Assembly (NCBI GenBank): GCA_024103195.1
Contig: JAGFIW010000206.1
Location: 1-64,000, forward strand
DNA length: 64,000 nt
Origin: Saprospiraceae bacterium
GTDB taxonomy: Bacteria > Bacteroidota > Bacteroidia > Chitinophagales > Saprospiraceae
Direction of reading: 5' to 3'
The stretch's first letter is position 1. Every line of letters starts with the position of its first letter. Below, in pieces: positions 1 to 64,000 of the stretch. The position numbers and the translations under genes are program-made. Under the pieces are notes generated by a model. It worked only from the letters and a program-made list of their open reading frames with translations, was not told the DNA's origin and made no database searches.

Positions 1-798
1 GGTGTCCTCGAATTCCCAGGCGGCAGACAGCAAAACATCGGGCTGGGCAAAGACGCCCGCCCGGCGGCCGTAAGGACGATAGGCTATGTCACCGGCTGCC
101 AGGGCCATCAGGTAAGCCGGCACGGGATGGTCCATCGAAAAGACATACGTGCCGTCCGGGCTGCTCATGGTCGGATTGGAGGCACTCATTAGCGCCATCA
201 TGCCTACAGGTACCTTCACACGCGCATGAAAGGGGAACCGGATACCTGGTGAGTCCTGACAAGGAAGCCAGCTTCGCGCCAGGATGGCCTGACTCTGTGT
301 GTAAAGGAATGGTGATGATTGCCCCGTCTGCTCCGGAGAAAGCCACTGCAAGGCAGCCGCTTGGGGTTTGGTCCTGTAATAAACGGTCACCTGTCCGGTT
401 TCCGGATCCAATGGGATTGAAAGGGAACGACCGAGCAGTGGATCTTCATCTCCCCATTGGAATGCAACAGGATCGGGGCGACTGTCGATGATGACCGACG
501 AAACCTCCATATCCCGGGTATCGAGAATCAGCTCTTTCGCGTTGTCATGGTCCACATCCCATATGGCGATTCCTTCCAGGACCTTTTCCTCAAACAGGAC
601 CGTCAGATCCAATTGCAAACGGGTTACCCTCGCCTCGTCTGGACGAGCAAATGAATGAGGGTCAGACATCTCCGGTTCAGGAATATGTATGTTGGGTCCG
701 GATGAGGAACTTTTGCGCTCTGCGCATCCGATAACCAGCAAAACCACCAGGGCCATCAGGGACCCATGAGAAGAGAAAGCGTACACCATAATTTTCAT
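1..798 (-). CDS. M1-family metallopeptidase lipoprotein (leukotriene A4 hydrolase-like), N-terminal part
   Basis: Reading the minus strand from the ATG at 798 gives 266 codons open to the left edge, so the gene is partial at its 3' end. Residues 14-25 are hydrophobic and end in a lipobox-like LVIGC with the acceptor Cys at about 25, so it is probably an exported lipoprotein. Residues 150-190 carry the LTA4H-type N-domain signature: ALQWLSPEQT, then a TQSQAILAR stretch and LPCQDSPGIRF. A VPVGMMALMSASNP strand follows, as in this family. The catalytic GxMEN and HExxH motifs would lie outside the window. By family it is a zinc aminopeptidase trimming peptides, here probably in the periplasm or cell surface. 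The family assignment is strong; substrate is unknown. Confidence 0.85.
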   Translation of the reverse strand, partial: MKIMVYAFSSHGSLMALVVLLVIGCAERKSSSSGPNIHIPEPEMSDPHSFARPDEARVTRLQLDLTVLFEEKVLEGIAIWDVDHDNAKELILDTRDMEVSSVIIDSRPDPVAFQWGDEDPLLGRSLSIPLDPETGQVTVYYRTKPQAAALQWLSPEQTGQSSPFLYTQSQAILARSWLPCQDSPGIRFPFHARVKVPVGMMALMSASNPTMSSPDGTYVFSMDHPVPAYLMALAAGDIAYRPYGRRAGVFAQPDVLLSAAWEFEDT

Positions 799-860
799 TA
801 AACCCCAAATGTCGGCATTGCCCCCCATTTGCATCCCCGAAGCAAGGGTCGGTCCCGGGC

Positions 861-890
861 TTTCCGGATGAGGATAAGCCCCTACATTTG
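861..890 (+). promoter_or_regulatory. Bacteroidota-type promoter, possibly giving a leaderless mRNA
   Basis: TACATTTG at 883-890 matches the -7 consensus TAnnTTTG. TTTC at 861-864 lies 18 bp upstream, near the expected place of a TTTG -33 element. Transcription would begin at about 894-897, on or beside the ATG at 895. Chance matches to this short motif are common, so this is a prediction. Confidence 0.4.
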
Positions 891-894
891 CACC

Positions 895-1695
895 ATGCAT
901 CGAATCCTGGTACCTGTCGATTTCTCGGCGAACGCAGAGTCCGCCTTCAACTATGCCCTTCATTTGGCTGCCGGACTCCCCGTCCACCTATTGGTTCTTC
1001 TCCATGTACAAAAGCCTGATCCGGAACTGGCAGAGGGCCACGAATCCGTGCCTCCGGAAGTTTTGCTGTCCAGGATGACCGAAGCTGCCGAAACCCGCCT
1101 TGGGGAGGATGTCACCGTGCTGGCGAAAGTCCTGAAGGGTATTCCGGAAGAAGTGATCGAACGCCTGGCCATGCAGTTCGAGGCAGATTTGATTATTATG
1201 GGCGCTTGCGGTCAAGGGCAGGCCAGCCAACAAGGCCAATTCCTGGGTTCCGTCAGTGGGACCATGTTCAAACACACCGAATTACCCTTGCTCTTTGTCC
1301 CGGCAGGAATAACATTTATCCCGCCGGTCAGGATCGCTTTCATCATGAAATCCTTGCTGGTCCACAAACCCGGCGTTTTGAAACCCCTCATCGACCTGGC
1401 CACTGCCTTTGAAGCAGAAATCAGTGTCGTACAAATCAAAGCTTCTTCCCTGGAAGAATCCTATGACAAGGAGTCCAATCTCAATTTCGGGGACGTCCCG
1501 CACAACCTCTACCAGCTGACCTGCGAACAGGTGCCGGAAGGCATAGAAAGGGTCATCCGAACTTTTGATCCGCAAATTCTCTGTGTCATCCGGAGAAGGA
1601 GGGATTTTTTCGAATCTCTTTTCAAAGCCCGCCCAATAGCTGCCACCGACTTCAACAGCAGTGTTCCTGTTCTGGTGCTCCAGGGGGTGCGCTGA
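895..1695 (+). CDS. Universal stress protein (UspA family), tandem-domain type
   Basis: This 266-residue cytoplasmic protein starts with MHRILVPVDFS, the usual first beta strand of a Usp domain, which fixes the start at 895 rather than at an ATG further upstream. Residues about 1-140 form a complete Usp domain. It ends in a GACGQG...GSVSGT segment that fits the ATP-binding pattern Gx2Gx9G(S/T), then LPLLFVPAG. Residues about 145-266 have the length and strand pattern of a second Usp domain but lack the glycine-rich nucleotide loop, so only the first half should bind ATP. Single gene, convergent with the DUF4293 gene. Role: stress adaptation by family; no specific partner can be named. Confidence 0.85.
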   Translation: MHRILVPVDFSANAESAFNYALHLAAGLPVHLLVLLHVQKPDPELAEGHESVPPEVLLSRMTEAAETRLGEDVTVLAKVLKGIPEEVIERLAMQFEADLIIMGACGQGQASQQGQFLGSVSGTMFKHTELPLLFVPAGITFIPPVRIAFIMKSLLVHKPGVLKPLIDLATAFEAEISVVQIKASSLEESYDKESNLNFGDVPHNLYQLTCEQVPEGIERVIRTFDPQILCVIRRRRDFFESLFKARPIAATDFNSSVPVLVLQGVR

Positions 1696-1708
1696 CAGCA
1701 GCTCCCCC

Positions 1709-2176
1709 TTAACGCAAGCGGTCCATCGACCGGACCAGACGTTCATCCCTTCGAATGGCGCGAATAGCCAACCCGCAACAAACAATCACCAACACGCAGA
1801 GCAACACGCCGTATCCGATCTCAAACCGGAAGGCAGCGGCATCAAGTTGGACATATTCCTGGTAAAACAAAACAGAGGCAAGGACCAGGAAAAGCATCTG
1901 GGAGATCAGGACCAAGCGGGTCCAAACGATTTGCCTGCCCCGATGTTTGAACTGAAAAACGGCTGCCAGGGCCATTAATCCGGCAGTAACGGTCAATATG
2001 ATCATCAGCCAATGATCTGCCACCTCAAAAATGCCATCCGACAGCATGGTCACCCCTTCCCCGGGCGGGTCACTGAGGTTGCCTTCGACGGATGCCAGGG
2101 GAAAAAACGGTGCGAACAACAGGAAGGTCAACAGGGCGCCGCCGATCAGATAAACGGTCTGGATCCGTTGTAGCAT
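1709..2176 (-). CDS. DUF4293 family membrane protein
   Basis: A 155-residue protein beginning MLQRIQTVYL, the typical start of DUF4293 proteins of Bacteroidota. Four hydrophobic segments are visible at roughly residues 8-28, 55-75, 87-105 and 120-140, with a basic C-terminal tail, so it is an inner-membrane protein with both ends probably in the cytoplasm. No catalytic motif is seen and the family has no assigned function. It converges on the usp gene with a 13-bp gap and is divergent from the flavoprotein gene at 2249. Confidence 0.8.
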   Translation of the reverse strand: MLQRIQTVYLIGGALLTFLLFAPFFPLASVEGNLSDPPGEGVTMLSDGIFEVADHWLMIILTVTAGLMALAAVFQFKHRGRQIVWTRLVLISQMLFLVLASVLFYQEYVQLDAAAFRFEIGYGVLLCVLVIVCCGLAIRAIRRDERLVRSMDRLR

Positions 2177-2248
2177 GGAGGTTGTAATTTTGACGCAAGA
2201 TAGGACAACCCTGAACCACTTTGACCGGGGATTCGGCTATTCGTTGGG

Positions 2249-3373
2249 ATGATCAGTTTTTGGGAACGAGACACAAGCCTGGCAGATGTGGATTTCCTCC
2301 TCATCGGGGCAGGTATCACCGGCATGAATGCCGCCATCGCCTTGAAAAGCCGGCATCCCCTTGCCCGTGTCCTTGTCATTGACCGGCATCCCTGGGGAGG
2401 AGGTGCCAGTTACAGGAATGCCGGATTTGCCTGTCTGGGCAGTCCCACCGAGTTGGAGGCAGATTTGGCAAGATTCGGAGAAGACGTCACTCTCGATCTG
2501 GTGGAAATGCGATGGAAGGGTCTCAACCGTCTTTTGCAAAAGCTCGAAGGCGCTGACATTGATCTTGCCTGGTGCGGAGGTATGGAAGTATTCCCTGCCG
2601 GGGATGAAGAGGCTTATCAACGGGCGATGCAAATCATCCCTTTCCTGAATAAGGCTTTTCACCATATCACGGGTGAACCTCAAAATTTCTATGAGGCCAA
2701 GGAGTCACCAGCAGGCATACAGGAGCTGAAAGGGGTCATCCGTATCGCCCGGGAAGGCAGGCTTCATCCCGGGAAATTGATGCAGGCTTTGTCGGCACTG
2801 GCTGGCGGACTGGGCGTTTCGTTGATGCGTGGATTGGAGGTGAGCCACCTGGATCCCACGGACAAAGGCATTTGCGTAACGCTGGGTGGTGGCACTTCTA
2901 TTCTTGCCGGATCGGTAGGTATCGCTACCAACGGCTTCACCGCCGACTGGTATCCCGGCTTACCGGTTTTCCCGGCTCGCAATCAGGTCTTTCTATCGCA
3001 TCCATTGGACAAACTGGAATGGGATACCTGTATGCATTATCACCAGGGGTATGTATATGCGAGACGGGTCGATGACCGTTTGCTGATTGGAGGGGCCAGA
3101 CATTTGGCCCTCCAAACGGAAACCATGTCCGAAGAAGGAATTACCCAGCCTATTCGCACCTATCTCACTGCGTTTGCCCGCCGTCACTTCGGCCTGGACC
3201 TTTCTGCAGGATTTGCATGGGAATGGAGTGGCACCCTTGGTGTGGGCGACGCCAAGCATCCCTACATCGAGGATCTTGGAGATCGTGTCCATGCTGCCGT
3301 ACGATTGGGAGGGATGGGTGTTGCCATTGGTACCCTTGTCGGAGAATCGCTCGCCCACCGAATGGCACCATGA
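2249..3373 (+). CDS. FAD-dependent oxidoreductase (DadA / glycine oxidase-like)
   Basis: 374 residues. An N-terminal dinucleotide-binding fold is clear: LLIGAGITGMNAAIAL at about residues 17-32 (GxGxxG), an acidic end of the second strand (VLVIDRHPWGGGAS), and a following NAGFACLGS segment typical of the DAO superfamily. The C-terminal part has a WSGTLG segment and LGGMGVAIG, the FAD-contacting region in this fold. Members oxidise amino or imino acids with FAD; the substrate cannot be read from the sequence. Its TGA overlaps the ATG of the OstA-like gene by 4 nt (ATGA), so the two are probably translationally coupled, although no functional link between them is obvious. Confidence 0.85.
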   Translation: MISFWERDTSLADVDFLLIGAGITGMNAAIALKSRHPLARVLVIDRHPWGGGASYRNAGFACLGSPTELEADLARFGEDVTLDLVEMRWKGLNRLLQKLEGADIDLAWCGGMEVFPAGDEEAYQRAMQIIPFLNKAFHHITGEPQNFYEAKESPAGIQELKGVIRIAREGRLHPGKLMQALSALAGGLGVSLMRGLEVSHLDPTDKGICVTLGGGTSILAGSVGIATNGFTADWYPGLPVFPARNQVFLSHPLDKLEWDTCMHYHQGYVYARRVDDRLLIGGARHLALQTETMSEEGITQPIRTYLTAFARRHFGLDLSAGFAWEWSGTLGVGDAKHPYIEDLGDRVHAAVRLGGMGVAIGTLVGESLAHRMAP

Positions 3374-5211
3374 GAAGATTACCGTATTTGATTCTGCTCC
3401 TAGTGGGCTTGACTGCCTTTGGTCATTCTTCTCTGGCCCAGGAATCCGGGACACCGAGAACCGTCCACATCATTTACTCCCATGACTATTACTATGAAGA
3501 CACGCCGGCAGGCAGGAAAGAATTTCTCGGCGGCGAGGTCAGATTGAGACATGACAGCACCTTCCTTTTTTGCGATACCGCCTACCTGTTTGGCCCGACT
3601 GTGGATGCCCTGGGCAATACGTCCATTGTCCAGGGGGATTCACTGCGCATTTATGCCGATACCTTGACCTATGACAGCCACACCGGCGTGGCCATCTTAA
3701 TAGGTCGGGTCCTGCTGGAAAATGGCAACCAAAGGTTGATGACCAGTCGACTGAATTATGATACACGCGCCCGCATCGGATATTACGGCGAAGGTGCCTG
3801 GCTGGAGCACGATGATACCCGGATTTACAGCCGCAGGGGCACGTATCTGGTAAGTGACCAGCTGGTGCAGTTCCTGGATTCGGTCCAGATCCAAAGTCCG
3901 GACTTTCGTCTGAAGGCGGATTCCATGCGCTACAGCATACAGGACGATCGCGCCATTTTCACCGGTCCCACCCGCATCCGGCAGGAAAATGCCCAGTTGT
4001 ACTGCGAAGCGGGATTTTATGCTTTGGGAGACGGATACGGCTGGTTTGAGAAGGATGCCCAATTTGCCGATTCCAGTCGGCGGGCCACTGCGGATCGTAT
4101 CTATTACAACCGAACCTCCGGAGAGATCCGCCTGGTCGGTCAGGCTGATTATCAGGAGGGAGAACGCCAGGCCACCGGAGATTCTCTCTATTATCATGAA
4201 TCAACGGGTGAGTTCCTCGTCCGGGGGAATGCCTTTCTCAAGGACGGCACTCAAACCATTGAAGCAGATGGTGTTGACTATAATGTTCGCACAGAACAAT
4301 TTCGCACCACCGGAAGAGCCAGTATCAGGGACGGCGCGCAGTGGTTGACGGCAGATCGCGTCGAAAACCGGGATACCAGCGGCATTGTCCTTGTGGAGGG
4401 CCATGTCCTATGGCGTGATACCAGCGCCTTCATCACGCTCCAATGTGATTCGGCCCTGTACCATCGCCCAACCGGATACCTGCAGGCCATGGGTCAACCC
4501 CCATTGCTCATTCAGGTCATCGAGGGGGATACTTTGTTTCTGGTCGCTGACCAGATCATTGCCCGGGAGGATACAGGAGCAATAGCCGGCCGCACCATTC
4601 GCGCCTTCCGCAACGTGTTTGTCTACAAATCCGACTTACAGGCTATTTGCGATTCGCTGGCTCTGGTCGAAAAGGATTCCATGTTCTATTTCTATCAGGA
4701 TCCCGTCGTTTGGTCGGAAGATACCACCCAATTCACGGCGGATACCCTGCTTATCCGTATGTCCGACAACAAACTTGATTCCATCTTCCTGCTCCGACAA
4801 AGCATGATCGTGACCAGTCCGGACGGACAGCACTTCAACCAAATCAAAGGACGATACATCACGGGAGCCTTTCGGGACAACGCCATCCACCGGATGGACG
4901 TCAATGGAAACGCGGAGGCGATTTATTACGCCCAGGATGAGGACTTTGCCTTTATCGGCGTCAATCAATCCGCCTGCAGCGATATGGTTTTGTTTTTTGA
5001 AGACAACCAGGTCAAGGATATCTTCTATTTGAAGGAACCCCGTTCATCCATGACGCCGATGGGTCAAGTTGATCATGGCAGCTTGCGATTGGAAGGGTTC
5101 AAATGGCGCGATATGGACCGACCGCTCAGTCTGCCGGATATTCGCACCCGCTGGGTCATAGCTGCCGGAATGGCCGTCAAGGAGGAGAAAGAAGCCGAAG
5201 AATGGCATTAA
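3370..5211 (+). CDS. OstA/LptA-like secreted protein
   Basis: 613 residues, starting at the ATG of the ATGA overlap. Residues 1-23 form a signal peptide (MRRLPYLILLLVGLTAFGHS, then LAQ). The rest is many short repeating strands of the type GDSLRIYADTLTYD, ADRIYYNRTSGEIRL, DSLYYHESTGEF, ADGVDYNVRTEQFRTTG. These beta-jellyroll repeats define the OstA/LptA fold. In Gram-negative bacteria such proteins bridge LPS across the periplasm or form the N-terminal part of LptD; Bacteroidota carry a long stand-alone OstA-like protein of this kind. It lacks the LptD outer-membrane barrel. Role in lipopolysaccharide transport is inferred from the family, not shown here. Confidence 0.82.
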   Translation: MRRLPYLILLLVGLTAFGHSSLAQESGTPRTVHIIYSHDYYYEDTPAGRKEFLGGEVRLRHDSTFLFCDTAYLFGPTVDALGNTSIVQGDSLRIYADTLTYDSHTGVAILIGRVLLENGNQRLMTSRLNYDTRARIGYYGEGAWLEHDDTRIYSRRGTYLVSDQLVQFLDSVQIQSPDFRLKADSMRYSIQDDRAIFTGPTRIRQENAQLYCEAGFYALGDGYGWFEKDAQFADSSRRATADRIYYNRTSGEIRLVGQADYQEGERQATGDSLYYHESTGEFLVRGNAFLKDGTQTIEADGVDYNVRTEQFRTTGRASIRDGAQWLTADRVENRDTSGIVLVEGHVLWRDTSAFITLQCDSALYHRPTGYLQAMGQPPLLIQVIEGDTLFLVADQIIAREDTGAIAGRTIRAFRNVFVYKSDLQAICDSLALVEKDSMFYFYQDPVVWSEDTTQFTADTLLIRMSDNKLDSIFLLRQSMIVTSPDGQHFNQIKGRYITGAFRDNAIHRMDVNGNAEAIYYAQDEDFAFIGVNQSACSDMVLFFEDNQVKDIFYLKEPRSSMTPMGQVDHGSLRLEGFKWRDMDRPLSLPDIRTRWVIAAGMAVKEEKEAEEWH

Positions 5212-5222
5212 TGGCCTCCAAC

Positions 5223-5257
5223 AAAAAGGCGGAAGAAGGAATATCCCTCTTCCGCCT
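5223..5257 (-). terminator. Rho-independent terminator of rplU-rpmA
   Basis: AGGCGGAAGA (5227-5236) pairs perfectly with TCTTCCGCCT (5248-5257), a 10-bp stem with an 11-nt loop. Read on the minus strand the stem is followed by TTTTTG, a proper U-tract just past the rpmA stop at 5281. It may also stop + strand transcription leaving the OstA-like gene. Confidence 0.8.
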
Positions 5258-5280
5258 CTGGTATTCAGGAGGAACAACGC

Positions 5281-5940
5281 TCAGGAAGCCCTGCCGCCGT
5301 CCAATTTGCCTTGCAACTCCTTGAGCTCGTCAAATTTGCCTTCTGCGGCCAAACGCGACTGTGCCGGCCATGTGGTCGGATCATGCATTTGATAACGGCT
5401 TCCGGCCTCGGCCAAAACCTCCTTGATCCTTTCTGGTTGCGCTTCCGCCAGTTTGGCCCAGGTATCCCAACCGGCATCTTTGAGGAGTTGTTCGATCTTG
5501 GGACCAACACCTTCAATGATCTTCAGGTCATCTTGCTTTACCTTGGCAGCCTTGGCTTTTACCGGGGCATCCGCCACAACGGGCTTTTGCTTGACCTCCG
5601 GGGTCACCTCCGGGGTCACCACCGGGGTAGCGACAGCTTTGGTCGCCGATTTTTTCACGGGTGCTACAGTTTCCATCACCTCTCCGGCAGCTTGCAGAAT
5701 GCTGACAAAGGTCCGGTCTTTACGGCCAACCTTGTAATGAACTACGCCATCCGTCAGGGCGAAAAGGGTGAAATCCCTCCCAATGCCGACATTGACGCCG
5801 GGGTGAAATTTGGTACCCCGCTGGCGAACCAGGATATTACCGGCACGAACATCCTGTCCACCGAAGATTTTGACACCGAGGCGCTTGCTTTTGCTGTCGC
5901 GCCCGTTATCCGAACTACCTACTCCTTTTTTATGGGCCAT
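5281..5940 (-). CDS. rpmA: 50S ribosomal protein L27 with a C-terminal helix-hairpin-helix extension
   Basis: 219 residues, against about 85 for ordinary L27. Residues 1-85 are classic L27: [22 protein letters not shown], then [15 protein letters not shown] and [10 protein letters not shown]. The start at 5940 is fixed by MAHKKG. Residues about 95-145 are a low-complexity Lys/Ala/Pro/Val linker. Residues about 146-219 form a second domain: [20 protein letters not shown], a helix-hairpin-helix motif, followed by [20 protein letters not shown]. From memory, a similar tail is found on L21 in some Bacteroidota; here it is on L27. The domain may contact rRNA or DNA. rplU lies 13 bp upstream in the same operon; a strong terminator follows. 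Confidence 0.93.
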
Positions 5941-5953
5941 GGTGGCAAGTGTT

Positions 5954-6265
5954 TTAAGCGTTAATGGATTCAATCCGGATGCGGGAGAAAGACTGCCGGT
6001 GGCCATTCTTCACCCGGTATCCTTTCCGGCGTTTCTTCTTGAATACGATGACTTTGTCGCCTTTCTGACGACCGAGAACCACCGCTTCGACACGTGCGCC
6101 CTGCAGGAAGGGCTGGCCCATACTGACCTTTCCATCCCGGTCAGTCAGATGAACCTCCTGGAAGGAGACCTTTTCTCCCTCCCCTGCCTCCAGCTGGTGG
6201 ACGAAGAGCTCCTGCCCTTCCTCGACTTTGAATTGCTGACCAGCAATAGTGACAATGGCAAACAT
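5954..6265 (-). CDS. rplU: 50S ribosomal protein L21
   Basis: 103 residues, normal length for L21. It shows the family start [18 protein letters not shown], the [30 protein letters not shown] core that binds 23S rRNA, and ends [10 protein letters not shown]. It is the first gene of the rplU-rpmA operon and has no C-terminal extension, unlike its partner L27. A well-formed Bacteroidota promoter lies 27 bp upstream of the start. Confidence 0.97.
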
Positions 6266-6291
6266 AGATTGAGGTTTAGATTAAGTGGCTG

Positions 6292-6322
6292 CAAAGGTAA
6301 GCCGATTTTTTCAAATACCAAA
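6292..6322 (-). promoter_or_regulatory. Bacteroidota-type promoter of rplU-rpmA
   Basis: On the minus strand TACCTTTG (6299-6292) matches the -7 consensus TAnnTTTG, and TTTG (6322-6319) lies exactly 19 bp upstream, the usual -33/-7 spacing for the primary sigma factor of this phylum. This is the best-formed promoter I see in the window. Confidence 0.7.
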
Positions 6323-6366
6323 GTGTTCAGCATCAGGAAGTTTCCATCATACCGGAAGGCCCTCAA

Positions 6367-7632
6367 CTACACATAATCGGCCAGGGTCAGATAGACCTTC
6401 ACGGGCAAGCCGCCCCTTATTATCTTGATAGTCAATGTTTTGCCCGGTTTTCCTTGCAGACAACGCTGTATTCCGGCCAGCTTTCTCCAGGCAGCAGGCC
6501 ACCCGTTTATCGCTTTGATCTCGTCCCCGGGAAGAAGTCCGGCCAGGTAACCAGGCGATCCTGGGACCACTTCGTGGATGACAAAACGGTCCAGGTAAGC
6601 ACCGCTGGCCAGTACGAATAATCCGCTTCGGTCCGTCGGCGGCTCCATTCTCCCGGACTTGCCCGGGACCAAATGAAGACGCTTTCCGGGGTAATCCAGA
6701 ATGACGAGGAACTGCTCGAGCCAGCGATTGCCAATCAGTCCATGACGACCGTTCAGAAATGAAGTGTCGGGGTACTCGCGGATATCCTGAAAATTGGCGA
6801 TCAGATGGCGGGTGGAGATTGGCGGTGTGCCAAAAGCCTCAATCCGACCTCGAGCCCCCATGATAAAGCCCCCCAATCCTACCCCCAGCGTGCCATGTAC
6901 AGCACGATCCGGAAGACGAATGGCGTCATGACTGTCCGTCAGGAGCAACAGGGAAAGGGCCGCTCCGGTATCCAGCAGCAGGCGGATATGGGCAGCCGTA
7001 TCCGCCGCCGTTTGCTGATAGGGGATGCTTACATATGGCTTGTTGCGCACAATTTCCAAAGGAAGGGTTTCCGCTCCCGACGGAACGCGATAGTGGGGTG
7101 AAGTTGTCAGAAGCACTTCCTTTCGCCGGTAATCTATGCGAACCACAAACGGCTTGAGCACATCGGCTCCAATAATCCCGTGGATGGGTGTACCCGTACA
7201 AACGTGAATCCTGAAGTAGTCATCATGGGTCACCAGAATGTCTCTTCCAGAAAAGGCATGACCACCCAGTTCCAGATGAACGCCCCGGATGAGGTCCGCC
7301 TCCACGCGGGTTTCGAGGTCGGCTCCGATCAGCGAGAATGTTCGCTCCGGGACAAACTGCAATAATTCGCTGATCTCACGGTGGGTCAGAAGGGTGTATT
7401 CAGCGCCTGTATCCAGGATGAAGCGAAGGGGAAATACATGGTGAAAAAGGACCTCCACCACCAGAAATCCGTTTTCATAGGTAAAGGGTATGCGGATGGT
7501 GCGGCCAGCTGCCGGTATTTGTTGCGCCTCAACATGAGCGTCACTCCTGCCGGGTATGCCCACTGTTGCTGCCGTCATAATCACCAGGAATAAGACCTGC
7601 CAACGGGTTTGGATGGGATTGTGCCTCTTCAT
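6367..7632 (-). CDS. Exported aspartyl protease with two DTG motifs and a PDZ domain
   Basis: 421 residues from the ATG at 7632; a TTG 12 nt upstream overlaps the preceding stop but is less likely. Residues about 10-35 are a signal peptide. Two retropepsin-like lobes follow: [12 protein letters not shown] at about residue 75 and [12 protein letters not shown] at about 220, so one chain supplies both catalytic Asp residues instead of forming a dimer. Residues about 335-415 form a PDZ domain ([20 protein letters not shown], then INGWPA). Proteases of this gag-asp plus PDZ layout are common in Bacteroidota; substrates are unknown. It lies 8 bp after the PLP decarboxylase stop, probably in one operon. 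Confidence 0.82.
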
Positions 7633-7640
7633 ATGGCGGA

Positions 7641-9098
7641 TCAATGCGTGGACAAGGCAAGGTCCCTTTGCCGTTTCAATACCTCCATTGTCGCTTCCAG
7701 GTGCTCAAGGGTAGTGCGAAAACTCAAAACAGCCAACCGGATCCAAACCCTTCCTCCAATACGTGTCGAAGAAAGGAATACCCGTCCGTCTTCACGAACC
7801 CTGTCGACCAATCGTGCATTCCATTGGTCAACCTCTTCGTCTCTGGCCGGCCATCGGAACACCACCACAGACAGTGCGGGTTCCATCAGGGTTTCAAAAC
7901 CCGCTTCCCGTATGGCGTGGTAAAACCATCGGGCCAGGAGTATCTTCTGTTTCAGGAGACGCCGAATCACCGACAGACCGTTCATCTTCATGGAAAAATA
8001 CATTCTGAGCCCTCGGAAATGCCGGGTCAGCTCCGGGGACAGGTCAGCGGGAGACAGCGTCTCCGGATCCCTGTAGGCATCCTGCATATAGGCCGCTTCA
8101 TAGGCATGGCTGTGCAGAAGGTGTTTGATCTCCCGCACGACAACCGCCCCGGTTCCGTAGGGCAAAAAAAGCCCTTTGTGGGGGTCGGCGACGATGGAGT
8201 CTGCCCGTTCCAAACCTGCAAAGACAGGGTCGAATTCCGGCAGCAACCGGAAGAACCCGCCGTATGCTGCATCCACATGGAACCACAATCCGTAGGCATG
8301 GGCAATGTCTGCCAGAGCATGCAAAGGATCCACCGCTCCCGTATCCGTCGTTCCGGCTGATGCCAGCAAGAGAAATGGGTGGAGACCCTCGGCCATATCT
8401 TCCTGAATCATGGCAACCAGGACATCAGGCCGCATACGGAAGCCCTCATCCATGGGCACATCTCTGCGCTTACTAAAGCCGAGTCCGGCAATTCGCAAGG
8501 CCTTGTCCAGACAATGATGCTGATGTGCTGTACCGTAAATCACCATGTCCATCCACCTGGAAGGTGGCTCCCCGGAGGCATCCCTGGCTGCGGTAATGGC
8601 CACCAGGCTGGCTATCGAGCCCCCCGATGTCAGTGTGCCTCCGGCCGAGGAAGGCAATCCGAACAGATCAGCCACCCAATGCACCAGAAAATGTTCCAAT
8701 TCAACGGCGCCAGGGTTGGCAAAATGGATCCCGGCATATCGATTGGTCACGGCGGCCAGCAAATCGCCAAGGGCGGCCGCGGGCATTCCGCCACCGGGTA
8801 TGTAGCCCAAATGCCCCCCAGAGGCCGGGTTCAAACCCCGGAAATCAATCCTGCTCCTGCATTCCTCCATGATCGCAGCCAAGGGCACGGCATCTTCCTG
8901 CAAATGAAAGGAAGGCCCGACATGGCCTGATTCAGTTGGCCACCATGCGGGACCTTTTCTGGTCAGGTCCAGAAATGTCTGGGAATAAGCTTCCACCTCC
9001 CTGATCCAGGAACTCCATCGCTCAGGTCCTGGATCTGCTTCAGCTACCGGATCACCTAATATTTTCAAAGCGGCAACAATCTCATCTTTGATTTCCAT
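7641..9098 (-). CDS. Pyridoxal-phosphate-dependent decarboxylase (group II, aromatic amino acid type)
   Basis: 485 residues from the ATG at 9098, where similarity to the family begins (IKDEIVAALK). Landmarks of group II decarboxylases are present: NPASGGHLGYIPGGG, then LTSGGSIASL that holds the PLP phosphate, HVDAAYGGFF with the Asp that pairs with the pyridine nitrogen, and ADPHKGLFLPYG with the Schiff-base Lys at about residue 308. The family decarboxylates aromatic amino acids, glutamate or related compounds; which one cannot be told from sequence. Followed by the aspartyl protease gene with an 8-bp gap. Confidence 0.85.
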   Translation of the reverse strand: MEIKDEIVAALKILGDPVAEADPGPERWSSWIREVEAYSQTFLDLTRKGPAWWPTESGHVGPSFHLQEDAVPLAAIMEECRSRIDFRGLNPASGGHLGYIPGGGMPAAALGDLLAAVTNRYAGIHFANPGAVELEHFLVHWVADLFGLPSSAGGTLTSGGSIASLVAITAARDASGEPPSRWMDMVIYGTAHQHHCLDKALRIAGLGFSKRRDVPMDEGFRMRPDVLVAMIQEDMAEGLHPFLLLASAGTTDTGAVDPLHALADIAHAYGLWFHVDAAYGGFFRLLPEFDPVFAGLERADSIVADPHKGLFLPYGTGAVVVREIKHLLHSHAYEAAYMQDAYRDPETLSPADLSPELTRHFRGLRMYFSMKMNGLSVIRRLLKQKILLARWFYHAIREAGFETLMEPALSVVVFRWPARDEEVDQWNARLVDRVREDGRVFLSSTRIGGRVWIRLAVLSFRTTLEHLEATMEVLKRQRDLALSTH

Positions 9099-9294
9099 GC
9101 AAACGGCCATTGGAGAGCGGCATCCGGAAAACGCCCGGGCCCGGTCCCATGTCCTACAAATTTGCGAAGAAATACCAGACCCCGGGAAGACGATAGCCCC
9201 TGCCATGTCATGGCAAATGGAACTCTGCGCGCCCTTTTTTGGCCAATCCGTCAAATTCCGGTAACTTTCCCTCAGAATTTGCATTTTCCTTTAA

Positions 9295-9891
9295 ATGACC
9301 CCGATGGATAGAATTGTGATGCTCGTTGCCTTGATGTGGACCCTCTCCGTTTCTGCCCGGGCTCAAATCCAATATGTCTTTTCCATAGAAAGGCCCGGCA
9401 CAGTTACGGATGCACAAATCAAATCCCTTTTTGAGGATTACTCGGATATCAGGCAGGTAGCCGTGCGCGGCAACATGCTGACATTTGTCGTTCCTGACCG
9501 GGAGTCCTATCCGGTCATTACCATTCGGGAATGGCTTGCCAAGCTTCAGGTATCTGCGACGGATTACAAGGAGACAGAGCTTGGAGAACGACCTGACCTC
9601 CGCGTCCAACAGCTTGAATCGACCCACTTTAAGGTTTATGGTGTTTGCGGCATGTGCCAGGAACGCATTGAGCGGGCTGCCCGGTCCGTCAAAGGAGTCG
9701 TCAACGCCCGATGGGATGATGAAACCCAAATCCTAACCCTGAAGTACCGTTCAGGCATCACCGACATTTCAGCGATCCATGAAGCCCTTGTGGCTGTGGG
9801 ACATGATACGGAGTCCAGACGCGCACGGGATGAGGTTTACGAGCAGTTGCACACCTGCTGCAAATACGAACGTCCTGCCGTAGAACGGTAA
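9295..9891 (+). CDS. Exported protein with heavy-metal-associated (HMA) domain
   Basis: 198 residues; ATG at 9295 or 9304. A signal peptide covers the first 25 residues and ends SARAQ. Residues about 25-95 are a domain I do not recognise that resembles another HMA-like ferredoxin fold by strand pattern. Residues about 108-180 are an HMA domain: FKVYGVCGMCQERIERAARSV, with the metal-binding CGMC in place of the usual MxCxxC, then GVVNARWDDETQILTL. Two Cys near the C-terminus (HTCCKYE) might add metal ligands. It probably binds copper or another soft metal outside the cytoplasm. Its stop overlaps the start of the permease gene by 1 nt (TAATG). Confidence 0.75.
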   Translation: MTPMDRIVMLVALMWTLSVSARAQIQYVFSIERPGTVTDAQIKSLFEDYSDIRQVAVRGNMLTFVVPDRESYPVITIREWLAKLQVSATDYKETELGERPDLRVQQLESTHFKVYGVCGMCQERIERAARSVKGVVNARWDDETQILTLKYRSGITDISAIHEALVAVGHDTESRRARDEVYEQLHTCCKYERPAVER

Positions 9892-11246
9892 TGGAGGACG
9901 GGCCACAGCGACACGCTGACCCCCCACTTTTGCGGCGCGCGATTACGGTAGTCCCGCTGACCCTGATCGCTGTAGGCGCCTGTATTGGCTCTGGAATTTT
10001 TCTTACACCATCGGATATAGCCGGTCATGTCGGATCGGCGACAGGCATTTACCTGGCCTGGACATTGGGGGGGCTGGTTGCGTTGTCCGGGTCCCTGACC
10101 TTTGCCGAACTCGCCGGAAGACTGCCGGAACATGGCGGCATATACGCTTACCTCCGACACAGCTATGGTGATTTCGTCGCTTTCATGTACGGATGGGTCA
10201 TTCTGACCGTCATAACCTCCGGTGCCATTGCCGCCCTGGCATTGGCCTCTGCGCGTTACCTCTCTTATCTTTTGCCTCTTTCAAGTACAGGCATTCCTTT
10301 AACAGGCATAGCGCTTATTCTGGGCTTGACGTTTGTCAATTTAGCCGGCGTACGATCTGGTGCCGGTCTTGGGGCCTGGTTGACTTTCCTCAAGGTTTTG
10401 GGAATAGCCGCCATCATCGCTTTGGGCTTTGTGGCCTTCCTGCATCCCATCCGGCCGTCAGCATCCCTATCCTCCGGTTTCCATTTACAGGGCCTTCCGC
10501 TGGCCCTGATTGGGGTTTTCTGGTCATTCGGAGGTTGGCACCACGCCTCCTACCTGGCCGGTGAGACAGTGGAACCCGCGAAGACCGTGCCCCGGGCCAT
10601 GGTCCTCGGTGCTTTGATCGTCACCTTGATTTACTTAGGTGTGAATTGGGGATATCTCCAACTCCTCTCGCCAGAGGAGATGTCCCGTTCTCTGGCGGTA
10701 GCTTCCGATGCAGCAGGTAAAATCCTGCCGCAGGGAAGCCGGTTTATCGCCATCCTCATCGTCCTGTCTACGCTGGGTACAGCCGGTATTTATACCCTGT
10801 CTGCACCCAGGATCTATCAAACCATGGCGGCGAACGGCACCTTCTTTCCGGCGCTTGCCCGCATTCACCCTAAGTTTCAGGTACCTCATATTGCCATTCT
10901 GTTACAGGCGGGGTGGGCCATTGTCCTCCTGGTGTTTTGGTCCACCTTCGAGAATCTGATCGCCTATGTGGTATTCATGGATTGGATATTCATGGTGCTA
11001 GCCGCTTTCAGCCTGTTCCTGTTGCGCCAACGGGCGCAGAGTTACGAAGGATTCAAGAGTCCTGCATACCCACGCATGCCTGTTGTATTTCTGGTTCTGT
11101 CCGTTTGGTTCCTCGGCTCCACATTAGTGTTGCAACCCAAACAGGCGGGCATCGGGCTCTTGCTTTGCCTTGCCGGTTGGCCGGTTTTCCTATGGTTCAA
11201 AAGGATCAAAAGCCGCCACTCTTCTGACGCCGTCGACAAGAATTAG
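9891..11246 (+). CDS. Amino acid permease (APC superfamily)
   Basis: 451 residues with about 12 hydrophobic segments. The first helix carries the family signature VGACIGSGIFLTPSDIAG, followed by TWTLGGLVALSGSLTFAELAGRLPEHGGIYAYL, which matches the TM1-TM3 region of LAT/APC-type amino acid transporters. A FWSFGGWHHASYLAGE segment near residue 210 corresponds to TM6. It should move amino acids across the inner membrane by proton symport or exchange; the substrate is not readable. Start codon overlaps the stop of the metal-binding gene, suggesting coupling, although the functional link is unclear. Confidence 0.88.
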   Translation: MEDGPQRHADPPLLRRAITVVPLTLIAVGACIGSGIFLTPSDIAGHVGSATGIYLAWTLGGLVALSGSLTFAELAGRLPEHGGIYAYLRHSYGDFVAFMYGWVILTVITSGAIAALALASARYLSYLLPLSSTGIPLTGIALILGLTFVNLAGVRSGAGLGAWLTFLKVLGIAAIIALGFVAFLHPIRPSASLSSGFHLQGLPLALIGVFWSFGGWHHASYLAGETVEPAKTVPRAMVLGALIVTLIYLGVNWGYLQLLSPEEMSRSLAVASDAAGKILPQGSRFIAILIVLSTLGTAGIYTLSAPRIYQTMAANGTFFPALARIHPKFQVPHIAILLQAGWAIVLLVFWSTFENLIAYVVFMDWIFMVLAAFSLFLLRQRAQSYEGFKSPAYPRMPVVFLVLSVWFLGSTLVLQPKQAGIGLLLCLAGWPVFLWFKRIKSRHSSDAVDKN

Positions 11247-11274
11247 GCCTTCATGGATCCTGCCGCACAAAACC

Positions 11275-11940
11275 TCAATTCTTTTTCTTGAAGTCACCGC
11301 GTTTCCAGGCGTCAAAGAATTGTTTCCAGGCGATGGGATTGAAGATGTTCATCGGAGGCTGTTGTCCGATGTGGTAAAAAGCGTGGGATTGCTGCCTCAG
11401 ATAATAACTGGCGCTTTCCATACCGTCATAGCGCAGATCTTGTCTGGCTTTGTTGAGGTTTTCCTGAGCCAGATTCTCCAGAGCCTTGCGTTGCAAATCC
11501 GTGGTGACATCCATGGCCAGAAATTCGATCTTGAAATGCTCACGGCTTGGCCAGGGGAAGACGACGGTTTCAGGAAGGTTGAAGGTGTCCCTGGACATCA
11601 GTTGAACCATGGAATACCGGTTGTCTTTCAGGGTATCCGGGACGCGGAACGTCACTGTCTGGTAACCTATTGAAGTGAATTCCACTACATCTCCGGCATA
11701 TACCACAATGGAAAAGAATCCATTGTAATCGGCATAGGTGCCCCTGCCTTGATCCTTGACAGCCACGGTGGCAAAAGGTACCGGCAGCAATTCCGAACTG
11801 GAACCATCCAGGACAAGACCGGAAAACTGTACCACCATCCGGTCATTGTCCGTCTTTTGCTGAGCACGTCCCTTATTCATTCCGCAAAGGAGAAGCAGGA
11901 ACGTGATGGCCAAAATCAGAGGCCGGAATGCTGCATTCAT
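11275..11940 (-). CDS. Secreted protein with CarboxypepD_reg-like domain
   Basis: 221 residues. Signal peptide at 1-26 (LILAITFLLLLCG, then GRAQQ). Residues about 35-120 match the carboxypeptidase-D regulatory-like beta-sandwich common in Bacteroidota: FSGLVLDGSSSELLPVPFATVAVKDQGRGTYADYNGFFSIVV, then VEFTSIGYQTVTF. The C-terminal 90 residues are charged and helical and end in a Lys/Asn tail. There is no TonB-receptor barrel, so it is a stand-alone cell-envelope protein of unknown job. It lies 72 bp after lon on the same strand. Confidence 0.75.
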   Translation of the reverse strand: MNAAFRPLILAITFLLLLCGMNKGRAQQKTDNDRMVVQFSGLVLDGSSSELLPVPFATVAVKDQGRGTYADYNGFFSIVVYAGDVVEFTSIGYQTVTFRVPDTLKDNRYSMVQLMSRDTFNLPETVVFPWPSREHFKIEFLAMDVTTDLQRKALENLAQENLNKARQDLRYDGMESASYYLRQQSHAFYHIGQQPPMNIFNPIAWKQFFDAWKRGDFKKKN

Positions 11941-12012
11941 AGGCGAAAGGTACGGACAAAAGACATCCCCGCGGGGTCAACGGTCCACGATCCAGTCCTG
12001 ATTAAGAGAATT

Positions 12013-14451
12013 TTAACCCTTGCCTCTGGCGCCGGCCATCTTAAGTCCCAGGGTGTATTGCAACACTTCGCTCATCTCTTCCACATACTTGAACCGAAGG
12101 CCCTTACGGTACATGGAGGGTATCTCCTCTACATGCAGTTTGTTCTCTGCGCACAAAACAACGGTTTGGATGCCTGCTCTTTTGGCCGCCAGGATCTTCT
12201 CCTTAATACCCCCTACAGGAAGCACCTTGCCTCTCAGTGTAATTTCTCCAGTGAGCGCCACACGGGGCCGGATTGGCTTTTGCACGAAGGCGGATGCCAG
12301 GGCCGACAACATGGTAATACCCGCTGAGGGTCCATCCTTGGGGATGGCGCCTTCTGGCACATGCAAGTGGACATCCGTTTTCTCGAAGACTGCCGGATCA
12401 ATACCGTAGAGCGAGGCGTGTGCTTTCAGATAACTGAGGGCAGTGGTCGCAGATTCCTTCATGACTTCACCCAGATTGCCGGTCAGGCGCAATTGCCCCT
12501 TTCCGGCCGATAAGCTGGTTTCGATAAATAGGATGTCACCACCCACACTGGTCCAGGCAAGGCCAATGGCCACCCCTGCCGGATTGTCTTCCACCATGCG
12601 GTCCAGGGAAAACTTGCGTGGACCCAGGATTTTCTCCAGGTCCTCCGGCTTTATGGCAGGATGGAATGGATCGCCGGTCGCCACCTTGCGGGCTGCGTGG
12701 CGGCAAATCCGCGCGATCACCCGATCCAGGGAGCGCACCCCGCTTTCCCGCGTGTAATCCTGGATCAGCTTTTCGAGGACCGGGCGTGAGAGCACCAATT
12801 GTTTAGGGGTCAAACCATGCTCCCCTAATTGTTTAGGAACAAGATGTTTCTCGGCAATTCCGATCTTCTCTTCGACGGAATACCCATTGATTTCGATGAT
12901 TTCCATCCTGTCCAGCAATGCCGGCTGTATGGTGGAAAGGGAATTGGCGGTGGCAATGAACAAAACCCGGCTCAGATCATATTCCTGCTCGAGGTAATTG
13001 TCATAAAAAGTGCTGTTCTGCTCCGGATCAAGCACTTCCAGCAAGGCGGAAGACGGATCGCCCCTGAAGTCCTTTCCCACCTTGTCGATTTCGTCCAGCA
13101 CAAAGCAAGGATTGGAGGACTTGGCCTTGCGCATGGATTGGATGATCCTCCCCGGCATGGCACCGATATAGGTCTTTCGGTGTCCCCGGATCTCCGATTC
13201 ATCGTGGAGACCTCCGAGTGAAATCCGGACATATTGTCTTCCCAATGCCCGCGCGATGGATCGCCCCAGGCTGGTTTTGCCGACACCTGGAGGTCCAAAC
13301 AGGCATAGAATGGGGGCTTTCATGTCTCCTTTCAGCTTGAGCACCGCGAGATGCTCGAGAATTCGTTCCTTGACTTCGGTCAGACCATAGTGATCCTCAT
13401 CCAGGACACGCTTCACCTTCCTGAGGTCAAAATTGTCCTGGGTAAACTCTTCCCAGGGCAAATCCAGCATCAGATCCAGGTAGTTGAGCTGCACACTGTA
13501 TTCGGCCACTTGCGGATTCATTCTCCGCAATTTGCTGAGCTCCTTGTCAAAGGCTTTGGCTACTTTGTCAGGCCAGGTTTTGGCTGCTGCCTGACCCAGC
13601 AACCTTTCATATTCCTCTTCCTGGGGATTCTGCCCCAATTCTTCCTGGATGGTCTTCAGTTGCTGGTTGAGGTAATAGTCCCGTTGCTGTTTTTCAATAT
13701 CATCCCTGACCTTGGATTCGATCTGGTCTTTGAGCTCCAGCATCTGCAGCTCATTTTCCAGGTGTTGGTGGACAATCCGCGCTTTCTCGACCACATCGTC
13801 CACCTCCAGGATCTCCTGCTTGATGGACACCTTCAGATTGAGGTTGGAGGCAATGAAATTCAGCAGGAAATAGTTGTTGCTGATATTGCGAAGCACCAGG
13901 TTGGCTTCTGCCGGGATGTTGGGTGATAGCTCAATGATTCTTCTGGCCACATCCGTTATGGACGAAATCAGTGCCTTGAATTCCAATTTGTCTTTGGGAG
14001 CCCCCTGTTCGAGAATGGAATACCGTCCGACCAGAAAGGGTTGTTCGCGCACGATCCCTTCCAGGCGAAACCGTCTTCTTCCCTGCAAAATGGCCGTGGT
14101 AGTACCATCGGGCATCTTCAACAGCTTGATGATGCGGGCAATGGTACCTATTTCGTACAGGTCCTCTGCCCCGGGATTTTCATTACGGCTGTCCCGTTGG
14201 CTCAGGACCGCGATGATCCGCTGGTCCTGATGCGCTTTCTGAATCGCTTTGATCGACTTGTTCCGTCCCACCGTAATGGGGATGACGATACCCGGATACA
14301 GCACCGTATTCTTGAGGGCCAACACCGGCAATGTCGGCGGATATTCTTCGTGAATGTTGGACTCATCCTCCTCTTCTACCGAGAAAAGGGGCATGAACTC
14401 GGCATCCTCATCGGATCCCTGATTGGAAAAAATATTAGGAAATTCTATCAT
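12013..14451 (-). CDS. lon: ATP-dependent protease La (Lon)
   Basis: 812 residues, normal for LonA. An N-terminal substrate-binding domain (PTLPVLALKNTVLYPGIVIPI) is followed by a long coiled region with YYLNQQLKTIQEELG. The AAA module has Walker A FGPPGVGKTSLGRS and Walker B ending CFVLDEIDKVG. The protease domain shows PKDGPSAGITM with the catalytic Ser and GKVLPVGGIKEKILAAKRAG with the catalytic Lys. It degrades misfolded and regulatory proteins in the cytoplasm. The gene stands alone between parE and the CarboxypepD_reg gene on the same strand. No heat-shock promoter could be identified. Confidence 0.97.
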   Translation of the reverse strand: MIEFPNIFSNQGSDEDAEFMPLFSVEEEDESNIHEEYPPTLPVLALKNTVLYPGIVIPITVGRNKSIKAIQKAHQDQRIIAVLSQRDSRNENPGAEDLYEIGTIARIIKLLKMPDGTTTAILQGRRRFRLEGIVREQPFLVGRYSILEQGAPKDKLEFKALISSITDVARRIIELSPNIPAEANLVLRNISNNYFLLNFIASNLNLKVSIKQEILEVDDVVEKARIVHQHLENELQMLELKDQIESKVRDDIEKQQRDYYLNQQLKTIQEELGQNPQEEEYERLLGQAAAKTWPDKVAKAFDKELSKLRRMNPQVAEYSVQLNYLDLMLDLPWEEFTQDNFDLRKVKRVLDEDHYGLTEVKERILEHLAVLKLKGDMKAPILCLFGPPGVGKTSLGRSIARALGRQYVRISLGGLHDESEIRGHRKTYIGAMPGRIIQSMRKAKSSNPCFVLDEIDKVGKDFRGDPSSALLEVLDPEQNSTFYDNYLEQEYDLSRVLFIATANSLSTIQPALLDRMEIIEINGYSVEEKIGIAEKHLVPKQLGEHGLTPKQLVLSRPVLEKLIQDYTRESGVRSLDRVIARICRHAARKVATGDPFHPAIKPEDLEKILGPRKFSLDRMVEDNPAGVAIGLAWTSVGGDILFIETSLSAGKGQLRLTGNLGEVMKESATTALSYLKAHASLYGIDPAVFEKTDVHLHVPEGAIPKDGPSAGITMLSALASAFVQKPIRPRVALTGEITLRGKVLPVGGIKEKILAAKRAGIQTVVLCAENKLHVEEIPSMYRKGLRFKYVEEMSEVLQYTLGLKMAGARGKG

Positions 14452-14586
14452 ATGTAAGAGCGGATAATGGACGCCATCCTGATTTCGTCAAGGCCGACCG
14501 TCTTCTCCGTTGAGAGGGTCAATGACCATGCCATGCAACGGAAGTGGCACAAAAGGGCAGTTTGCGCTGTCCGGGGTGCCATTTTG

Positions 14587-16485
14587 TCACATTTCCTCCA
14601 AAATGGCTTCGGGTTGTTTGTCGGTGACTGTCCGGACGTCCTCCACAGCTTTCTCCAGCTTGAGGTTGTCGATAATAAAGGATTGTCTCGCCGGTGTATT
14701 CTTGCCCATGTAATACCCCAGCAATTGTTCGATGCGAATGTCCTCTCTCAGGATGACCGGATCCAAACGAATGTCCTGCCCGATGAAGTCCTTGAATTCG
14801 GAAGGGGATATCTCACCGAGCCCTTTGAAACGGGTGATTTCCGGTTTGCCCTTTAATTTTCGGACGGCTTCTGCTTTTTCCTGTTCGGAATAACAGTAAA
14901 AGGTCTGATGCTTGTCGCGTACCCGGAACAAAGGCGTATCCAGGATAAACAAGTGGCCGTTTCGCACGAGATCGGGGAAAAACTGGAGAAAGAAGGTCAG
15001 GAGCAACAACCGGATATGCATGCCGTCCACGTCGGCGTCCGTGGCAACGACCACCCTGTTGTACCGGAGATCGTCCAGACTGTCCTCGATGTTCAGCGCA
15101 TGTTGAAGGAGATTGAACTCTTCATTTTCGTACACCACTTTTTTGGTAAGCCCGAAGCAATTGAGGGGTTTGCCACTCAAACTAAATACCGCCTGGGTTT
15201 CTACATCGCGTGCCTTGGTGATAGAACCGGAAGCGGAATCCCCTTCCGTGATGAACAGGGTGGAAGCCAAGCGGAATTCATCTGAGATACGGCCTTCATT
15301 GAAATGATAGCGGCAATCTCTGAGCTTCTTGTTGTGGAGATTGGCCTTTTTGGCCCTTTGGTTGGCCAGTTTCTTGATCCCGGCGATCTCTTTCCTTTCC
15401 CGTTCTGATTGGGTGATGCGTTTCAAAAGTGCCTGGGCTACTTCCGGATTTCTATGCAGGAAGTTGTCCAGCTCTCGTCCCAAAAAGTCGGAAACAAAGG
15501 TGCGAATGGACACTCCCTCCGGACTCATGTTGGTGGAGCCCAGTTTGGTTTTGGTCTGGGATTCGAATACCGGCTCTTCTACCCGAATACTGATGGCGGC
15601 AATGATGGACGACCGAATATCCTTGGGGTCAAAGTCCTTTTTGTAAAAGTCCCTCACCACCTTGACAATGGCCTCACGGAATGCCGCCAGGTGGGTCCCT
15701 CCTTGCGTGGTAAACTGCCCGTTGACAAAGGAATAATACTGTTCCCCGTATTGCTCGCCATGGGTCATGGCAATTTCCAGATCAGGGCCCTGCAAATGGA
15801 TGAGCGGATATCTGATCTCCTCCTGGCCATTCTTTCTTTCGAGGAGGTCTTTGAGACCGTGGCGGGATACGAAGGTCTTTCCGTTGAAATGGATCTTTAG
15901 CCCGGCATTCAGGAAAGCGTAGTTCCAAAGCTGGTTCTCCAGGTATTCGGTGCGAAAGCGAAAGTGTCTGAAAATCTCAGGATCGGGATGGAAAGCGACA
16001 TAGGTGCCATTGGGTTCAGCAACCTTGAAGGGATGAGCATCTTCCAGGATTTGGCCTTGCCGGAAGGTCGCTTTTTTCTTCATGCCATCCCTTACCGACC
16101 ACACCTCAAACATGGAGGACAAGGCATTCACGGCTTTGGTCCCCACCCCGTTCAGGCCTACCGACTTCTTGAAAGCCTGAGAATCGTATTTGCCTCCCGT
16201 GTTGATTTTGGAAACACAATCCACCACCTTTCCCAGCGGAATGCCTCGCCCGTAATCCCGGACTCTCATGGTGCCGTCTTCCAGTTCGATGTCGATCTGC
16301 TTGCCATATCCCATTACGTATTCGTCTATGGCGTTGTCGATCACCTCTTTGAGCAGGACATAAATACCGTCATCCGGGCTGGACCCGTCCCCCAGTTTGC
16401 CGATGTACATCCCTGGGCGAAAACGCATGTGTTCTCTCCAGTCTAGTGACCGGATCTGGTCTTCCGTGTATTGGACCTGACTCAT
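14587..16485 (-). CDS. parE: DNA topoisomerase IV subunit B (GyrB/ParE type II topoisomerase)
   Basis: 632 residues. GHKL ATPase motifs are present: [16 protein letters not shown] near residue 47, DYGRGIPLG near 78, and [14 protein letters not shown] near 110. The TOPRIM domain shows [12 protein letters not shown] at about 415 and [15 protein letters not shown] at about 485. The direct EGDSA form and the [15 protein letters not shown] sequence fit the Bacteroidota ParE type rather than GyrB, and gyrA elsewhere in this window has its own context. ParE with ParC decatenates chromosomes after replication. No parC gene follows on this strand within the window; the next gene is lon. A possible -7 element TAATTTTG lies on the minus strand at 16558-16551. 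Confidence 0.88.
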
Positions 16486-16707
16486 AAGGGGAATTGGATC
16501 ATGGGATTTATCGGGCTACCTGGGATTCGCGAAGGGCTGCCCGGGAAAGGCAAAATTACAACGCATGACAAAAACAGATGGTATGTATATCCCCGGATCC
16601 AAAGATCGGCTCATCACCGGGATTTTGCATGCACGGTGAACGGGGAATGGAAGGCGGCGTGTCCTTTATCGGGTGGATGATGGGTCCTGTAGGCCATAGG
16701 AGGATCC

Positions 16708-17670
16708 TTATGGCAGGCAGGTCTTGAAGATACGACCCCCTGATCCGGCGAGGATTACGGACTGTCCGGCGATCCAGGCCGTATACAAATCCGTGCCCCG
16801 ATCCAAACCACCGAGCTCCACCCAGGAGTTGCCACCATCCCGTGTCAGCCAGGCCAACCCTCCGTCACCGCAAATTACCCCGAAATCCGGGTCTCTGAAA
16901 TGCACCCCTCGCCAGGGCCAGTCCCGGGCCCAAATCCCGCGGCCGTTGCGAAGTATCTTCCAGGTGTGGCCCTTGTCAACAGACTTCCAAACCGAGCCAC
17001 CATAGCCGACGGCATAGCCCACCTCCGGAGTCGGGAAGGCAAGCTGCATGATATGGTCGCCATGGATGTCCAACACTTGCCAATCTTTCCCCTTGTTGCC
17101 GGAATGATAAACGATACCGTATCCCGCTGCGATGGCGGTATTGGTGTCGACGACGACAACATCATTTATGCGGTTTTGGTGAAGAAACAAATGGTCCCCC
17201 ACTTCCTGAGGATCAATGACATACATGAAGCCCTTTTCAAAAGCATCCCCACCGGCCATCAATACCGGTCCGTCCCTGAATCCGGCGATTCCTCTGGTGG
17301 TCGTCCAATAGGACGGCTCCCGATAGCCCCAATGGCCGGATGTGTCTCTGCGCCAGAAATGCCCATCCACGCCTGTGCAGATCAGTTGCCCGTCGGATAA
17401 AGCGGACATGGCCAGAAGCATTTTCCCCGTTGTCAGGTCGGGATGTGCGGGGCCATTTGCGGTGTCAATGGAAAAAACGGTCCCGGAATACCAGGTCTTT
17501 CCGCCACAAGCCCACAATCCGCCAATCCTGTCCTCCGTCAACCGGCAGATGATTTCATCCCTGCCGGTTTCCCATAAGGTCCAGGTAGCGTCCAGGGTCT
17601 CTTTGCGGCATCCAGACATCACCATAAGGACTCCGGCCAAAAACAGCCGGACTGGCATCCCAGTGATCAT
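16708..17670 (-). CDS. Lipoprotein with YCF48/BNR-type beta-propeller
   Basis: About 320 residues from the ATG at 17670 (an ATG at 17658 is equally good). The N-terminal segment VRLFLAGVLMVMSGC gives a lipobox with the acceptor Cys. The body is built from repeating blades such as VYHSGNKGKDWQVLDIHGD, VGYGGSVWKSVDKGHTWKI and LAWLTRDGGNSWVELGG, typical of YCF48-like and sialidase BNR repeats with the SxDxGxTW motif. In this phylum such propellers are envelope proteins of mostly unknown function. No catalytic residues are evident. Confidence 0.75.
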   Translation of the reverse strand: MITGMPVRLFLAGVLMVMSGCRKETLDATWTLWETGRDEIICRLTEDRIGGLWACGGKTWYSGTVFSIDTANGPAHPDLTTGKMLLAMSALSDGQLICTGVDGHFWRRDTSGHWGYREPSYWTTTRGIAGFRDGPVLMAGGDAFEKGFMYVIDPQEVGDHLFLHQNRINDVVVVDTNTAIAAGYGIVYHSGNKGKDWQVLDIHGDHIMQLAFPTPEVGYAVGYGGSVWKSVDKGHTWKILRNGRGIWARDWPWRGVHFRDPDFGVICGDGGLAWLTRDGGNSWVELGGLDRGTDLYTAWIAGQSVILAGSGGRIFKTCLP

Positions 17671-17731
17671 GATGCTGTTCGTGAAATGCGGGATGGCCTG
17701 AACCATAAAATCCTGACTGAATATTGATTTT

Positions 17732-18535
17732 TCAGGCGATCAATTTCCAACGGTAATACAACCGGCGCCTGTCTTTCATATGCAAATGTATGGCAGAGCC
17801 TTTGACCCCCGCGAATTCATGAAAGAACCCGGTCAGCCACCATGGCACCAACTTTCTGATCCGGACGCGTTTCCTTTTGTCCCCTTCTTCGATCGCCTTG
17901 ACAACCAGATGGGTGATATCCTCCTCCTCAACCACCTTCATGCCACTCTGGTGAAGGGCCTCCTGCATGACCGGCAAATCGCCTTCCAGCCGCATGTCGG
18001 TGATCAGCAAAATACCTTCCGGTCGCAAAACCCGTTTGACTTCCGAAAGAAATTGTGGGAAGGATCCATAGGCATGGGAGGATTCCACATTGATCACGAC
18101 ATCAAATGACTGATCCGGAAAGGGAAGATCCTCTGCATTGCCTCTGACATAGCGCAAAGACGGATGTTTCCAATGCTTGCGACAGAAAGCTATAGCAGCC
18201 TCTGCAAGGTCCAGACCTGTCAGGGACCGGGGCGCCAGATAACGGGCCATGTAATAACTGCCGCCTCCTCTTCCGCAGCCAACCTCCAAAACATCCTTTC
18301 CGTTCATATCGCCCCTGGTAGCGAGGTAATGGTACAATTGCAGCGGGAGCCGTTCTTCCTCGTCCTCCGGCTTAAGGATAACGGGTGCTTCATGGGGACC
18401 CGGGCTGTACCCGTAATTCATGAATCGCCAATTGCGAAGGGGCAACACGGTGGCCAACAACTCATAGATGGGTTTCCACGCCATTCTCCTGAATCCCGAA
18501 TGGCGCGTCAATTGAAGGAATACAGAGCCGATCAT
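17732..18535 (-). CDS. SAM-dependent methyltransferase
   Basis: 267 residues, class I Rossmann methyltransferase. Motif I VLEVGCGRGGGSYYMARYL near residue 80, an acidic residue after it (LTGLDLAEAAIAFC), motif II region AEDLPFPDQSFDVVINVESSHAY, and LSEVKRVLRPEGILLITD. The N-terminal 65 residues (NWRFMNYGYSP) and the C-terminal SAIHLHMKDRRRLYYRWK resemble methyltransferases acting on lipids, such as phthiotriol or sterol-type enzymes. The true substrate is unknown. It sits 123 bp upstream of the propeller lipoprotein gene on the same strand. Confidence 0.82.
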   Translation of the reverse strand: MIGSVFLQLTRHSGFRRMAWKPIYELLATVLPLRNWRFMNYGYSPGPHEAPVILKPEDEEERLPLQLYHYLATRGDMNGKDVLEVGCGRGGGSYYMARYLAPRSLTGLDLAEAAIAFCRKHWKHPSLRYVRGNAEDLPFPDQSFDVVINVESSHAYGSFPQFLSEVKRVLRPEGILLITDMRLEGDLPVMQEALHQSGMKVVEEEDITHLVVKAIEEGDKRKRVRIRKLVPWWLTGFFHEFAGVKGSAIHLHMKDRRRLYYRWKLIA

Positions 18536-18702
18536 AGATGGAATTTTACTATATTATATGTAATGTACAACCTGTCCCCGCAAAATAATCATCCTGGTGG
18601 ACTTCCTGGAAGGCGAAGCCTCCTGATATCTGGTTCGCCCCCCCACAGGATGTCATCCCCCCTTGGACTGATGGGTTATCCCGAGCCTTGTCCGCACCTT
18701 TG

Positions 18703-18710
18703 TACCTTTG
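18703..18710 (+). promoter_or_regulatory. Predicted -7 element for the enoyl-CoA hydratase gene
   Basis: TACCTTTG fits TAnnTTTG and lies 21 bp before the ATG at 18732, at the right distance for a short leader. No clear -33 element is seen. Confidence 0.35.
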
Positions 18711-18731
18711 TCTTTGACCAACCAAATCCAC

Positions 18732-19502
18732 ATGCATTCAGCGGCGACCGCAGGTGAGGTAAGTCTTCACACAGAGAACGGGATAGGAACCCTGACTTTT
18801 TACCACCCCTCGCACAATGCCATGCCAGGCATTCAGCTTCAACGCCTATCCGCCGCCATCCAAGAGGCCGGAACGGACCCTGATGTTCGCGTCATCCTTT
18901 TGCAAAGTGCCGGGGAGCGTACCTTTTGTGCCGGTGCAAGTTTTGACGAACTCGCATCCATTCGCACGCTGGAGGAGGGAAAGGCATTTTTCAGCGGTTT
19001 CGCCAGGGTGATCAACGCTTGTCGCACCTCCCCGAAAATCATCCTGACCCGGGTGCAGGGCAAAGCAGTAGGAGGAGGTGTAGGCATCGCTGCCGCCAGT
19101 GATTATTGCTTTGCCACCCGGCAGGCAGCTCTTCGGTTGAGTGAGTTGGCTGTAGGGATCGGTCCCTTCGTGGTTGGTCCGGTCATAGAGCGCAAAATCG
19201 GCACTGCTGCGTTCCGGCAGATGGCCCTCAAGCCCAACGACTGGTTTGATGCCGATTGGGCCTTTCAAAAAGGGTTGTATCAGGAGGTTTTGCCCGACAT
19301 GGAGGCCCTGGATAAGGCGATTCATCAAATGGCGATGCAGTTGGCATCCTTCCACCCACAGGCCCTTGCCGAGTTGAAACGTGTTTTCTGGCAGGGCACG
19401 GAAGATTGGGACCGCTTGTTGGAAGAACGTGCGGCTACCAGCGGCACCCTCGTCCTTTCCTCCTTCGCCCGGGAGGCGATTGCCGCCTTCAAACAGAAAT
19501 GA
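18732..19502 (+). CDS. Enoyl-CoA hydratase/isomerase family protein
   Basis: 256 residues from the ATG at 18732. Crotonase fold marks: ERTFCAGASFDELAS near residue 70 with the first oxyanion-hole segment, and the second one in GKAVGGGVGIAAASDYCFA near residue 118. LSELAVGIGPFVVGPVIERKIG follows, where crotonases usually carry the second catalytic Glu (here SELAVGIGP), so it may be a hydratase or an isomerase/hydrolase variant. Acts on acyl-CoA in the cytoplasm. The fused 2-oxoacid dehydrogenase E1 starts 25 bp later, which suggests a shared role in branched-chain amino acid or fatty acid breakdown. Confidence 0.85.
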   Translation: MHSAATAGEVSLHTENGIGTLTFYHPSHNAMPGIQLQRLSAAIQEAGTDPDVRVILLQSAGERTFCAGASFDELASIRTLEEGKAFFSGFARVINACRTSPKIILTRVQGKAVGGGVGIAAASDYCFATRQAALRLSELAVGIGPFVVGPVIERKIGTAAFRQMALKPNDWFDADWAFQKGLYQEVLPDMEALDKAIHQMAMQLASFHPQALAELKRVFWQGTEDWDRLLEERAATSGTLVLSSFAREAIAAFKQK

Positions 19503-19527
19503 CACCGGGACGGACCAATTCTGACGC

Positions 19528-21600
19528 ATGAAAACAGCAACCACCCGCCTGGATCGCGAAATCCTACTGAAGGCTTACCGGCTCATGACAACAGCCAAGT
19601 GCATGACCGAGATTTATGAAACCAATTTCAAAGTGGTCTCCAAATATGTCCATGCCACCTCCCGCGGGCATGAAGCCATCCAGATCGCTACCGCCATGCA
19701 TCTCGGACCGGAGGACTTTTTGTCTCTTTATTACAGAGATGATGCCTTTCTGTTGGGCATTGGAATGCGACCCTACGATTTGATGCTTCAATTGATGGCC
19801 AAAAGGGATGATCCGTTCAGTGGAGGAAGGACCTATTATTGTCATCCGAGTCTCAAGGATCCCGACAAGCCCAAGATCCCGCACCAATCTTCTGCCACCG
19901 GCATGCAGGCCATTCCCACCACAGGAATCGCCATGGGAATTCAATATCAGGAGGTGGCAGGATTGAAAACCTGGAAAAAAGGAGAGGCCCCGGTGGTCGT
20001 TTGTTCGTTGGGCGATGCTTCCGTGACGGAGGGTGAGGTGGCAGAAGCCTTCCAAATGGCTGCGTTGAAGCAGTTTCCCATTCTTTACCTCATCCAGGAC
20101 AACGGTTGGGACATATCCGCTTCCGCAGAAGAAATCCGCGCCCAGGATGCCTTTGATTACGCCGGAGGATTTCACGGTATCGAACGGGTGCGCCTGGATG
20201 GTACCGACTTTGAAAGTTGCTACCAACAGATGGGAACCATCATCCGCAAGATCCGCAAGGAGCGTCGCCCATTCCTGGTCCATGCCCGTGTACCTCTCCT
20301 CAATCACCACACCAGTGGCGTTAGAAAGGAATGGTACCGTGATGACCTGGAAGAACACGCTAGCAGGGACCCCTGGCCCAAACTGCGGTCAGCCCTGTTG
20401 GAAGATGGCTTTGACCGACAAGAACTGGATGGTATTGACCGCGAAGCCGCCGAACAGGTAAAAACCGATTATTCGCGGGCTTTAGCGGCTGATGACCCCT
20501 TGCCGGAGGAACTGTTCCTTCATGAATTCACACCAACCACCATCACCCGGGAACAGGGAGATCGCCAACCGGAGAACAATGAGGAAAAAGTCATGGTCGA
20601 CTGTGCCTTGTTCGCCATTGAAGAGTTGATGCGACAACACCCCGAATGCGTGCTCTACGGCCAGGATGTGGGCGGCCGACTCGGCGGGGTGTTTCGCGAA
20701 GCCGCTACCCTCGCACAAAAATTCGGCGACCACAGGGTCTTCAACACCCCTATTCAGGAGGCGTTCATTATTGGAAGCACCGTCGGTATGTCGGCAGTCG
20801 GACTCAAACCGATCGTTGAAGTTCAGTTTGCCGACTATATCTGGCCAGGCCTCAACCAACTTTTTACCGAGGTCAGCCGGTCTTGCTATCTCACCAACGG
20901 GAAATGGCCCGTCAGTTGCATCATTAGGGTGCCCATCGGTGCCTATGGCAGTGGAGGACCTTACCACAGCAGCAGTGTGGAAAGTGTCGTCACCAACATC
21001 CGAGGCATCAAAATCGCTTATCCCAGTAATGGCGCGGATTTGAAGGGTTTGATCAAAGCGGCTTATTACGACGGCAATCCCGTGGTCATTTTCGAGCATA
21101 AAGGCCTGTATTGGAGTAAGGTCAAAGGCACCGAAGCGGCGCGGACGGTAGAACCCGGGGCGGATTATATCGTGCCCTTCGGGAAAGCGCGCACCTGTCT
21201 GGCCGCAGATCCTGTACTCATGAAGACACAACCTACGCTCGGTATTGTCACTTATGGTATGGGCGTCCACTGGTCACTGCAAGCCGCCAACGCCTGGCCG
21301 GGCCGCATCGAAATCCTGGACCTCAGGACACTGGCTCCCCTGGATGAAGCGTCCATGTATGAACTGGCCAAACGCCACCACCGGGTGTTGGTTGTCACTG
21401 AAGAACCCGTGAACAACACCTTTGCCCAGAGTCTTGCGGCCAGGATACAGGAACAATGTTTTGCCTTCCTGGATGCACCGATACGAACCCTGGGCTCCGA
21501 AAATCTGCCGGCCATCCCGCTCAACAGCACCCTGGAGCAGACGATGATCCCCTCTGCCGGGAAGGTCTCTGCCGCCATCGAAAGTCTGCTTGACTATTAA
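19528..21600 (+). CDS. 2-oxoacid dehydrogenase E1, alpha and beta subunits fused (2-oxoisovalerate type)
   Basis: 690 residues. Residues about 1-330 are an E1 alpha domain with the thiamine diphosphate motif starting GDASVTEGEVAEAF and ending at QDNGWDIS. Residues about 350-690 are an E1 beta domain: GQDVGGRLGGVFREAATLAQ, then VGMSAVGLKPIVEVQFADYIWPG and PIGAYGSGGPYHSSSVES. The alpha-beta fusion of this form is known in Bacteroidota and usually annotated as the branched-chain E1; no E2 or E3 gene is nearby, so it must share those with another locus. It decarboxylates 2-oxoacids and passes the acyl group to lipoyl E2. Sits between enoyl-CoA hydratase and the 2-hydroxyacid dehydrogenase. Confidence 0.88.
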   Translation: MKTATTRLDREILLKAYRLMTTAKCMTEIYETNFKVVSKYVHATSRGHEAIQIATAMHLGPEDFLSLYYRDDAFLLGIGMRPYDLMLQLMAKRDDPFSGGRTYYCHPSLKDPDKPKIPHQSSATGMQAIPTTGIAMGIQYQEVAGLKTWKKGEAPVVVCSLGDASVTEGEVAEAFQMAALKQFPILYLIQDNGWDISASAEEIRAQDAFDYAGGFHGIERVRLDGTDFESCYQQMGTIIRKIRKERRPFLVHARVPLLNHHTSGVRKEWYRDDLEEHASRDPWPKLRSALLEDGFDRQELDGIDREAAEQVKTDYSRALAADDPLPEELFLHEFTPTTITREQGDRQPENNEEKVMVDCALFAIEELMRQHPECVLYGQDVGGRLGGVFREAATLAQKFGDHRVFNTPIQEAFIIGSTVGMSAVGLKPIVEVQFADYIWPGLNQLFTEVSRSCYLTNGKWPVSCIIRVPIGAYGSGGPYHSSSVESVVTNIRGIKIAYPSNGADLKGLIKAAYYDGNPVVIFEHKGLYWSKVKGTEAARTVEPGADYIVPFGKARTCLAADPVLMKTQPTLGIVTYGMGVHWSLQAANAWPGRIEILDLRTLAPLDEASMYELAKRHHRVLVVTEEPVNNTFAQSLAARIQEQCFAFLDAPIRTLGSENLPAIPLNSTLEQTMIPSAGKVSAAIESLLDY

Positions 21601-21719
21601 TCCCATCTGCAGGAACGAAGTCCTTTGCCACGGCCAATGGGGTGTCTTCGTGGAATTTCAGGATATTTGCCATTGGCCTCTATGACGCAATTACCTGGAT
21701 TGAAAAAGGATTTTGTCGA

Positions 21720-22673
21720 ATGATGAAGCGTATTCTCGCCAACGATGGCCTGGATCCCTCCGGTCTGAAGATGCTGCAACAGGCAGGATTCGAGGTGGAC
21801 ACGACGCCCGTGCCCCAGGAGGAATTGCCTACTGTGCTCCCGGTTTATGATGCCCTGATCGTACGATCCGCCACCCAGGTTCGCAAGCCTCTGATTGATG
21901 CCTGCCCGGATCTGAAGGTCATCGCAAGGGGCGGTGTCGGTATGGACAATATCGACGTCGCCTACGCCCGTGACAAAGGTATCCACGTGTTCAATACGCC
22001 TGCATCCTCCTCTCGGGCTGTGGCCGAACTGGCTATGGGGCATATCCTGTCTTTGACCCGATTCCTTCATTTGTCCAACAGGGAAATGCCGGAAAAAGGG
22101 GCACAGTCGTTTGCTGCCCTTAAAAAAGCCTACAGCAAAGGGGTGGAAATTCAGGGACGAACCCTGGGCGTCATCGGATTTGGTCGCATTGGACAAGCCG
22201 TTGCCCAAATGGCCCTGGGTGCCGGCATGAAAGTCATCGCCACGGATCCGGTGGTGAATGAAGCCGTATTGAACTGGGAAATCCCCATGTATGGGAAGGT
22301 TGATGTCCGCATCCTTACCCGTTCCATGAATGAAGTCCTGGAATCCAGTGATTTCATCAGCTTGCATGCCCCGGCTCAGGCGGGCAGGGCGCTTATTGGT
22401 GAAGCAGAGATCGACATCATGAAAAATGGTGTTTACCTGATCAATACCGCCCGCGGAGGTTTGATCGACGAGGATGCCATGCTCAAAGGTTTGGAATCCG
22501 GCAAAATTGCAGGTGTGGGTCTTGATGTGTTTGTCGGGGAGCCTACCCCGCGTAAAGAACTTCTACACCACCCGCGCATCGCCGTAACACCACATATAGG
22601 CGCCTCCACCCAGGAGGCGCAAAACAGAATAGGTATTGAACTCGCGGAGGGCATGATTCGCTATTTCCAATAG
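21720..22673 (+). CDS. D-3-phosphoglycerate dehydrogenase-like 2-hydroxyacid dehydrogenase
   Basis: 317 residues; ATG at 21720 or the next codon. NAD-binding motif GVIGFGRIGQAVAQMALGAG near residue 147, the ARGGVGMDNIDVAYARDKG region, TARGGLIDEDAML with the catalytic Arg/Glu region, and TPHIGASTQEAQ carrying the catalytic His. It ends straight after the catalytic domains, so the ACT or other C-terminal regulatory domain of long SerA is absent; such short forms are usual in Bacteroidota. It may oxidise 3-phosphoglycerate in serine synthesis, but a neighbouring serC was not found, so another 2-hydroxyacid is possible. Confidence 0.82.
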   Translation: MMKRILANDGLDPSGLKMLQQAGFEVDTTPVPQEELPTVLPVYDALIVRSATQVRKPLIDACPDLKVIARGGVGMDNIDVAYARDKGIHVFNTPASSSRAVAELAMGHILSLTRFLHLSNREMPEKGAQSFAALKKAYSKGVEIQGRTLGVIGFGRIGQAVAQMALGAGMKVIATDPVVNEAVLNWEIPMYGKVDVRILTRSMNEVLESSDFISLHAPAQAGRALIGEAEIDIMKNGVYLINTARGGLIDEDAMLKGLESGKIAGVGLDVFVGEPTPRKELLHHPRIAVTPHIGASTQEAQNRIGIELAEGMIRYFQ

Positions 22674-22741
22674 GGCCGCGCATTCTGCCATTTCGGGACA
22701 TTAATCCTGGTCTGGAGGTCCATCGGTTTGCTTTGATCCGT

Positions 22742-23269
22742 ATGACATTCAACTTATCTTCCCGCATACTGATAACGGCCATCCTGCAAGGATGCATGGT
22801 CCTGGCGGGGTGCCAGGGAGGAGAAATGCTCGGCAGTGTCGAGATCGAAAGACTCAGCCGACAAATGGTCCAACAGTTTGCAGACCAGAGACCTGTTGAC
22901 AACAGTGACATGTTTTCCGACACGGCCATTCTCTTTGCGCCCGGAGGTTACCGCGCCCAGGGGAAGGAAGTCATCCGGGCATACTGGGGCCGGTACATGT
23001 TTCCGGAACGCCTGGAATGGGAGACCATACTCATCACCGAAGATTTGGGGGAATTGGAGCGAAAACCCGATTTTTTATCGGTATTTGAATACATCCGACC
23101 TCTGGCTCTTGCCGATGACGAAATGCCAAGCCTGTATCAATGGGCACGATGGCGTATTGTGGCCGAGAGGGAGGATGCCGTCAACGTGGATGAAAAGTTT
23201 CCCGTCCTGCTGGAGTGGGTCCAACCAGCCGGATCCGGTTGGCAAATACGGCGACTATGGATGGGATAA
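22742..23269 (+). CDS. Lipoprotein with SnoaL/NTF2-like domain
   Basis: 175 residues from the ATG at 22742. Signal peptide ends MVLAGCQGG, a lipobox, so the protein is probably membrane anchored. The rest has the length and pattern of an NTF2-like fold: helix (EIERLSRQMVQQFADQRP), DTAILFAPGGYRAQGKEVIRAYWG, and a final strand run ending WQIRRLWMG. Such SnoaL-like or DUF4440 proteins bind small molecules or act as enzymes; no active site is clear. The 3' end overlaps the start of the RarA gene by 13 nt. Confidence 0.65.
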   Translation: MTFNLSSRILITAILQGCMVLAGCQGGEMLGSVEIERLSRQMVQQFADQRPVDNSDMFSDTAILFAPGGYRAQGKEVIRAYWGRYMFPERLEWETILITEDLGELERKPDFLSVFEYIRPLALADDEMPSLYQWARWRIVAEREDAVNVDEKFPVLLEWVQPAGSGWQIRRLWMG

Positions 23270-24576
23270 AGCATCCATTGTCAGAAAGCAAGGTTTCCCG
23301 CCTTCCCCCGCTGGCAGAGCGCATGCGGCCGCGTCGCCTGGAGGAAGTCGCAGGCCAAAACCATCTCATCGGCCAGGGTGAAGTCCTTGATCGGGCGTTG
23401 GATACCGGGCAGTTGCCATCCATGCTCTTTTGGGGTCCGCCAGGAGTGGGCAAAACCACGCTTGCGAGGCTACTGGCAGAAGCGTCCGGAAGGGAATGTC
23501 TGGCGTTGAGTGCCATACAAAGTGGTGTGAAAGAAATTCGCGAAGCCCTTGAAAAGGCCAAGGAACTCACCAGAGCGGGACAACCGGCTCCGGTATTGCT
23601 CATCGACGAGATCCATCGCTTTCACAAAGGGCAACAAGATGCCTTGCTCGGAGCCGTCGAAAATGGCCTTGTCATCCTGATCGGCGCCACGACGGAAAAT
23701 CCTTCCTTCGAGGTCAACAATGCCCTGTTGTCCCGCTGCCAGGTCTTCACCCTCGAATCCCTTGGCGCTGACGATCTGCGGGCCATGATGCACCGTGCCC
23801 TGGAAGAAGATGTCTGGCTGAAAGATCTCGATATCCAGATTGAGGAGGACGAAGCCATCCTTCGACTTTCCGGAGGGGACGGTCGCAAACTCTATAATAT
23901 CCTGGAACTATTGGCGCAGGAGGCGAAGGCCGGTCAGACGCTTACCGTGACCAACGAATTGACTTCGCGCAAAGTCAGGCAGCGACTTTCCCAATTCGAC
24001 AAGGATGGAGAATGGCACTATGACCTCATTTCGGCCTTTATCAAATCCGTCCGAGGATCTGATCCGAATGCTGCGGTTTACTATCTGGCGCGTATGGTGG
24101 AAGGCGGCCAGGATCCCAATTTTATTGCCAGGCGATCGCTCATCCTCGCTGCAGAGGATATCGGACTGGCCAACCCCAATGCCTTGTTGCTGGCCAATGC
24201 CTGCATGGACGCCGTGCACCGGATCGGATGGCCTGAGGCGCGGATCCCCTTGGCAGAAACCACCATATATCTGGCCTGCAGCCCGAAAAGCAATGCCGCC
24301 TACAAGGCTATGGAAGCCGCCCTCGCCGAAGTCCGGCGATCGGGCGACCTACCTGTGCCCCTTCATTTGAGGAATGCCCCTACCCGGTTGATGAAAGAAC
24401 TCGGTTACGGACAGGAATACCGGTACAGTCATGATTTTCCCGGACATTTTGCCCCTCAGGAATACCTGCCAGAGGGGCTTGCCGGAAGTGTATTTTACCA
24501 GCCGGCTCACAACCCCGCCGAGGAAAAATACGTTCATCTCCTCAAGAGCCTGTGGAAAGGCCACTATCCTTATTAA
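23257..24576 (+). CDS. rarA: Replication-associated recombination protein A (RarA/MgsA AAA+ ATPase)
   Basis: 439 residues from the ATG at 23257. LAERMRPRRLEEVAGQNHLIG opens the AAA domain, Walker A is GPPGVGKTTLARLL, Walker B LLIDEIHRFHKGQQDALLGAVE, sensor 1 IGATTENPSFEVNNALLSRC. The C-terminal part holds DPNAAVYYLARMVEGGQDPNFIARR and the tetramer helix bundle of this family. RarA acts at stalled replication forks with RecA and single-stranded DNA-binding protein. Overlaps the upstream lipoprotein gene by 13 nt. Confidence 0.92.
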   Translation: MDGIKHPLSESKVSRLPPLAERMRPRRLEEVAGQNHLIGQGEVLDRALDTGQLPSMLFWGPPGVGKTTLARLLAEASGRECLALSAIQSGVKEIREALEKAKELTRAGQPAPVLLIDEIHRFHKGQQDALLGAVENGLVILIGATTENPSFEVNNALLSRCQVFTLESLGADDLRAMMHRALEEDVWLKDLDIQIEEDEAILRLSGGDGRKLYNILELLAQEAKAGQTLTVTNELTSRKVRQRLSQFDKDGEWHYDLISAFIKSVRGSDPNAAVYYLARMVEGGQDPNFIARRSLILAAEDIGLANPNALLLANACMDAVHRIGWPEARIPLAETTIYLACSPKSNAAYKAMEAALAEVRRSGDLPVPLHLRNAPTRLMKELGYGQEYRYSHDFPGHFAPQEYLPEGLAGSVFYQPAHNPAEEKYVHLLKSLWKGHYPY

Positions 24577-24591
24577 TTCCATTCTCCTACT

Positions 24592-25740
24592 ATGAACCAA
24601 CACGTGGAAACATCCGGCAATCTTGCCCTGATCCGACAAAGTGCCCGTGATTTTGCCGAGACACACATCCGGCCCCATTACATGGAATGGGACGAATCCC
24701 AGCACTTCCCTGTGGATTTGATGCACCAACTGGGGCAACACGGATTTCTGGGCGTCCTTGTACCCGAAGAGTACGGAGGGGCCGGTTTGGGGTATCAGGA
24801 ATATATCAGCGTGATTGAGGAGATCGCCAAGGTGTGCTCTTCCATCGGATTGTCCGTGGCTGCCCATAACAGCTTGTGCACCGGACACATCCTTCAGTTT
24901 GGCAATGCTGCTCAAAAAGCCAGATACCTGCCGAAACTGGCCACCGGAGAATGGATTGGTGCCTGGGGGCTGACGGAGCCCAATACCGGGAGCGATGCCG
25001 GTCGTATGCAATGCGTGGCTACCCGGGATGGCGATCATTACATCCTCAACGGTACCAAATGCTGGATCACACACGGAATTAGCGGCCAGGTAGCGGTGGT
25101 GATCGCCCGGACCGGGGAACTGCTGGACAGCTATTGAATGTCTGCTTTTATCGTCGAGCGGGGTACCCAGGGATTTCTGGCTGGAAAAAAGGAAAACAAG
25201 CTCGGCATGCGTGCCTCGGAAACGGCCGAGATCATTTTCGATCACTGCAGGATCCACAAAGACCAACTCCTCGGGAAGGAAGGCGAGGGATTCGTTCAAG
25301 CCATGAAGGTTTTGGACGGCGGCCGTATTTCCATTGCCGCTTTGTCCCTTGGCATAGCCAAAGGAGCCTACGAGGCTGCTCTGCGCTACGCACAGGAAAG
25401 GCATCAGTTTGGACAACCAATAGCCCGGTTTCAAGGTATCAGTTTCAAACTGGCAGATATGGCCACCCGGATTGAAGCGGCAGAGCTTCTCACCCGGCAA
25501 GCGGCAGATTTCAAAGACCGGGGATTGAAAATGACCCGCGAATCTGCCATGGCCAAATATTATGCTTCCGAAGTTTGCGTACAAGTGGCCAACGACGCCG
25601 TGCAAATCCACGGGGGATATGGGTATACCAAGGACTTTCCCGTTGAGAAGTTTTACAGAGACGCCAAACTTTGCACCATCGGAGAAGGCACCAGCGAGAT
25701 TCAGAAACTCGTCATTTCCAGGGAAATACTCCGTTCCTGA
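24592..25740 (+). pseudogene. Acyl-CoA dehydrogenase interrupted by one in-frame TGA
   Basis: The frame runs 382 codons from ATG 24592 to TGA 25740, with a single in-frame TGA at 25135-25137. Both halves align end to end with one ordinary short-chain acyl-CoA dehydrogenase. The first 181 residues give the N-terminal helical domain and the LTEPNTGSDAGRM FAD-contact segment. The rest gives [12 protein letters not shown], the [10 protein letters not shown] region, [20 protein letters not shown] and the GEGTSEIQ segment holding the catalytic Glu. The family usually has Gly at the TGA place, so a GGA-to-TGA change is the simple reading. The next codon is ATG, so re-initiation could give a two-part enzyme; a base-call error is also possible. 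Other genes here stop at TGA, so the code is standard. Confidence 0.8.
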
Positions 25741-25916
25741 GCACCCCTCCAATCGCTCCTGGGGAAGTCAGCCGATCATTAACCTGGCAAAAGCAGTTCC
25801 GGAGAGGCATCTCTTGATTATTTTTGCTTTGATACCGGAATGATCTTTTCACGAAGGCCTGTATTGGTCTTGAAGGATTCAGTTCGGGCCTTTTGCCACC
25901 TCTCATCCAGTGACCC

Positions 25917-28550
25917 ATGCGGCTTGTTACCCTTCCCTTCCTGATGTTGTTCGGATTGTGGGCCCACTTTGCCATGGCCGATCCTGTTGACCCTGAAAAA
26001 GCCCGGCGTGTTGGCGAGCATTTCCTCCTTTACCACACCCTTCAAAAGCCGGCCGGGTTCACGCTATCTCTCACTTTGGCAGAGACCTCAATAGCAACGC
26101 TGCCATCCAACCAACAATCCATTGTGGCTTACTACCTGTTTGTCAATGCAGAAGGTGGCTTTGTGCTGGTAGCCGGTGATGACCGTGTCCAACCCGTATT
26201 GGGATATTCCCTGACCTACCATGCCCCCGTCACCGGCAGACCTGACCACGTGGAAGCCTGGCTCGAAGAATACCGATGGCAGATCGCTGAAGTGGTGGAC
26301 CAAAGGATGCCTCCTACCCCAGAGACCACGCTGCTTTGGCAGCAATTGACCCAGGGGCAGGGACCCGACCCATCTACCGGATCCGTAAGCACGGTAAATC
26401 CGCTCGTTACCACGTTATGGGACCAAAGTCCTTATTACAACGCACTGGCACCGTTTGATCAAACCTATAACCAAAGAACGGTAGCTGGTTGTGTGGCCAC
26501 GGCCATGGCCATGCTGATGAAATATTACAACTACCCCGCCAACGGGTCCGGATTTCATTCCTATACCCATGAGAAATACGGGGTTCAATCCGCCAATTTC
26601 GGAGCAACGACTTACGGTTGGGCGCAAATGCCCAATGTCGTCAATAGCGCCAACAACGCCGTAGCCACGCTCATGTATCATTGTGGAGTTGCTGTGGATA
26701 TGGATTACGGTGTGGGAGCGACAGGGGGAAGTGGCGCCTATGTCATTAATGCCAAGAGCCCGGTCCAACATTGTGCGGAATTTGCCTTCGAGACGTATTT
26801 CGGCTACAAACCCTCATTGCAAGGCGTTGAACGTGCCAATTATTCCCAGACCCAATGGATCAATTTGCTGAAGTCCGAATTGGATGCCTCACGCCCGGTT
26901 TATTATGCCGGTTTCGGGTCAGGAGGTGGACACGCATTTTTGTGTGACGGATATGATGCCAACAATTTTTTCCATTTCAATTGGGGCTGGAGTGGCAGTT
27001 TCAACGGCTATTTCAGTATCAATGCACTCAATCCCTCCGGCGTTGGAACGGGGGGCGGAAGTGGTGGATACAACTCCGGCCATCAGGCCATTGTCGGCAT
27101 TGAGCCCCTGGAAGAGTCCGATCCGGATCCGGGGCCCCAAAGCCATCAACTTGCCTTGTACAATTATGTCTATTCTTCAGCCAATCCCATTCTTTATGGG
27201 GACGGATTTTCCATTACCACCAATGTCGTCAACCTCGGAACCAACAATTTCGCCGGTGATTACGGCGCTGCGGTATTTGATGAAGACCTCAATTTCGTTG
27301 ACTTTGTAGAGGTGAAGTCAGGATGGAGTCTGGAAGCCGGCTATACCTACACCAACGATATCGTCTTTTCCACGCCCGGCTTGCTGAGCATGGTGCCGGG
27401 GACTTATTATATCGGCATTTTTTACCGCCCCAATGGAGGAGACTGGGTGCTGGCCGCCGATAACGGGAATTATACCAATGTCCTCACACAGTATGTCGTA
27501 TGGTCCAATACGATCGAAATGTATAGTGAAATGATCACCACTCCGGTCCCGAATTTCATCCAGGGACAATCCGCTTCCGTCAATTTCAACCTGTTGAATA
27601 ACGGAGCCTCGACCTTTCAGGGCCAATACCAGGTGAATCTATTTCAATTGGACGGGACTTTTGTCACCACCCTGGGGACCATCAATGAGAATAACGGACT
27701 GCCGCCTGGGTATGTCTATCTGCACCCCTTCCTTTTGGTCACAACCCCTCAACTCAATGTGCAACCCGGGACCTACCTGCTGGCCGTGATGTTCAAGGAC
27801 GCTTTCTCCTCCAACTGGTCTCTGGTCGGTTCATCCGAATACCCCAATCCCATTCGGATCATCGTAGAATCACCAGGTATCCAACCCGACGGGTATGAGG
27901 CCAATAACAGCGCCGGGACATCGCATGTCCTTCCCGTCACATTTACCAACAATACCGCCAAAATCCTCACGACCGGTTCCAATCTCCATATAGAATCAGA
28001 CCTCGATTTCTACCGCATCAATCTGAACACGGGCTACCAGTACAGCGTGCAGGCGCGATTGCACGACTCCTGGGACAGTGGAGACGGTAAAACCTACAGT
28101 CTGGACGGACTGTTTTCGATATCCACGGATGGTGGTCAAACCTGGTCCGAAGCCCACGATGATGTGATGCCAGGACCAATCAGTGTCGGACCGGGCGGAC
28201 ATGCCATTTTTCAGGTAGCCCCTTTCTTTGTCGGAGAAACCGGCACCTACCTCCTGGATATCACTATCGTTCGCAGTCCGGTGACGGCCACAGAGGAACC
28301 AGAAGTCCTCCGGGGGATCTCCCTCTTTCCCAATCCTGTCCGTGACCGTTTGACCATTCACCTGGGGGATTATACCGGTACTGTTCACCGGATAGAGGGT
28401 GGCACCGCGGATGGGACATTCATCCCTTTGACCGGGCAACGTCAGGGGAATGTCCTTGACATCCAGTTGCCCGCCGGCCCCGGAGGCCTTTACCCGGTAA
28501 GGATCGTGACTGATGATGGTGTCATCACCCGCAAACTGATCCGTTTATGA
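25917..28550 (+). CDS. Secreted C10-family cysteine protease (streptopain-like) with T9SS sorting domain
   Basis: 877 residues. Signal peptide at 1-21 (LPFLMLFGLWAHFAMA). A Spi-type inhibitory propeptide covers about 25-125 (GGFVLVAGDDRVQPVLGYS). The mature C10 domain has the catalytic Cys at 192 in RTVAGCVATAMAMLMKYYNYP and His at 339 in GGGHAFLCDGYDANNFFHFNWGWSG. Beta-sandwich modules follow (about 410-760), including an extracellular DVUF/PPC-like segment near residues 660-780. The end, from ISLFPNPVRDRLTIHLGD, is a type A T9SS sorting domain. It is therefore exported through the Por system and may be attached to the cell surface. Role: degradation of extracellular protein. Its stop overlaps the next gene by 4 nt. 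A possible -7 motif TATTTTTG lies at 25819-25826. Confidence 0.9.
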   Translation: MRLVTLPFLMLFGLWAHFAMADPVDPEKARRVGEHFLLYHTLQKPAGFTLSLTLAETSIATLPSNQQSIVAYYLFVNAEGGFVLVAGDDRVQPVLGYSLTYHAPVTGRPDHVEAWLEEYRWQIAEVVDQRMPPTPETTLLWQQLTQGQGPDPSTGSVSTVNPLVTTLWDQSPYYNALAPFDQTYNQRTVAGCVATAMAMLMKYYNYPANGSGFHSYTHEKYGVQSANFGATTYGWAQMPNVVNSANNAVATLMYHCGVAVDMDYGVGATGGSGAYVINAKSPVQHCAEFAFETYFGYKPSLQGVERANYSQTQWINLLKSELDASRPVYYAGFGSGGGHAFLCDGYDANNFFHFNWGWSGSFNGYFSINALNPSGVGTGGGSGGYNSGHQAIVGIEPLEESDPDPGPQSHQLALYNYVYSSANPILYGDGFSITTNVVNLGTNNFAGDYGAAVFDEDLNFVDFVEVKSGWSLEAGYTYTNDIVFSTPGLLSMVPGTYYIGIFYRPNGGDWVLAADNGNYTNVLTQYVVWSNTIEMYSEMITTPVPNFIQGQSASVNFNLLNNGASTFQGQYQVNLFQLDGTFVTTLGTINENNGLPPGYVYLHPFLLVTTPQLNVQPGTYLLAVMFKDAFSSNWSLVGSSEYPNPIRIIVESPGIQPDGYEANNSAGTSHVLPVTFTNNTAKILTTGSNLHIESDLDFYRINLNTGYQYSVQARLHDSWDSGDGKTYSLDGLFSISTDGGQTWSEAHDDVMPGPISVGPGGHAIFQVAPFFVGETGTYLLDITIVRSPVTATEEPEVLRGISLFPNPVRDRLTIHLGDYTGTVHRIEGGTADGTFIPLTGQRQGNVLDIQLPAGPGGLYPVRIVTDDGVITRKLIRL

Positions 28551-29089
28551 ATGCCTGGATTTTCTTCACGGTCATGCTTGTCCTGGCCGGATCATGCCAT
28601 ACCGCCCAACACGCCAAACGCAAGGACTTCGAGAAAGTGGAAACACCCGACATCCGGTTTGATGCCGGCCCACCCACCCTGGTTTACAAGACCAAGGCCA
28701 ATTACGACAGTCTTGTACCTGTGTTGTTGTCGGAAGACGGATCAGAGATTGTGTTTTATCCCCATCCTTCGGATATCAGAATGCCAGCCGGCGAAAAACC
28801 TGGATTGAAGTCAGGTCACCCCTATCCCATTCCTCTGGAAAGCGGGTACCTCCTGGACCAGCGTGGGATAGGACCAAATGTGGCATTTCTGGACATTTCT
28901 TATGCGGATTACAGCGCCTTGAAAGATACACCCACCCTGGAAGAACTCATGGCCTTGATTCTGGACAAGGACCCACTGACCGAATTGTGTGATTGCGGCA
29001 ATCGCCATGCCTTCAAGGATACCGAAAGACAACTCAACAAACTCATCGTTTTCGGTCATCTTCGCAAGGTCTGTCAGGTCCTGAAATGA
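28547..29089 (+). CDS. Small exported lipoprotein, unknown function, coupled to C10 protease
   Basis: 180 residues beginning at the ATG of an ATGA overlap with the protease gene. Signal segment FFTVMLVLAGSCHTA ends in a lipobox-like LAGSC. The body contains a short motif region PIPLESGYLLDQRGIGPNVAFLDISYADYSAL and ends with DPLTELCDCGN and a helical tail with a Cys. I recall similar proteins as a conserved Bacteroidota family without a known function. Coupling to a secreted cysteine protease invites the guess of an inhibitor or maturation factor, as with SpeB and Spi, but the sequence shows no inhibitor signature. Confidence 0.7.
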   Translation: MNAWIFFTVMLVLAGSCHTAQHAKRKDFEKVETPDIRFDAGPPTLVYKTKANYDSLVPVLLSEDGSEIVFYPHPSDIRMPAGEKPGLKSGHPYPIPLESGYLLDQRGIGPNVAFLDISYADYSALKDTPTLEELMALILDKDPLTELCDCGNRHAFKDTERQLNKLIVFGHLRKVCQVLK

Positions 29090-29172
29090 TCGCCTTCTTT
29101 TGTCTTACCATGAAGTAACATCGCATAGGAAGTTCATCAAACCCAGGTAAGCGTAGTCCGAATCCCGCATGG

Positions 29173-30747
29173 TCAATGCTCCAAAGTCACCCTCTCACTG
29201 TGGCTGCTATGTCCGTCGTCAAGGACCAGCATGTACACACCCGCCTGTAGTGGGGACAAAGGGAAGGAAAACGCCTGAACATCCCGGTCTGGACGCAGTG
29301 TTGTCATCAACCATTCCCTACCGTCCAGCGACATCAGTCGCACGGTGATGGATTCGCCGGCACAGTGGCCAATCCGTACTTCCAACTTGTCGCGTGCGGG
29401 ATTGGGATATACCTTGACACTACAGGGAAATGCCTGGTGGTGATGAACCCCCACCAGGTCACTCAGTGCGAATACATCTATACCAGCTTGTACCGGTTGT
29501 GCTAATAGGGCCGCTGCCGCCAGCGTGGCACGGGTAACCCGGGTCATGAATCCGATATCCAGCGTGGCGATGCTGTCACCCGGTGTATGGTAATTTTTGT
29601 TGCGAAAATTGGCCCCGTCTGTGAGCATCAGCGCCTGATAACCGGCATCCCAGAACTTCGCATGGTCACTGCGACGCAAGTCAGGGGCGATTTGGCCATT
29701 ACCGGGCACGGTAAGCGGAATATATTTTAGCCCGGGCACATACATGTCACAGGCTTGTTCATAAATGTCAATCAGGGGCTGTGACGATTGGTTGCCCACT
29801 ATAGTAATAAAATCACCCCGGTTTTCATTGGCATTGATGGTCTGGACCGCCTCGGGAAACAAGGTGCCGAACCCGAAGGGGAGTTCCTGGCTGTTGGGCA
29901 CGTCGGAGTAATACCCGATCATTTCCATATTCAGTACCCCATCGACTTGTTCCCAGGGTTTGATGCCTGATTGCACGTAAGCCTGGGACCCGATAAGGCC
30001 TTGTTCCTCGAAAGCAAATCCGATGTACCGAATGCTTTTGCGAAACTGGTATGGCGCCAGCACCCTGGCGATTTCCAGCATGGCCGCTACGGAGGAGGCA
30101 TTATCATCGGCACCCGGCGAACCGGTGACTCCGTCATAATGGCCATCCACGATTATGGTGGCGGCTTCATCTTCAAGGCCCGGCTGCCGGGACAGTATGT
30201 TGGGAAAGTTGGAGCCCTGGTAAAAGACGGGTTGCATGGTGGTCTGGAAGGGCAATGCTTCCAGGGTGACATAGATGGTATCGCGAACCACCTGCAGGTT
30301 ACCTGTATGCGCGCTGTGATGCCGGGGAACGGCGATGGTTTGCAGCCACTGTATCAGACGAAGGCTGTCCACCTGATCCACCATAGCCTGGATGTCGGGC
30401 ACATGGCCATCCTCAGCACTTACGCGCACGACGGTCTGATGGATATCCGGGATATTGTCCCATACCCAGGTGATGGATTTTTGGGGCCCGGGAGCTTGGT
30501 CGCTTCCCAGGTCGCCACTCCATTGTCCGTTCTGGGCCAGGAAGGTTTCGCCGCCGTCCAAGGAAATTCCGAAGCGGACCGTGCAGGCATCCCCTTCAGG
30601 ATCACTGAGGTCATAATGAACGGTTACCGTCTGCGCGGGTTCGTCGACCTGGACCGAGGTAATCTGCACCACCGGGGGTAAATTCTGGGCTGGCAGTATC
30701 CCGTTCAGGAGTGAGAAACCAAGGAGGAAAGCGATGTACCATTTCAT
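29173..30747 (-). CDS. Secreted M28-family metallopeptidase with T9SS sorting domain
   Basis: 524 residues from the ATG at 30747 (another at 30756), giving a signal peptide KWYIAFLLGFSLLNGILPAQ. A fibronectin-like strand segment (about 20-105) is followed by the M28 domain: IIVDGHYDGVTGSPGADDNASSVAAM with the first zinc ligands His and Asp, GFAFEEQGLIGSQAYV with the catalytic Glu pair, and LRRSDHAKFWDAGYQALMLTDGA with the last His. The tail from VKVYPNPARDKLEV is a T9SS type A sorting domain with C-terminal basic/His end. It should cleave amino-terminal residues from extracellular peptides, complementing the C10 endoprotease encoded on the opposite strand. Confidence 0.88.
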   Translation of the reverse strand: MKWYIAFLLGFSLLNGILPAQNLPPVVQITSVQVDEPAQTVTVHYDLSDPEGDACTVRFGISLDGGETFLAQNGQWSGDLGSDQAPGPQKSITWVWDNIPDIHQTVVRVSAEDGHVPDIQAMVDQVDSLRLIQWLQTIAVPRHHSAHTGNLQVVRDTIYVTLEALPFQTTMQPVFYQGSNFPNILSRQPGLEDEAATIIVDGHYDGVTGSPGADDNASSVAAMLEIARVLAPYQFRKSIRYIGFAFEEQGLIGSQAYVQSGIKPWEQVDGVLNMEMIGYYSDVPNSQELPFGFGTLFPEAVQTINANENRGDFITIVGNQSSQPLIDIYEQACDMYVPGLKYIPLTVPGNGQIAPDLRRSDHAKFWDAGYQALMLTDGANFRNKNYHTPGDSIATLDIGFMTRVTRATLAAAALLAQPVQAGIDVFALSDLVGVHHHQAFPCSVKVYPNPARDKLEVRIGHCAGESITVRLMSLDGREWLMTTLRPDRDVQAFSFPLSPLQAGVYMLVLDDGHSSHSERVTLEH

Positions 30748-30992
30748 AGCGGTCATTTTATCATTATGCGCAGGGCGTTTTGTCTTTCCCCAGGGTAGCC
30801 ATCCCGCAAATCGCATCCGGGAACGACCTTTGCCGGACTGCACCTCCGAGGAATCCTTTCGGGGATAGAATTTGTGTGTGGATAACGGACATACCCCAAG
30901 GTGCCCCTTGCGCAGAACGTATTTGGCCCCGGCATTCAAATATCGGAATCCTCAGATTTTCAGCCCGGAGGGGGCAGCGGTTTCGCACGCGT

Positions 30993-33461
30993 CTACCCCA
31001 CCGCGCCTCTTTCCCACAGCAGTTCATATTTGCTCTGACCGGTAAAACGGAAGGCGGAAATGCGGATGAGCAGGTCCAACTGGGAGGGATCGGCTGGGAC
31101 GCGGCGGCAGAAGTCAGCCAAATCGCGAAAGGGGCCGCCCCGCTCCCGCTCGGTGATAAAATCCAGTGCCAGCTGTCGTTCCAGGCCCTGAAGGTGAACG
31201 AAACCCAGGTACACGTCCTCGCCCCGGATGCTGGTGAGCCATCGGCTGCGGTTGACGCAGGGAGGATGGATCCTGGCCCCCTGCATACGCGCCTCGTGCA
31301 CATAGATCTCGGTGCGATAAAAGCCGCCGAAATTGTTGATCACCGCTACCATGAACTCCAACGGGTACCAAGCCTTGAGCCAGAGACTCTGGAAGGACTC
31401 GACCGCGTAGCTGGCCGAGTGGGCTTTACAGAAGGAATAACCGCTGAAACTCTCGATCTGCCGCCATACCTCCTGGGTCAGGGCCTCTGGGTAGCCTCTG
31501 GCGCCGCAGTTGTCGAAATACTTTTGACGCAGTCGGGCAAACGCTGCGGAAGATTTTTTCTTGCCCGTCATCACCCGGCGCAGCACATCGCTCTCGTCAA
31601 GATCCAGTCCGGCGAAGTGGTGCACGACCTTCATCACATCCTCCTGATAGACCATCACACCAAAGGTCTCGCCCAGGTGCTCCCGAAATACCGGGTGGAT
31701 GTACTGGAAATCATGGGGATGGTGGAAACGCTGGATATATTCCCGCATCATGCCCGACTGTGCGACACCGGGCCGGATGATGGAGCTGGCCGCTACCAGG
31801 TGGACATAATTGTCGCATTTCAACTTGCTGAGCAGCCCTCTCATCGCCGGCGATTCGATATAGAAACAACCGATACACTGCCCCGAGCGCAGCTGGGTGC
31901 GCACGCGCTCATCCTCCTTGATCCGGGGTATATCATGGATATCCACACTCACACCCCGGTTGGCCCTGACCAGGTCTACCGCCTCCTTGATATGACCCAG
32001 ACCGCGCTGACTGAGCACATCGTACTTGTGATAGCCCAAATCCTCGGCATGGTGCATGTCAAAATGGGTGACCGGAAATCCCTTGGGCATCATCTGCAAA
32101 GCCGTATGCGCATAGAGGGGACGCTCGCCTATGAGGATGCCTCCGGCGTGGATAGAGAGGTAATTGGGCAGGCCGTCGAGCTGCTTGCCGAAATGAAAGA
32201 TATGGCGGGCATAGGGGTGGTGCTTGTCTACGGCCAACGGTTCATCCACGATACGGTCGATGTCGTCTTTGGGGAGACCGAACACCTTTCCCAACTCGCG
32301 GATGATGGAGCGGCCCTTGAACGTATTATAGGTGGCCAACAGGGCGGTATAACCGCGACCGTAGCGTTTGAAGATATAGTCGGTAACGTCGTCCCGCTCG
32401 TCCCAGGAAAAGTCGATGTCGAAATCGGGGGGTGAACTGCGATAAGGATTGATAAAGCGCTCGAAGTAGAGGTCCAACTCGATAGGGTCCACGTCGGTGA
32501 TGCCGAGGCAGTAGGCCACAATGGAGTTGGCTCCGCTACCCCGCCCCACATGGAAGAAACCGGCCGACCGGGCGTAGCGGATGATGTCCCAGGTGATGAG
32601 GAAATACGGAGCGAAATGCATCTTCTCAATGACGTCCAATTCGCGACGCACACGACCGGCTGCCTCCTTGTTGTCCGGTCCATACCGGCGGTGCAGCCCG
32701 CCAAGGGCCAACTTGTGGAGGAGCTGAAGATCGTCGCGCGTACTTCCGGCAAAGGTTTGCCGGTTGTGGCGGGCATCGGCCTGCATATCCGTATGGCATT
32801 GATCGAGAAGCCCGGCGGCACGGGTGAGGAGCTCGGGACACCCGGCATAGAGCGTTGCCAGTTCGGACGGAAAAAAGAAACGCTCGTCCTCCGCAGCGTG
32901 CTGGTCGGGAGCCAACTTGCCGATGATCTGATTGGTATCGATGGCACGCAAAAGCTTGTGCGTACGGTATCCGTCCCGATCGAGAAAGGTGACCGGGACC
33001 CAGGCGACCAGCTTGTCGGGATGCCGTCGCAGCGGTGACCGGAATAAGGCATTCACCGCATTGGGACGGATACCTATGTATTCATGGGGACGCAACTTTT
33101 CCGGAGACCGCACCGCATGAGGATAAATGATGTACGTGCCCTCCATCTCCGGAGGAGTATCCGGCAGCGGATGACCGTCCAGGGAACATTCACTGAGAAA
33201 TCGGCACAAGCCCGCAAACCCCTCATCGCTGCGGGCCAACCCGACATACAGCAGCCTGCCATCCCGCCGGAACTCTATCCCCAATACCGGTCGTATGCCT
33301 GCCTCCCGGCAGCGGACAACAAATTCAAAGGTACAGGAGGTGTTGTTGATGTCCGTCAGCGCCAGCGCCGTGATCCCGCGCAACACTGCAGCGGCCACTA
33401 TTTGCTCCGGACTCAGAACACCGTAGCGAAGACTGTAGCAGGAATGCACATTGAGATACAT
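30993..33461 (-). CDS. DnaE-type DNA polymerase III alpha subunit, second (DnaE2-like) class, C-terminally truncated
   Basis: 822 residues; the Bacteroidota class of extra DnaE is usually near 980-1050. It opens MYLNVHSCYSLRYGVLSPEQ, a degenerate PHP domain (ALTDINN instead of ALTDH), so PHP exonuclease or metal activity is unlikely. Polymerase motifs are intact: GRGSGANSIVAYCLGITDVDP, PPDFDIDFSWDE with the catalytic Asp pair (about residues 345-352), VMVYQEDVMKV and SGYSFCKAHSASYA. The protein stops after ALRFTG-like FRFTGQSKYELLWERGAVG, before the C-terminal OB-like module. I searched the other frames of the 236 bp downstream and saw no remnant. No ImuA/ImuB genes are adjacent. It may act in translesion synthesis if functional. 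Confidence 0.88.
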   Translation of the reverse strand: MYLNVHSCYSLRYGVLSPEQIVAAAVLRGITALALTDINNTSCTFEFVVRCREAGIRPVLGIEFRRDGRLLYVGLARSDEGFAGLCRFLSECSLDGHPLPDTPPEMEGTYIIYPHAVRSPEKLRPHEYIGIRPNAVNALFRSPLRRHPDKLVAWVPVTFLDRDGYRTHKLLRAIDTNQIIGKLAPDQHAAEDERFFFPSELATLYAGCPELLTRAAGLLDQCHTDMQADARHNRQTFAGSTRDDLQLLHKLALGGLHRRYGPDNKEAAGRVRRELDVIEKMHFAPYFLITWDIIRYARSAGFFHVGRGSGANSIVAYCLGITDVDPIELDLYFERFINPYRSSPPDFDIDFSWDERDDVTDYIFKRYGRGYTALLATYNTFKGRSIIRELGKVFGLPKDDIDRIVDEPLAVDKHHPYARHIFHFGKQLDGLPNYLSIHAGGILIGERPLYAHTALQMMPKGFPVTHFDMHHAEDLGYHKYDVLSQRGLGHIKEAVDLVRANRGVSVDIHDIPRIKEDERVRTQLRSGQCIGCFYIESPAMRGLLSKLKCDNYVHLVAASSIIRPGVAQSGMMREYIQRFHHPHDFQYIHPVFREHLGETFGVMVYQEDVMKVVHHFAGLDLDESDVLRRVMTGKKKSSAAFARLRQKYFDNCGARGYPEALTQEVWRQIESFSGYSFCKAHSASYAVESFQSLWLKAWYPLEFMVAVINNFGGFYRTEIYVHEARMQGARIHPPCVNRSRWLTSIRGEDVYLGFVHLQGLERQLALDFITERERGGPFRDLADFCRRVPADPSQLDLLIRISAFRFTGQSKYELLWERGAVG

Positions 33462-33500
33462 GGCTGGCCGGATGGGTCATATCATGACGCCCTTGCCACA

Positions 33501-33508
33501 CAAAGTTA
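33501..33508 (-). promoter_or_regulatory. Predicted -7 element of the dnaE-type gene
   Basis: On the minus strand TAACTTTG (33508-33501) matches TAnnTTTG and lies 40 nt before the ATG at 33461. It overlaps the left end of the 25-bp palindrome, so a bound repressor would block it. No -33 TTTG is seen at the expected place. Confidence 0.4.
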
Positions 33509-33527
33509 AAACAATTTGTTTTAACTT
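33503..33527. promoter_or_regulatory. Perfect 25-bp palindrome, likely operator between divergent dnaE and HTH-Fic genes
   Basis: AAGTTAAAACAA (33503-33514), one central T (33515), then TTGTTTTAACTT (33516-33527). The 12-bp arms are exact reverse complements. It stands in the 135-bp intergenic region between divergent starts at 33461 and 33597 and is much more A/T-rich than its surroundings. The 1-nt loop makes a transcription terminator hairpin unlikely and fits a dimeric helix-turn-helix operator. The adjacent gene encodes an HTH protein, so autoregulation is the simplest idea. Confidence 0.55.
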
Positions 33528-33596
33528 GTGAAGCGATTCGGAAAAGGATGCGAGAATATTAAAATAATGACTATTATTGTCATCATTCTTTTAGTC

Positions 33597-34667
33597 ATGA
33601 CTTCTTTTGGCATTTTCTTAAAGCAATCACGCCTTCATTCTAACCGCAGACTTCGTGAAGTGGCCTCCATAGCAGAATTGGATTCTTCACTCATCAGCCG
33701 GTACGAGAACGGGGACCGTCTTCCTCCGGAAAAGCATCTGTCGCGACTATCAGCGGCATATGGCATTTCGCCCAACCCAATGCGGGTAGCATGGCTGGCC
33801 GAGCAAGTCCTCTCACTGGTAGGAGACGATCCCGCAGGATACGAAGCATTGCACGTCGCCGAATCCAGGATAGCAAATCTCCAACAAGAGGCAAGGCTGA
33901 CCCGGGCGTCGCAAGATTCGAAAGTGTTGCCTTTGATCCAAAAGGTGGACGCGCTAAGAGAACGCTGGCAACGATGCCACCCCCTGGACAATATCCAGCA
34001 GGAGCGCATAAACGCGTGGTACAGGACCCTTTACACATGGGAAAGCAACCGCATTGAGGGCAATACATTGACCCTCCAGGAAACGGAATTGGTGGTCAAT
34101 CAAGGACTCACCATCGGTGGAAAAACCATGCGTGAACATCTTGAAGCCATCAACCATGCCCAGGCCGTGGATTATCTACTTGAGCTTGTAAAAAGCGGGG
34201 AAGCATTCAGTCCCCGCATCCTGCGCGAATGGCATAGTCTTATCCTGAGAGGGATTGCTCCTGAACATGCCGGACGATTTCGTCAGGTCCCTGTCCGGAT
34301 ATCCGAAAGCCATCATAGCCCGCCTCAACCATGGGAGCTGGAAGGATTGATGGACGACTATTTTACCTTCTTCCACCGCGAGGAGCATAGGATGCATCCC
34401 GTTCTGCTGGCGGCTGAAATGCATGAAAGACTTGTCGCCATCCATCCTTTCATCGATGGCAACGGGCGTACAACCCGACTCATCATGAACCTCATTCTGC
34501 TTCGCCACGGGTACACGCTTGTCAACCTGAAAGGAGATCCAAAATCACGGATGAAATACTTCAAAGCCCTGGAAACCGTGCAGACGGAGAATAACCCGGA
34601 AGTATTTCATACCCTGATCCTCCAACATGCCATCCAATCGCTGGAAGACCACCTCGCTTTGACCTGA
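33597..34667 (+). CDS. Fic-domain protein (AMPylator) with N-terminal helix-turn-helix
   Basis: 356 residues from the ATG at 33597. An upstream in-frame ATG at 33528 would add a hydrophobic stretch that does not fit the fold. Residues about 5-55 are an XRE-type HTH (SNRRLREVASIAELDSSLISRYENGDRLP). The Fic domain has an inhibitory motif of the (S/T)xxxE(G/N) form, ESNRIEGN, at about residues 150-157, ahead of the core, the arrangement of class II Fic proteins. The active motif HPFIDGNGRTTRL near 283-295 is complete (HxFx(D/E)GNGRxxR), so it should transfer AMP to a target hydroxyl when the inhibitory helix is released. HTH suggests self-regulation through the nearby palindrome. Targets are unknown. 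A strong hairpin follows the stop. Confidence 0.85.
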   Translation: MTSFGIFLKQSRLHSNRRLREVASIAELDSSLISRYENGDRLPPEKHLSRLSAAYGISPNPMRVAWLAEQVLSLVGDDPAGYEALHVAESRIANLQQEARLTRASQDSKVLPLIQKVDALRERWQRCHPLDNIQQERINAWYRTLYTWESNRIEGNTLTLQETELVVNQGLTIGGKTMREHLEAINHAQAVDYLLELVKSGEAFSPRILREWHSLILRGIAPEHAGRFRQVPVRISESHHSPPQPWELEGLMDDYFTFFHREEHRMHPVLLAAEMHERLVAIHPFIDGNGRTTRLIMNLILLRHGYTLVNLKGDPKSRMKYFKALETVQTENNPEVFHTLILQHAIQSLEDHLALT

Positions 34668-34669
34668 GT

Positions 34670-34704
34670 ACCTGCCCGGCCGTCCCCTGCAACACCGGGC
34701 AGGT
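34670..34704 (+). terminator. Hairpin terminator after the Fic gene
   Basis: ACCTGCCCGG (34670-34679) pairs exactly with CCGGGCAGGT (34695-34704) around a 15-nt loop. The stem is followed by CAATTTTCC, a weak U-tract. It begins 3 nt after the Fic stop. Confidence 0.6.
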
Positions 34705-34848
34705 CAATTTTCCACCGTGCAGCTATTGAGTCCCCCGGATCGGCACACCACACAATTACATCGCCTGCCGTAAGGCCCATTCCCCTCCACAAATATCAGC
34801 GGACCGGTTTTTTTTCATAATTTTATCCTGACAACCTGTCCACCAACC

Positions 34849-37800
34849 ATGCCTGACTGTTTGACCCGCCTTCTTCTGGCGACCATCTTTTTGCTTGTTT
34901 GCCGCTCGCCCGAAATTCTGGCTCAATCCAATGATTGCGCAACGGCAACGACAATATGTTCCAATCCTCCGGCAGCGGGCAATCCAGCAGGAGAGGGAGG
35001 TTTTGACGATTTCAGCGATCCGGACAACGACCCCGGCTGCCTCACTTCGGAAGGGAATACGGCCTGGTATTACTTCGAGATTGACCCCAACGCCCCGGGT
35101 GGACTGGAACTGGGTTTTACCATCATACCCGATGGCGGTTATGGGGAAGATTACGATTGGGCATTGTTTGGACCGGATGTGGATTGTGGTGACCTGGGTT
35201 CGCCCATCCGATGTTCCTCTGCCTCTGCATTTTGTGCTTTTTGTCCGGAGACAGGTATGGGTATGGGCACGACGGATTACTCGGAAGGACCCGGTTCCGG
35301 CGACGGATTTGTGGCCACTCTGGATGTATCCGGAGGACAGGGGTTCTATATTGCCATCAACAACTGGTATGGCACGGGCAATGGATTCACCCTCGAATTT
35401 ACAGGCACTGCAGCGCCCTGGTTGGATTGCACGGCTGATCCACCCTGTTCCGTGATAGCGGATGCCGGTCCCGACATGACCGTTTGTGAAGCCGCCGATC
35501 CGTTCAATCTCCAGGCCAGTGGGGATGGTGGCCTCCCCCCCTATGTGTTCCTTTGGAGCGGATCCGGAAACGGTACCGACTACCTGGACAATCCCGACAC
35601 GCAGAATCCATTAGTTACTTTACCCTCCGGGGTTGACGGGTCCATCACCTACTATGTGACCGTTACAGACGGATATTGCGAATCCGTGGATTCCATGGTC
35701 CTTACCATTTGGCCGGCACCGGAGGTCATGATCAATCCACTTGGCCCGCTGTGTACGGATGATGTCGGCACTGTCCAGGCAACAGGCAATCCAGCCAATG
35801 GAACCTGGGGCGGTATTGCCGACAATCAGGGCATTATTGTGCCCGCCTCATACCAGGCAGGCACATATTGGGTTACACTCAGTACCGTTAGTGCACAAGG
35901 ATGCCCCGGCACCGATTCCCTCGCTGTAGAAATCCTGGATCCCGACCCTATCCAAATTACCCCCATCCCGCCTCTCTGCTCTTCTTCTGACCCGGTTACG
36001 ATTGAAGTAACGCCCCCCGGGGGGATTTGGACCGGTGATTTTGGTGCCTCCGGTATTGTTTTTCCTGACCTGTTGGGTCCCGGTGCGTTTGTCGGCTATT
36101 ATGAGTACTACAATTTGTATGGGTGTCGAAGCACCGCCTACATTGTCGTCGACATATTCGCCGATCCTGAACCCGAGATTACAGATCCTGGCCCTGTTTG
36201 TTCCGACCAATCCGCTTATCAACTCCTGGCGGATCCTTTGGGAGGCATATGGAGCGGGGTGGCCCAAGCCAATGGATTGATTGCCCCGACCAGTCTAGGC
36301 GCCGGTTTCCATGAAGTCCATTATTCTTATATTGACAATCAGGGATGCGAAGGAAAGGATAGCCTTTTCATCGAAATCGTGGATCCTCCCATGGCCGATC
36401 TCCTGCCCGCCGTCCAAATTTGCAACAGTGATGCAGGCGGTCAAAACACCGTCCTTGATTTCACCAGTCTGATTCTTTCCGGGGATTCCGGAGGTACATG
36501 GACGGATATCCAGCTTTCCGGAGCCATTGGCACTCCGCCTGTTTTGGATTTCAACGGAGTTCCACCCGGCAGCTACACTTTTCAATACACGACTGCCTCG
36601 GCACAAGGAGATTGTGCTGAATTTGATGGTTTTGTTGAAGTGATCGTGGAAGAATGCAATTGTCCCAGTGTGTCCGTGATTTCCTCTACGGCATGGTGTA
36701 ATCTTGAGGATTCCCTGAACCTCCAGACCCTGAAGATTACTACTGAACCCGGCACCTGGCAATTACTGGCCACGCCTCCGGGTGTCAATCCCGCCTCCCT
36801 GAATGGAGGATTTCTTCATACCAACGGACGAGACCCGGGACCTTATGTTTTGTCCTTCATTCTGACCACACCCCCTCCAGCGGGATGCCCGGACCGGGAC
36901 ACTGCACAAGTCCTGTTGCAGCGTCCGCCTTTGGCTCAAATTCCGGATTCCGTCTTTGCCTGTAACAGCCAGGGCACAGGGAATCATCCCTCGGTGATGG
37001 ATTTGTATGCCCTCATCACCAATGGCGACACCAATGGTATTTGGACCATTCCACCCGGATTCGGGATCAACGGGCCGGATACGGCGGTCAACTTTCAGGG
37101 TGTTGTACCGGGTGTTTACCCATTCACCTATCACACCAACTCTGCCACAGCTCCTTGTCCGGAAACCAGTTATTCAGTTTTCATCGTCGTGGAGGATTGC
37201 CAATGTCCCAGCCTGGATATGTCGGCTCCACCCTCTCTATGCCTTGACCAGGCCACTTTGGATCTGCAAACCCTTCCACTTACCTCCGAATCCAGGACTT
37301 GGAGTCTCATCGGTGTACCTCCCGGCACAAATCCCGCCACCCTCAACGGCAGTATCTTCGATGGCACCGGGCACGATCCAGGGTCCTATTCTGTCCGGTT
37401 TTCCCTGGTACAAACTCCTCCTGCGGGATGTCCGGACCATGTAGACCTTACCCTGGATTTGCTGGCGCCACCTTTCGCCGATCTGCTCCTTCAGCTATCG
37501 GTATGCAATGCTAATGGACTACCTCAGGAGACTACCCTTCTGGATTTCGGTCAGTTCATTCAAGCCGGGGACAGCTCCGGCTTTTGGACCGACATCTCAG
37601 GCTCCGGAGCAGCAGGAACATTCCCATTGTTGGATTTCAATGGATTGCCGCCCGGCTTCTATCCGTTCTCGTATACCACCCAATCAGCTTCCCCGCCCTG
37701 CCAGGAACAAACCTACACCGTAAACGTACTGGTCAAAAATTGTTTGTGTCCTGATCTTGATCTTCTTCCTTCCATCAGCTTGTGCAACCGGGAAGAATCC

Positions 37801-39306
37801 CTGGACTTGCAAGACATGATTCAGGCAGCAGGTCCCGGCACCTGGAGTTTCCCTGGCGCACCGGGATCACCGGGACCTGAGTTGGTGGGTTCTGAATTAT
37901 TCATCCAGGGAGCAACACCCGGCAGTTATACGCTGGTATACACCCTTTCCGATGTTCCCCCTCCCGGATGTCCGGTAAGCGCGAATGTGCAAGTCCAATT
38001 GTCCGGCCAACCGGATCCGGGATATCAATGGCAGAGCATTTCCATTTGTCACAAGACGGCTGTCGGCTTACAATTGGGTGAAGCCCTATCCAACTCCGAC
38101 CCCGGTGGACAATGGACATTTGAAGGTGATCCAGCCACCTTGGGTTCTGCCTTCCAACCGCTCTCCGGAACGCTCCAAACGGAGGGATTGACGCCGGGTT
38201 CGTATACTTTCCGTTATTCACTTTCTGCCTTCCCTCCCTGTACGGATACCAGTGCATTGGTCACCATCGAAATCCTTCCTCTGCCCCCTGTTTCGGCAGG
38301 AGCGGATGCCGTTCTTTCCTGCCAGACGACAACAGCCCATTTGGGGGACACACCACCCATACCCGGACTCATCTATTTTTGGGAGGGACCCGGAATCATC
38401 CAGCCAGGTCTGGCCCAACAGCTTGTGGACAAACCTGGTTTGTATGTGCTTGCTGTCACTGATTCCATCACAGGATGCATTCATCGGGACAGTGCGCAGG
38501 TGCAGTTTGAAGGAACACCGATGACTTCTTTGGAGGCCGAAATATCACCTACTGCCTGCCCGGAGGCAAGCAACGGGGTCCTTACCATCTCTTCGGTGCA
38601 CGGCGGGACACCACCATTCATGTACCGGCTTGACGGTGGCACCTGGCAAAACGAACTCCAATTCCAGGGATTAGCCGCCGGAATTTATCACCTTGATATC
38701 GAGGATGCTTATGGTTGCCAAATGGATACTATCATCTCGATTCCGCCCGGACAAGGATTCCAGGTTTCATTGGGACCGGATCAGGAAGTTTACGCGGGTA
38801 CACTGGTCCCTGTCCTTCCCGTCCTGCATCCATCTGGTACCAATATTGTGCAATGGTCCTGGACACCGATTCCTCCCGGTTGTCAAGGTTGCGACAAATT
38901 CGACTTTCTCGCCGATCAGGATGTACAATTCAACCTGACTGCTGTAGACCAATTTGGCTGTGTCTCCACGGACGATTTGATCATCCGGGTCATACGCCTC
39001 AAGAAGGTGTATATCCCTAATGCCTTTTCGCCCGATGGTGACGGGATCAACGACCTGTTCTTCATTCACGGGGGCAGTGAAGTATCGCGCGTCACAAGTT
39101 TTCGCGTTTTTGACCGATGGGGAAATGCCTTGTACGAGAAAAAGGATTTGGCTCCTGATGATCCCTCCCATGGATGGGATGGCGCCTATCGGGGCAGGCC
39201 GGTTGAAAAGGATGTCTATGTCTACGCCATCGAGATCAGTTTTCTGGATGGCACTTCACGGCTATACAAGGGAGACGTGCTTGTCACCTCTTCACTGCCG
39301 CGATAG
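34849..39306 (+). CDS. Giant secreted adhesin-like protein with tandem repeats and T9SS type B (gliding-motility) C-terminal domain
   Basis: 1485 residues. Signal peptide ends EILAQ (about residue 26). An N-terminal domain (27-205; NDCATATTIC...DNDPGCLTSEGNTAWYYFEI) is a Saprospiria-type beta-sandwich with many Cys. Residues about 205-300 are a PKD/Ig-like module, then three about 75-residue SprB-like repeats with WGGI/WTGD/WSGV. Residues about 525-1120 hold a 181-residue module repeated three times plus a partial fourth copy. The end, YIPNAFSPDGDGINDLFFI to LYKGDVLV, is the CHU_C/type B T9SS sorting domain. Such proteins are exported by the Por system and anchored at the cell surface; they function in adhesion or gliding. 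No enzyme motif is seen. The gene has no co-directional partner except the following gene. Confidence 0.88.
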   Translation: MPDCLTRLLLATIFLLVCRSPEILAQSNDCATATTICSNPPAAGNPAGEGGFDDFSDPDNDPGCLTSEGNTAWYYFEIDPNAPGGLELGFTIIPDGGYGEDYDWALFGPDVDCGDLGSPIRCSSASAFCAFCPETGMGMGTTDYSEGPGSGDGFVATLDVSGGQGFYIAINNWYGTGNGFTLEFTGTAAPWLDCTADPPCSVIADAGPDMTVCEAADPFNLQASGDGGLPPYVFLWSGSGNGTDYLDNPDTQNPLVTLPSGVDGSITYYVTVTDGYCESVDSMVLTIWPAPEVMINPLGPLCTDDVGTVQATGNPANGTWGGIADNQGIIVPASYQAGTYWVTLSTVSAQGCPGTDSLAVEILDPDPIQITPIPPLCSSSDPVTIEVTPPGGIWTGDFGASGIVFPDLLGPGAFVGYYEYYNLYGCRSTAYIVVDIFADPEPEITDPGPVCSDQSAYQLLADPLGGIWSGVAQANGLIAPTSLGAGFHEVHYSYIDNQGCEGKDSLFIEIVDPPMADLLPAVQICNSDAGGQNTVLDFTSLILSGDSGGTWTDIQLSGAIGTPPVLDFNGVPPGSYTFQYTTASAQGDCAEFDGFVEVIVEECNCPSVSVISSTAWCNLEDSLNLQTLKITTEPGTWQLLATPPGVNPASLNGGFLHTNGRDPGPYVLSFILTTPPPAGCPDRDTAQVLLQRPPLAQIPDSVFACNSQGTGNHPSVMDLYALITNGDTNGIWTIPPGFGINGPDTAVNFQGVVPGVYPFTYHTNSATAPCPETSYSVFIVVEDCQCPSLDMSAPPSLCLDQATLDLQTLPLTSESRTWSLIGVPPGTNPATLNGSIFDGTGHDPGSYSVRFSLVQTPPAGCPDHVDLTLDLLAPPFADLLLQLSVCNANGLPQETTLLDFGQFIQAGDSSGFWTDISGSGAAGTFPLLDFNGLPPGFYPFSYTTQSASPPCQEQTYTVNVLVKNCLCPDLDLLPSISLCNREESLDLQDMIQAAGPGTWSFPGAPGSPGPELVGSELFIQGATPGSYTLVYTLSDVPPPGCPVSANVQVQLSGQPDPGYQWQSISICHKTAVGLQLGEALSNSDPGGQWTFEGDPATLGSAFQPLSGTLQTEGLTPGSYTFRYSLSAFPPCTDTSALVTIEILPLPPVSAGADAVLSCQTTTAHLGDTPPIPGLIYFWEGPGIIQPGLAQQLVDKPGLYVLAVTDSITGCIHRDSAQVQFEGTPMTSLEAEISPTACPEASNGVLTISSVHGGTPPFMYRLDGGTWQNELQFQGLAAGIYHLDIEDAYGCQMDTIISIPPGQGFQVSLGPDQEVYAGTLVPVLPVLHPSGTNIVQWSWTPIPPGCQGCDKFDFLADQDVQFNLTAVDQFGCVSTDDLIIRVIRLKKVYIPNAFSPDGDGINDLFFIHGGSEVSRVTSFRVFDRWGNALYEKKDLAPDDPSHGWDGAYRGRPVEKDVYVYAIEISFLDGTSRLYKGDVLVTSSLPR
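36421..38211 (+). repeat. Tandem 181-residue (about 543-nt) coding repeat in the giant surface protein
   Basis: Repeats start with a Cys-Asn motif at 36421 (ICNSDAGG), 36961 (ACNSQGTG) and 37504 (VCNANGLP), and a partial fourth at 38047 (ICHKTAVG). The spacing is 540, 543 and 543 nt. Each unit has LDF..LI..GD..G.WTD, then a P.GxYPFxYTT strand, CxCP, a second half with TWxLxGxPPGxNP, and PPAGCP. Copies are clearly homologous in protein but drifted in DNA, so it is an old duplication. Confidence 0.75.
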
Positions 39307-39553
39307 ACCCCTTCAAGCTATTCAGGACAAGAGACCTCATAACGCATGTCTTTTGTCGTCTTTTGTTTGGCAATATCAAGAAAAACTCTTAATTTTAAGG
39401 GTTTTTGATCAAGGAATCCACGATATGAAGTTCCTTTTGATCTCCCACTTCTTTTTGGTTCTGCCTGGCTCCTCGTGTGCCGGCTGGTAATTGCCCGGCC
39501 AGCCTTCCCTTTTGCCTTCCGGGTTGAATTCTCAAACCAATCTTATCCCCATC

Positions 39554-40969
39554 ATGACGCCCTCCTCTACCCGACTCATTAACATCATGCATGTGTCCGC
39601 CTCTTGGTTGTCGGCCATTCTTGTTTTCTTGACTTTCAACATCCAGCCAGGTTACAGCCAAAACACAACCCCTCTGGTTTACAAGGCTACCGGAACCGGC
39701 AGGACAACCGGGCACATCATAACGCTAACCATTTCCAATCCCACCGATAATGATGCCACCGTAGATAGCGGGCCATTTTATGTGCCATCCACAGGCAGAT
39801 ATCAGCCGTACATCATTCCATACGGCGAACCCGTAACCGTTCCGGCCGGTGAGCAGGTGACGCTGCCGCTTTCCGGATATTGCACGGATGTCCACAAACC
39901 ACCGGTGCCATCCGGGGATGATGTATTGTCCTTTGACGAATGGATCCGGCCAGGGATTCTGAGCAATGACTGGATCCCGTCCCGCGATTTTGGTTGGGAG
40001 CCGGATGAAACGGTCCAGGTCACCATTCCAGGGACTGAACGATTGTTGGGCCATCGATTAGACGAGGGCTCGGCCCCTGATCAGGCTGGCCTTATTTATT
40101 TGGAGGCTATTCGCCTGATCGGAGAGATCGTTGATGAAGGTGGGTTTTCAACGCCTTTTTCCGGAAATCCGGAAAAAGAAAGGGAAGCCATCATTCAGCA
40201 GACCTTCTGGATATATACGACAGCCGTTCGTGGTGAGACCTATGAGAAACCGGATTTTGCCCAATCCACTTACAACCAGTTTGAGACCTCCACCCATCGG
40301 CCGGTTTCCAGCCTTCCGCAAAGGGACAAGGACAAACTGGATCAGGGGATCGACGATTTCTGGAATACCTTTCAGGCTGTCGGCGTAGAAGCAAAGATTT
40401 TACCTCGGCAGCCATCCGATGAATATGTACTGATCAACGCGTCCTCTTCCAGGCCTCAATGCCAGTGTGACTCTCTCAAACTGGAAGTCCTGTTGTTTGA
40501 TGGGGGTGAATGCGTTGACACGATTCCCGTTCACACCGACAAAGTCTCCGTTACGGCATCCGTGAAGCCGGACATTTCTCATGAAGTCGCTTCAGGAGAC
40601 AGCCTGGAAGTGGTCATACGCAACATCCAATTTTCATGTCATTGTCCGGATGCCGGGGCATGTACCCCTTATCCCATGAAGAGGACGGGTGGACCGGACA
40701 CAACCGGAACCTCGAGCGCAACCATCGAATGGGGTGAAAATGATGCCGATGCCAGCAATGACAATTTCCATTGCCAGCGTTTGGCCAGTGAATCCAACGG
40801 ATGGAATGAAGACGGTGACGAATATTCCATGAAAATTGGATTTTCCCGATTTGGCAACCGGGAAGACAATCCTTATCAATGCTTCCAGGTGAAGGTTTGG
40901 TGTGTCCAAAGCGATTGCCGTCGGAATAGATGTGCCGTCAAAGTCTGCCTGCCCTTCAAATGGGAATGA
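39554..40969 (+). CDS. Secreted protein of unknown function
   Basis: About 471 residues from the ATG at 39554; ATG 39587 would also give a signal peptide (SWLSAILVFLTFNIQPGYSQ). I do not recognise the protein. Residues about 30-130 look like a beta-sandwich: VYKATGTGRTTGHIITLTISNPTDNDATV, with PYIIPYGEPVTVPAGEQVTLP, a pattern of bacterial surface beta domains. The C-terminal half has several Cys pairs (CQCD, CHCPDAGAC, WCVQSDCRRNRCAVKVC) that would form disulphides outside the cell. There is no T9SS sorting tail or membrane anchor. It follows the giant surface protein by 247 bp and may be functionally related. Confidence 0.6.
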   Translation: MTPSSTRLINIMHVSASWLSAILVFLTFNIQPGYSQNTTPLVYKATGTGRTTGHIITLTISNPTDNDATVDSGPFYVPSTGRYQPYIIPYGEPVTVPAGEQVTLPLSGYCTDVHKPPVPSGDDVLSFDEWIRPGILSNDWIPSRDFGWEPDETVQVTIPGTERLLGHRLDEGSAPDQAGLIYLEAIRLIGEIVDEGGFSTPFSGNPEKEREAIIQQTFWIYTTAVRGETYEKPDFAQSTYNQFETSTHRPVSSLPQRDKDKLDQGIDDFWNTFQAVGVEAKILPRQPSDEYVLINASSSRPQCQCDSLKLEVLLFDGGECVDTIPVHTDKVSVTASVKPDISHEVASGDSLEVVIRNIQFSCHCPDAGACTPYPMKRTGGPDTTGTSSATIEWGENDADASNDNFHCQRLASESNGWNEDGDEYSMKIGFSRFGNREDNPYQCFQVKVWCVQSDCRRNRCAVKVCLPFKWE

Positions 40970-41049
40970 GCTATCGGATGCCTTTCCGTGTCATTTTTGC
41001 CGGTTGACCGACCTTAACTGGCATCGCGGAACATACCTGCCACCCGATT

Positions 41050-41370
41050 GTGGCTCTTGCGTATCCCGAAAGGGGTGATGAATTCGCCAATGCATGGCAG
41101 GCGCCGGGCAGAGCCTATGGTTTTGGCCTGGTGTGGAATGGATATCGGTGCTCTGCATGTGTTCCCTCCATGTCCTTCATCACCGGGGTGCTTGGGTCGA
41201 ATGACTTGCGGCGATCAGACATCGCGAATCCGGACGAACAAATCACCTTTGGGACATGCTTCCTGACCGTTAACTGGAATATTACCTGCCAGGCCGGGCC
41301 CTCAGAGAACTGGAGCTGGACTGTCCGGTCATTCCATTGTGACACCAGTCACCATACTGGGATGGCATAG
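41050..41370 (+). CDS. Doubtful small open reading frame
   Basis: A GTG-started frame of 106 codons, in a 428-bp stretch (40970-41397) that otherwise holds no clear gene. The sequence contains YGFGLVWNGYRCSACVPS and FGTCFLTVNWNITCQAG, so Cys and Trp content is plausible for a secreted domain, but it has no signal peptide. The frame stays open only back to a TGA at 41005. It might be a remnant of a paralogue of the upstream secreted gene, or chance. Confidence 0.2.
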   Translation: MALAYPERGDEFANAWQAPGRAYGFGLVWNGYRCSACVPSMSFITGVLGSNDLRRSDIANPDEQITFGTCFLTVNWNITCQAGPSENWSWTVRSFHCDTSHHTGMA

Positions 41371-41374
41371 CCCG

Positions 41375-41382
41375 TACCTTTG
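41375..41382 (+). promoter_or_regulatory. Predicted -7 element for the rhodanese gene
   Basis: TACCTTTG matches TAnnTTTG and lies 15 bp before the ATG at 41398, giving a very short leader. No -33 element is seen. Confidence 0.35.
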
Positions 41383-41397
41383 TGACAAATAAAAAGC

Positions 41398-41820
41398 ATG
41401 TCCTTCAAAATTCTTGCAGCAAGTTGGGTGTTCATCGTCCTTTTATCGGGTACTTCCTGTCTCTCGCAATCGCATCAACAGGATTCCGCCCGGAACGTCT
41501 TGTCCCGGGATGTGGATGTGTCGACCTTTTCCCGGCTCATCCATGAAAAGCAGGATGTCCAGATTCTGGATGTACGCACCCCCGAGGAATGGGCACTTGG
41601 CATCATCCCGGGCGCGAAAAAGATGAATTTGCACGACCCTGATTTCACGACCCAACTGCAAGCACTTGACAAAGAACGCCCTGTACTGGTTTATTGTCGG
41701 TCGGGCGCACGGAGTGCTAATGCTATGAAACTAATGATCAACATGGGATTCAAGGAAGTGTACAACCTGGAAGGTGGACTGCTGGCCTGGCAATCTGCCC
41801 AACAACCGGTGTCCCGGTAG
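41398..41820 (+). CDS. Exported rhodanese-like protein
   Basis: 140 residues. Signal peptide at 1-25 (FIVLLSGTSCLSQ) with a Cys that could be lipidated. The single rhodanese domain shows QILDVRTPEEWALGIIPGAKKMN and the active-site loop VYCRSGARSANA, with the catalytic Cys at about residue 100. It could transfer sulfane sulfur or act as a redox protein in the periplasm. It stands alone; the next gene on the right is on the opposite strand. Confidence 0.85.
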   Translation: MSFKILAASWVFIVLLSGTSCLSQSHQQDSARNVLSRDVDVSTFSRLIHEKQDVQILDVRTPEEWALGIIPGAKKMNLHDPDFTTQLQALDKERPVLVYCRSGARSANAMKLMINMGFKEVYNLEGGLLAWQSAQQPVSR

Positions 41821-41828
41821 CCCTTTGG

Positions 41829-42440
41829 TTACCTGCCTGGCATATGGGCCAGCATGGCATCCAGGTTGCGATACCGGGGCAGATCACTTTGATAATATTC
41901 CTCCCATGTCATCCAAAGGAGTTCAGTAATGCCCTCCTCTGCTTGAGGACGTCCGGGTCCTTCGGGCTGGTCCATGGCAAACCACCTGGTCTCTTTGAGG
42001 AATCGCTTCTTCCGTTCCCGATAGGCATGCCAGGTGACTGCCATTAAGTGTCCCGTACGGATTCCCGTCAATCCGGTCTCTTCCAACACCTCTCTTCTTG
42101 CTGCTGTTTCAAATGATTCGCCAGGGTCAAGTTTGCCTTTGGGAAGATCCAAATGTCCTTTACGGAGGATGAACATCATCCTGCCATCCCCGCGGTTGAC
42201 GATACCTCCGGCCGCTGGCACATAGTCAAACAAGTGCCTGAAGGCGTCCCACAAAGGTTCGATAGGGTTGGCAAATAGCCAGGCATCAAGGGCATCTTGC
42301 CTTTTTTCCAAGGTGTCGAGCAGGGCATGCAAATCCTTGATACGGCCTCTCCATGGGAGTACAATCGACCAAACAGCTCGATCCTCTGGCGGACAATCGG
42401 CCAACTTCAGTAAGTGGGTATTGATATAAATGTCATACAT
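41829..42440 (-). CDS. NUDIX hydrolase
   Basis: 203 residues. The full Nudix box is present: GKLDPGE then 7 residues then REVLEETGL, matching GX5EX7REUXEEXGU, at about residues 121-143. The N-terminal 70 residues (DIYINTHLLKLADCP) are a lead domain seen in this family in Bacteroidota. It should hydrolyse a nucleoside-diphosphate-linked compound; the substrate is not readable. Divergent from pyrE with a 19-bp gap. Confidence 0.85.
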   Translation of the reverse strand: MYDIYINTHLLKLADCPPEDRAVWSIVLPWRGRIKDLHALLDTLEKRQDALDAWLFANPIEPLWDAFRHLFDYVPAAGGIVNRGDGRMMFILRKGHLDLPKGKLDPGESFETAARREVLEETGLTGIRTGHLMAVTWHAYRERKKRFLKETRWFAMDQPEGPGRPQAEEGITELLWMTWEEYYQSDLPRYRNLDAMLAHMPGR

Positions 42441-42459
42441 TTACAGGCCTTTTTGCGCT

Positions 42460-43119
42460 ATGACCAAACCGAACCACGCGAGGGCGTTGGCGGCCGATCT
42501 CTTGCAAATTAACGCAATCCGCCTTAGTCCCCATGTACCATTTACATGGGCATCCGGCCTGAAAAGCCCGGTTTACTGTGACAACAGGCTCCTTTTGTCT
42601 TACCCTGTCTTCCGTAGCCATGCCATTGAAGGGCTTGCCGCCCTTGCCCGAAATTTTCATCCATTGGATGTCATTGCCGGTGTAGCCACAGCAGGCATTC
42701 CTCATGGCGCTTTGTTGGCCGATCGCCTGCAACTTCCATTTTGCTACGTCCGGAGCCAGCCCAAAAACCATGGACGCGGCAACCAGATCGAAGGTATTGT
42801 TTCACACGGTCAGCGCGTGTTGGTCGTTGAGGACCTCATCAGTACCGGGGGCAGCTCCCTGGAGGCGGCCAAAGCCCTGCAAGCCGCAGGAGTTACCGTC
42901 GTTGCGGTGATTGCCTTATTGTCCTATGGATTTACCGAAGCCCGGGTCCGGTTTGAGGACGCAGGCATACCCCTGGAAAGCGTGAGCGATTTTCTCACCG
43001 TACTCGATGTAGCCAGAGAAGGTGGCTATATCTCGGAGGAAGAGTTTGAAATGCTGACTCCCTGGTATCGTGATCCCCGGGCCTGGTCGGATCATTTTGC
43101 CCTGACATCCTCGCCTTGA
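42460..43119 (+). CDS. pyrE: Orotate phosphoribosyltransferase
   Basis: 219 residues from the ATG at 42460. Family landmarks: FTWASGLKSPVYCDNRLLLSYP near residue 30 and the PRPP-binding loop VLVVEDLISTGGSSLEAAKAL near 123-143. It joins orotate to PRPP to make OMP in pyrimidine synthesis in the cytoplasm. No pyrF or other pyrimidine gene is nearby. The M42 peptidase gene follows on the same strand after 59 bp. Confidence 0.95.
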   Translation: MTKPNHARALAADLLQINAIRLSPHVPFTWASGLKSPVYCDNRLLLSYPVFRSHAIEGLAALARNFHPLDVIAGVATAGIPHGALLADRLQLPFCYVRSQPKNHGRGNQIEGIVSHGQRVLVVEDLISTGGSSLEAAKALQAAGVTVVAVIALLSYGFTEARVRFEDAGIPLESVSDFLTVLDVAREGGYISEEEFEMLTPWYRDPRAWSDHFALTSSP

Positions 43120-43178
43120 TCCGGGCAAGGAAACCAAACCCCCATCGTTTCGTACACATTCTTTGACATCCTGATGCA

Positions 43179-44258
43179 ATGAAAGTTTTAACCAAGGACT
43201 CGGAGAAATTTCTATTCAAGTACCTCAACAACCATGCTCCCACGGGATACGAATCCTCCGGGCAGCAGATCTGGCTGGATTATCTCAAGGCTTTTGTGGA
43301 TGACTGGTCCCTGGATCAGTATGGTACAGCCTTTGGCATCATAAATCCCGGACAAGAATTCCGGGTTGTGATCGAGGCGCATGCGGACGAGATCTCCTGG
43401 TATGTCAATTACATCGCGGAGGACGGTTTCATCAACGTCGTTCGCAACGGTGGATCCGACCATCAGATCGCACCCTCCAAACGCGTGTTGATCCATACCC
43501 CCAAAGGCATCGTAAATGGTGTATTCGGATGGCCAGCCATCCATTTGCGCAAGGGGAAGGATGCCAATCTGGCACCTTCTCTGGAGAATATTTTCGTGGA
43601 TGTTGGGGCAAAAAATAAGGAAGAGGTCCTCAAAAAGGGTATCCATGTAGGATCCGTCATCACCTTTGAAGATGCCCTTACGACCTTGAACGACCGCTAT
43701 TTCATCGGCAGGGCCTTGGACAACCGGATCGGAGGATTCTGCATTGCCCAGGTTGCCCGATTGCTCAAAGAACAGAAAATCAAGCTGCCTTATTCCCTCT
43801 ACATCGTCAACTCTGTCCAAGAGGAAGTAGGCTTGCGCGGTGCAGAGATGATTGCACGGACGATTCAACCGAATGCTGCCATCATTACGGATGTCACGCA
43901 TGATACCTATACCCCTTTGATCAACAAGAGTATCAATGGGGACATCAAATGCGGGGAAGGACCTACGATCACTTATGCGCCGGCCGTTCACAACAAACTG
44001 CGCGATCTGATCATTGAGACGGCCGAGGCCGAAAAAATCCCGTATCAGCGGGAAGCCTCTTCACGCAGTACTGGTACGGACACGGATGCCTTTGCCTATT
44101 CAAACGGCGGTGTGCCGGCTGCGCTTGTGTCCCTCCCGCTCAGGTACATGCATACCACGGTGGAGATGGCGCACCGCGATGACATCCAAAATCTGGTGAA
44201 ATTGCTGTACCAAGCCGTTCAGCGCATTGAAAAAGGGCACAACTTCAAGTATTTCTGA
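43179..44258 (+). CDS. M42-family glutamyl aminopeptidase (endoglucanase-like)
   Basis: 359 residues, usual M42 length. Zinc ligands can be followed: VIEAHADEISWYV (His), GRALDNRIGGFC (Asp), NSVQEEVGLRGAEM (catalytic Glu and metal Glu), IITDVTHDT (Asp) and LPLRYMHTTVEMAH (last His). M42 enzymes are large cytoplasmic shells that take amino acids from peptide ends; earlier called endoglucanases by mistake. Confidence 0.92.
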   Translation: MKVLTKDSEKFLFKYLNNHAPTGYESSGQQIWLDYLKAFVDDWSLDQYGTAFGIINPGQEFRVVIEAHADEISWYVNYIAEDGFINVVRNGGSDHQIAPSKRVLIHTPKGIVNGVFGWPAIHLRKGKDANLAPSLENIFVDVGAKNKEEVLKKGIHVGSVITFEDALTTLNDRYFIGRALDNRIGGFCIAQVARLLKEQKIKLPYSLYIVNSVQEEVGLRGAEMIARTIQPNAAIITDVTHDTYTPLINKSINGDIKCGEGPTITYAPAVHNKLRDLIIETAEAEKIPYQREASSRSTGTDTDAFAYSNGGVPAALVSLPLRYMHTTVEMAHRDDIQNLVKLLYQAVQRIEKGHNFKYF

Positions 44259-44272
44259 CCATTGCTGCTCGC

Positions 44273-45175
44273 CTACCTTTGACGAATCGGCAGGGAAAAA
44301 TGCCAGCGGCCCGTCAGCCCGGCAAAAACAAACGGGTAATCGTGAATTCCTTTTCCTACGGCCAGCACCCAGGACCACACGGCAGATGACCGGTACAGGC
44401 ATTCGGCTTCATAGATGACCGGACTGTCACCATTTCCCATATAGCCACTATACCCTCGGAGGGAATGGAAGAATTCCAACCTTTTGCCCGCCCATCTATG
44501 CCCCAGACCCCACAAGAGGCAATCGTTTTGTCTCGATTTATCATCGTACGTCTGGTACACCAGAAATCCCCCTTGCACCTCCAGAACATGCCTGCCAGTA
44601 AGTCTGCGGGTAACGGCCAGGTCAAACCAATAACCCGGAGTATCCGTATATCTGGCAGCCCCCAAATGAGTGCCTGAAGGGGCACGAATCCCGACCCTTA
44701 AAGAACTTTCCCACCCACCCAACCAACGAGGGGGCAATCGAAACAGGGTTTCGATATGAAAGTCCCCTCCTGCAAAGCGATCGTGGTAGGCCTCGAAAAA
44801 GATCTTCCTTTCTGTTTTCAGGGCATGACTGGTCCAGTAACTCTCCAAAGGGATGACATGAACCACCAACCGACACCAGGGAGCAGGGCTCCATTGCATG
44901 CCCAGCTTGGCAGAAACGGTTTCTTCTTCTGCATGGAAATGTCCCCATGCTCCTACGGAAAACCAGGATGATGTATCGGCATTCATCCTGTGCATGGATG
45001 GGACGGGCAGGGCGTTGGGTCCCATGCCGGTAGGGGTCAGGTTCAGGTAGTATTGATAGGGTCGCACACCATCCCAGCCCACATTTTGCGCCCACCAATC
45101 TCCCGACTGGCCCGACAAGGTCATACCCCAGAACAGCATGCCTGTCAAACAAATCCCGATCAACCCTTTACTCAT
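44273..45175 (-). CDS. Exported outer-membrane-barrel-like protein
   Basis: 300 residues. Signal peptide ends MTLSGQS (about residue 23). After it many alternating strands rich in Trp, Tyr and Gly occur: SWFSVGAWGHFHAEEE, LGMQWSPAPWCRLVVHVIP, YWFDLAVTRRLTGRH, WSWVLAVGKGIHDY, ending HFSLPIRQR. That looks like an outer membrane beta barrel, though the last residue is not the typical aromatic. I do not recognise the family. It overlaps the 3' end of trmD by 8 nt, so they are probably one operon. Confidence 0.6.
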   Translation of the reverse strand: MSKGLIGICLTGMLFWGMTLSGQSGDWWAQNVGWDGVRPYQYYLNLTPTGMGPNALPVPSMHRMNADTSSWFSVGAWGHFHAEEETVSAKLGMQWSPAPWCRLVVHVIPLESYWTSHALKTERKIFFEAYHDRFAGGDFHIETLFRLPPRWLGGWESSLRVGIRAPSGTHLGAARYTDTPGYWFDLAVTRRLTGRHVLEVQGGFLVYQTYDDKSRQNDCLLWGLGHRWAGKRLEFFHSLRGYSGYMGNGDSPVIYEAECLYRSSAVWSWVLAVGKGIHDYPFVFAGLTGRWHFSLPIRQR

Positions 45176-45848
45176 CTTGCAGCATTGTCGGTCTCCTTTG
45201 GCGGGTACGGGCCAAGGCCTGTTCGTATCGCCAGGCTTCTATGGCCGACTCGTTGCCCGAGAGCAATACTGAAGGCACTTCCCAATCCCTGAACCGGGCT
45301 GGACGGGTATAAACGGGAGGAGCCACCAGTCCGTCCTGAAAGCTGTCAAACAATGCGGATGTTTCATCATTCATGACGCCCGGCAACAACCGGCCGACCG
45401 CATCGACCAGGACGGCGGCAGCCAATTCACCTCCGCTCAGGACGTAATTGCCAATACTCACCTCCATGGTAACCACATGTTGCCTGATCCGCTCATCAAT
45501 CCCTTTGTAATGACCGCACAAGATCATGAGGTTGCCTTTCAGAGAAAGCCGGTTGGCCATGGGCTGGTCGAGCAATCGACCATCCGGTGCCATGTAAATG
45601 ATTTCATCATAGGACCTTATGGCCTGCAATGATTCGATACATGCCATAAGGGGTCCCGGCATCATGACCATTCCCGCTCCGCCTCCGTAAGCATAGTCAT
45701 CCACTTGTCTGTGCTTTCCGATACCGTATTCCCGGAGATCCACCACATCAATTTCCAACAGCCCACGCTTGCCTGCCCTGCCGATGATGGAATGCTGCAA
45801 AGGCCCTTGCAGCAGGTCCGGAATGACCGTTATAATGGAGATGTGCAT
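45168..45848 (-). CDS. trmD: tRNA (guanine-N1-)-methyltransferase
   Basis: 226 residues from the ATG at 45848 (MHISIITVIPDLLQGPLQHS). The same frame stays open upstream, but that part is antisense to the DksA-like gene and not TrmD-like. SPOUT-fold motifs are clear: DDYAYGGGAGMVM, MILCGHYKGIDERI, and SIGNYVLSGGELAAAVLVDAVGRLLPGV that forms the SAM knot. It makes m1G37 in tRNA, which prevents frameshifting. It is the first gene of a two-gene unit with the barrel-like protein, overlapping by 8 nt. Confidence 0.95.
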   Translation of the reverse strand: MHISIITVIPDLLQGPLQHSIIGRAGKRGLLEIDVVDLREYGIGKHRQVDDYAYGGGAGMVMMPGPLMACIESLQAIRSYDEIIYMAPDGRLLDQPMANRLSLKGNLMILCGHYKGIDERIRQHVVTMEVSIGNYVLSGGELAAAVLVDAVGRLLPGVMNDETSALFDSFQDGLVAPPVYTRPARFRDWEVPSVLLSGNESAIEAWRYEQALARTRQRRPTMLQDE

Positions 45849-45956
45849 GATGCCTGACAAAGGTCGCAAAACAGGATGGCATTCCGTATCAATCACAATC
45901 CGGCAGGTTATTTGTATCGGTATCTGCATTTGAGGCGTCCATATCGCCAAACCTTG

Positions 45957-45964
45957 TAGCTTTG
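45957..45964 (+). promoter_or_regulatory. Predicted -7 element upstream of the DksA-like gene
   Basis: TAGCTTTG matches TAnnTTTG and lies 142 bp before the ATG at 46107. TTTG at 45929-45932 is 24 bp further upstream, a little too far for a standard -33. Confidence 0.3.
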
Positions 45965-46106
45965 CGGCGCCAATTTGTTCGGATTGAGTCCCGAACGTGG
46001 TTGAAGACACCTGATGGCGGGAAACTTTTTCAGAAAGAAATCCGTTATGGGTCCATCCTACCACCTTCGGGAGTCTGTCTGAACGGACCCTGAACAAACC
46101 AATGCA

Positions 46107-46571
46107 ATGGACAACAACACCACGCCCGTGCGTTATTCCGATGAAGAACTGGAAGAGTTCCGCACGCTCATCATTGGCAAACTGGACAAGGCCAAGGAAG
46201 AACTCGCCTTCATGGAAGAGCAGTTGTCCGAACTCAGCGAATCGACCAACAACAAGAACAGTGCTGATCTGTTTGATGACAGCAGCCTGCATTCGGAAAT
46301 CGAAATGCTCAGCCGCATGATCCTGAGGCAGCAACAGTTTATCCGGAATCTGGATGCTGCTCTCTTGCGCATCAAAAACAAAACCTACGGCATCTGTACC
46401 ATTACCGGGCAGCTCATAGACAAAAAGCGGCTCATGCTGGTGCCCCATGCCACCAAAAGCGTGGTCGGCAAAGAAGAAGAGAAGAAACAGATCGCCCAAG
46501 AACCTTTTGGCGGCGCTTATCGCGGCCTCGAGATCGAATCCTCACCCTCTTTCAATCCTATTGAGGAGTGA
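46107..46571 (+). CDS. DksA/TraR-family transcription regulator lacking most zinc cysteines
   Basis: 154 residues. Residues 10-105 form the long coiled-coil typical of DksA (ELEEFRTLIIGKLDKAKEEL). The zinc-finger end has only one of four Cys: YGICTITGQLIDKKRLMLVPHATKS, where DksA would have CxxC...CxxC. The GxCxxTG and RLxxxPxA skeleton remains. By family it binds RNA polymerase's secondary channel and modulates transcription, for example with ppGpp. The loss of zinc ligands is usual in Bacteroidota homologues. A clear terminator follows at 46653. Confidence 0.85.
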   Translation: MDNNTTPVRYSDEELEEFRTLIIGKLDKAKEELAFMEEQLSELSESTNNKNSADLFDDSSLHSEIEMLSRMILRQQQFIRNLDAALLRIKNKTYGICTITGQLIDKKRLMLVPHATKSVVGKEEEKKQIAQEPFGGAYRGLEIESSPSFNPIEE

Positions 46572-46652
46572 GTCGCCTTTCCTTCTTCCTGCATATCCGT
46601 CGGGTAGAAAGTCTGGCCCCTGTCCCACTTGCTGTTGCCTTGTGGCAGCATG

Positions 46653-46690
46653 ATCCTGCCTTTCCTACGGGAGGGGCAGGATTTTTTGTT
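46653..46690 (+). terminator. Rho-independent terminator of the DksA-like gene
   Basis: ATCCTGCCTTTCC (46653-46665) pairs with GGAGGGGCAGGAT (46670-46682) around TACG, with two T-G wobbles, then TTTTTGTTT. A classical intrinsic terminator. Confidence 0.85.
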
Positions 46691-46737
46691 TACCCGATGC
46701 ACCTTTCTATTCGCCCATTTTCATACCCCCCCGCTAC

Positions 46738-48162
46738 ATGAAAAACAGGTATTTCGATCTCATTGACCAGACCTTTTACTTCCCCCAAGAAGGCTTCGAC
46801 ATCGAGAACGGCTATCTGACCTTTTACAACATCTCTTTGATGCATCTCATTCAAAAGTATGGGACGCCACTCAAACTGACCTATCTGCCCCAAATCGGCG
46901 CCCAGATCAAGAAGGCCAAAAACTTCTTCAACAGGGCCATTAAAGCCTTGAATTACAGCGGAGACTATTACTACTGTTACTGCACCAAGAGCAACCATTT
47001 CAGTTATATTCTGCACGAAGTCCTGCAACACGATGTCCACCTCGAGACCTCGTCATCCTTTGACATCGATTTGGTCCACCACCTCTATCGCGAAGGGAGA
47101 CTCCGCAAGGACACCATTATTGTCAACAACGGTTTCAAGCCCCGGGCTTATGCCGAAAAGATCGCAGGACTGGTGAATGACGGCTTTTACAATGTCATAC
47201 CCGTCCTCGACAACCCGGAAGAACTCCAACACTACGAAGAGCTGGTTCAAGGTGAATGCAAGCTGGGTATTCGGGTTGCCACGGATGAAGAACCCAATTT
47301 CGAGTTTTATACCAGCAGACTGGGTTTCAGGCATTCCCAGGTCATTCCTTATTACCAGGAACGACTGGCCAACAACCCCAAATTCAAACTCAAGATGCTC
47401 CACTTCTTTGTGGATACAGGCATCAAAGACACGATTTACTATTGGGGAGAGCTTAAAAAGGCCGTCAAGCTTTATGGCGAGTTGCGAAAGATATGCCCGG
47501 ACCTTAAAGCGATCAACATTGGAGGGGGTATGCCCATTCGCAACAACCTCAGTTTTGAATACGATTACAAGTACATGGTCAAGGAGATCGTCAGTCTGAT
47601 CCAGCAGGCCTGCGAGGAAGACGGGATTCCGGAGCCTGATATTTTCACCGAGTTTGGCAAGTATACGGTCGGTGAAAGTGGCGCCACCATTTTCAGTGTG
47701 CTGAGCCAAAAACAACAGAATGATGCCGAGGTTTGGTACATGATCGACAACTCCCTGATGAACACGCTTCCCGACAGTTGGGGTATTTCCGAGCGGTTCA
47801 TCCTGCTACCCATCAACAAATGGGAGAATGAATACCACCGAGTGAATATCGGTGGTCTGAGCTGCGACAACTCTGATTACTATAATGCCGAAGTGCATGA
47901 AAACCAGGTGTATTTGCCCAAAATCGAAGCCGGTGATCCGGAACCGCTTTATATCGGATTCTTTCACACCGGTGCCTACCAGGATTCCATCAGCGGGTTT
48001 GGCGGCATCAAACATTGCCTGATTCCTTCCCCCAAACACGTACTGATCGACCGGGATGACATGGGCAATTTGGTCGACTGGCTGGCCTATGAGGAGCAAA
48101 CGGCAGAAAGCATGCTCTCCATTCTTGGCTACCATGCCCAAACCCCTCAAAAGTCCGAGTAA
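46738..48162 (+). CDS. Arginine decarboxylase, short Bacteroidota type (PLP-dependent, group IV)
   Basis: 474 residues. Alanine-racemase-fold decarboxylase: LKLTYLPQIGAQIKKAKNFF, then YYYCYCTKSNHFSYILHEVL carrying the PLP Lys, HLETSSSFDIDLV, INIGGGMPIRNN as the glycine-rich phosphate-binding loop, and FHTGAYQDSISGFGGIKHCL near the C-terminus. This short form is annotated as arginine decarboxylase in many Bacteroidota and would open polyamine synthesis from arginine to agmatine; diaminopimelate or another basic amino acid cannot be excluded. Probably monocistronic; a 13-bp hairpin follows. Confidence 0.85.
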   Translation: MKNRYFDLIDQTFYFPQEGFDIENGYLTFYNISLMHLIQKYGTPLKLTYLPQIGAQIKKAKNFFNRAIKALNYSGDYYYCYCTKSNHFSYILHEVLQHDVHLETSSSFDIDLVHHLYREGRLRKDTIIVNNGFKPRAYAEKIAGLVNDGFYNVIPVLDNPEELQHYEELVQGECKLGIRVATDEEPNFEFYTSRLGFRHSQVIPYYQERLANNPKFKLKMLHFFVDTGIKDTIYYWGELKKAVKLYGELRKICPDLKAINIGGGMPIRNNLSFEYDYKYMVKEIVSLIQQACEEDGIPEPDIFTEFGKYTVGESGATIFSVLSQKQQNDAEVWYMIDNSLMNTLPDSWGISERFILLPINKWENEYHRVNIGGLSCDNSDYYNAEVHENQVYLPKIEAGDPEPLYIGFFHTGAYQDSISGFGGIKHCLIPSPKHVLIDRDDMGNLVDWLAYEEQTAESMLSILGYHAQTPQKSE

Positions 48163-48366
48163 GCCTTTACGGGAACTCGGGTTCATGAAAACCGTTTTGG
48201 GTTTCATGGATCCAAAACGGCCAATCCCTTCCTCATACCGGAGGCCAGAAGGACTATCTGTTGCCCCCCGATTGTCCGCCATCCGGGGAATGGCGACATC
48301 CAAAGGGTCTGTTTCCGGGCCCTTTCCCTGGTATGTTCGGACATGGCCGCGATTGCTGGAAACAGA

Positions 48367-48400
48367 AATGGCCTTTCGTATTGGACAACGAAAGGCCATT
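48367..48400. terminator. Long perfect hairpin between converging genes, likely bidirectional terminator
   Basis: AATGGCCTTTCGT (48367-48379) pairs exactly with ACGAAAGGCCATT (48388-48400), 13 bp with an 8-nt loop. It lies between the stop of arginine decarboxylase and the stop of the TPR protein gene. Neither side has a strong T-run, so either the stem alone ends transcription or it protects the 3' ends of both mRNAs. Confidence 0.55.
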
Positions 48401-48428
48401 CGGGTTGCTGGGGGAAAGAGACCCGCCC

Positions 48429-49748
48429 TTATTTCTTGAAATAGGAGGTTTCGTTCTTCTCTCCTTTCTGGGCTTTTTCCAATCTGGATTTAAATTCGTT
48501 GGAAATGCTCAGTTCGTTCTTCCGCGCATAAATTTCCTTCAGCGCTATCAGGGTATTCACATCATTGGGGTCGAGCTGCTCGGCTTTTTGGAAGTACGGC
48601 AGCGCCTTGTCAAATTCGGCACTCATTTTTGCCTTGAGGGCATCGTACTTCCGAATTCCTTCTTTGCTGATATCATCAGCCAGTGCATTCAACCCCTGTT
48701 GATACACGGCCGCCCGGTTGTAGTAAAGAGCTCCAATACTGTATATGGCGTCCAGATATTGCGCGTCCTTGGCCAATGCCTGATTGTAATAATCAAGGGC
48801 GGCATCAAAATAGGTATCACCCTTGCTTTCATCTTTGGCTTCCAGTGCCTTTTGAAACAAGTTGTCATACACATTTCCCAGCGTGAGATACAGCGACTTG
48901 TTTTCGGGCTCTTTTTCGATGGCGGTCTTCAACCGAGTGACCAACTCGTCCATCCGCCCTTCCCGGAGATAATGGTTGATCTCCGTAAACAGAAGACTGA
49001 CTTCATCGGGATACTTCTTCCGACCTTCATCCAAATAGGCTGCCGCCTTAGCTTTGTCGGTTTCGATATAAGCGTTGTAAAGGAGATCGTAGATGTAGGC
49101 ATTGGCATATTGTGCTGCGCGTAGCTTCTCGAGATAACCGATGCACCGGGCCTGGTCTTCCTGATTCTGGCAGGTAGCAGCGGCACTGAACATCGCATCC
49201 TGATAGGCTTTGTCATCCATGGGACTTTTCTCCTGCTCCTTGACAAGCAGTTCATGGGCTTCCACGACGGTAGCAAATCCCAGATGGGCCAGATCAAAAT
49301 CCTCGTTCTGGTAACCGTAGATGGCCATATTGTTCAGATGCCCGATGGCATTCGTGATACCGTCCAACGCGTCGCGTTTATGGTATTTCTTTTCAGCCCG
49401 GGCATTGCCTTCCCGAAAGGCCGCAAAAGCCTCATAAGCGGCTTTGGCGTTTTCCGGGCGGGCGTTGGGATTCATCATGGCATTCGTCAGGTCTTTATTG
49501 GCTTTTTCAATTTCGACCTGACCTTTGAGGATCCAGGCTTCCGGATCGGCCTGAACGGTCACATCCTGGATGGCGATATCGATCATTTCACTGGCTTCAG
49601 CCAGTTTGTCGGCATTCCCGGATGGATCGAGGTTGTAAGCACCAAGTGCGCGTTTGGCCTTTTTGAAGGCGCGGTCGCCTTCATCCTGGGCATTGGACTG
49701 GCCCAGCACCGCTCCCATCATCAGCAACAGGATGGCAATGTTTTTCAT
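48429..49748 (-). CDS. Exported tetratricopeptide-repeat protein
   Basis: 439 residues. Signal peptide at 1-20 (IAILLLMMGAVLGQSNAQ). The rest is all-helical with TPR-like repeats, for example AYIDLLYNAYIETDKAKAAAYLDEG, LYLTLGNVYDNLFQKALEAK, AALDYYNQALAKDAQYLDAIYSIGALYYNRA and ALPYFQKAEQLDPNDVNTLIALKEIYAR. Likely a periplasmic or lipoprotein scaffold; no enzyme motif. It lies between gyrA and the converging arginine decarboxylase. Confidence 0.78.
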   Translation of the reverse strand: MKNIAILLLMMGAVLGQSNAQDEGDRAFKKAKRALGAYNLDPSGNADKLAEASEMIDIAIQDVTVQADPEAWILKGQVEIEKANKDLTNAMMNPNARPENAKAAYEAFAAFREGNARAEKKYHKRDALDGITNAIGHLNNMAIYGYQNEDFDLAHLGFATVVEAHELLVKEQEKSPMDDKAYQDAMFSAAATCQNQEDQARCIGYLEKLRAAQYANAYIYDLLYNAYIETDKAKAAAYLDEGRKKYPDEVSLLFTEINHYLREGRMDELVTRLKTAIEKEPENKSLYLTLGNVYDNLFQKALEAKDESKGDTYFDAALDYYNQALAKDAQYLDAIYSIGALYYNRAAVYQQGLNALADDISKEGIRKYDALKAKMSAEFDKALPYFQKAEQLDPNDVNTLIALKEIYARKNELSISNEFKSRLEKAQKGEKNETSYFKK

Positions 49749-49818
49749 AGGTCAGAGAATTGGACGATTAAGATATACAAGTAAGGCCCTGAGGGCAGAA
49801 AGGTTCGTTAACAGGCTG

Positions 49819-52308
49819 TTAAGAAGGGTCGACATCCGCGAGCTCAACGGGTCCGGACTCCTCATCACCGACCACGACCGCCACGTCGGCAATCTGGTCT
49901 TCTTCTTCCAGACGAATAACCTTCACCCCCTGCGTTGCGCGGCCCATCACGCGTATGTCCGAAACCGGCATACGAATCATGATTCCGGAGCGATTGGTAA
50001 TCATCAGGTCATCATCATCCCGAACTGTTTTAATCGCAATGAGTGGGCCGGTTTTCTCCGTAATGGCCATGGTCTTAACCCCTTTGCCTCCCCGGTTGGT
50101 GATCCGGTAATCATCGAGGGCCGATCTTTTGCCATTCCCGTTGGCTGATACCACGAGTATCGTGGTGGCCGTGTCATCCGGATCCACACATACCATTCCG
50201 ACGAGGTAGTCTTCTTTGTGATCGAGGGTCATTCCCTTGACACCTGTGGCCGTCCTGCCCATTGGACGAACGGTCCTCTCCGGAAAACGGATGGCTCTTC
50301 CGGTCCGGTTGGCCAGGATGATCTCATTCTTCCCGTTGGTCAGACGTACTTCCAGCAACTGGTCGTCATCCGTGATGTTGATGGCATTGATACCGGTGAC
50401 CCTTGGCCGGCTGAAAGCCATAACCTCCGTTTTTTTAACGATGGCTTTTTTGGTACAGAAGATGAGATAATGGGATTCCAGAAAAGCCGTGTCATTCAGA
50501 TCCTGTATGGGTATGTAGGCCTTGATGCGTTCTTCTTTGGGCAAGGCCAGCAAATTCTGAATCACCCTTCCCGATCCGGTTTTGGAGGCTTCGGGGATCT
50601 CGAAGACCCGCAACCAATGGCACCGGCCTGATTCGGTGAACAGCAACAGGTAGTTGTGGTTGGAAGCCACAAACATATGCTCCACGAAGTCTTCATCCCG
50701 GGTCCGAGTGCCTCGTGACTCTCGTCCGCCTCGGCTTTTGGTACGGAACTCTTCCACCTTGGTCCGCTTGATGTACCCCAGATGACTGATCGTGACCACG
50801 ACATCTTCGTCGGCGATCAGGTCCTCCATGGTAATCTCTCCTTCTGCAAAGGCGATCTCCGTGCGGCGGTCATCCCCGTATTTGTCGCTGAGTTCGACGG
50901 TTTCATCCCGGATAATGCCCCTTTGCATTTCCTCACTGGCCAACACGGACTTGTAGTACTCGATTTTCTTCAGGAGTTCCTGATATTCCTCTCTGATTTT
51001 GTCCCGCTCCAGCCCCGTGAGCCGTTGGAGGCGCATTTCCAGTATGGCCTTGGCCTGAATGTCACTGAGGCCAAAGGTGGCCATAAGCCCGTCCCTGGCC
51101 ACATCCGGAGTGGCGCTGGCACGGATCAGGGCGATGACTTCGTCCAAATGGTCCAGTGCGATCAGCAGACCTTCCAGTATGTGGGCTCTTTCTTCGGCCT
51201 TGCGCAATTCATATCGCGTTCTGCGGACCACCACTTCCAACCTGAACCGAATGAACTCCTGCAGCAAAGACAAAAGATTCAACTGTCTGGGTTTGCCTCC
51301 CACCAAACACACGTTGTTGACCGTATAATAGGATTGGAGGGGCGTGTATTTGTAAAGCTTGCTGAGAACAACACTGGCCATGGCGTCGCGACGCACCTCG
51401 ACGACGATACGCATCCCGTTCCGGTCAGACTCATCGCGCACATCACTAATTCCCTCGATCTTCTTTTCGTTGACCAATTCGGCAATCTTCATCACCAGGC
51501 TGGCCTTGTTGAGTTGGAAGGGAATTTCGGTGATGATGATGGTTTCCTTACCGGATTCGGTGGATTCGATTTCTGCGCGTCCCCTGACGGTAATCCGTCC
51601 CCGCCCGGTCTCAAAAGCCTCCCTAATGCCGTCGTGGCCGAGGATGATACCTCCCGTCGGAAAATCGGGACCTTTCACAAATTGTTGGAGGTCGGCCCCC
51701 GTAGCCTCCGGATGTTCGACCAAATGGACGACGGCGTCGCAAACCTCTTTGAGGTTGTGGGGCAGCATGTTGGTCGCCATACCTACGGCAATCCCGGAAG
51801 CACCATTCACGAGAAGGTTGGGCAACCGGGTTGGCATCACCGTTGGTTCCTCCAGGGAATCATCAAAATTAAGGGCGAAATCGACGGTTTCCTTCTCGAT
51901 ATCCGCCAGCAATTCCTCCGTTATCCGGGCCATCCGGGCTTCTGTATAACGCATGGCGGCCGGGCTATCTCCGTCTATCGAGCCAAAGTTGCCCTGACCG
52001 TCCACAAGCGGATACCGGAGGGACCAGGGTTGGGCCATGCGAACCATGGTATCGTACACGGACGAATCGCCGTGGGGGTGATACTTACCGAGTACCTCAC
52101 CGACGATCCGGGCGGATTTCTTGTGGGCTTTGTTGAATGGCAGGCCCAGCTCGTGCATGCCGTACAACACCCTGCGGTGGACCGGCTTGAGGCCATCCCT
52201 CACATCCGGGAGAGCGCGGGAAACGATGACCGACATCGAATAATCGATGTAGGCGGTTTTCATTTCATCCTCAAGGTTGATGGGAACAATCCGGGATCCG
52301 GCGCTCAT
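49819..52308 (-). CDS. gyrA: DNA gyrase subunit A
   Basis: 829 residues from the ATG at 52308 ([20 protein letters not shown]). The open frame reaches further upstream but that part is not GyrA-like. The catalytic region shows [41 protein letters not shown], and [10 protein letters not shown] with the active-site Tyr. The C-terminal beta-pinwheel contains repeats such as [18 protein letters not shown] and a RGGKGVKTM segment similar to the GyrA box, which supports gyrase instead of ParC. With GyrB it puts negative supercoils into DNA. Upstream it is divergent from ubiE. Confidence 0.93.
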
Positions 52309-52416
52309 GCAGATGGGTATTGATTTGCGGGCGCTAAGATAGTAATTCGGGTGTCGATGGACCTGATTTTCCCGGCCGAGGATAGCCAATAGCGGTTTTT
52401 GTGGAACTTTGCCGGC

Positions 52417-53148
52417 ATGGACAACCCACCCGTCAAACCCTATGCCGATGCCCCGGGTTCCAAGAAGGAACAGGTAACCGCGATGTTCAACCGGATCTCG
52501 GGTCGCTATGATCTGCTCAACAAGGTATTGAGCATGGGTATCGACCGGAGTTGGAGGAAAGTTTTGGTCCATCGCCTTGCGGGCCATGCACCCCACGAGA
52601 TTCTTGATGTGGCCACAGGGACGGCTGATCTGGCGATTGCCATATCGCGTGCCTTGCCGGCGGCCTCAGTCGCCGGTATCGACATTGCCCGGGAGATGCT
52701 CGATATCGGGAAGTCCAAAATCGTCCAGCAAGGGCTTGAAGATCAGATAAAACTGATCCAGGGAGATGCCGAAGCCCTGCCCTTTCCCGATGCATCCTTT
52801 GATGCGGTCTCTGTAGCTTTCGGTGTTCGCAATTTCGAGAATCTCGATCAAGGCTTGGGTGAAATGCGACGTGTTCTGCGACCTGGCGGCCATGTTTGGA
52901 TCCTGGAATTCTCCCAGCCCCAGGGATGGTTCAGGCCGTTATTTTTGCTCTATTTCAAATACTTGCTTCCCTTGATCGGACGTTTATCGTCCAGGGATCC
53001 AAAAGCTTACCGTTACCTGTTCGAATCTGTCCAGGCTTTTCCGGAAGGAAAGACCTTTTGTGACGTGATGAGAAACGCAGGGTTCCGGGAAGTGAAGTGG
53101 ACGCCTTTAACCTTTGGCACATGCTCCATTTACACCGGGATGCACTGA
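52417..53148 (+). CDS. ubiE: Demethylmenaquinone methyltransferase
   Basis: 243 residues from the ATG at 52417. UbiE features: [29 protein letters not shown] motif [44 protein letters not shown] and the FSQPQGW segment. It adds the final C-methyl group to make menaquinone for respiration. The 3' end overlaps the start of the porT-like gene by 28 nt; this order is a known conserved pair in Bacteroidota. Confidence 0.95.
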
Positions 53149-53831
53149 TCCTTTTTGGTTTGTTGTTTCTGTTTGCGTCTGAATTGTCAGGTCAGCGAGG
53201 CAATTACAATTACCTGGATTTCGAAAACAAGCCGTACTATTTCGGGATCGTACTGGCCTACAACAATGCCGATTACCAAATCTCGCCTTCCAGGAATTTC
53301 CCTCTGAATGACAGCATCCGGCTGGTGGAATCTCTCAAAGGCCAGGGATTCAATCTGGGAGGGATCATCAACCTGAAGATCGGGCAATATGTGGACTTCC
53401 GACTGCAACCCACGCTGTCCTTTACCGAGCGCAAGATCTTTTACGAAACCCCTCAGGATATACGACCCGGCTACACCCGCAGCATACAGGCCGTGCTTTT
53501 TGAAATGCCTTTCCACCTTCGCTACAAATCGGCGCCCTACAACGACAAACGGTTTTTCCTGGTTTCGGGTGTCAAGTACGGTATTGACGTCGCCAATGAT
53601 TCCCGGTCCCGGGATGCTTCCGAGCTGGTCAAAATTTCGCCTTCTGATTTCATGTTCGAGGTTGGAGCAGGGGTCCAGATCTACTTTCCCTACTTCATTT
53701 TTTCACCAGAAATCAAATACAGCCACGGTCTAGGCAACATCCTCGTCGCCGATCCCCGCCTGCCACAGTCCAACATCATTGACAGGCTCGTATCCCGATC
53801 CTTTACGATCTCATTCCACTTCGAAGGTTGA
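53121..53831 (+). CDS. porT: PorT-like outer membrane protein of the type IX secretion system
   Basis: 236 residues from the ATG at 53121. A signal peptide is found in the first 25 residues ([17 protein letters not shown]). It then has RGNYNYLDFENKPYYFGIVLAYNNADYQIS, the PorT signature, and later strands FRLQPTLSFTERKIFYE, IYFPYFIFSPEIKYSHGLGNIL and a C-terminal SRSFTISFHFEG ending like an outer membrane barrel. PorT is needed for T9SS function in several Bacteroidota, and this window has at least three T9SS cargo genes. The gene is coupled to ubiE by a 28-nt overlap. Confidence 0.85.
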   Translation: MLHLHRDALILFGLLFLFASELSGQRGNYNYLDFENKPYYFGIVLAYNNADYQISPSRNFPLNDSIRLVESLKGQGFNLGGIINLKIGQYVDFRLQPTLSFTERKIFYETPQDIRPGYTRSIQAVLFEMPFHLRYKSAPYNDKRFFLVSGVKYGIDVANDSRSRDASELVKISPSDFMFEVGAGVQIYFPYFIFSPEIKYSHGLGNILVADPRLPQSNIIDRLVSRSFTISFHFEG

Positions 53832-53841
53832 CCTGCCGGGG

Positions 53842-54447
53842 TCATGCATGATGTAGCCAGGGATTTGGTGCCGGGAAGGCTACGGCCATGTGGGAGAGCA
53901 GCTCCGGAAAGAACCGGCGAAAGTCCATTCGGTAGGCATCCTTTTGTTCGTGCAGGGCTTCAATGGCCGGCTCGAAGAATTCCGGTCTTGATACCCTGTG
54001 GGCCATCCTGTGAAAAACCCTGCCGAGATCAGCCCGTGAGCGATAGCCTCCCAACCATCGATGTTCGATCATGGTGCGCAGGCGTTGTCTGTGCGATTCC
54101 GGTGCCAGGTGCAGGTGGTCACCCAGCATTTGATAAACGGCCACCTCGAAATCCTCCAAAGTTATGGCCACAAAGTGGGACCATTCGGCAGTCAAAAGGA
54201 AGTCATAGAATACATCGATGACCACACTCGCATACTTCCCTGAGGCGGATCGAATGCGGCGCTTGCTTTCTCGGACGGCGGGATGGCTGTCCGTATAGCG
54301 GTCAATCTCCCGGTGAAACCGAACGCCATCCATGACGGATTCCGGCAGATCCGCCCACTCTGCGGGCCGGAGAAAGTCAGCCAGATAGTTGCCCATCGCC
54401 TTTTCCGGGGAGGGGCCTGAAAGCAAAAGATGGGCAAGGAAGTTCAG
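53842..54447 (-). CDS. acpH: Acyl carrier protein phosphodiesterase (AcpH), apparent CTG start
   Basis: 201 residues if translation starts at the CTG at 54447. Then the N-terminus reads (M)NFLAHLLLSGPSPEK, which matches the strongly conserved MNFLAHLxLS start of this family. The first ATG in frame (54426 or 54414) would lose this, and an in-frame TGA lies five codons upstream of the CTG. Further family residues: GNYLADFLRP, then VRFHREIDRYTDSHPAV with His and Asp likely binding the metal. AcpH cuts phosphopantetheine from ACP, in HD-related folds. Divergent from ychF. Confidence 0.85.
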   Translation of the reverse strand: MNFLAHLLLSGPSPEKAMGNYLADFLRPAEWADLPESVMDGVRFHREIDRYTDSHPAVRESKRRIRSASGKYASVVIDVFYDFLLTAEWSHFVAITLEDFEVAVYQMLGDHLHLAPESHRQRLRTMIEHRWLGGYRSRADLGRVFHRMAHRVSRPEFFEPAIEALHEQKDAYRMDFRRFFPELLSHMAVAFPAPNPWLHHA

Positions 54448-54477
54448 CTTGGCCGGGATTCAGGGTGATAAAACGGC

Positions 54478-54485
54478 TATCTTTG
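54478..54485 (+). promoter_or_regulatory. Predicted -7 element for ychF
   Basis: TATCTTTG matches TAnnTTTG and lies 24 bp before the ATG at 54510. No -33 element found. Confidence 0.4.
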
Positions 54486-54509
54486 CGCCTTCGTTCAAAA
54501 ATCGCCTTT

Positions 54510-55607
54510 ATGGGTCTCAAATGCGGAATCGTCGGATTGCCGAATGTAGGAAAATCCACGCTATTCAATGCCCTGACATCAGCCCGCGCATTGGCGGCCA
54601 ACTATCCCTTTGCCACCAAGGAACCCAACATCGGGATGATTACCGTTCCCGATCCCCGTTTAGAGGAATTGGCCAAGTTGATCCGGCCCAAGGCGGTGAT
54701 TCCCACCACTATAGAAATCGTGGACATTGCCGGTCTCATCAAGGGTGCTTCTCAGGGAGAGGGTTTGGGAAACCAGTTTCTGGCCAATATCCGGGAGGTG
54801 GATGCCATCCTTCATGTCGTGCGATGTTTTGACAATGACAATGTCATCCATGTTGACGGGAGTATCTCGCCCGTTCGCGACAAGGAAATCATCGATACCG
54901 AGTTGCTGCTGAAGGATCTGGAAACGGTGGAGAAACGGCTCGATCGCCTGCGGAAACAAGCTAAAAGCGGCAACAAGGAGGATGCGAGGTTGGTTGAATT
55001 GGGAGACCGTATCTATCAGTCACTTGAACAAGGCATTCCTGCCCGTACCCTTTCATTGGACAAAGACAGCCAGGCTTTGGTGGATTCCATGTTTCTGCTC
55101 ACGGCCAAGCCGATCCTGTATGTGTGTAATGTGGATGAGGGGTCAGTTGTTTCGGGCAATGGGCACACACGGGCCTTTGCCGAAGCCGTGGCCCATGAAA
55201 AAGCCGGGATCATTCTCATCTCCGCAGCCATTGAAGCCGAAATTACGGAGCTTGAAGACCCAGACGAAAGAGCCCTTTTTCTGGAAGAGATGGGCCTCAG
55301 CGAACTCGGCGTCAATCGCGTCATCCGGGAAGCATATGCGCTCCTCAATCTCATCACGTATTTCACGGCCGGAGAAAAAGAAGTGCGCGCATGGACCATC
55401 ACCAAGGGTACGCTGGCTCCTCAGGCCGCAGGTGTCATCCATTCGGATTTCGAAAAAGGATTCATCCGGGCCGAAGTGATTCCATTTGCGGAATTCATCC
55501 GTCTCGGCTCGGAAGCAGCGGTGAAGGAAGCCGGAAAGATGAGTGTGGAAGGCAAAGAATATGTGGTCCGGGACGGGGATGTCATGCATTTCCGGTTCAA
55601 TGTCTAA
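54510..55607 (+). CDS. ychF: Ribosome-binding ATPase YchF (Obg-family, OLA1-like)
   Basis: 365 residues from the ATG at 54510. G1 motif GLPNVGKSTLFNAL; G3 IEIVDIAGLIKGASQGEGLG; the G4 equivalent LYVCNVDE, where YchF has NVxE instead of NKxD and so favours ATP. C-terminal TGS domain ends EFIRLGSEAAVKEAGKMSVEGKEYVVRDGDVMHFRFNV. It interacts with the ribosome and is involved in stress responses. Its 3' end overlaps the pseudouridine synthase gene by 8 nt. Confidence 0.95.
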   Translation: MGLKCGIVGLPNVGKSTLFNALTSARALAANYPFATKEPNIGMITVPDPRLEELAKLIRPKAVIPTTIEIVDIAGLIKGASQGEGLGNQFLANIREVDAILHVVRCFDNDNVIHVDGSISPVRDKEIIDTELLLKDLETVEKRLDRLRKQAKSGNKEDARLVELGDRIYQSLEQGIPARTLSLDKDSQALVDSMFLLTAKPILYVCNVDEGSVVSGNGHTRAFAEAVAHEKAGIILISAAIEAEITELEDPDERALFLEEMGLSELGVNRVIREAYALLNLITYFTAGEKEVRAWTITKGTLAPQAAGVIHSDFEKGFIRAEVIPFAEFIRLGSEAAVKEAGKMSVEGKEYVVRDGDVMHFRFNV

Positions 55608-56226
55608 GCCCGGTCGGTTTCACTACTTTTTGATGTACAAACCTTATGGGGTATTGTGCCAGTTTACGCCCGAAGTGCCGGGTCAAACCACGCTGGCGGA
55701 TGTGTATGCATTTCCCAAAGGCGTGTACCCGGCAGGCCGGCTGGATCAGGATAGTGAGGGTATGTTGTTGCTGACGGATGATCCCGGTCTGAAAACCATA
55801 TTGCTTGACCCGGCCAACCGCATGGCCAAATCCTATGCCGTGCAGGTGGAAGGGTCTCCTGCTGAAGCAGATCTTGCCCCTTTGACCGAGGGTTTGACCA
55901 TCCGGATCAAAGGGAAGCCCGTGTCTCTCCGGCCGGCCTTTTTCCGCATTCCACTTCACCCATTGGAATTACCTGAGAGGATCCCTCCGGTGCGTTTCCG
56001 CAAGCAAATACCCGACACTTGGGTAGAAATCGTGCTGACCGAGGGAAAAAACCGGCAAGTGCGCCGGATGATGGCCGCCCTGGGATTTCCTGTACTCCGG
56101 CTGGTTCGCACCGGCTTGGGCAACTGGAAAATGACAGACCTTGTTCCCGGACAGGTGGTTTCCTTCAACCGTGAAGAGGTCCTGGAACGTCTGGGTCTCG
56201 GTCCGAAAGGTCGCCTTCGCGATTGA
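55600..56226 (+). CDS. 23S rRNA pseudouridine synthase (RluE/RsuA family)
   Basis: 208 residues from the ATG at 55600, overlapping ychF by 8 nt. Family motifs: FLMYKPYGVLCQFT, YPAGRLDQDSEGMLLLTDDP with the catalytic Asp after the GRLD, and EGKNRQVRRMMAALGFPVLRLVRT. It lacks an N-terminal S4 domain, as does RluE, which makes pseudouridine 2457 of 23S rRNA in E. coli. The exact target site in this organism is inferred only. Confidence 0.9.
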   Translation: MSKPGRFHYFLMYKPYGVLCQFTPEVPGQTTLADVYAFPKGVYPAGRLDQDSEGMLLLTDDPGLKTILLDPANRMAKSYAVQVEGSPAEADLAPLTEGLTIRIKGKPVSLRPAFFRIPLHPLELPERIPPVRFRKQIPDTWVEIVLTEGKNRQVRRMMAALGFPVLRLVRTGLGNWKMTDLVPGQVVSFNREEVLERLGLGPKGRLRD

Positions 56227-56259
56227 CTTAAACCCAAAATGCCGTTCGTATTCCTGCCG

Positions 56260-57096
56260 TCAAAGGGACTTCCGGACCTGGCGTTCGCCAAGGCCATATT
56301 GGGTCCGGTGTTCCTCGGCCTTGGCAGCCAGTTGTTTGAGCCGGGTACTTCTCTTTCCCGGATCGGGGTGTGTACTCAGAAATTCCGGCATTTTGCCACC
56401 TCCGCTTTTGGCATTCATGCGGTCCCAGAATGCCGGGGCTTCGTTGATGTCATATCCGGCAATGGCAGCGAGGTACAGTCCTATTTCGTCGGCTTCGGAT
56501 TCATGCTTGCGGCTAAAGGGCAATAAGGCCCCCACCTGGGCGCCGACACCATAGGCGACCTGAAGAAGCTCCCGGGTCTCTTCGGGCTTGTCATGCAAGG
56601 CTACATCCAGGGCAACGCCACCCAACTGAGCCACGAGCATCTGACTCATCCGTTCATTGCCGTGATAGGCCAGGGCATGGGCCATTTCGTGGCCCAAAAG
56701 GACGGCCATGGCATCCGTATTCTGTACGACGGGCAATATCCCTGTATAGACTACGACTTTGCCACCCGGCATACACCAGGCATTGACCAGCGGATCTTCG
56801 ACCAGGTTGAATTCCCAGTTGAACCCTTTGAGCTCGGCAGAAAGGCCTTTGGCCAGATAATACTTTTCGATGGCGCGCTTGAGATTGTGCCCAACTTCCC
56901 GGACGAGGGTGGTCTTTTGGGCATCGCCGCTCAGTTTGTTTTGTTGGAGAAACTGGTTGTATTCCGTTAGAGACATGGCCGCCAGTTCCGATTCGGGCAG
57001 CATTTTCAATTGCTTGCGACCGGTGAATGCCACTTTGGTACACGCCGCCAGCAAAATGGCAGCGACGGACAGTGTGAGAAGGAATTTCGGTTTCAT
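56260..57096 (-). CDS. M48-family zinc metalloprotease lipoprotein
   Basis: 278 residues. Lipobox at LLAACTK (Cys about 19). The M48 domain contains LGHEMAHALAYHGNERMSQ, with the HEMAH zinc site near residue 143, and a later ADEIGLYLAAIAGYD where the Glu is the third ligand. Homologues such as LoiP/YcaL act in periplasmic protein quality control; this protein should do similar work at the membrane. The promoter region has CAAAAGTA (TACTTTTG on the minus strand) right upstream. Confidence 0.88.
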   Translation of the reverse strand: MKPKFLLTLSVAAILLAACTKVAFTGRKQLKMLPESELAAMSLTEYNQFLQQNKLSGDAQKTTLVREVGHNLKRAIEKYYLAKGLSAELKGFNWEFNLVEDPLVNAWCMPGGKVVVYTGILPVVQNTDAMAVLLGHEMAHALAYHGNERMSQMLVAQLGGVALDVALHDKPEETRELLQVAYGVGAQVGALLPFSRKHESEADEIGLYLAAIAGYDINEAPAFWDRMNAKSGGGKMPEFLSTHPDPGKRSTRLKQLAAKAEEHRTQYGLGERQVRKSL

Positions 57097-57116
57097 ACCC
57101 GTCTGGATGGTTGGTA

Positions 57117-57124
57117 CAAAAGTA
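57117..57124 (-). promoter_or_regulatory. Predicted -7 element for the M48 protease gene
   Basis: On the minus strand TACTTTTG (57124-57117) fits TAnnTTTG, 20 bp before the start at 57096. No clear -33. Confidence 0.35.
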
Positions 57125-57293
57125 AGACGGCTGCCAGGAAAAAAAGTTATCCATCCGGTCGGACAAACTACCGGTGAATGTCCATAAAGATGCCTGAACC
57201 ATGTCAGGATGGTCCTTTTTCATTAGGAATGCCCGGGCCCGGTGGGTATCCTTTCAACCAACTTTCAAATCCGGAAGTGATGTCAGATTCTTG

Positions 57294-58349
57294 TCAGACC
57301 TTGCGGTAAGCCACCTCTTTGACGGCGCGTATGATGCGCTCCGGGTTGGGGAGGAACGCATCGACCAGGGTAGAGGCGTATGGCAGTGAGGTGTCGGCGC
57401 TGTTGATCCGGATCACCGGGGCATCGAGGTGATCGAAGGCATGGCGTTGGACGGCATACGCCACCTCGCTCGACACGGAAGCAAAAGGCCAGGATTCATC
57501 CACGACCACCAGGCGGTTGGTTTTTTGCACGGAACGAATGATCGTCTCGTAGTCCATGGGCCGGATGGTTCGAAGGTCAATGACCTCCGCATCAATACCC
57601 TCGCGGGCCAATTCGGCGGCTGCCTGGAGACAGGTCCAGACCATTTTGTTGAAAGTGACGATCGTGACGTCCGACCCGGTGCGGCGGATGGCGGCTTTCC
57701 CGATTTCGACCACATAATCTTCACCATCCCGGGGTACTTCACCTAACGCCGGCAATTCGGTCTGCTGGAATTTGTAGTGGCGCTCACCTTGGCCGTTGGC
57801 AACGAGTTCCATGGCATAGAAGACTTCGGATTCCATCACGCAGACCGGATCAGGATCGCGGATGGCCGCCTTGAGCAGACCTTTGGCATCCACGGGGTCC
57901 ACACAGGAGATCACTTTGAGGCCGGGCGTGTTGCCGAGCCAGCTTTCAAAAGTCTGGGAATGCTGTTGGGCCAACTGACCGGCTGAGCCCGAAGGTCCGC
58001 GAAACACGATGGGACAACTGAAATCGCCTGCAGATTGGGAAAGCGTTTTGGCTGCATTGTTGACGATTTGGTCAAAGGCCAGCACGGCAAAGTTCCAGGT
58101 CATGAATTCGACAATGGGTCGCAATCCGTTCATGGCAGCGCCTACGCCAATGCCGGCGAATCCCAATTCTGCAATAGGGGTATCGATAACCCTTCGAGGT
58201 CCGAACTCCTCCAACATGCCTTTGCTGACTTTATAGGCTCCGTTGTATTCGGCCACTTCTTCGCCCATCAGGAATACGGTTTCGTCCCTGCGCATTTCCT
58301 CAGACATTGCCTCGCGAAGGGAGTCCCTGAGTAGTATTTGATAGCCCAT
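57294..58349 (-). CDS. pdhB: 2-oxoacid dehydrogenase E1 beta subunit (pyruvate dehydrogenase type)
   Basis: 351 residues from the ATG at 58349 (MGYQILLRDSLREAMSEEMRRD). E1 beta features: GEEVAEYNGAYKVSKGMLEEFGPRRVIDTPIAE, TWNFAVLAFDQIVNNAAKT, GPSGSAGQLAQQHSQTFESW, and VIDLRTIRPMDYETI. It forms alpha2beta2 E1 with a separate alpha subunit not in this window, and makes acetyl-CoA from pyruvate with E2 and E3. This differs from the fused E1 at 19528, so the genome has at least two 2-oxoacid E1 systems. Confidence 0.92.
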   Translation of the reverse strand: MGYQILLRDSLREAMSEEMRRDETVFLMGEEVAEYNGAYKVSKGMLEEFGPRRVIDTPIAELGFAGIGVGAAMNGLRPIVEFMTWNFAVLAFDQIVNNAAKTLSQSAGDFSCPIVFRGPSGSAGQLAQQHSQTFESWLGNTPGLKVISCVDPVDAKGLLKAAIRDPDPVCVMESEVFYAMELVANGQGERHYKFQQTELPALGEVPRDGEDYVVEIGKAAIRRTGSDVTIVTFNKMVWTCLQAAAELAREGIDAEVIDLRTIRPMDYETIIRSVQKTNRLVVVDESWPFASVSSEVAYAVQRHAFDHLDAPVIRINSADTSLPYASTLVDAFLPNPERIIRAVKEVAYRKV

Positions 58350-58369
58350 CGTGTACCGTTTTGGCGCTG

Positions 58370-58377
58370 CAAAAGTA
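58370..58377 (-). promoter_or_regulatory. Predicted -7 element for pdhB
   Basis: Minus-strand TACTTTTG (58377-58370), 20 bp before the start codon, fits TAnnTTTG. Confidence 0.35.
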
Positions 58378-58439
58378 GTCAACTCCCCGGCTAACGGTTT
58401 TCCCGGACACACAAATCCGCGTGAATGGCAAGAAAATCT

Positions 58440-58447
58440 TATCTTTG
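58440..58447 (+). promoter_or_regulatory. Predicted -7 element for the small lipoprotein-ytxJ-mnmD unit
   Basis: TATCTTTG, fits TAnnTTTG, 59 bp before the start at 58507. No -33 element seen. Confidence 0.35.
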
Positions 58448-58506
58448 TCTGACAACAAAGCTCCTACATCCTCCGTTTGAGAACAAACACGTCAAAGGTC
58501 CCGTAC

Positions 58507-58662
58507 ATGAAAAAGGGTTTCAAAATTCTCCGTTCCGCTGCCCTGCTCGGCCTCGTTCTTTTGGCCACTTCCTGCAATCGCGGCAACGGATGCCCGAACA
58601 ACTTCAAAGTGACCGAGGGGCTTGAAGCCGCTCTTCAGTCCGTGATTGCCATGTTGTTCTGA
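58507..58662 (+). CDS. Small lipoprotein, 51 residues
   Basis: From ATG 58507: basic start KKGFKILRS, hydrophobic AALLGLVLLA and lipobox LATSC with the Cys at about 20, then a short 31-residue mature part with Cys (NGCPNNF) and a hydrophobic end. A real but very small exported protein by appearance; function unknown. It precedes ytxJ by 5 bp. Confidence 0.55.
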   Translation: MKKGFKILRSAALLGLVLLATSCNRGNGCPNNFKVTEGLEAALQSVIAMLF

Positions 58663-58667
58663 ACCAT

Positions 58668-59015
58668 ATGGCGTGGTGTACCCTCCGGGAGGATTCTGCT
58701 TTCGATGATCTCCTGGCTGCCTCCCATCACCAACCCATCCTGCTCTTCAAACACAGTCCCCGTTGCGGGACCAGTTTTTTCGTGCGTCGTCATCTGGAAA
58801 AATCTTCCTCCCTGGCGGGCCAGCCCATCTTTTGGGTGGACGTCATCCAGCACCGGAATTTGGCGCGCAGGGTGTCCTCCACACTGGCCGTGCCGCACGA
58901 ATCCCCTCAACTTCTTCTGATCCACCGGGGAGAATGTGTGTGGGCAGAGGACCATCATGCCATTCTTGACGAGGAAGTAGTCCGTGAACTGGAGCGGTAT
59001 CGAATGACGGCATGA
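58668..59015 (+). CDS. ytxJ: Bacillithiol system redox protein YtxJ
   Basis: 115 residues. Thioredoxin-like family; LLFKHSPRCGTSFFVRRHLE holds the single conserved Cys, followed by DVIQHRNLARRVSSTLAVPHESPQLLLIHRGECVWAEDHHAIL, the pattern HESPQ..VW..SH of YtxJ. By family it works in bacillithiol-dependent disulphide chemistry, implying bacillithiol use by this organism. Overlaps mnmD by 4 nt (ATGA). Confidence 0.87.
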   Translation: MAWCTLREDSAFDDLLAASHHQPILLFKHSPRCGTSFFVRRHLEKSSSLAGQPIFWVDVIQHRNLARRVSSTLAVPHESPQLLLIHRGECVWAEDHHAILDEEVVRELERYRMTA

Positions 59016-59692
59016 GCAGTCCTGCCATGATTCTGCTGACGGAAGACGGATCCCCTACCCTTTACGCTCCCCGTTTTCAAGCCACCTATCACTCGCGGCA
59101 CGGTGCGTTGCAGGAATCAAATCACGTTTTTCTGGAGGCGGGGTGGCGCTTTCGGATTACCCAACCGGTATCCGGGCCATTGCGCATTTTCGAAATGGGA
59201 TTTGGGACGGGTCTCAATGCCTTTCTCACGTGCCTCGCCACAGCAAAAATGCGGGTTGACACGAAATACATTTCGTTTGACCTGTATCCCGTCGAACCAG
59301 CGATTACAGATCAACTGATGTATACCGGGATGGAGGATCCGGAAGCCAAAGCCCTGTTCCGGCAGCTGCACCAGGCGGAATGGGAGCAGGATGCCTCCGT
59401 TGCGCCCTATTTCACCCTTTTAAAATCCAGGCAAGACATCTGTTCGGCCTCATTTCTGCCTCCTTCTGATCTGATCTACTACGACGCATTTGGTCCCGAG
59501 ACGCAGCCCGAATTGTGGTCAGAATCCGTGCTTTCCGTTGTTGCCTCGGCATTGGCACCTGGTGGAGTATTGGTTACTTATTGTGCCAAGGGGGATGTGC
59601 GCCGTTGCTGGCAAAGGGCCGGATTGCAGGTGGAACGGTTGCCAGGCCCGCCGGGTAAACGGGAGATGCTGCGTGCCATCAAGCCTTTTTGA
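59012..59692 (+). CDS. mnmD: tRNA (5-methylaminomethyl-2-thiouridine)-methyltransferase
   Basis: 226 residues. MnmD-type methyltransferase: ATYHSRHGALQESNHVFLEAG, the SAM motif RIFEMGFGTGLNAFLT, and the DLIYYDAFGPETQPELWS segment typical of the MnmC N-domain. Unlike E. coli MnmC it has no C-terminal FAD oxidase, so the oxidase must be a separate protein if present. It finishes mnm5s2U34 in tRNA anticodons. It is coupled to ytxJ by an ATGA overlap. Confidence 0.9.
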   Translation: MSSPAMILLTEDGSPTLYAPRFQATYHSRHGALQESNHVFLEAGWRFRITQPVSGPLRIFEMGFGTGLNAFLTCLATAKMRVDTKYISFDLYPVEPAITDQLMYTGMEDPEAKALFRQLHQAEWEQDASVAPYFTLLKSRQDICSASFLPPSDLIYYDAFGPETQPELWSESVLSVVASALAPGGVLVTYCAKGDVRRCWQRAGLQVERLPGPPGKREMLRAIKPF

Positions 59693-59728
59693 GCCGGGGA
59701 AGTTTCTATCTTTCGGGAAATTCGATCC

Positions 59729-61042
59729 ATGAAGAAATTGGCCCTTCACTGGCAGATTTTGTTGGGCATTGTGGCTGGCGTTCTGGCGGGTTGGCTGGCC
59801 CTGGTCACGGGAGGCCAGTCATGGCTCCAAGACTGGATCAAGCCATTGGGCATCATATTCATCAACTTTTTGAAGCTGATTGCCATACCGCTGATCATCA
59901 CCAGCCTGATCACCGGTGTCGCTCAGCTCAAGGACATCAGCAAGTTTTCCCGCATAGGCATCAGGACGATCGCTTTGTATTTGGTGACGACCGTCGTGGC
60001 CGTCACGCTTGGACTCCTCCTGGTCAATATCGTTAGGCCATCGCGGGGGCTTTCCGACGATACGCGACAAAACCTGCTTGAAAATTATGCGGGGGTGGCC
60101 TCCGGCAAAATCGAACTGGCCGAACAAGCCCAGGAATCGGGGCCATTGCAACCCCTGGTGGACATTGTCCCGGACAATATTTTTGGAGCACTTTCGGGAA
60201 ATGCCAACATGCTTCAGGTCATCTTTTTCGTCATCTTCCTCGGTATCGGGCTCATTTTGATCCGGGAGGAGGATGCACAGCCTGTTATCGGCTTCTTCCG
60301 GGGATTGAATGAGGTCATCATGAAACTGGTGGATCTGATCATGCTGACCGCCCCCGTAGGCGTGTTCGCGCTCATGGCTACCCTTGTGGTGGAATCTCCC
60401 AGTCTGGATTTGTTCCAGGCCCTGATGTTTTACAGTTTGACGGTGGTCCTGGGTTTGGTCATTCTGATCTTCGGTTTCTATCCTTTGATCGTGCGGGTGT
60501 TTGCCGGCAGGTCGTACCGTTTTTTCATGAAAGGCATCGCACCGGCCCAGTTGCTGGCTTTTTCCACCAGTTCCAGTGCCGCCACCCTACCGGTTACGAT
60601 GGAAAGGGTGGAAGAGCATTTGGGTGTTGAGGAAGAAGTGGCGAGCTTTGTATTGCCGGTAGGCGCTACCGTCAACATGGACGGCACCAGTCTGTACCAG
60701 GCCGTGGCGGCTGTATTTATTGCCAACACGCTCGGTCTAGAGTTGACACTGACCCAGCAATTGACCATCGTTTTGACAGCTACATTGGCTTCTATTGGAT
60801 CGGCGGCCGTTCCGGGAGCCGGCATGGTCATGCTGGTCATTGTGCTCAATGCCATTGGTGTGCCTGAGGCCGGGCTGGCACTGATTTTCGCTGTCGACCG
60901 TCCGCTGGACATGTTGCGTACGGTGGCCAATGTCACCAGTGATGCCAGTGTTTCCATGATTGTAGCCCGCCAATTGGGCTTGTTGAAGGAGAAGCCGGAA
61001 GAGAAACGGCTAAGCGACTATTATCATCCCGGAGAGCCATAA
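59729..61042 (+). CDS. Dicarboxylate/amino acid:cation symporter (DAACS family)
   Basis: 437 residues. About 8 transmembrane segments plus two re-entrant loops of the GltPh fold. Motifs: LKLIAIPLIITSLITGV, AFSTSSSAATLPVTMERVEE (serine-rich hairpin 1), VLPVGATVNMDGTSLYQAVAAVFIA with the NMDGT motif, and GAGMVMLVIVLNAIGVP (hairpin 2). It should take up glutamate, aspartate or C4-dicarboxylates with Na+ or H+. It starts 36 bp after mnmD and ends 27 bp before the next gene. Confidence 0.92.
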   Translation: MKKLALHWQILLGIVAGVLAGWLALVTGGQSWLQDWIKPLGIIFINFLKLIAIPLIITSLITGVAQLKDISKFSRIGIRTIALYLVTTVVAVTLGLLLVNIVRPSRGLSDDTRQNLLENYAGVASGKIELAEQAQESGPLQPLVDIVPDNIFGALSGNANMLQVIFFVIFLGIGLILIREEDAQPVIGFFRGLNEVIMKLVDLIMLTAPVGVFALMATLVVESPSLDLFQALMFYSLTVVLGLVILIFGFYPLIVRVFAGRSYRFFMKGIAPAQLLAFSTSSSAATLPVTMERVEEHLGVEEEVASFVLPVGATVNMDGTSLYQAVAAVFIANTLGLELTLTQQLTIVLTATLASIGSAAVPGAGMVMLVIVLNAIGVPEAGLALIFAVDRPLDMLRTVANVTSDASVSMIVARQLGLLKEKPEEKRLSDYYHPGEP

Positions 61043-61069
61043 AATCTTTTTCATCCTATTGCCTGGCAT

Positions 61070-63673
61070 ATGTTGAACCCTTATTTATCCCGATCTGTCC
61101 CGGGTCTAGCCCTCCTGTCTGTTTTGGCGGTCTTTGGATGCCGTCCCTCAACGGAATCCCGTCTTCCGCCACCTACGGATGGCGAAACCCAGATTCGCTG
61201 GAATTCGGAAGAGGGTGAAAACCAGCATTTGCGGGACACCTGGATTGCAGGGATGCACCGGGCCGCCCCTGGAACAGACTGGAAGGCTCTTGAGGCCCAG
61301 CACCGGGCCCTGTTGCAGGTGGAGAGGCAACAAGGGGCGGAGCCTGACCGGGATGGCATGGAATCGCTCGCAGATGGATATCTGAACGGAATATGGCATG
61401 AGCGGGGGAGCCGTAACCAAGCGGGATCCGTCGTAGCCACCGCCTTTGATCCCGAATCGGAGGACATTTGGCTGATTTCTGCGGGCGGGTCGTTGTGGAA
61501 GGGGAATCTGGACGGAAAACATTGGGAAGTCATCCGGGAGGACATGACGTTTGAAGGGGAGCTGCTGCATTTCATTCCCGGCCCTTCAGGAAGAAGGATG
61601 CTGGCCATGGTGAACAAAATCCTGCATTACTCGGATGATGACGGCGAGACCTGGGTGGCTGCCGAGGGGATGACCACGGATTACGACAATTGGGGAAGCC
61701 GTAAGGATCCCGTTGTCGTGGAAGGGGCCGGACATACGATATTCCTCCTCGTGCAGGAGTGGCTTTCAGGTCCATGGAAGTCCGATGTCGGGATCTACAT
61801 GAGTCAGGATCTTGGACAGTCGTTTACCAAGACATGGTCTTTTCAGTCTGAAGATCCCGGCCGGTTTGCCATGACGCTGGTGACGGGAACGGACAGGGTG
61901 GTGATTTTGGAAAAGGTGAATGATGCCACCACCCGCATCCTGGAACTGGATACAGAAACCGGAATTCCTCAAGAAGCAGGTTGGAATGCCTTTTTCGGAG
62001 TGGGAAGTGTCGGGGCTTATGTCCATGGGGTGGAAGTCGGCGGTGAAACCCGTTTGTACACCTACGATTCGGCCAACCAGTTTTACCTGTCCACGGACAT
62101 GGGTGCTACATGGCAACCTCTGGGTACGGTGGATGAGCGTCCCTGGGGGGTGGGCATGTTGGTCAGTACCGTAAATCCCGATGTGATATTTGTCGGAGGT
62201 GTCCATTGCCACCGGAGTTTTGACGGGGGACAGACCTTCGCGCGTTTCAATGACTGGTGGGATTATTACGACAACGTCAATGGTGCGCTTCATGCCGACA
62301 TGATGTATTTCAGGGAATTCAGGAAAAAGGATGGCACCCCGTTTTATCTCTTTAGCAACCACGGGGGTTTGAACGTCAGTTATGACGGCGTTACGGTTGA
62401 CAATCTGGGTCTGAGTGGGTTGAACGTCAGCCAGTATTACGATGTGGTCACGGATCCTATTGATGAGTTGTATATCTATGCCGGGAGCCAGGACCAGGGA
62501 TTCCAAAGGGCTTTGGATTTGTGGGAAAACGACCAACTGGATTTCGAGCAAGCCATTTCAGGCGATTACGGACATATGGTTTTCACGGACTACGGTCAGC
62601 GGTTGTGGATGGTGTATCCGGGTGGTTGGATCACCTACTGGCCGAGTCCCTCCGGGGGTGGCTACACGGCCAGTTACGAAGTGGATTCAGAGGACGAGAG
62701 CGTGTGGATTCCGCCTTTGGTCGCCCATCCCGACCCGGCGCAGAATGTCGTATTTCTGGCTGGAGGCAATGACGAAGGCGGAGAGGGCTCTTACATCATC
62801 CGGCTGGCGTTTGAGGGTGGTGAAATTCAGGCGACGCAACTCCCCTTCGATTTCAAGGCATTTTCGGAAGGTGAGGTGAGCGCCATGGCTTTTTCTCCGC
62901 ATGATCCCAACCGGATGTACGCTGCCACGACCAACGGTTATTTCTTCACTTCGCAGGACCAGGGCCAAACGTGGGAGCCTGCAGTCGGCTCCGTACCGGG
63001 TGGTCACTATCTCTACGGGTCGGTCATCCTGCCCTGTCCGGTCGAGCCCGACCGCGTTTATTTTGGCGGCAGCGGTTATTCCAATGCGGCCGTCTGGGTG
63101 TCGGAGGATGGCGGGCAGACCTTTGTTTCGATGAATGAAGGGCTTCCTGCTACTCTGGTGCTGGATATGGCGGCCACACCCGACGGAAAGTTGTTGTTTG
63201 CGGGGACGGAAAGCGCCCCTTATGTCTTTGTCCGAGAGACGGGCCAATGGTATCCGATGAGTGGTGTGACGGCCCCTTTGCAGCGGTACTGGAGTGTGGC
63301 GTATTTGCCCCAACAGCACCGGGTGCGGTTTGGCACCTATGGCCGGGGTATTTGGGATTTTGCCATTGACGAATCCGTTTCCACGGTTTCCACCGGAGGG
63401 GCTGCCTCCACGCACCAGGGTCTCGTGTATCCCAATCCGTGCCGGGAACCTGCATTTTCCTTTGTTTTGCCGGGCTTGCGTCCGGGCAGGGAGGTAGATG
63501 TGGCGGCGTATGATATACGGGGAAACCGGGTCTTCTCCCATCGAGCGATGGCGACCGGAGACGGACAGCATCTTGTTGTGCCTTTGCCGTCTTCCCTGCC
63601 TTCCGGGGTTTACTATTTGTTGGCCGGTCAGGGCGGTCGTAGATGGTCTGCTGCGTTCACGACTGTCCGGTAG
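61070..63673 (+). CDS. Large exported sialidase-like beta-propeller lipoprotein with T9SS sorting tail
   Basis: 867 residues. The leader ends ALLSVLAVFGCRPSTES, a lipobox. The body (about 90-780) shows repeated BNR/Asp-box blades: YSDDDGETWVAAEG, MSQDLGQSFTKTW, LSTDMGATWQPLG, SQDQGQTWEPAVG, SEDGGQTFVSM. These fit a VPS10/sialidase propeller of two linked domains. The end VYPNPCREPAFSFVLPG to FTTVR is a type A T9SS sorting domain. A lipobox with a T9SS tail is unusual, so the Cys may be incidental. No active site is certain. A possible glycosidase or binding protein at the cell surface. Confidence 0.85.
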   Translation: MLNPYLSRSVPGLALLSVLAVFGCRPSTESRLPPPTDGETQIRWNSEEGENQHLRDTWIAGMHRAAPGTDWKALEAQHRALLQVERQQGAEPDRDGMESLADGYLNGIWHERGSRNQAGSVVATAFDPESEDIWLISAGGSLWKGNLDGKHWEVIREDMTFEGELLHFIPGPSGRRMLAMVNKILHYSDDDGETWVAAEGMTTDYDNWGSRKDPVVVEGAGHTIFLLVQEWLSGPWKSDVGIYMSQDLGQSFTKTWSFQSEDPGRFAMTLVTGTDRVVILEKVNDATTRILELDTETGIPQEAGWNAFFGVGSVGAYVHGVEVGGETRLYTYDSANQFYLSTDMGATWQPLGTVDERPWGVGMLVSTVNPDVIFVGGVHCHRSFDGGQTFARFNDWWDYYDNVNGALHADMMYFREFRKKDGTPFYLFSNHGGLNVSYDGVTVDNLGLSGLNVSQYYDVVTDPIDELYIYAGSQDQGFQRALDLWENDQLDFEQAISGDYGHMVFTDYGQRLWMVYPGGWITYWPSPSGGGYTASYEVDSEDESVWIPPLVAHPDPAQNVVFLAGGNDEGGEGSYIIRLAFEGGEIQATQLPFDFKAFSEGEVSAMAFSPHDPNRMYAATTNGYFFTSQDQGQTWEPAVGSVPGGHYLYGSVILPCPVEPDRVYFGGSGYSNAAVWVSEDGGQTFVSMNEGLPATLVLDMAATPDGKLLFAGTESAPYVFVRETGQWYPMSGVTAPLQRYWSVAYLPQQHRVRFGTYGRGIWDFAIDESVSTVSTGGAASTHQGLVYPNPCREPAFSFVLPGLRPGREVDVAAYDIRGNRVFSHRAMATGDGQHLVVPLPSSLPSGVYYLLAGQGGRRWSAAFTTVR

Positions 63674-63691
63674 CCTTCGGGTTGGCGGACC

Positions 63692-64000
63692 TCAATAGCG
63701 CTCGTCGCGCACCATGGGGAGTTTTTCCATGGACGTCACATCCAGGGACGGGAAACCGAAATCGAGGGTGATCCGGCCGTACAGGAGATAGATGCCCTGT
63801 CCCCGGAAGGGGTAGCGGGCCAGGGATGCCGGGAAATGAGTAGTATCAAAGAATTGCCCTTCCCGGTCCAGCCAGGTGCCGAAATTCATGTGTTCCCGCC
63901 GCACGGTGGTGACGTGCTTGCGCACGACGTAATAGCCGGTCATCGCCACCTGCTTGCCTGCCTGTGCACGCATGTCGCGGACCAGTATGGTACCCACGGG
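63692..64000 (-). CDS. C-terminal part of a DnaE-type (DnaE2-like) DNA polymerase III alpha subunit
   Basis: Partial gene: the frame is open to the right edge with no stop, and the first in-frame start (GTG at 63997) is almost certainly internal. The 102 codons match the C-terminal OB-like module of the Bacteroidota second DnaE class: MTGYYVVRKHVTTVRREHMNFGTWLDREGQFFDTTHFPASLARYPFRGQGIYLLYGRITLDFGFPSLDV, ending EKLPMVRDERY. This module is absent from the truncated polymerase at 30993-33461. The rest of the gene would lie to the right of the window, so whether it is a full copy cannot be seen. Confidence 0.85.
   Translation of the reverse strand, partial: PVGTILVRDMRAQAGKQVAMTGYYVVRKHVTTVRREHMNFGTWLDREGQFFDTTHFPASLARYPFRGQGIYLLYGRITLDFGFPSLDVTSMEKLPMVRDERY

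Follow-up and report, generated by a model that had tools for sequence, protein, structure and literature searches.

Results

The window, that is the whole stretch of DNA analysed, comprises 64,000 nucleotides of a contig from a Saprospiraceae genome (3.1 Mb in 289 contigs), and in it a dnaE gene diverges from a gene encoding an HTH-Fic protein (Table 1). A perfect palindrome of 25 bp, AAGTTAAAACAA-T-TTGTTTTAACTT, lies between the two genes. The first-pass annotation described exact 12-bp inverted arms around one base and an overlap with the minus-strand -7 element of the dnaE promoter. Both descriptions are confirmed: the arms occupy 33503-33514 and 33516-33527 with 33515 as the single central base, and the predicted -7 element, TAACTTTG, reads from 33508 to 33501 about 40 bases upstream of dnaE. 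The span of 33501-33527 reported there is the palindrome plus two bases of this element.

No second perfect inverted repeat with arms of at least 12 bp and a loop of at most one base was found in the 64-kb window. Dinucleotide-preserving shuffles of the window gave a mean of 0.017 perfect repeats of this size per window, and shuffling of the local 250 bp produced a palindrome of that size in 0 of 2000 cases. The only other perfect inverted repeat in the window with arms of at least 10 bp, CTTTTTCCGGAAATCCGGAAAAAG at 40155-40178, is possibly a terminator.

Table 1. Features of the window discussed in the text
Feature	Position	Strand	Basis or remark
dnaE, DnaE-type polymerase of 822 aa (PHP, polymerase and helix-hairpin-helix; without C-terminal OB part)	30993..33461	-	
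Predicted Bacteroidetes -7 element of the dnaE promoter, TAACTTTG	33501..33508	-	Sequence; promoter function inferred
Palindrome, proposed operator of the S24 (LexA/CI-type) repressor	33503..33527	.	Exact repeat; first rank with the S24-promoter matrix
17-bp core, TAAAACAANTTGTTTTA	33507..33523	.	Common to the dinB and DnaE-OB promoters and relatives
TGAC-TATTATT-GTCA (TGACTATTATTGTCA), proposed operator of the Fic HTH	33568..33582	+	Comparison of relatives
HTH-Fic protein of 356 aa; HPFIDGNGRTTR intact, inhibitory motif SNRIEG	33597..34667	+	Neighbour, outside the proposed regulon
DnaE C-terminal OB-region gene, about 154 aa	63692..64000, on to ATG at contig 64156	-	

Judged by sequence, the short gene from 63692 is the C-terminal OB part that is missing from the DnaE of 822 aa, since its product has about 40-60% identity with the C-terminal end of DnaE as other genera encode it, in one piece of about 1000 aa. 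It starts at contig position 64156 and thus extends past the window end, and it is separated from the catalytic gene by 30 kb of the same contig. In four of the five genomes of the window's genus a gene for the catalytic part (822 aa) is separate from one for the OB part, and in the fifth (G002) the OB gene was not found. The dinB and dnaE genes are adjacent and in the same direction in G005, G009, G018, G019 and G027. This suggests that a dinB-dnaE operon, as in G005, G018 and G027, has been taken apart into three units that have an operator each. The literature search found no paper on a split DnaE2.

Searching the contigs for the 17-bp core rendered exactly three copies in the genome (control 0), and all three sit on -7 elements of translesion-polymerase genes: dnaE, dinB and the DnaE-OB gene. 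The 25-mer recurs once with two symmetrical changes, inside a perfect palindrome of 35 bp directly upstream of dinB, and the third copy of the core is found at contig 64203-64219, 203 bases beyond the window end and upstream of the DnaE-OB gene. These further copies had escaped the first-pass annotation. At dnaE the operator half-site ends in TA, which is also the TA of the -7 element, and the same holds at dinB (TATCTTTG) and DnaE-OB (TATATTTG). The resulting register, TTGTTT[TAnnTTTG], is identical at these three genes and recurs in three congeners at the OB gene. A protein occupying this site would lie over the -7 element. When one mismatch was tolerated, four copies of the core were counted in the genome and none for the reversed control. 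The fourth copy (L050:1285-1301 in G000) precedes a gene for a FabG-like reductase, and the gene for a FabG-like reductase in G004 has two tandem sites 17 bp apart (L068 around 2980-3012).

There is one S24-peptidase gene in the genome (PF00717, E 3e-13, sole match). Its product has an Ala118-Gly119 bond and a Ser154/Lys193 dyad, and among 24 orthologues Ala118, Ser154 and Lys193 are invariant and Gly119 is conserved in at least 90%. The Pfam match to HTH_19 is weak. Fold comparison was used because phmmer gave no match among PDB sequences. The structural model (pLDDT 79) matches LexA and phage CI-type repressors, the best PDB matches being the lambda-186 hybrid and 186 repressors followed by LexA, with a loose match over the whole chain (TM 0.3-0.4). 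The N-terminus of the model has five helices and no strand, which corresponds to a CI-like all-helical HTH and not to the winged helix of LexA. By its domain, residues and predicted fold, the S24 protein is most likely a repressor of LexA/CI type belonging to the non-canonical LexA kind of Bacteroidetes.

The promoters of S24 repressor orthologues were compared in a set of 70 non-redundant sequences from Saprospiraceae. A de novo search without anchoring gave the motif ATTTGTTTTAAATTGCC. The sequence TTTGTTTTA occurs in 55 of the 70 promoters compared with 1.8 in shuffles; it lies on the -7 element and is often doubled in tandem copies 17 bp apart. The half-site TTGTTTTA is present in 62 of the 70. 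With a matrix built from the S24 promoters alone, the dnaE palindrome is the top site of the window at 26.5 bits, and the next unrelated site has 9.1; this ranking is partly circular in that the matrix was anchored on TTGTTTTA, picked with the palindrome in mind, though the unanchored search found the same half-site. In this genome the promoter of the repressor gene itself contains no more than a weak copy of the site (12/16, shuffle p 0.025), and other motifs occur in part of the wider S24 family.

Exact copies of the core are found in relatives at dnaE (G030), DnaE-OB (G001), recQ (G004), parC (G030) and parE (G007), and a copy with one mismatch lies 30 bp upstream of the repressor gene in G030. 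Further exact sites were found at G033:C96 and G015:C192, and the G015 site has a small HU-like gene on one side and another gene on the other. Of the 28 genomes that have an S24 relative, 12 contain an exact site, and none was found among the 32 genomes lacking such a relative (P 2e-5). For the family alone the corresponding figures are 12 of 28 and 0 of 9 (P 0.016), and the co-occurrence is not significant when only strong orthologues are counted within the family (P 0.10). Among dinB promoters, 7 of 13 score at least 12/16 in genomes with an S24 orthologue compared with 0 of 16 in genomes without (P 0.001). The site is kept at the OB gene in all four genomes of the window's genus that have this gene. 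In the same genus no site was found next to dnaE in G002-G004 or at dinB in G001 and G003, and this lack of conservation inside the genus is a weakness for the polymerase reading. In most relatives the site is missing from the promoters adjoining dnaE and dinB. In several relatives dnaE lies behind dinB, and the operator is therefore further upstream (G005) or absent.

A site was also observed at 25 of 50 glucosaminidase (PF01832) entries tested from Saprospiraceae (shuffle p at most 0.05; one gene counted twice). All 25 entries are membrane-anchored as judged by eye, and the secreted ones have no site. The site-bearing membrane glucosaminidases (L060, L064, L067, L051, L181, L321, L186, L328 and others) belong to genera other than that of the window. 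In five genomes (L333, L320, L336, L324 and L335) S24 paralogues adjoin glucosaminidase genes divergently. The sites and the adjoining paralogues together support the assignment of the repressor, and the membrane-anchored glucosaminidase is a possible candidate for an effector of the cell wall or of division under damage control.

The HTH-Fic gene has a palindrome of its own. The better start of the gene is the ATG at 33597 and not the GTG at 33528, and the TGAC-N7-GTCA site upstream of it overlaps a -7-like element, TATTATTG, at 33572-33579. Seven HTH-Fic genes with an alignable N-terminus were compared, that of the window included, and TGAC-N7-GTCA precedes the start in six of them, five with the site at -29 to -34 and one with it at -56. 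Several of the relatives' sites contain TAATTTTG, a perfect -7 element. The dnaE palindrome was found upstream of none of the other six genes. In the genome with the nearest HTH-Fic relative (G004, 56% identical) Fic and dnaE are on different contigs, and in G030, where the palindrome lies on the dnaE promoter, the Fic gene is on another contig; no relative was found in which Fic adjoins dnaE. A site common to six of seven HTH-Fic genes makes self-regulation likely, and the most likely arrangement, as far as sequence comparison can tell, is that Fic autoregulates through TGAC-N7-GTCA and that its position beside dnaE is a peculiarity of this genome.

Discussion

Site copies on -7 elements, the motif in the promoters of S24 orthologues and a gene set of SOS type lead to the reading that the palindrome is, very probably, the SOS operator of the single S24 repressor of the genome, a repressor of the non-canonical LexA kind whose binding motif is absent from the Bacteroidetes LexA paper (PMC8565304). 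We infer binding by the S24 protein, repression, cleavage triggered by RecA and induction by damage. A dimer of the repressor would occupy TAAAACAANTTGTTTTA and block RNA polymerase at the dnaE promoter. DNA damage would give rise to RecA filaments and these to self-cleavage of the repressor at Ala118-Gly119 through the Ser154/Lys193 dyad, and its release would then jointly induce dnaE, the separate OB part and dinB.

Non-canonical LexA proteins of Bacteroidetes have an S24 peptidase domain, a CI-like helical HTH, an Ala-Gly bond, a Ser/Lys dyad and autoregulation. Their targets include dinB, DnaE, recQ and topoisomerase IV, and in some clades the regulons are small (Sanchez-Osuna et al. 2021, PMC8565304). 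The protein described here shares the domain, the type of HTH, the bond and the dyad with that family, and also the site in the promoters of its orthologues and sites at dinB, dnaE, recQ and topoisomerase IV genes. It differs in the proposed operator, which is AAAC-N5-GTTT in the same 13-bp dyad frame, and in the added targets, the DnaE-OB gene and the membrane glucosaminidase. The published operators are CTAA-N5-TTAG and GGA-N5-TCC, together with diverged palindromes in Weeksellaceae such as TTAC-AAATT-GTAA in E. anophelis (PMC8565304). Both of the former are absent at the palindrome, which reads AAAC-AATTT-GTTT in the published frame. Motif divergence has been reported inside the non-canonical LexA family, and the published motif is thus a variant and not a defining feature. 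In a different Saprospiraceae genus the locus of a distant S24 repressor (L311:2350) contains CTAA-N5-TTAG, so Saprospiraceae may hold two operator codes. The word Saprospir- is absent from the main text of PMC8565304, the literature search gave nothing joining Saprospir-, LexA and the SOS response, and among the matches listed in the search for the palindrome motif there was no report of it.

The imuA-imuB-dnaE2 and dinB-dnaE cassettes under LexA are similar to the proposed regulon in that a DnaE-type and a Y-family polymerase are placed under one SOS operator. Here, however, there are three separate units with an operator each, and DnaE is split into a protein of 822 aa and an OB part.

The S24 repressor might bind the palindrome and Fic might be drawn incidentally into the damage response by the position of the site between the two genes, about 45 bp ahead of the Fic -7-like element; the symmetry of the dinB copy, moreover, permits a -7 element on both sides. 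At the window, however, the half-site on the Fic side continues into TAACTTGTG and not into TAnnTTTG, and Fic has a -7-like element and an operator of its own while other Fic genes lack the site, which makes such an effect unlikely. To a different HTH regulator of translesion polymerases, whose site would resemble that of S24 by convergence, we would give a slightly smaller chance. The weak copy in the repressor's own promoter and the other motifs in the wider S24 family speak for this alternative, but the half-site is dominant in S24 promoters of 70 species, its occurrence tracks the S24 gene, and S24 paralogues adjoin the site-bearing glucosaminidase genes.

In the first-pass annotation the HTH domain of the neighbouring Fic protein was taken to use the palindrome as its operator for control of both dnaE and fic, which would couple Fic to the polymerase. 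The two genes are divergent neighbours and the HTH domain is genuine. The active site (HPFx[D/E]GNGRxxR), the SNRIEG motif and the N-terminal HTH are those of class II HTH-Fic proteins, in which the inhibitory motif is N-terminal. The part of the proposal that places an operator on the dnaE promoter agrees with the present prediction. Its assignment to Fic does not, and Fic was rejected as the regulator: the core recurs at dinB and DnaE-OB without Fic beside it, the six other HTH-Fic relatives lack the palindrome, and five of these have TGAC-N7-GTCA, as does the window. This separate site, which is unlike the dnaE palindrome, is the better candidate for the Fic operator. The coupling of Fic to the polymerase is consequently not borne out, and repression of dnaE and fic by Fic through the palindrome seems very improbable. 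The search of the genome and its relatives that the annotation had proposed rendered the palindrome near dnaE, dinB and DnaE-OB and not beside other Fic genes.

A chance palindrome in an A/T-rich stretch, or a stem-loop acting as terminator or mRNA hairpin, can practically be disregarded given the low expected number per window, the first rank with the S24-promoter matrix, the three cores at the same place in polymerase promoters, the one-base loop that is unfavourable for a hairpin, and a position upstream of the predicted transcription start and therefore not in the mRNA.

Conclusions

The speculative link between Fic and the polymerase is replaced by a testable SOS circuit, for which the operator, the repressor gene and a list of candidate genes are supplied. 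Saprospiraceae is a large family, and no SOS operator for it was found in the literature searched. The operator lies on both halves of the polymerase, and it is unusual for regulation to speak for one enzyme being made by two distant genes. As a broader and more tentative reading, which we consider possible without thinking it probable, the family may have an undescribed SOS regulon whose operator code is its own. In the window's genus this regulon would induce the unlinked catalytic and OB genes of the error-prone DnaE together, and the active polymerase may then assemble only during damage; in other genera it would drive a membrane-anchored glucosaminidase as a possible cell-division checkpoint.
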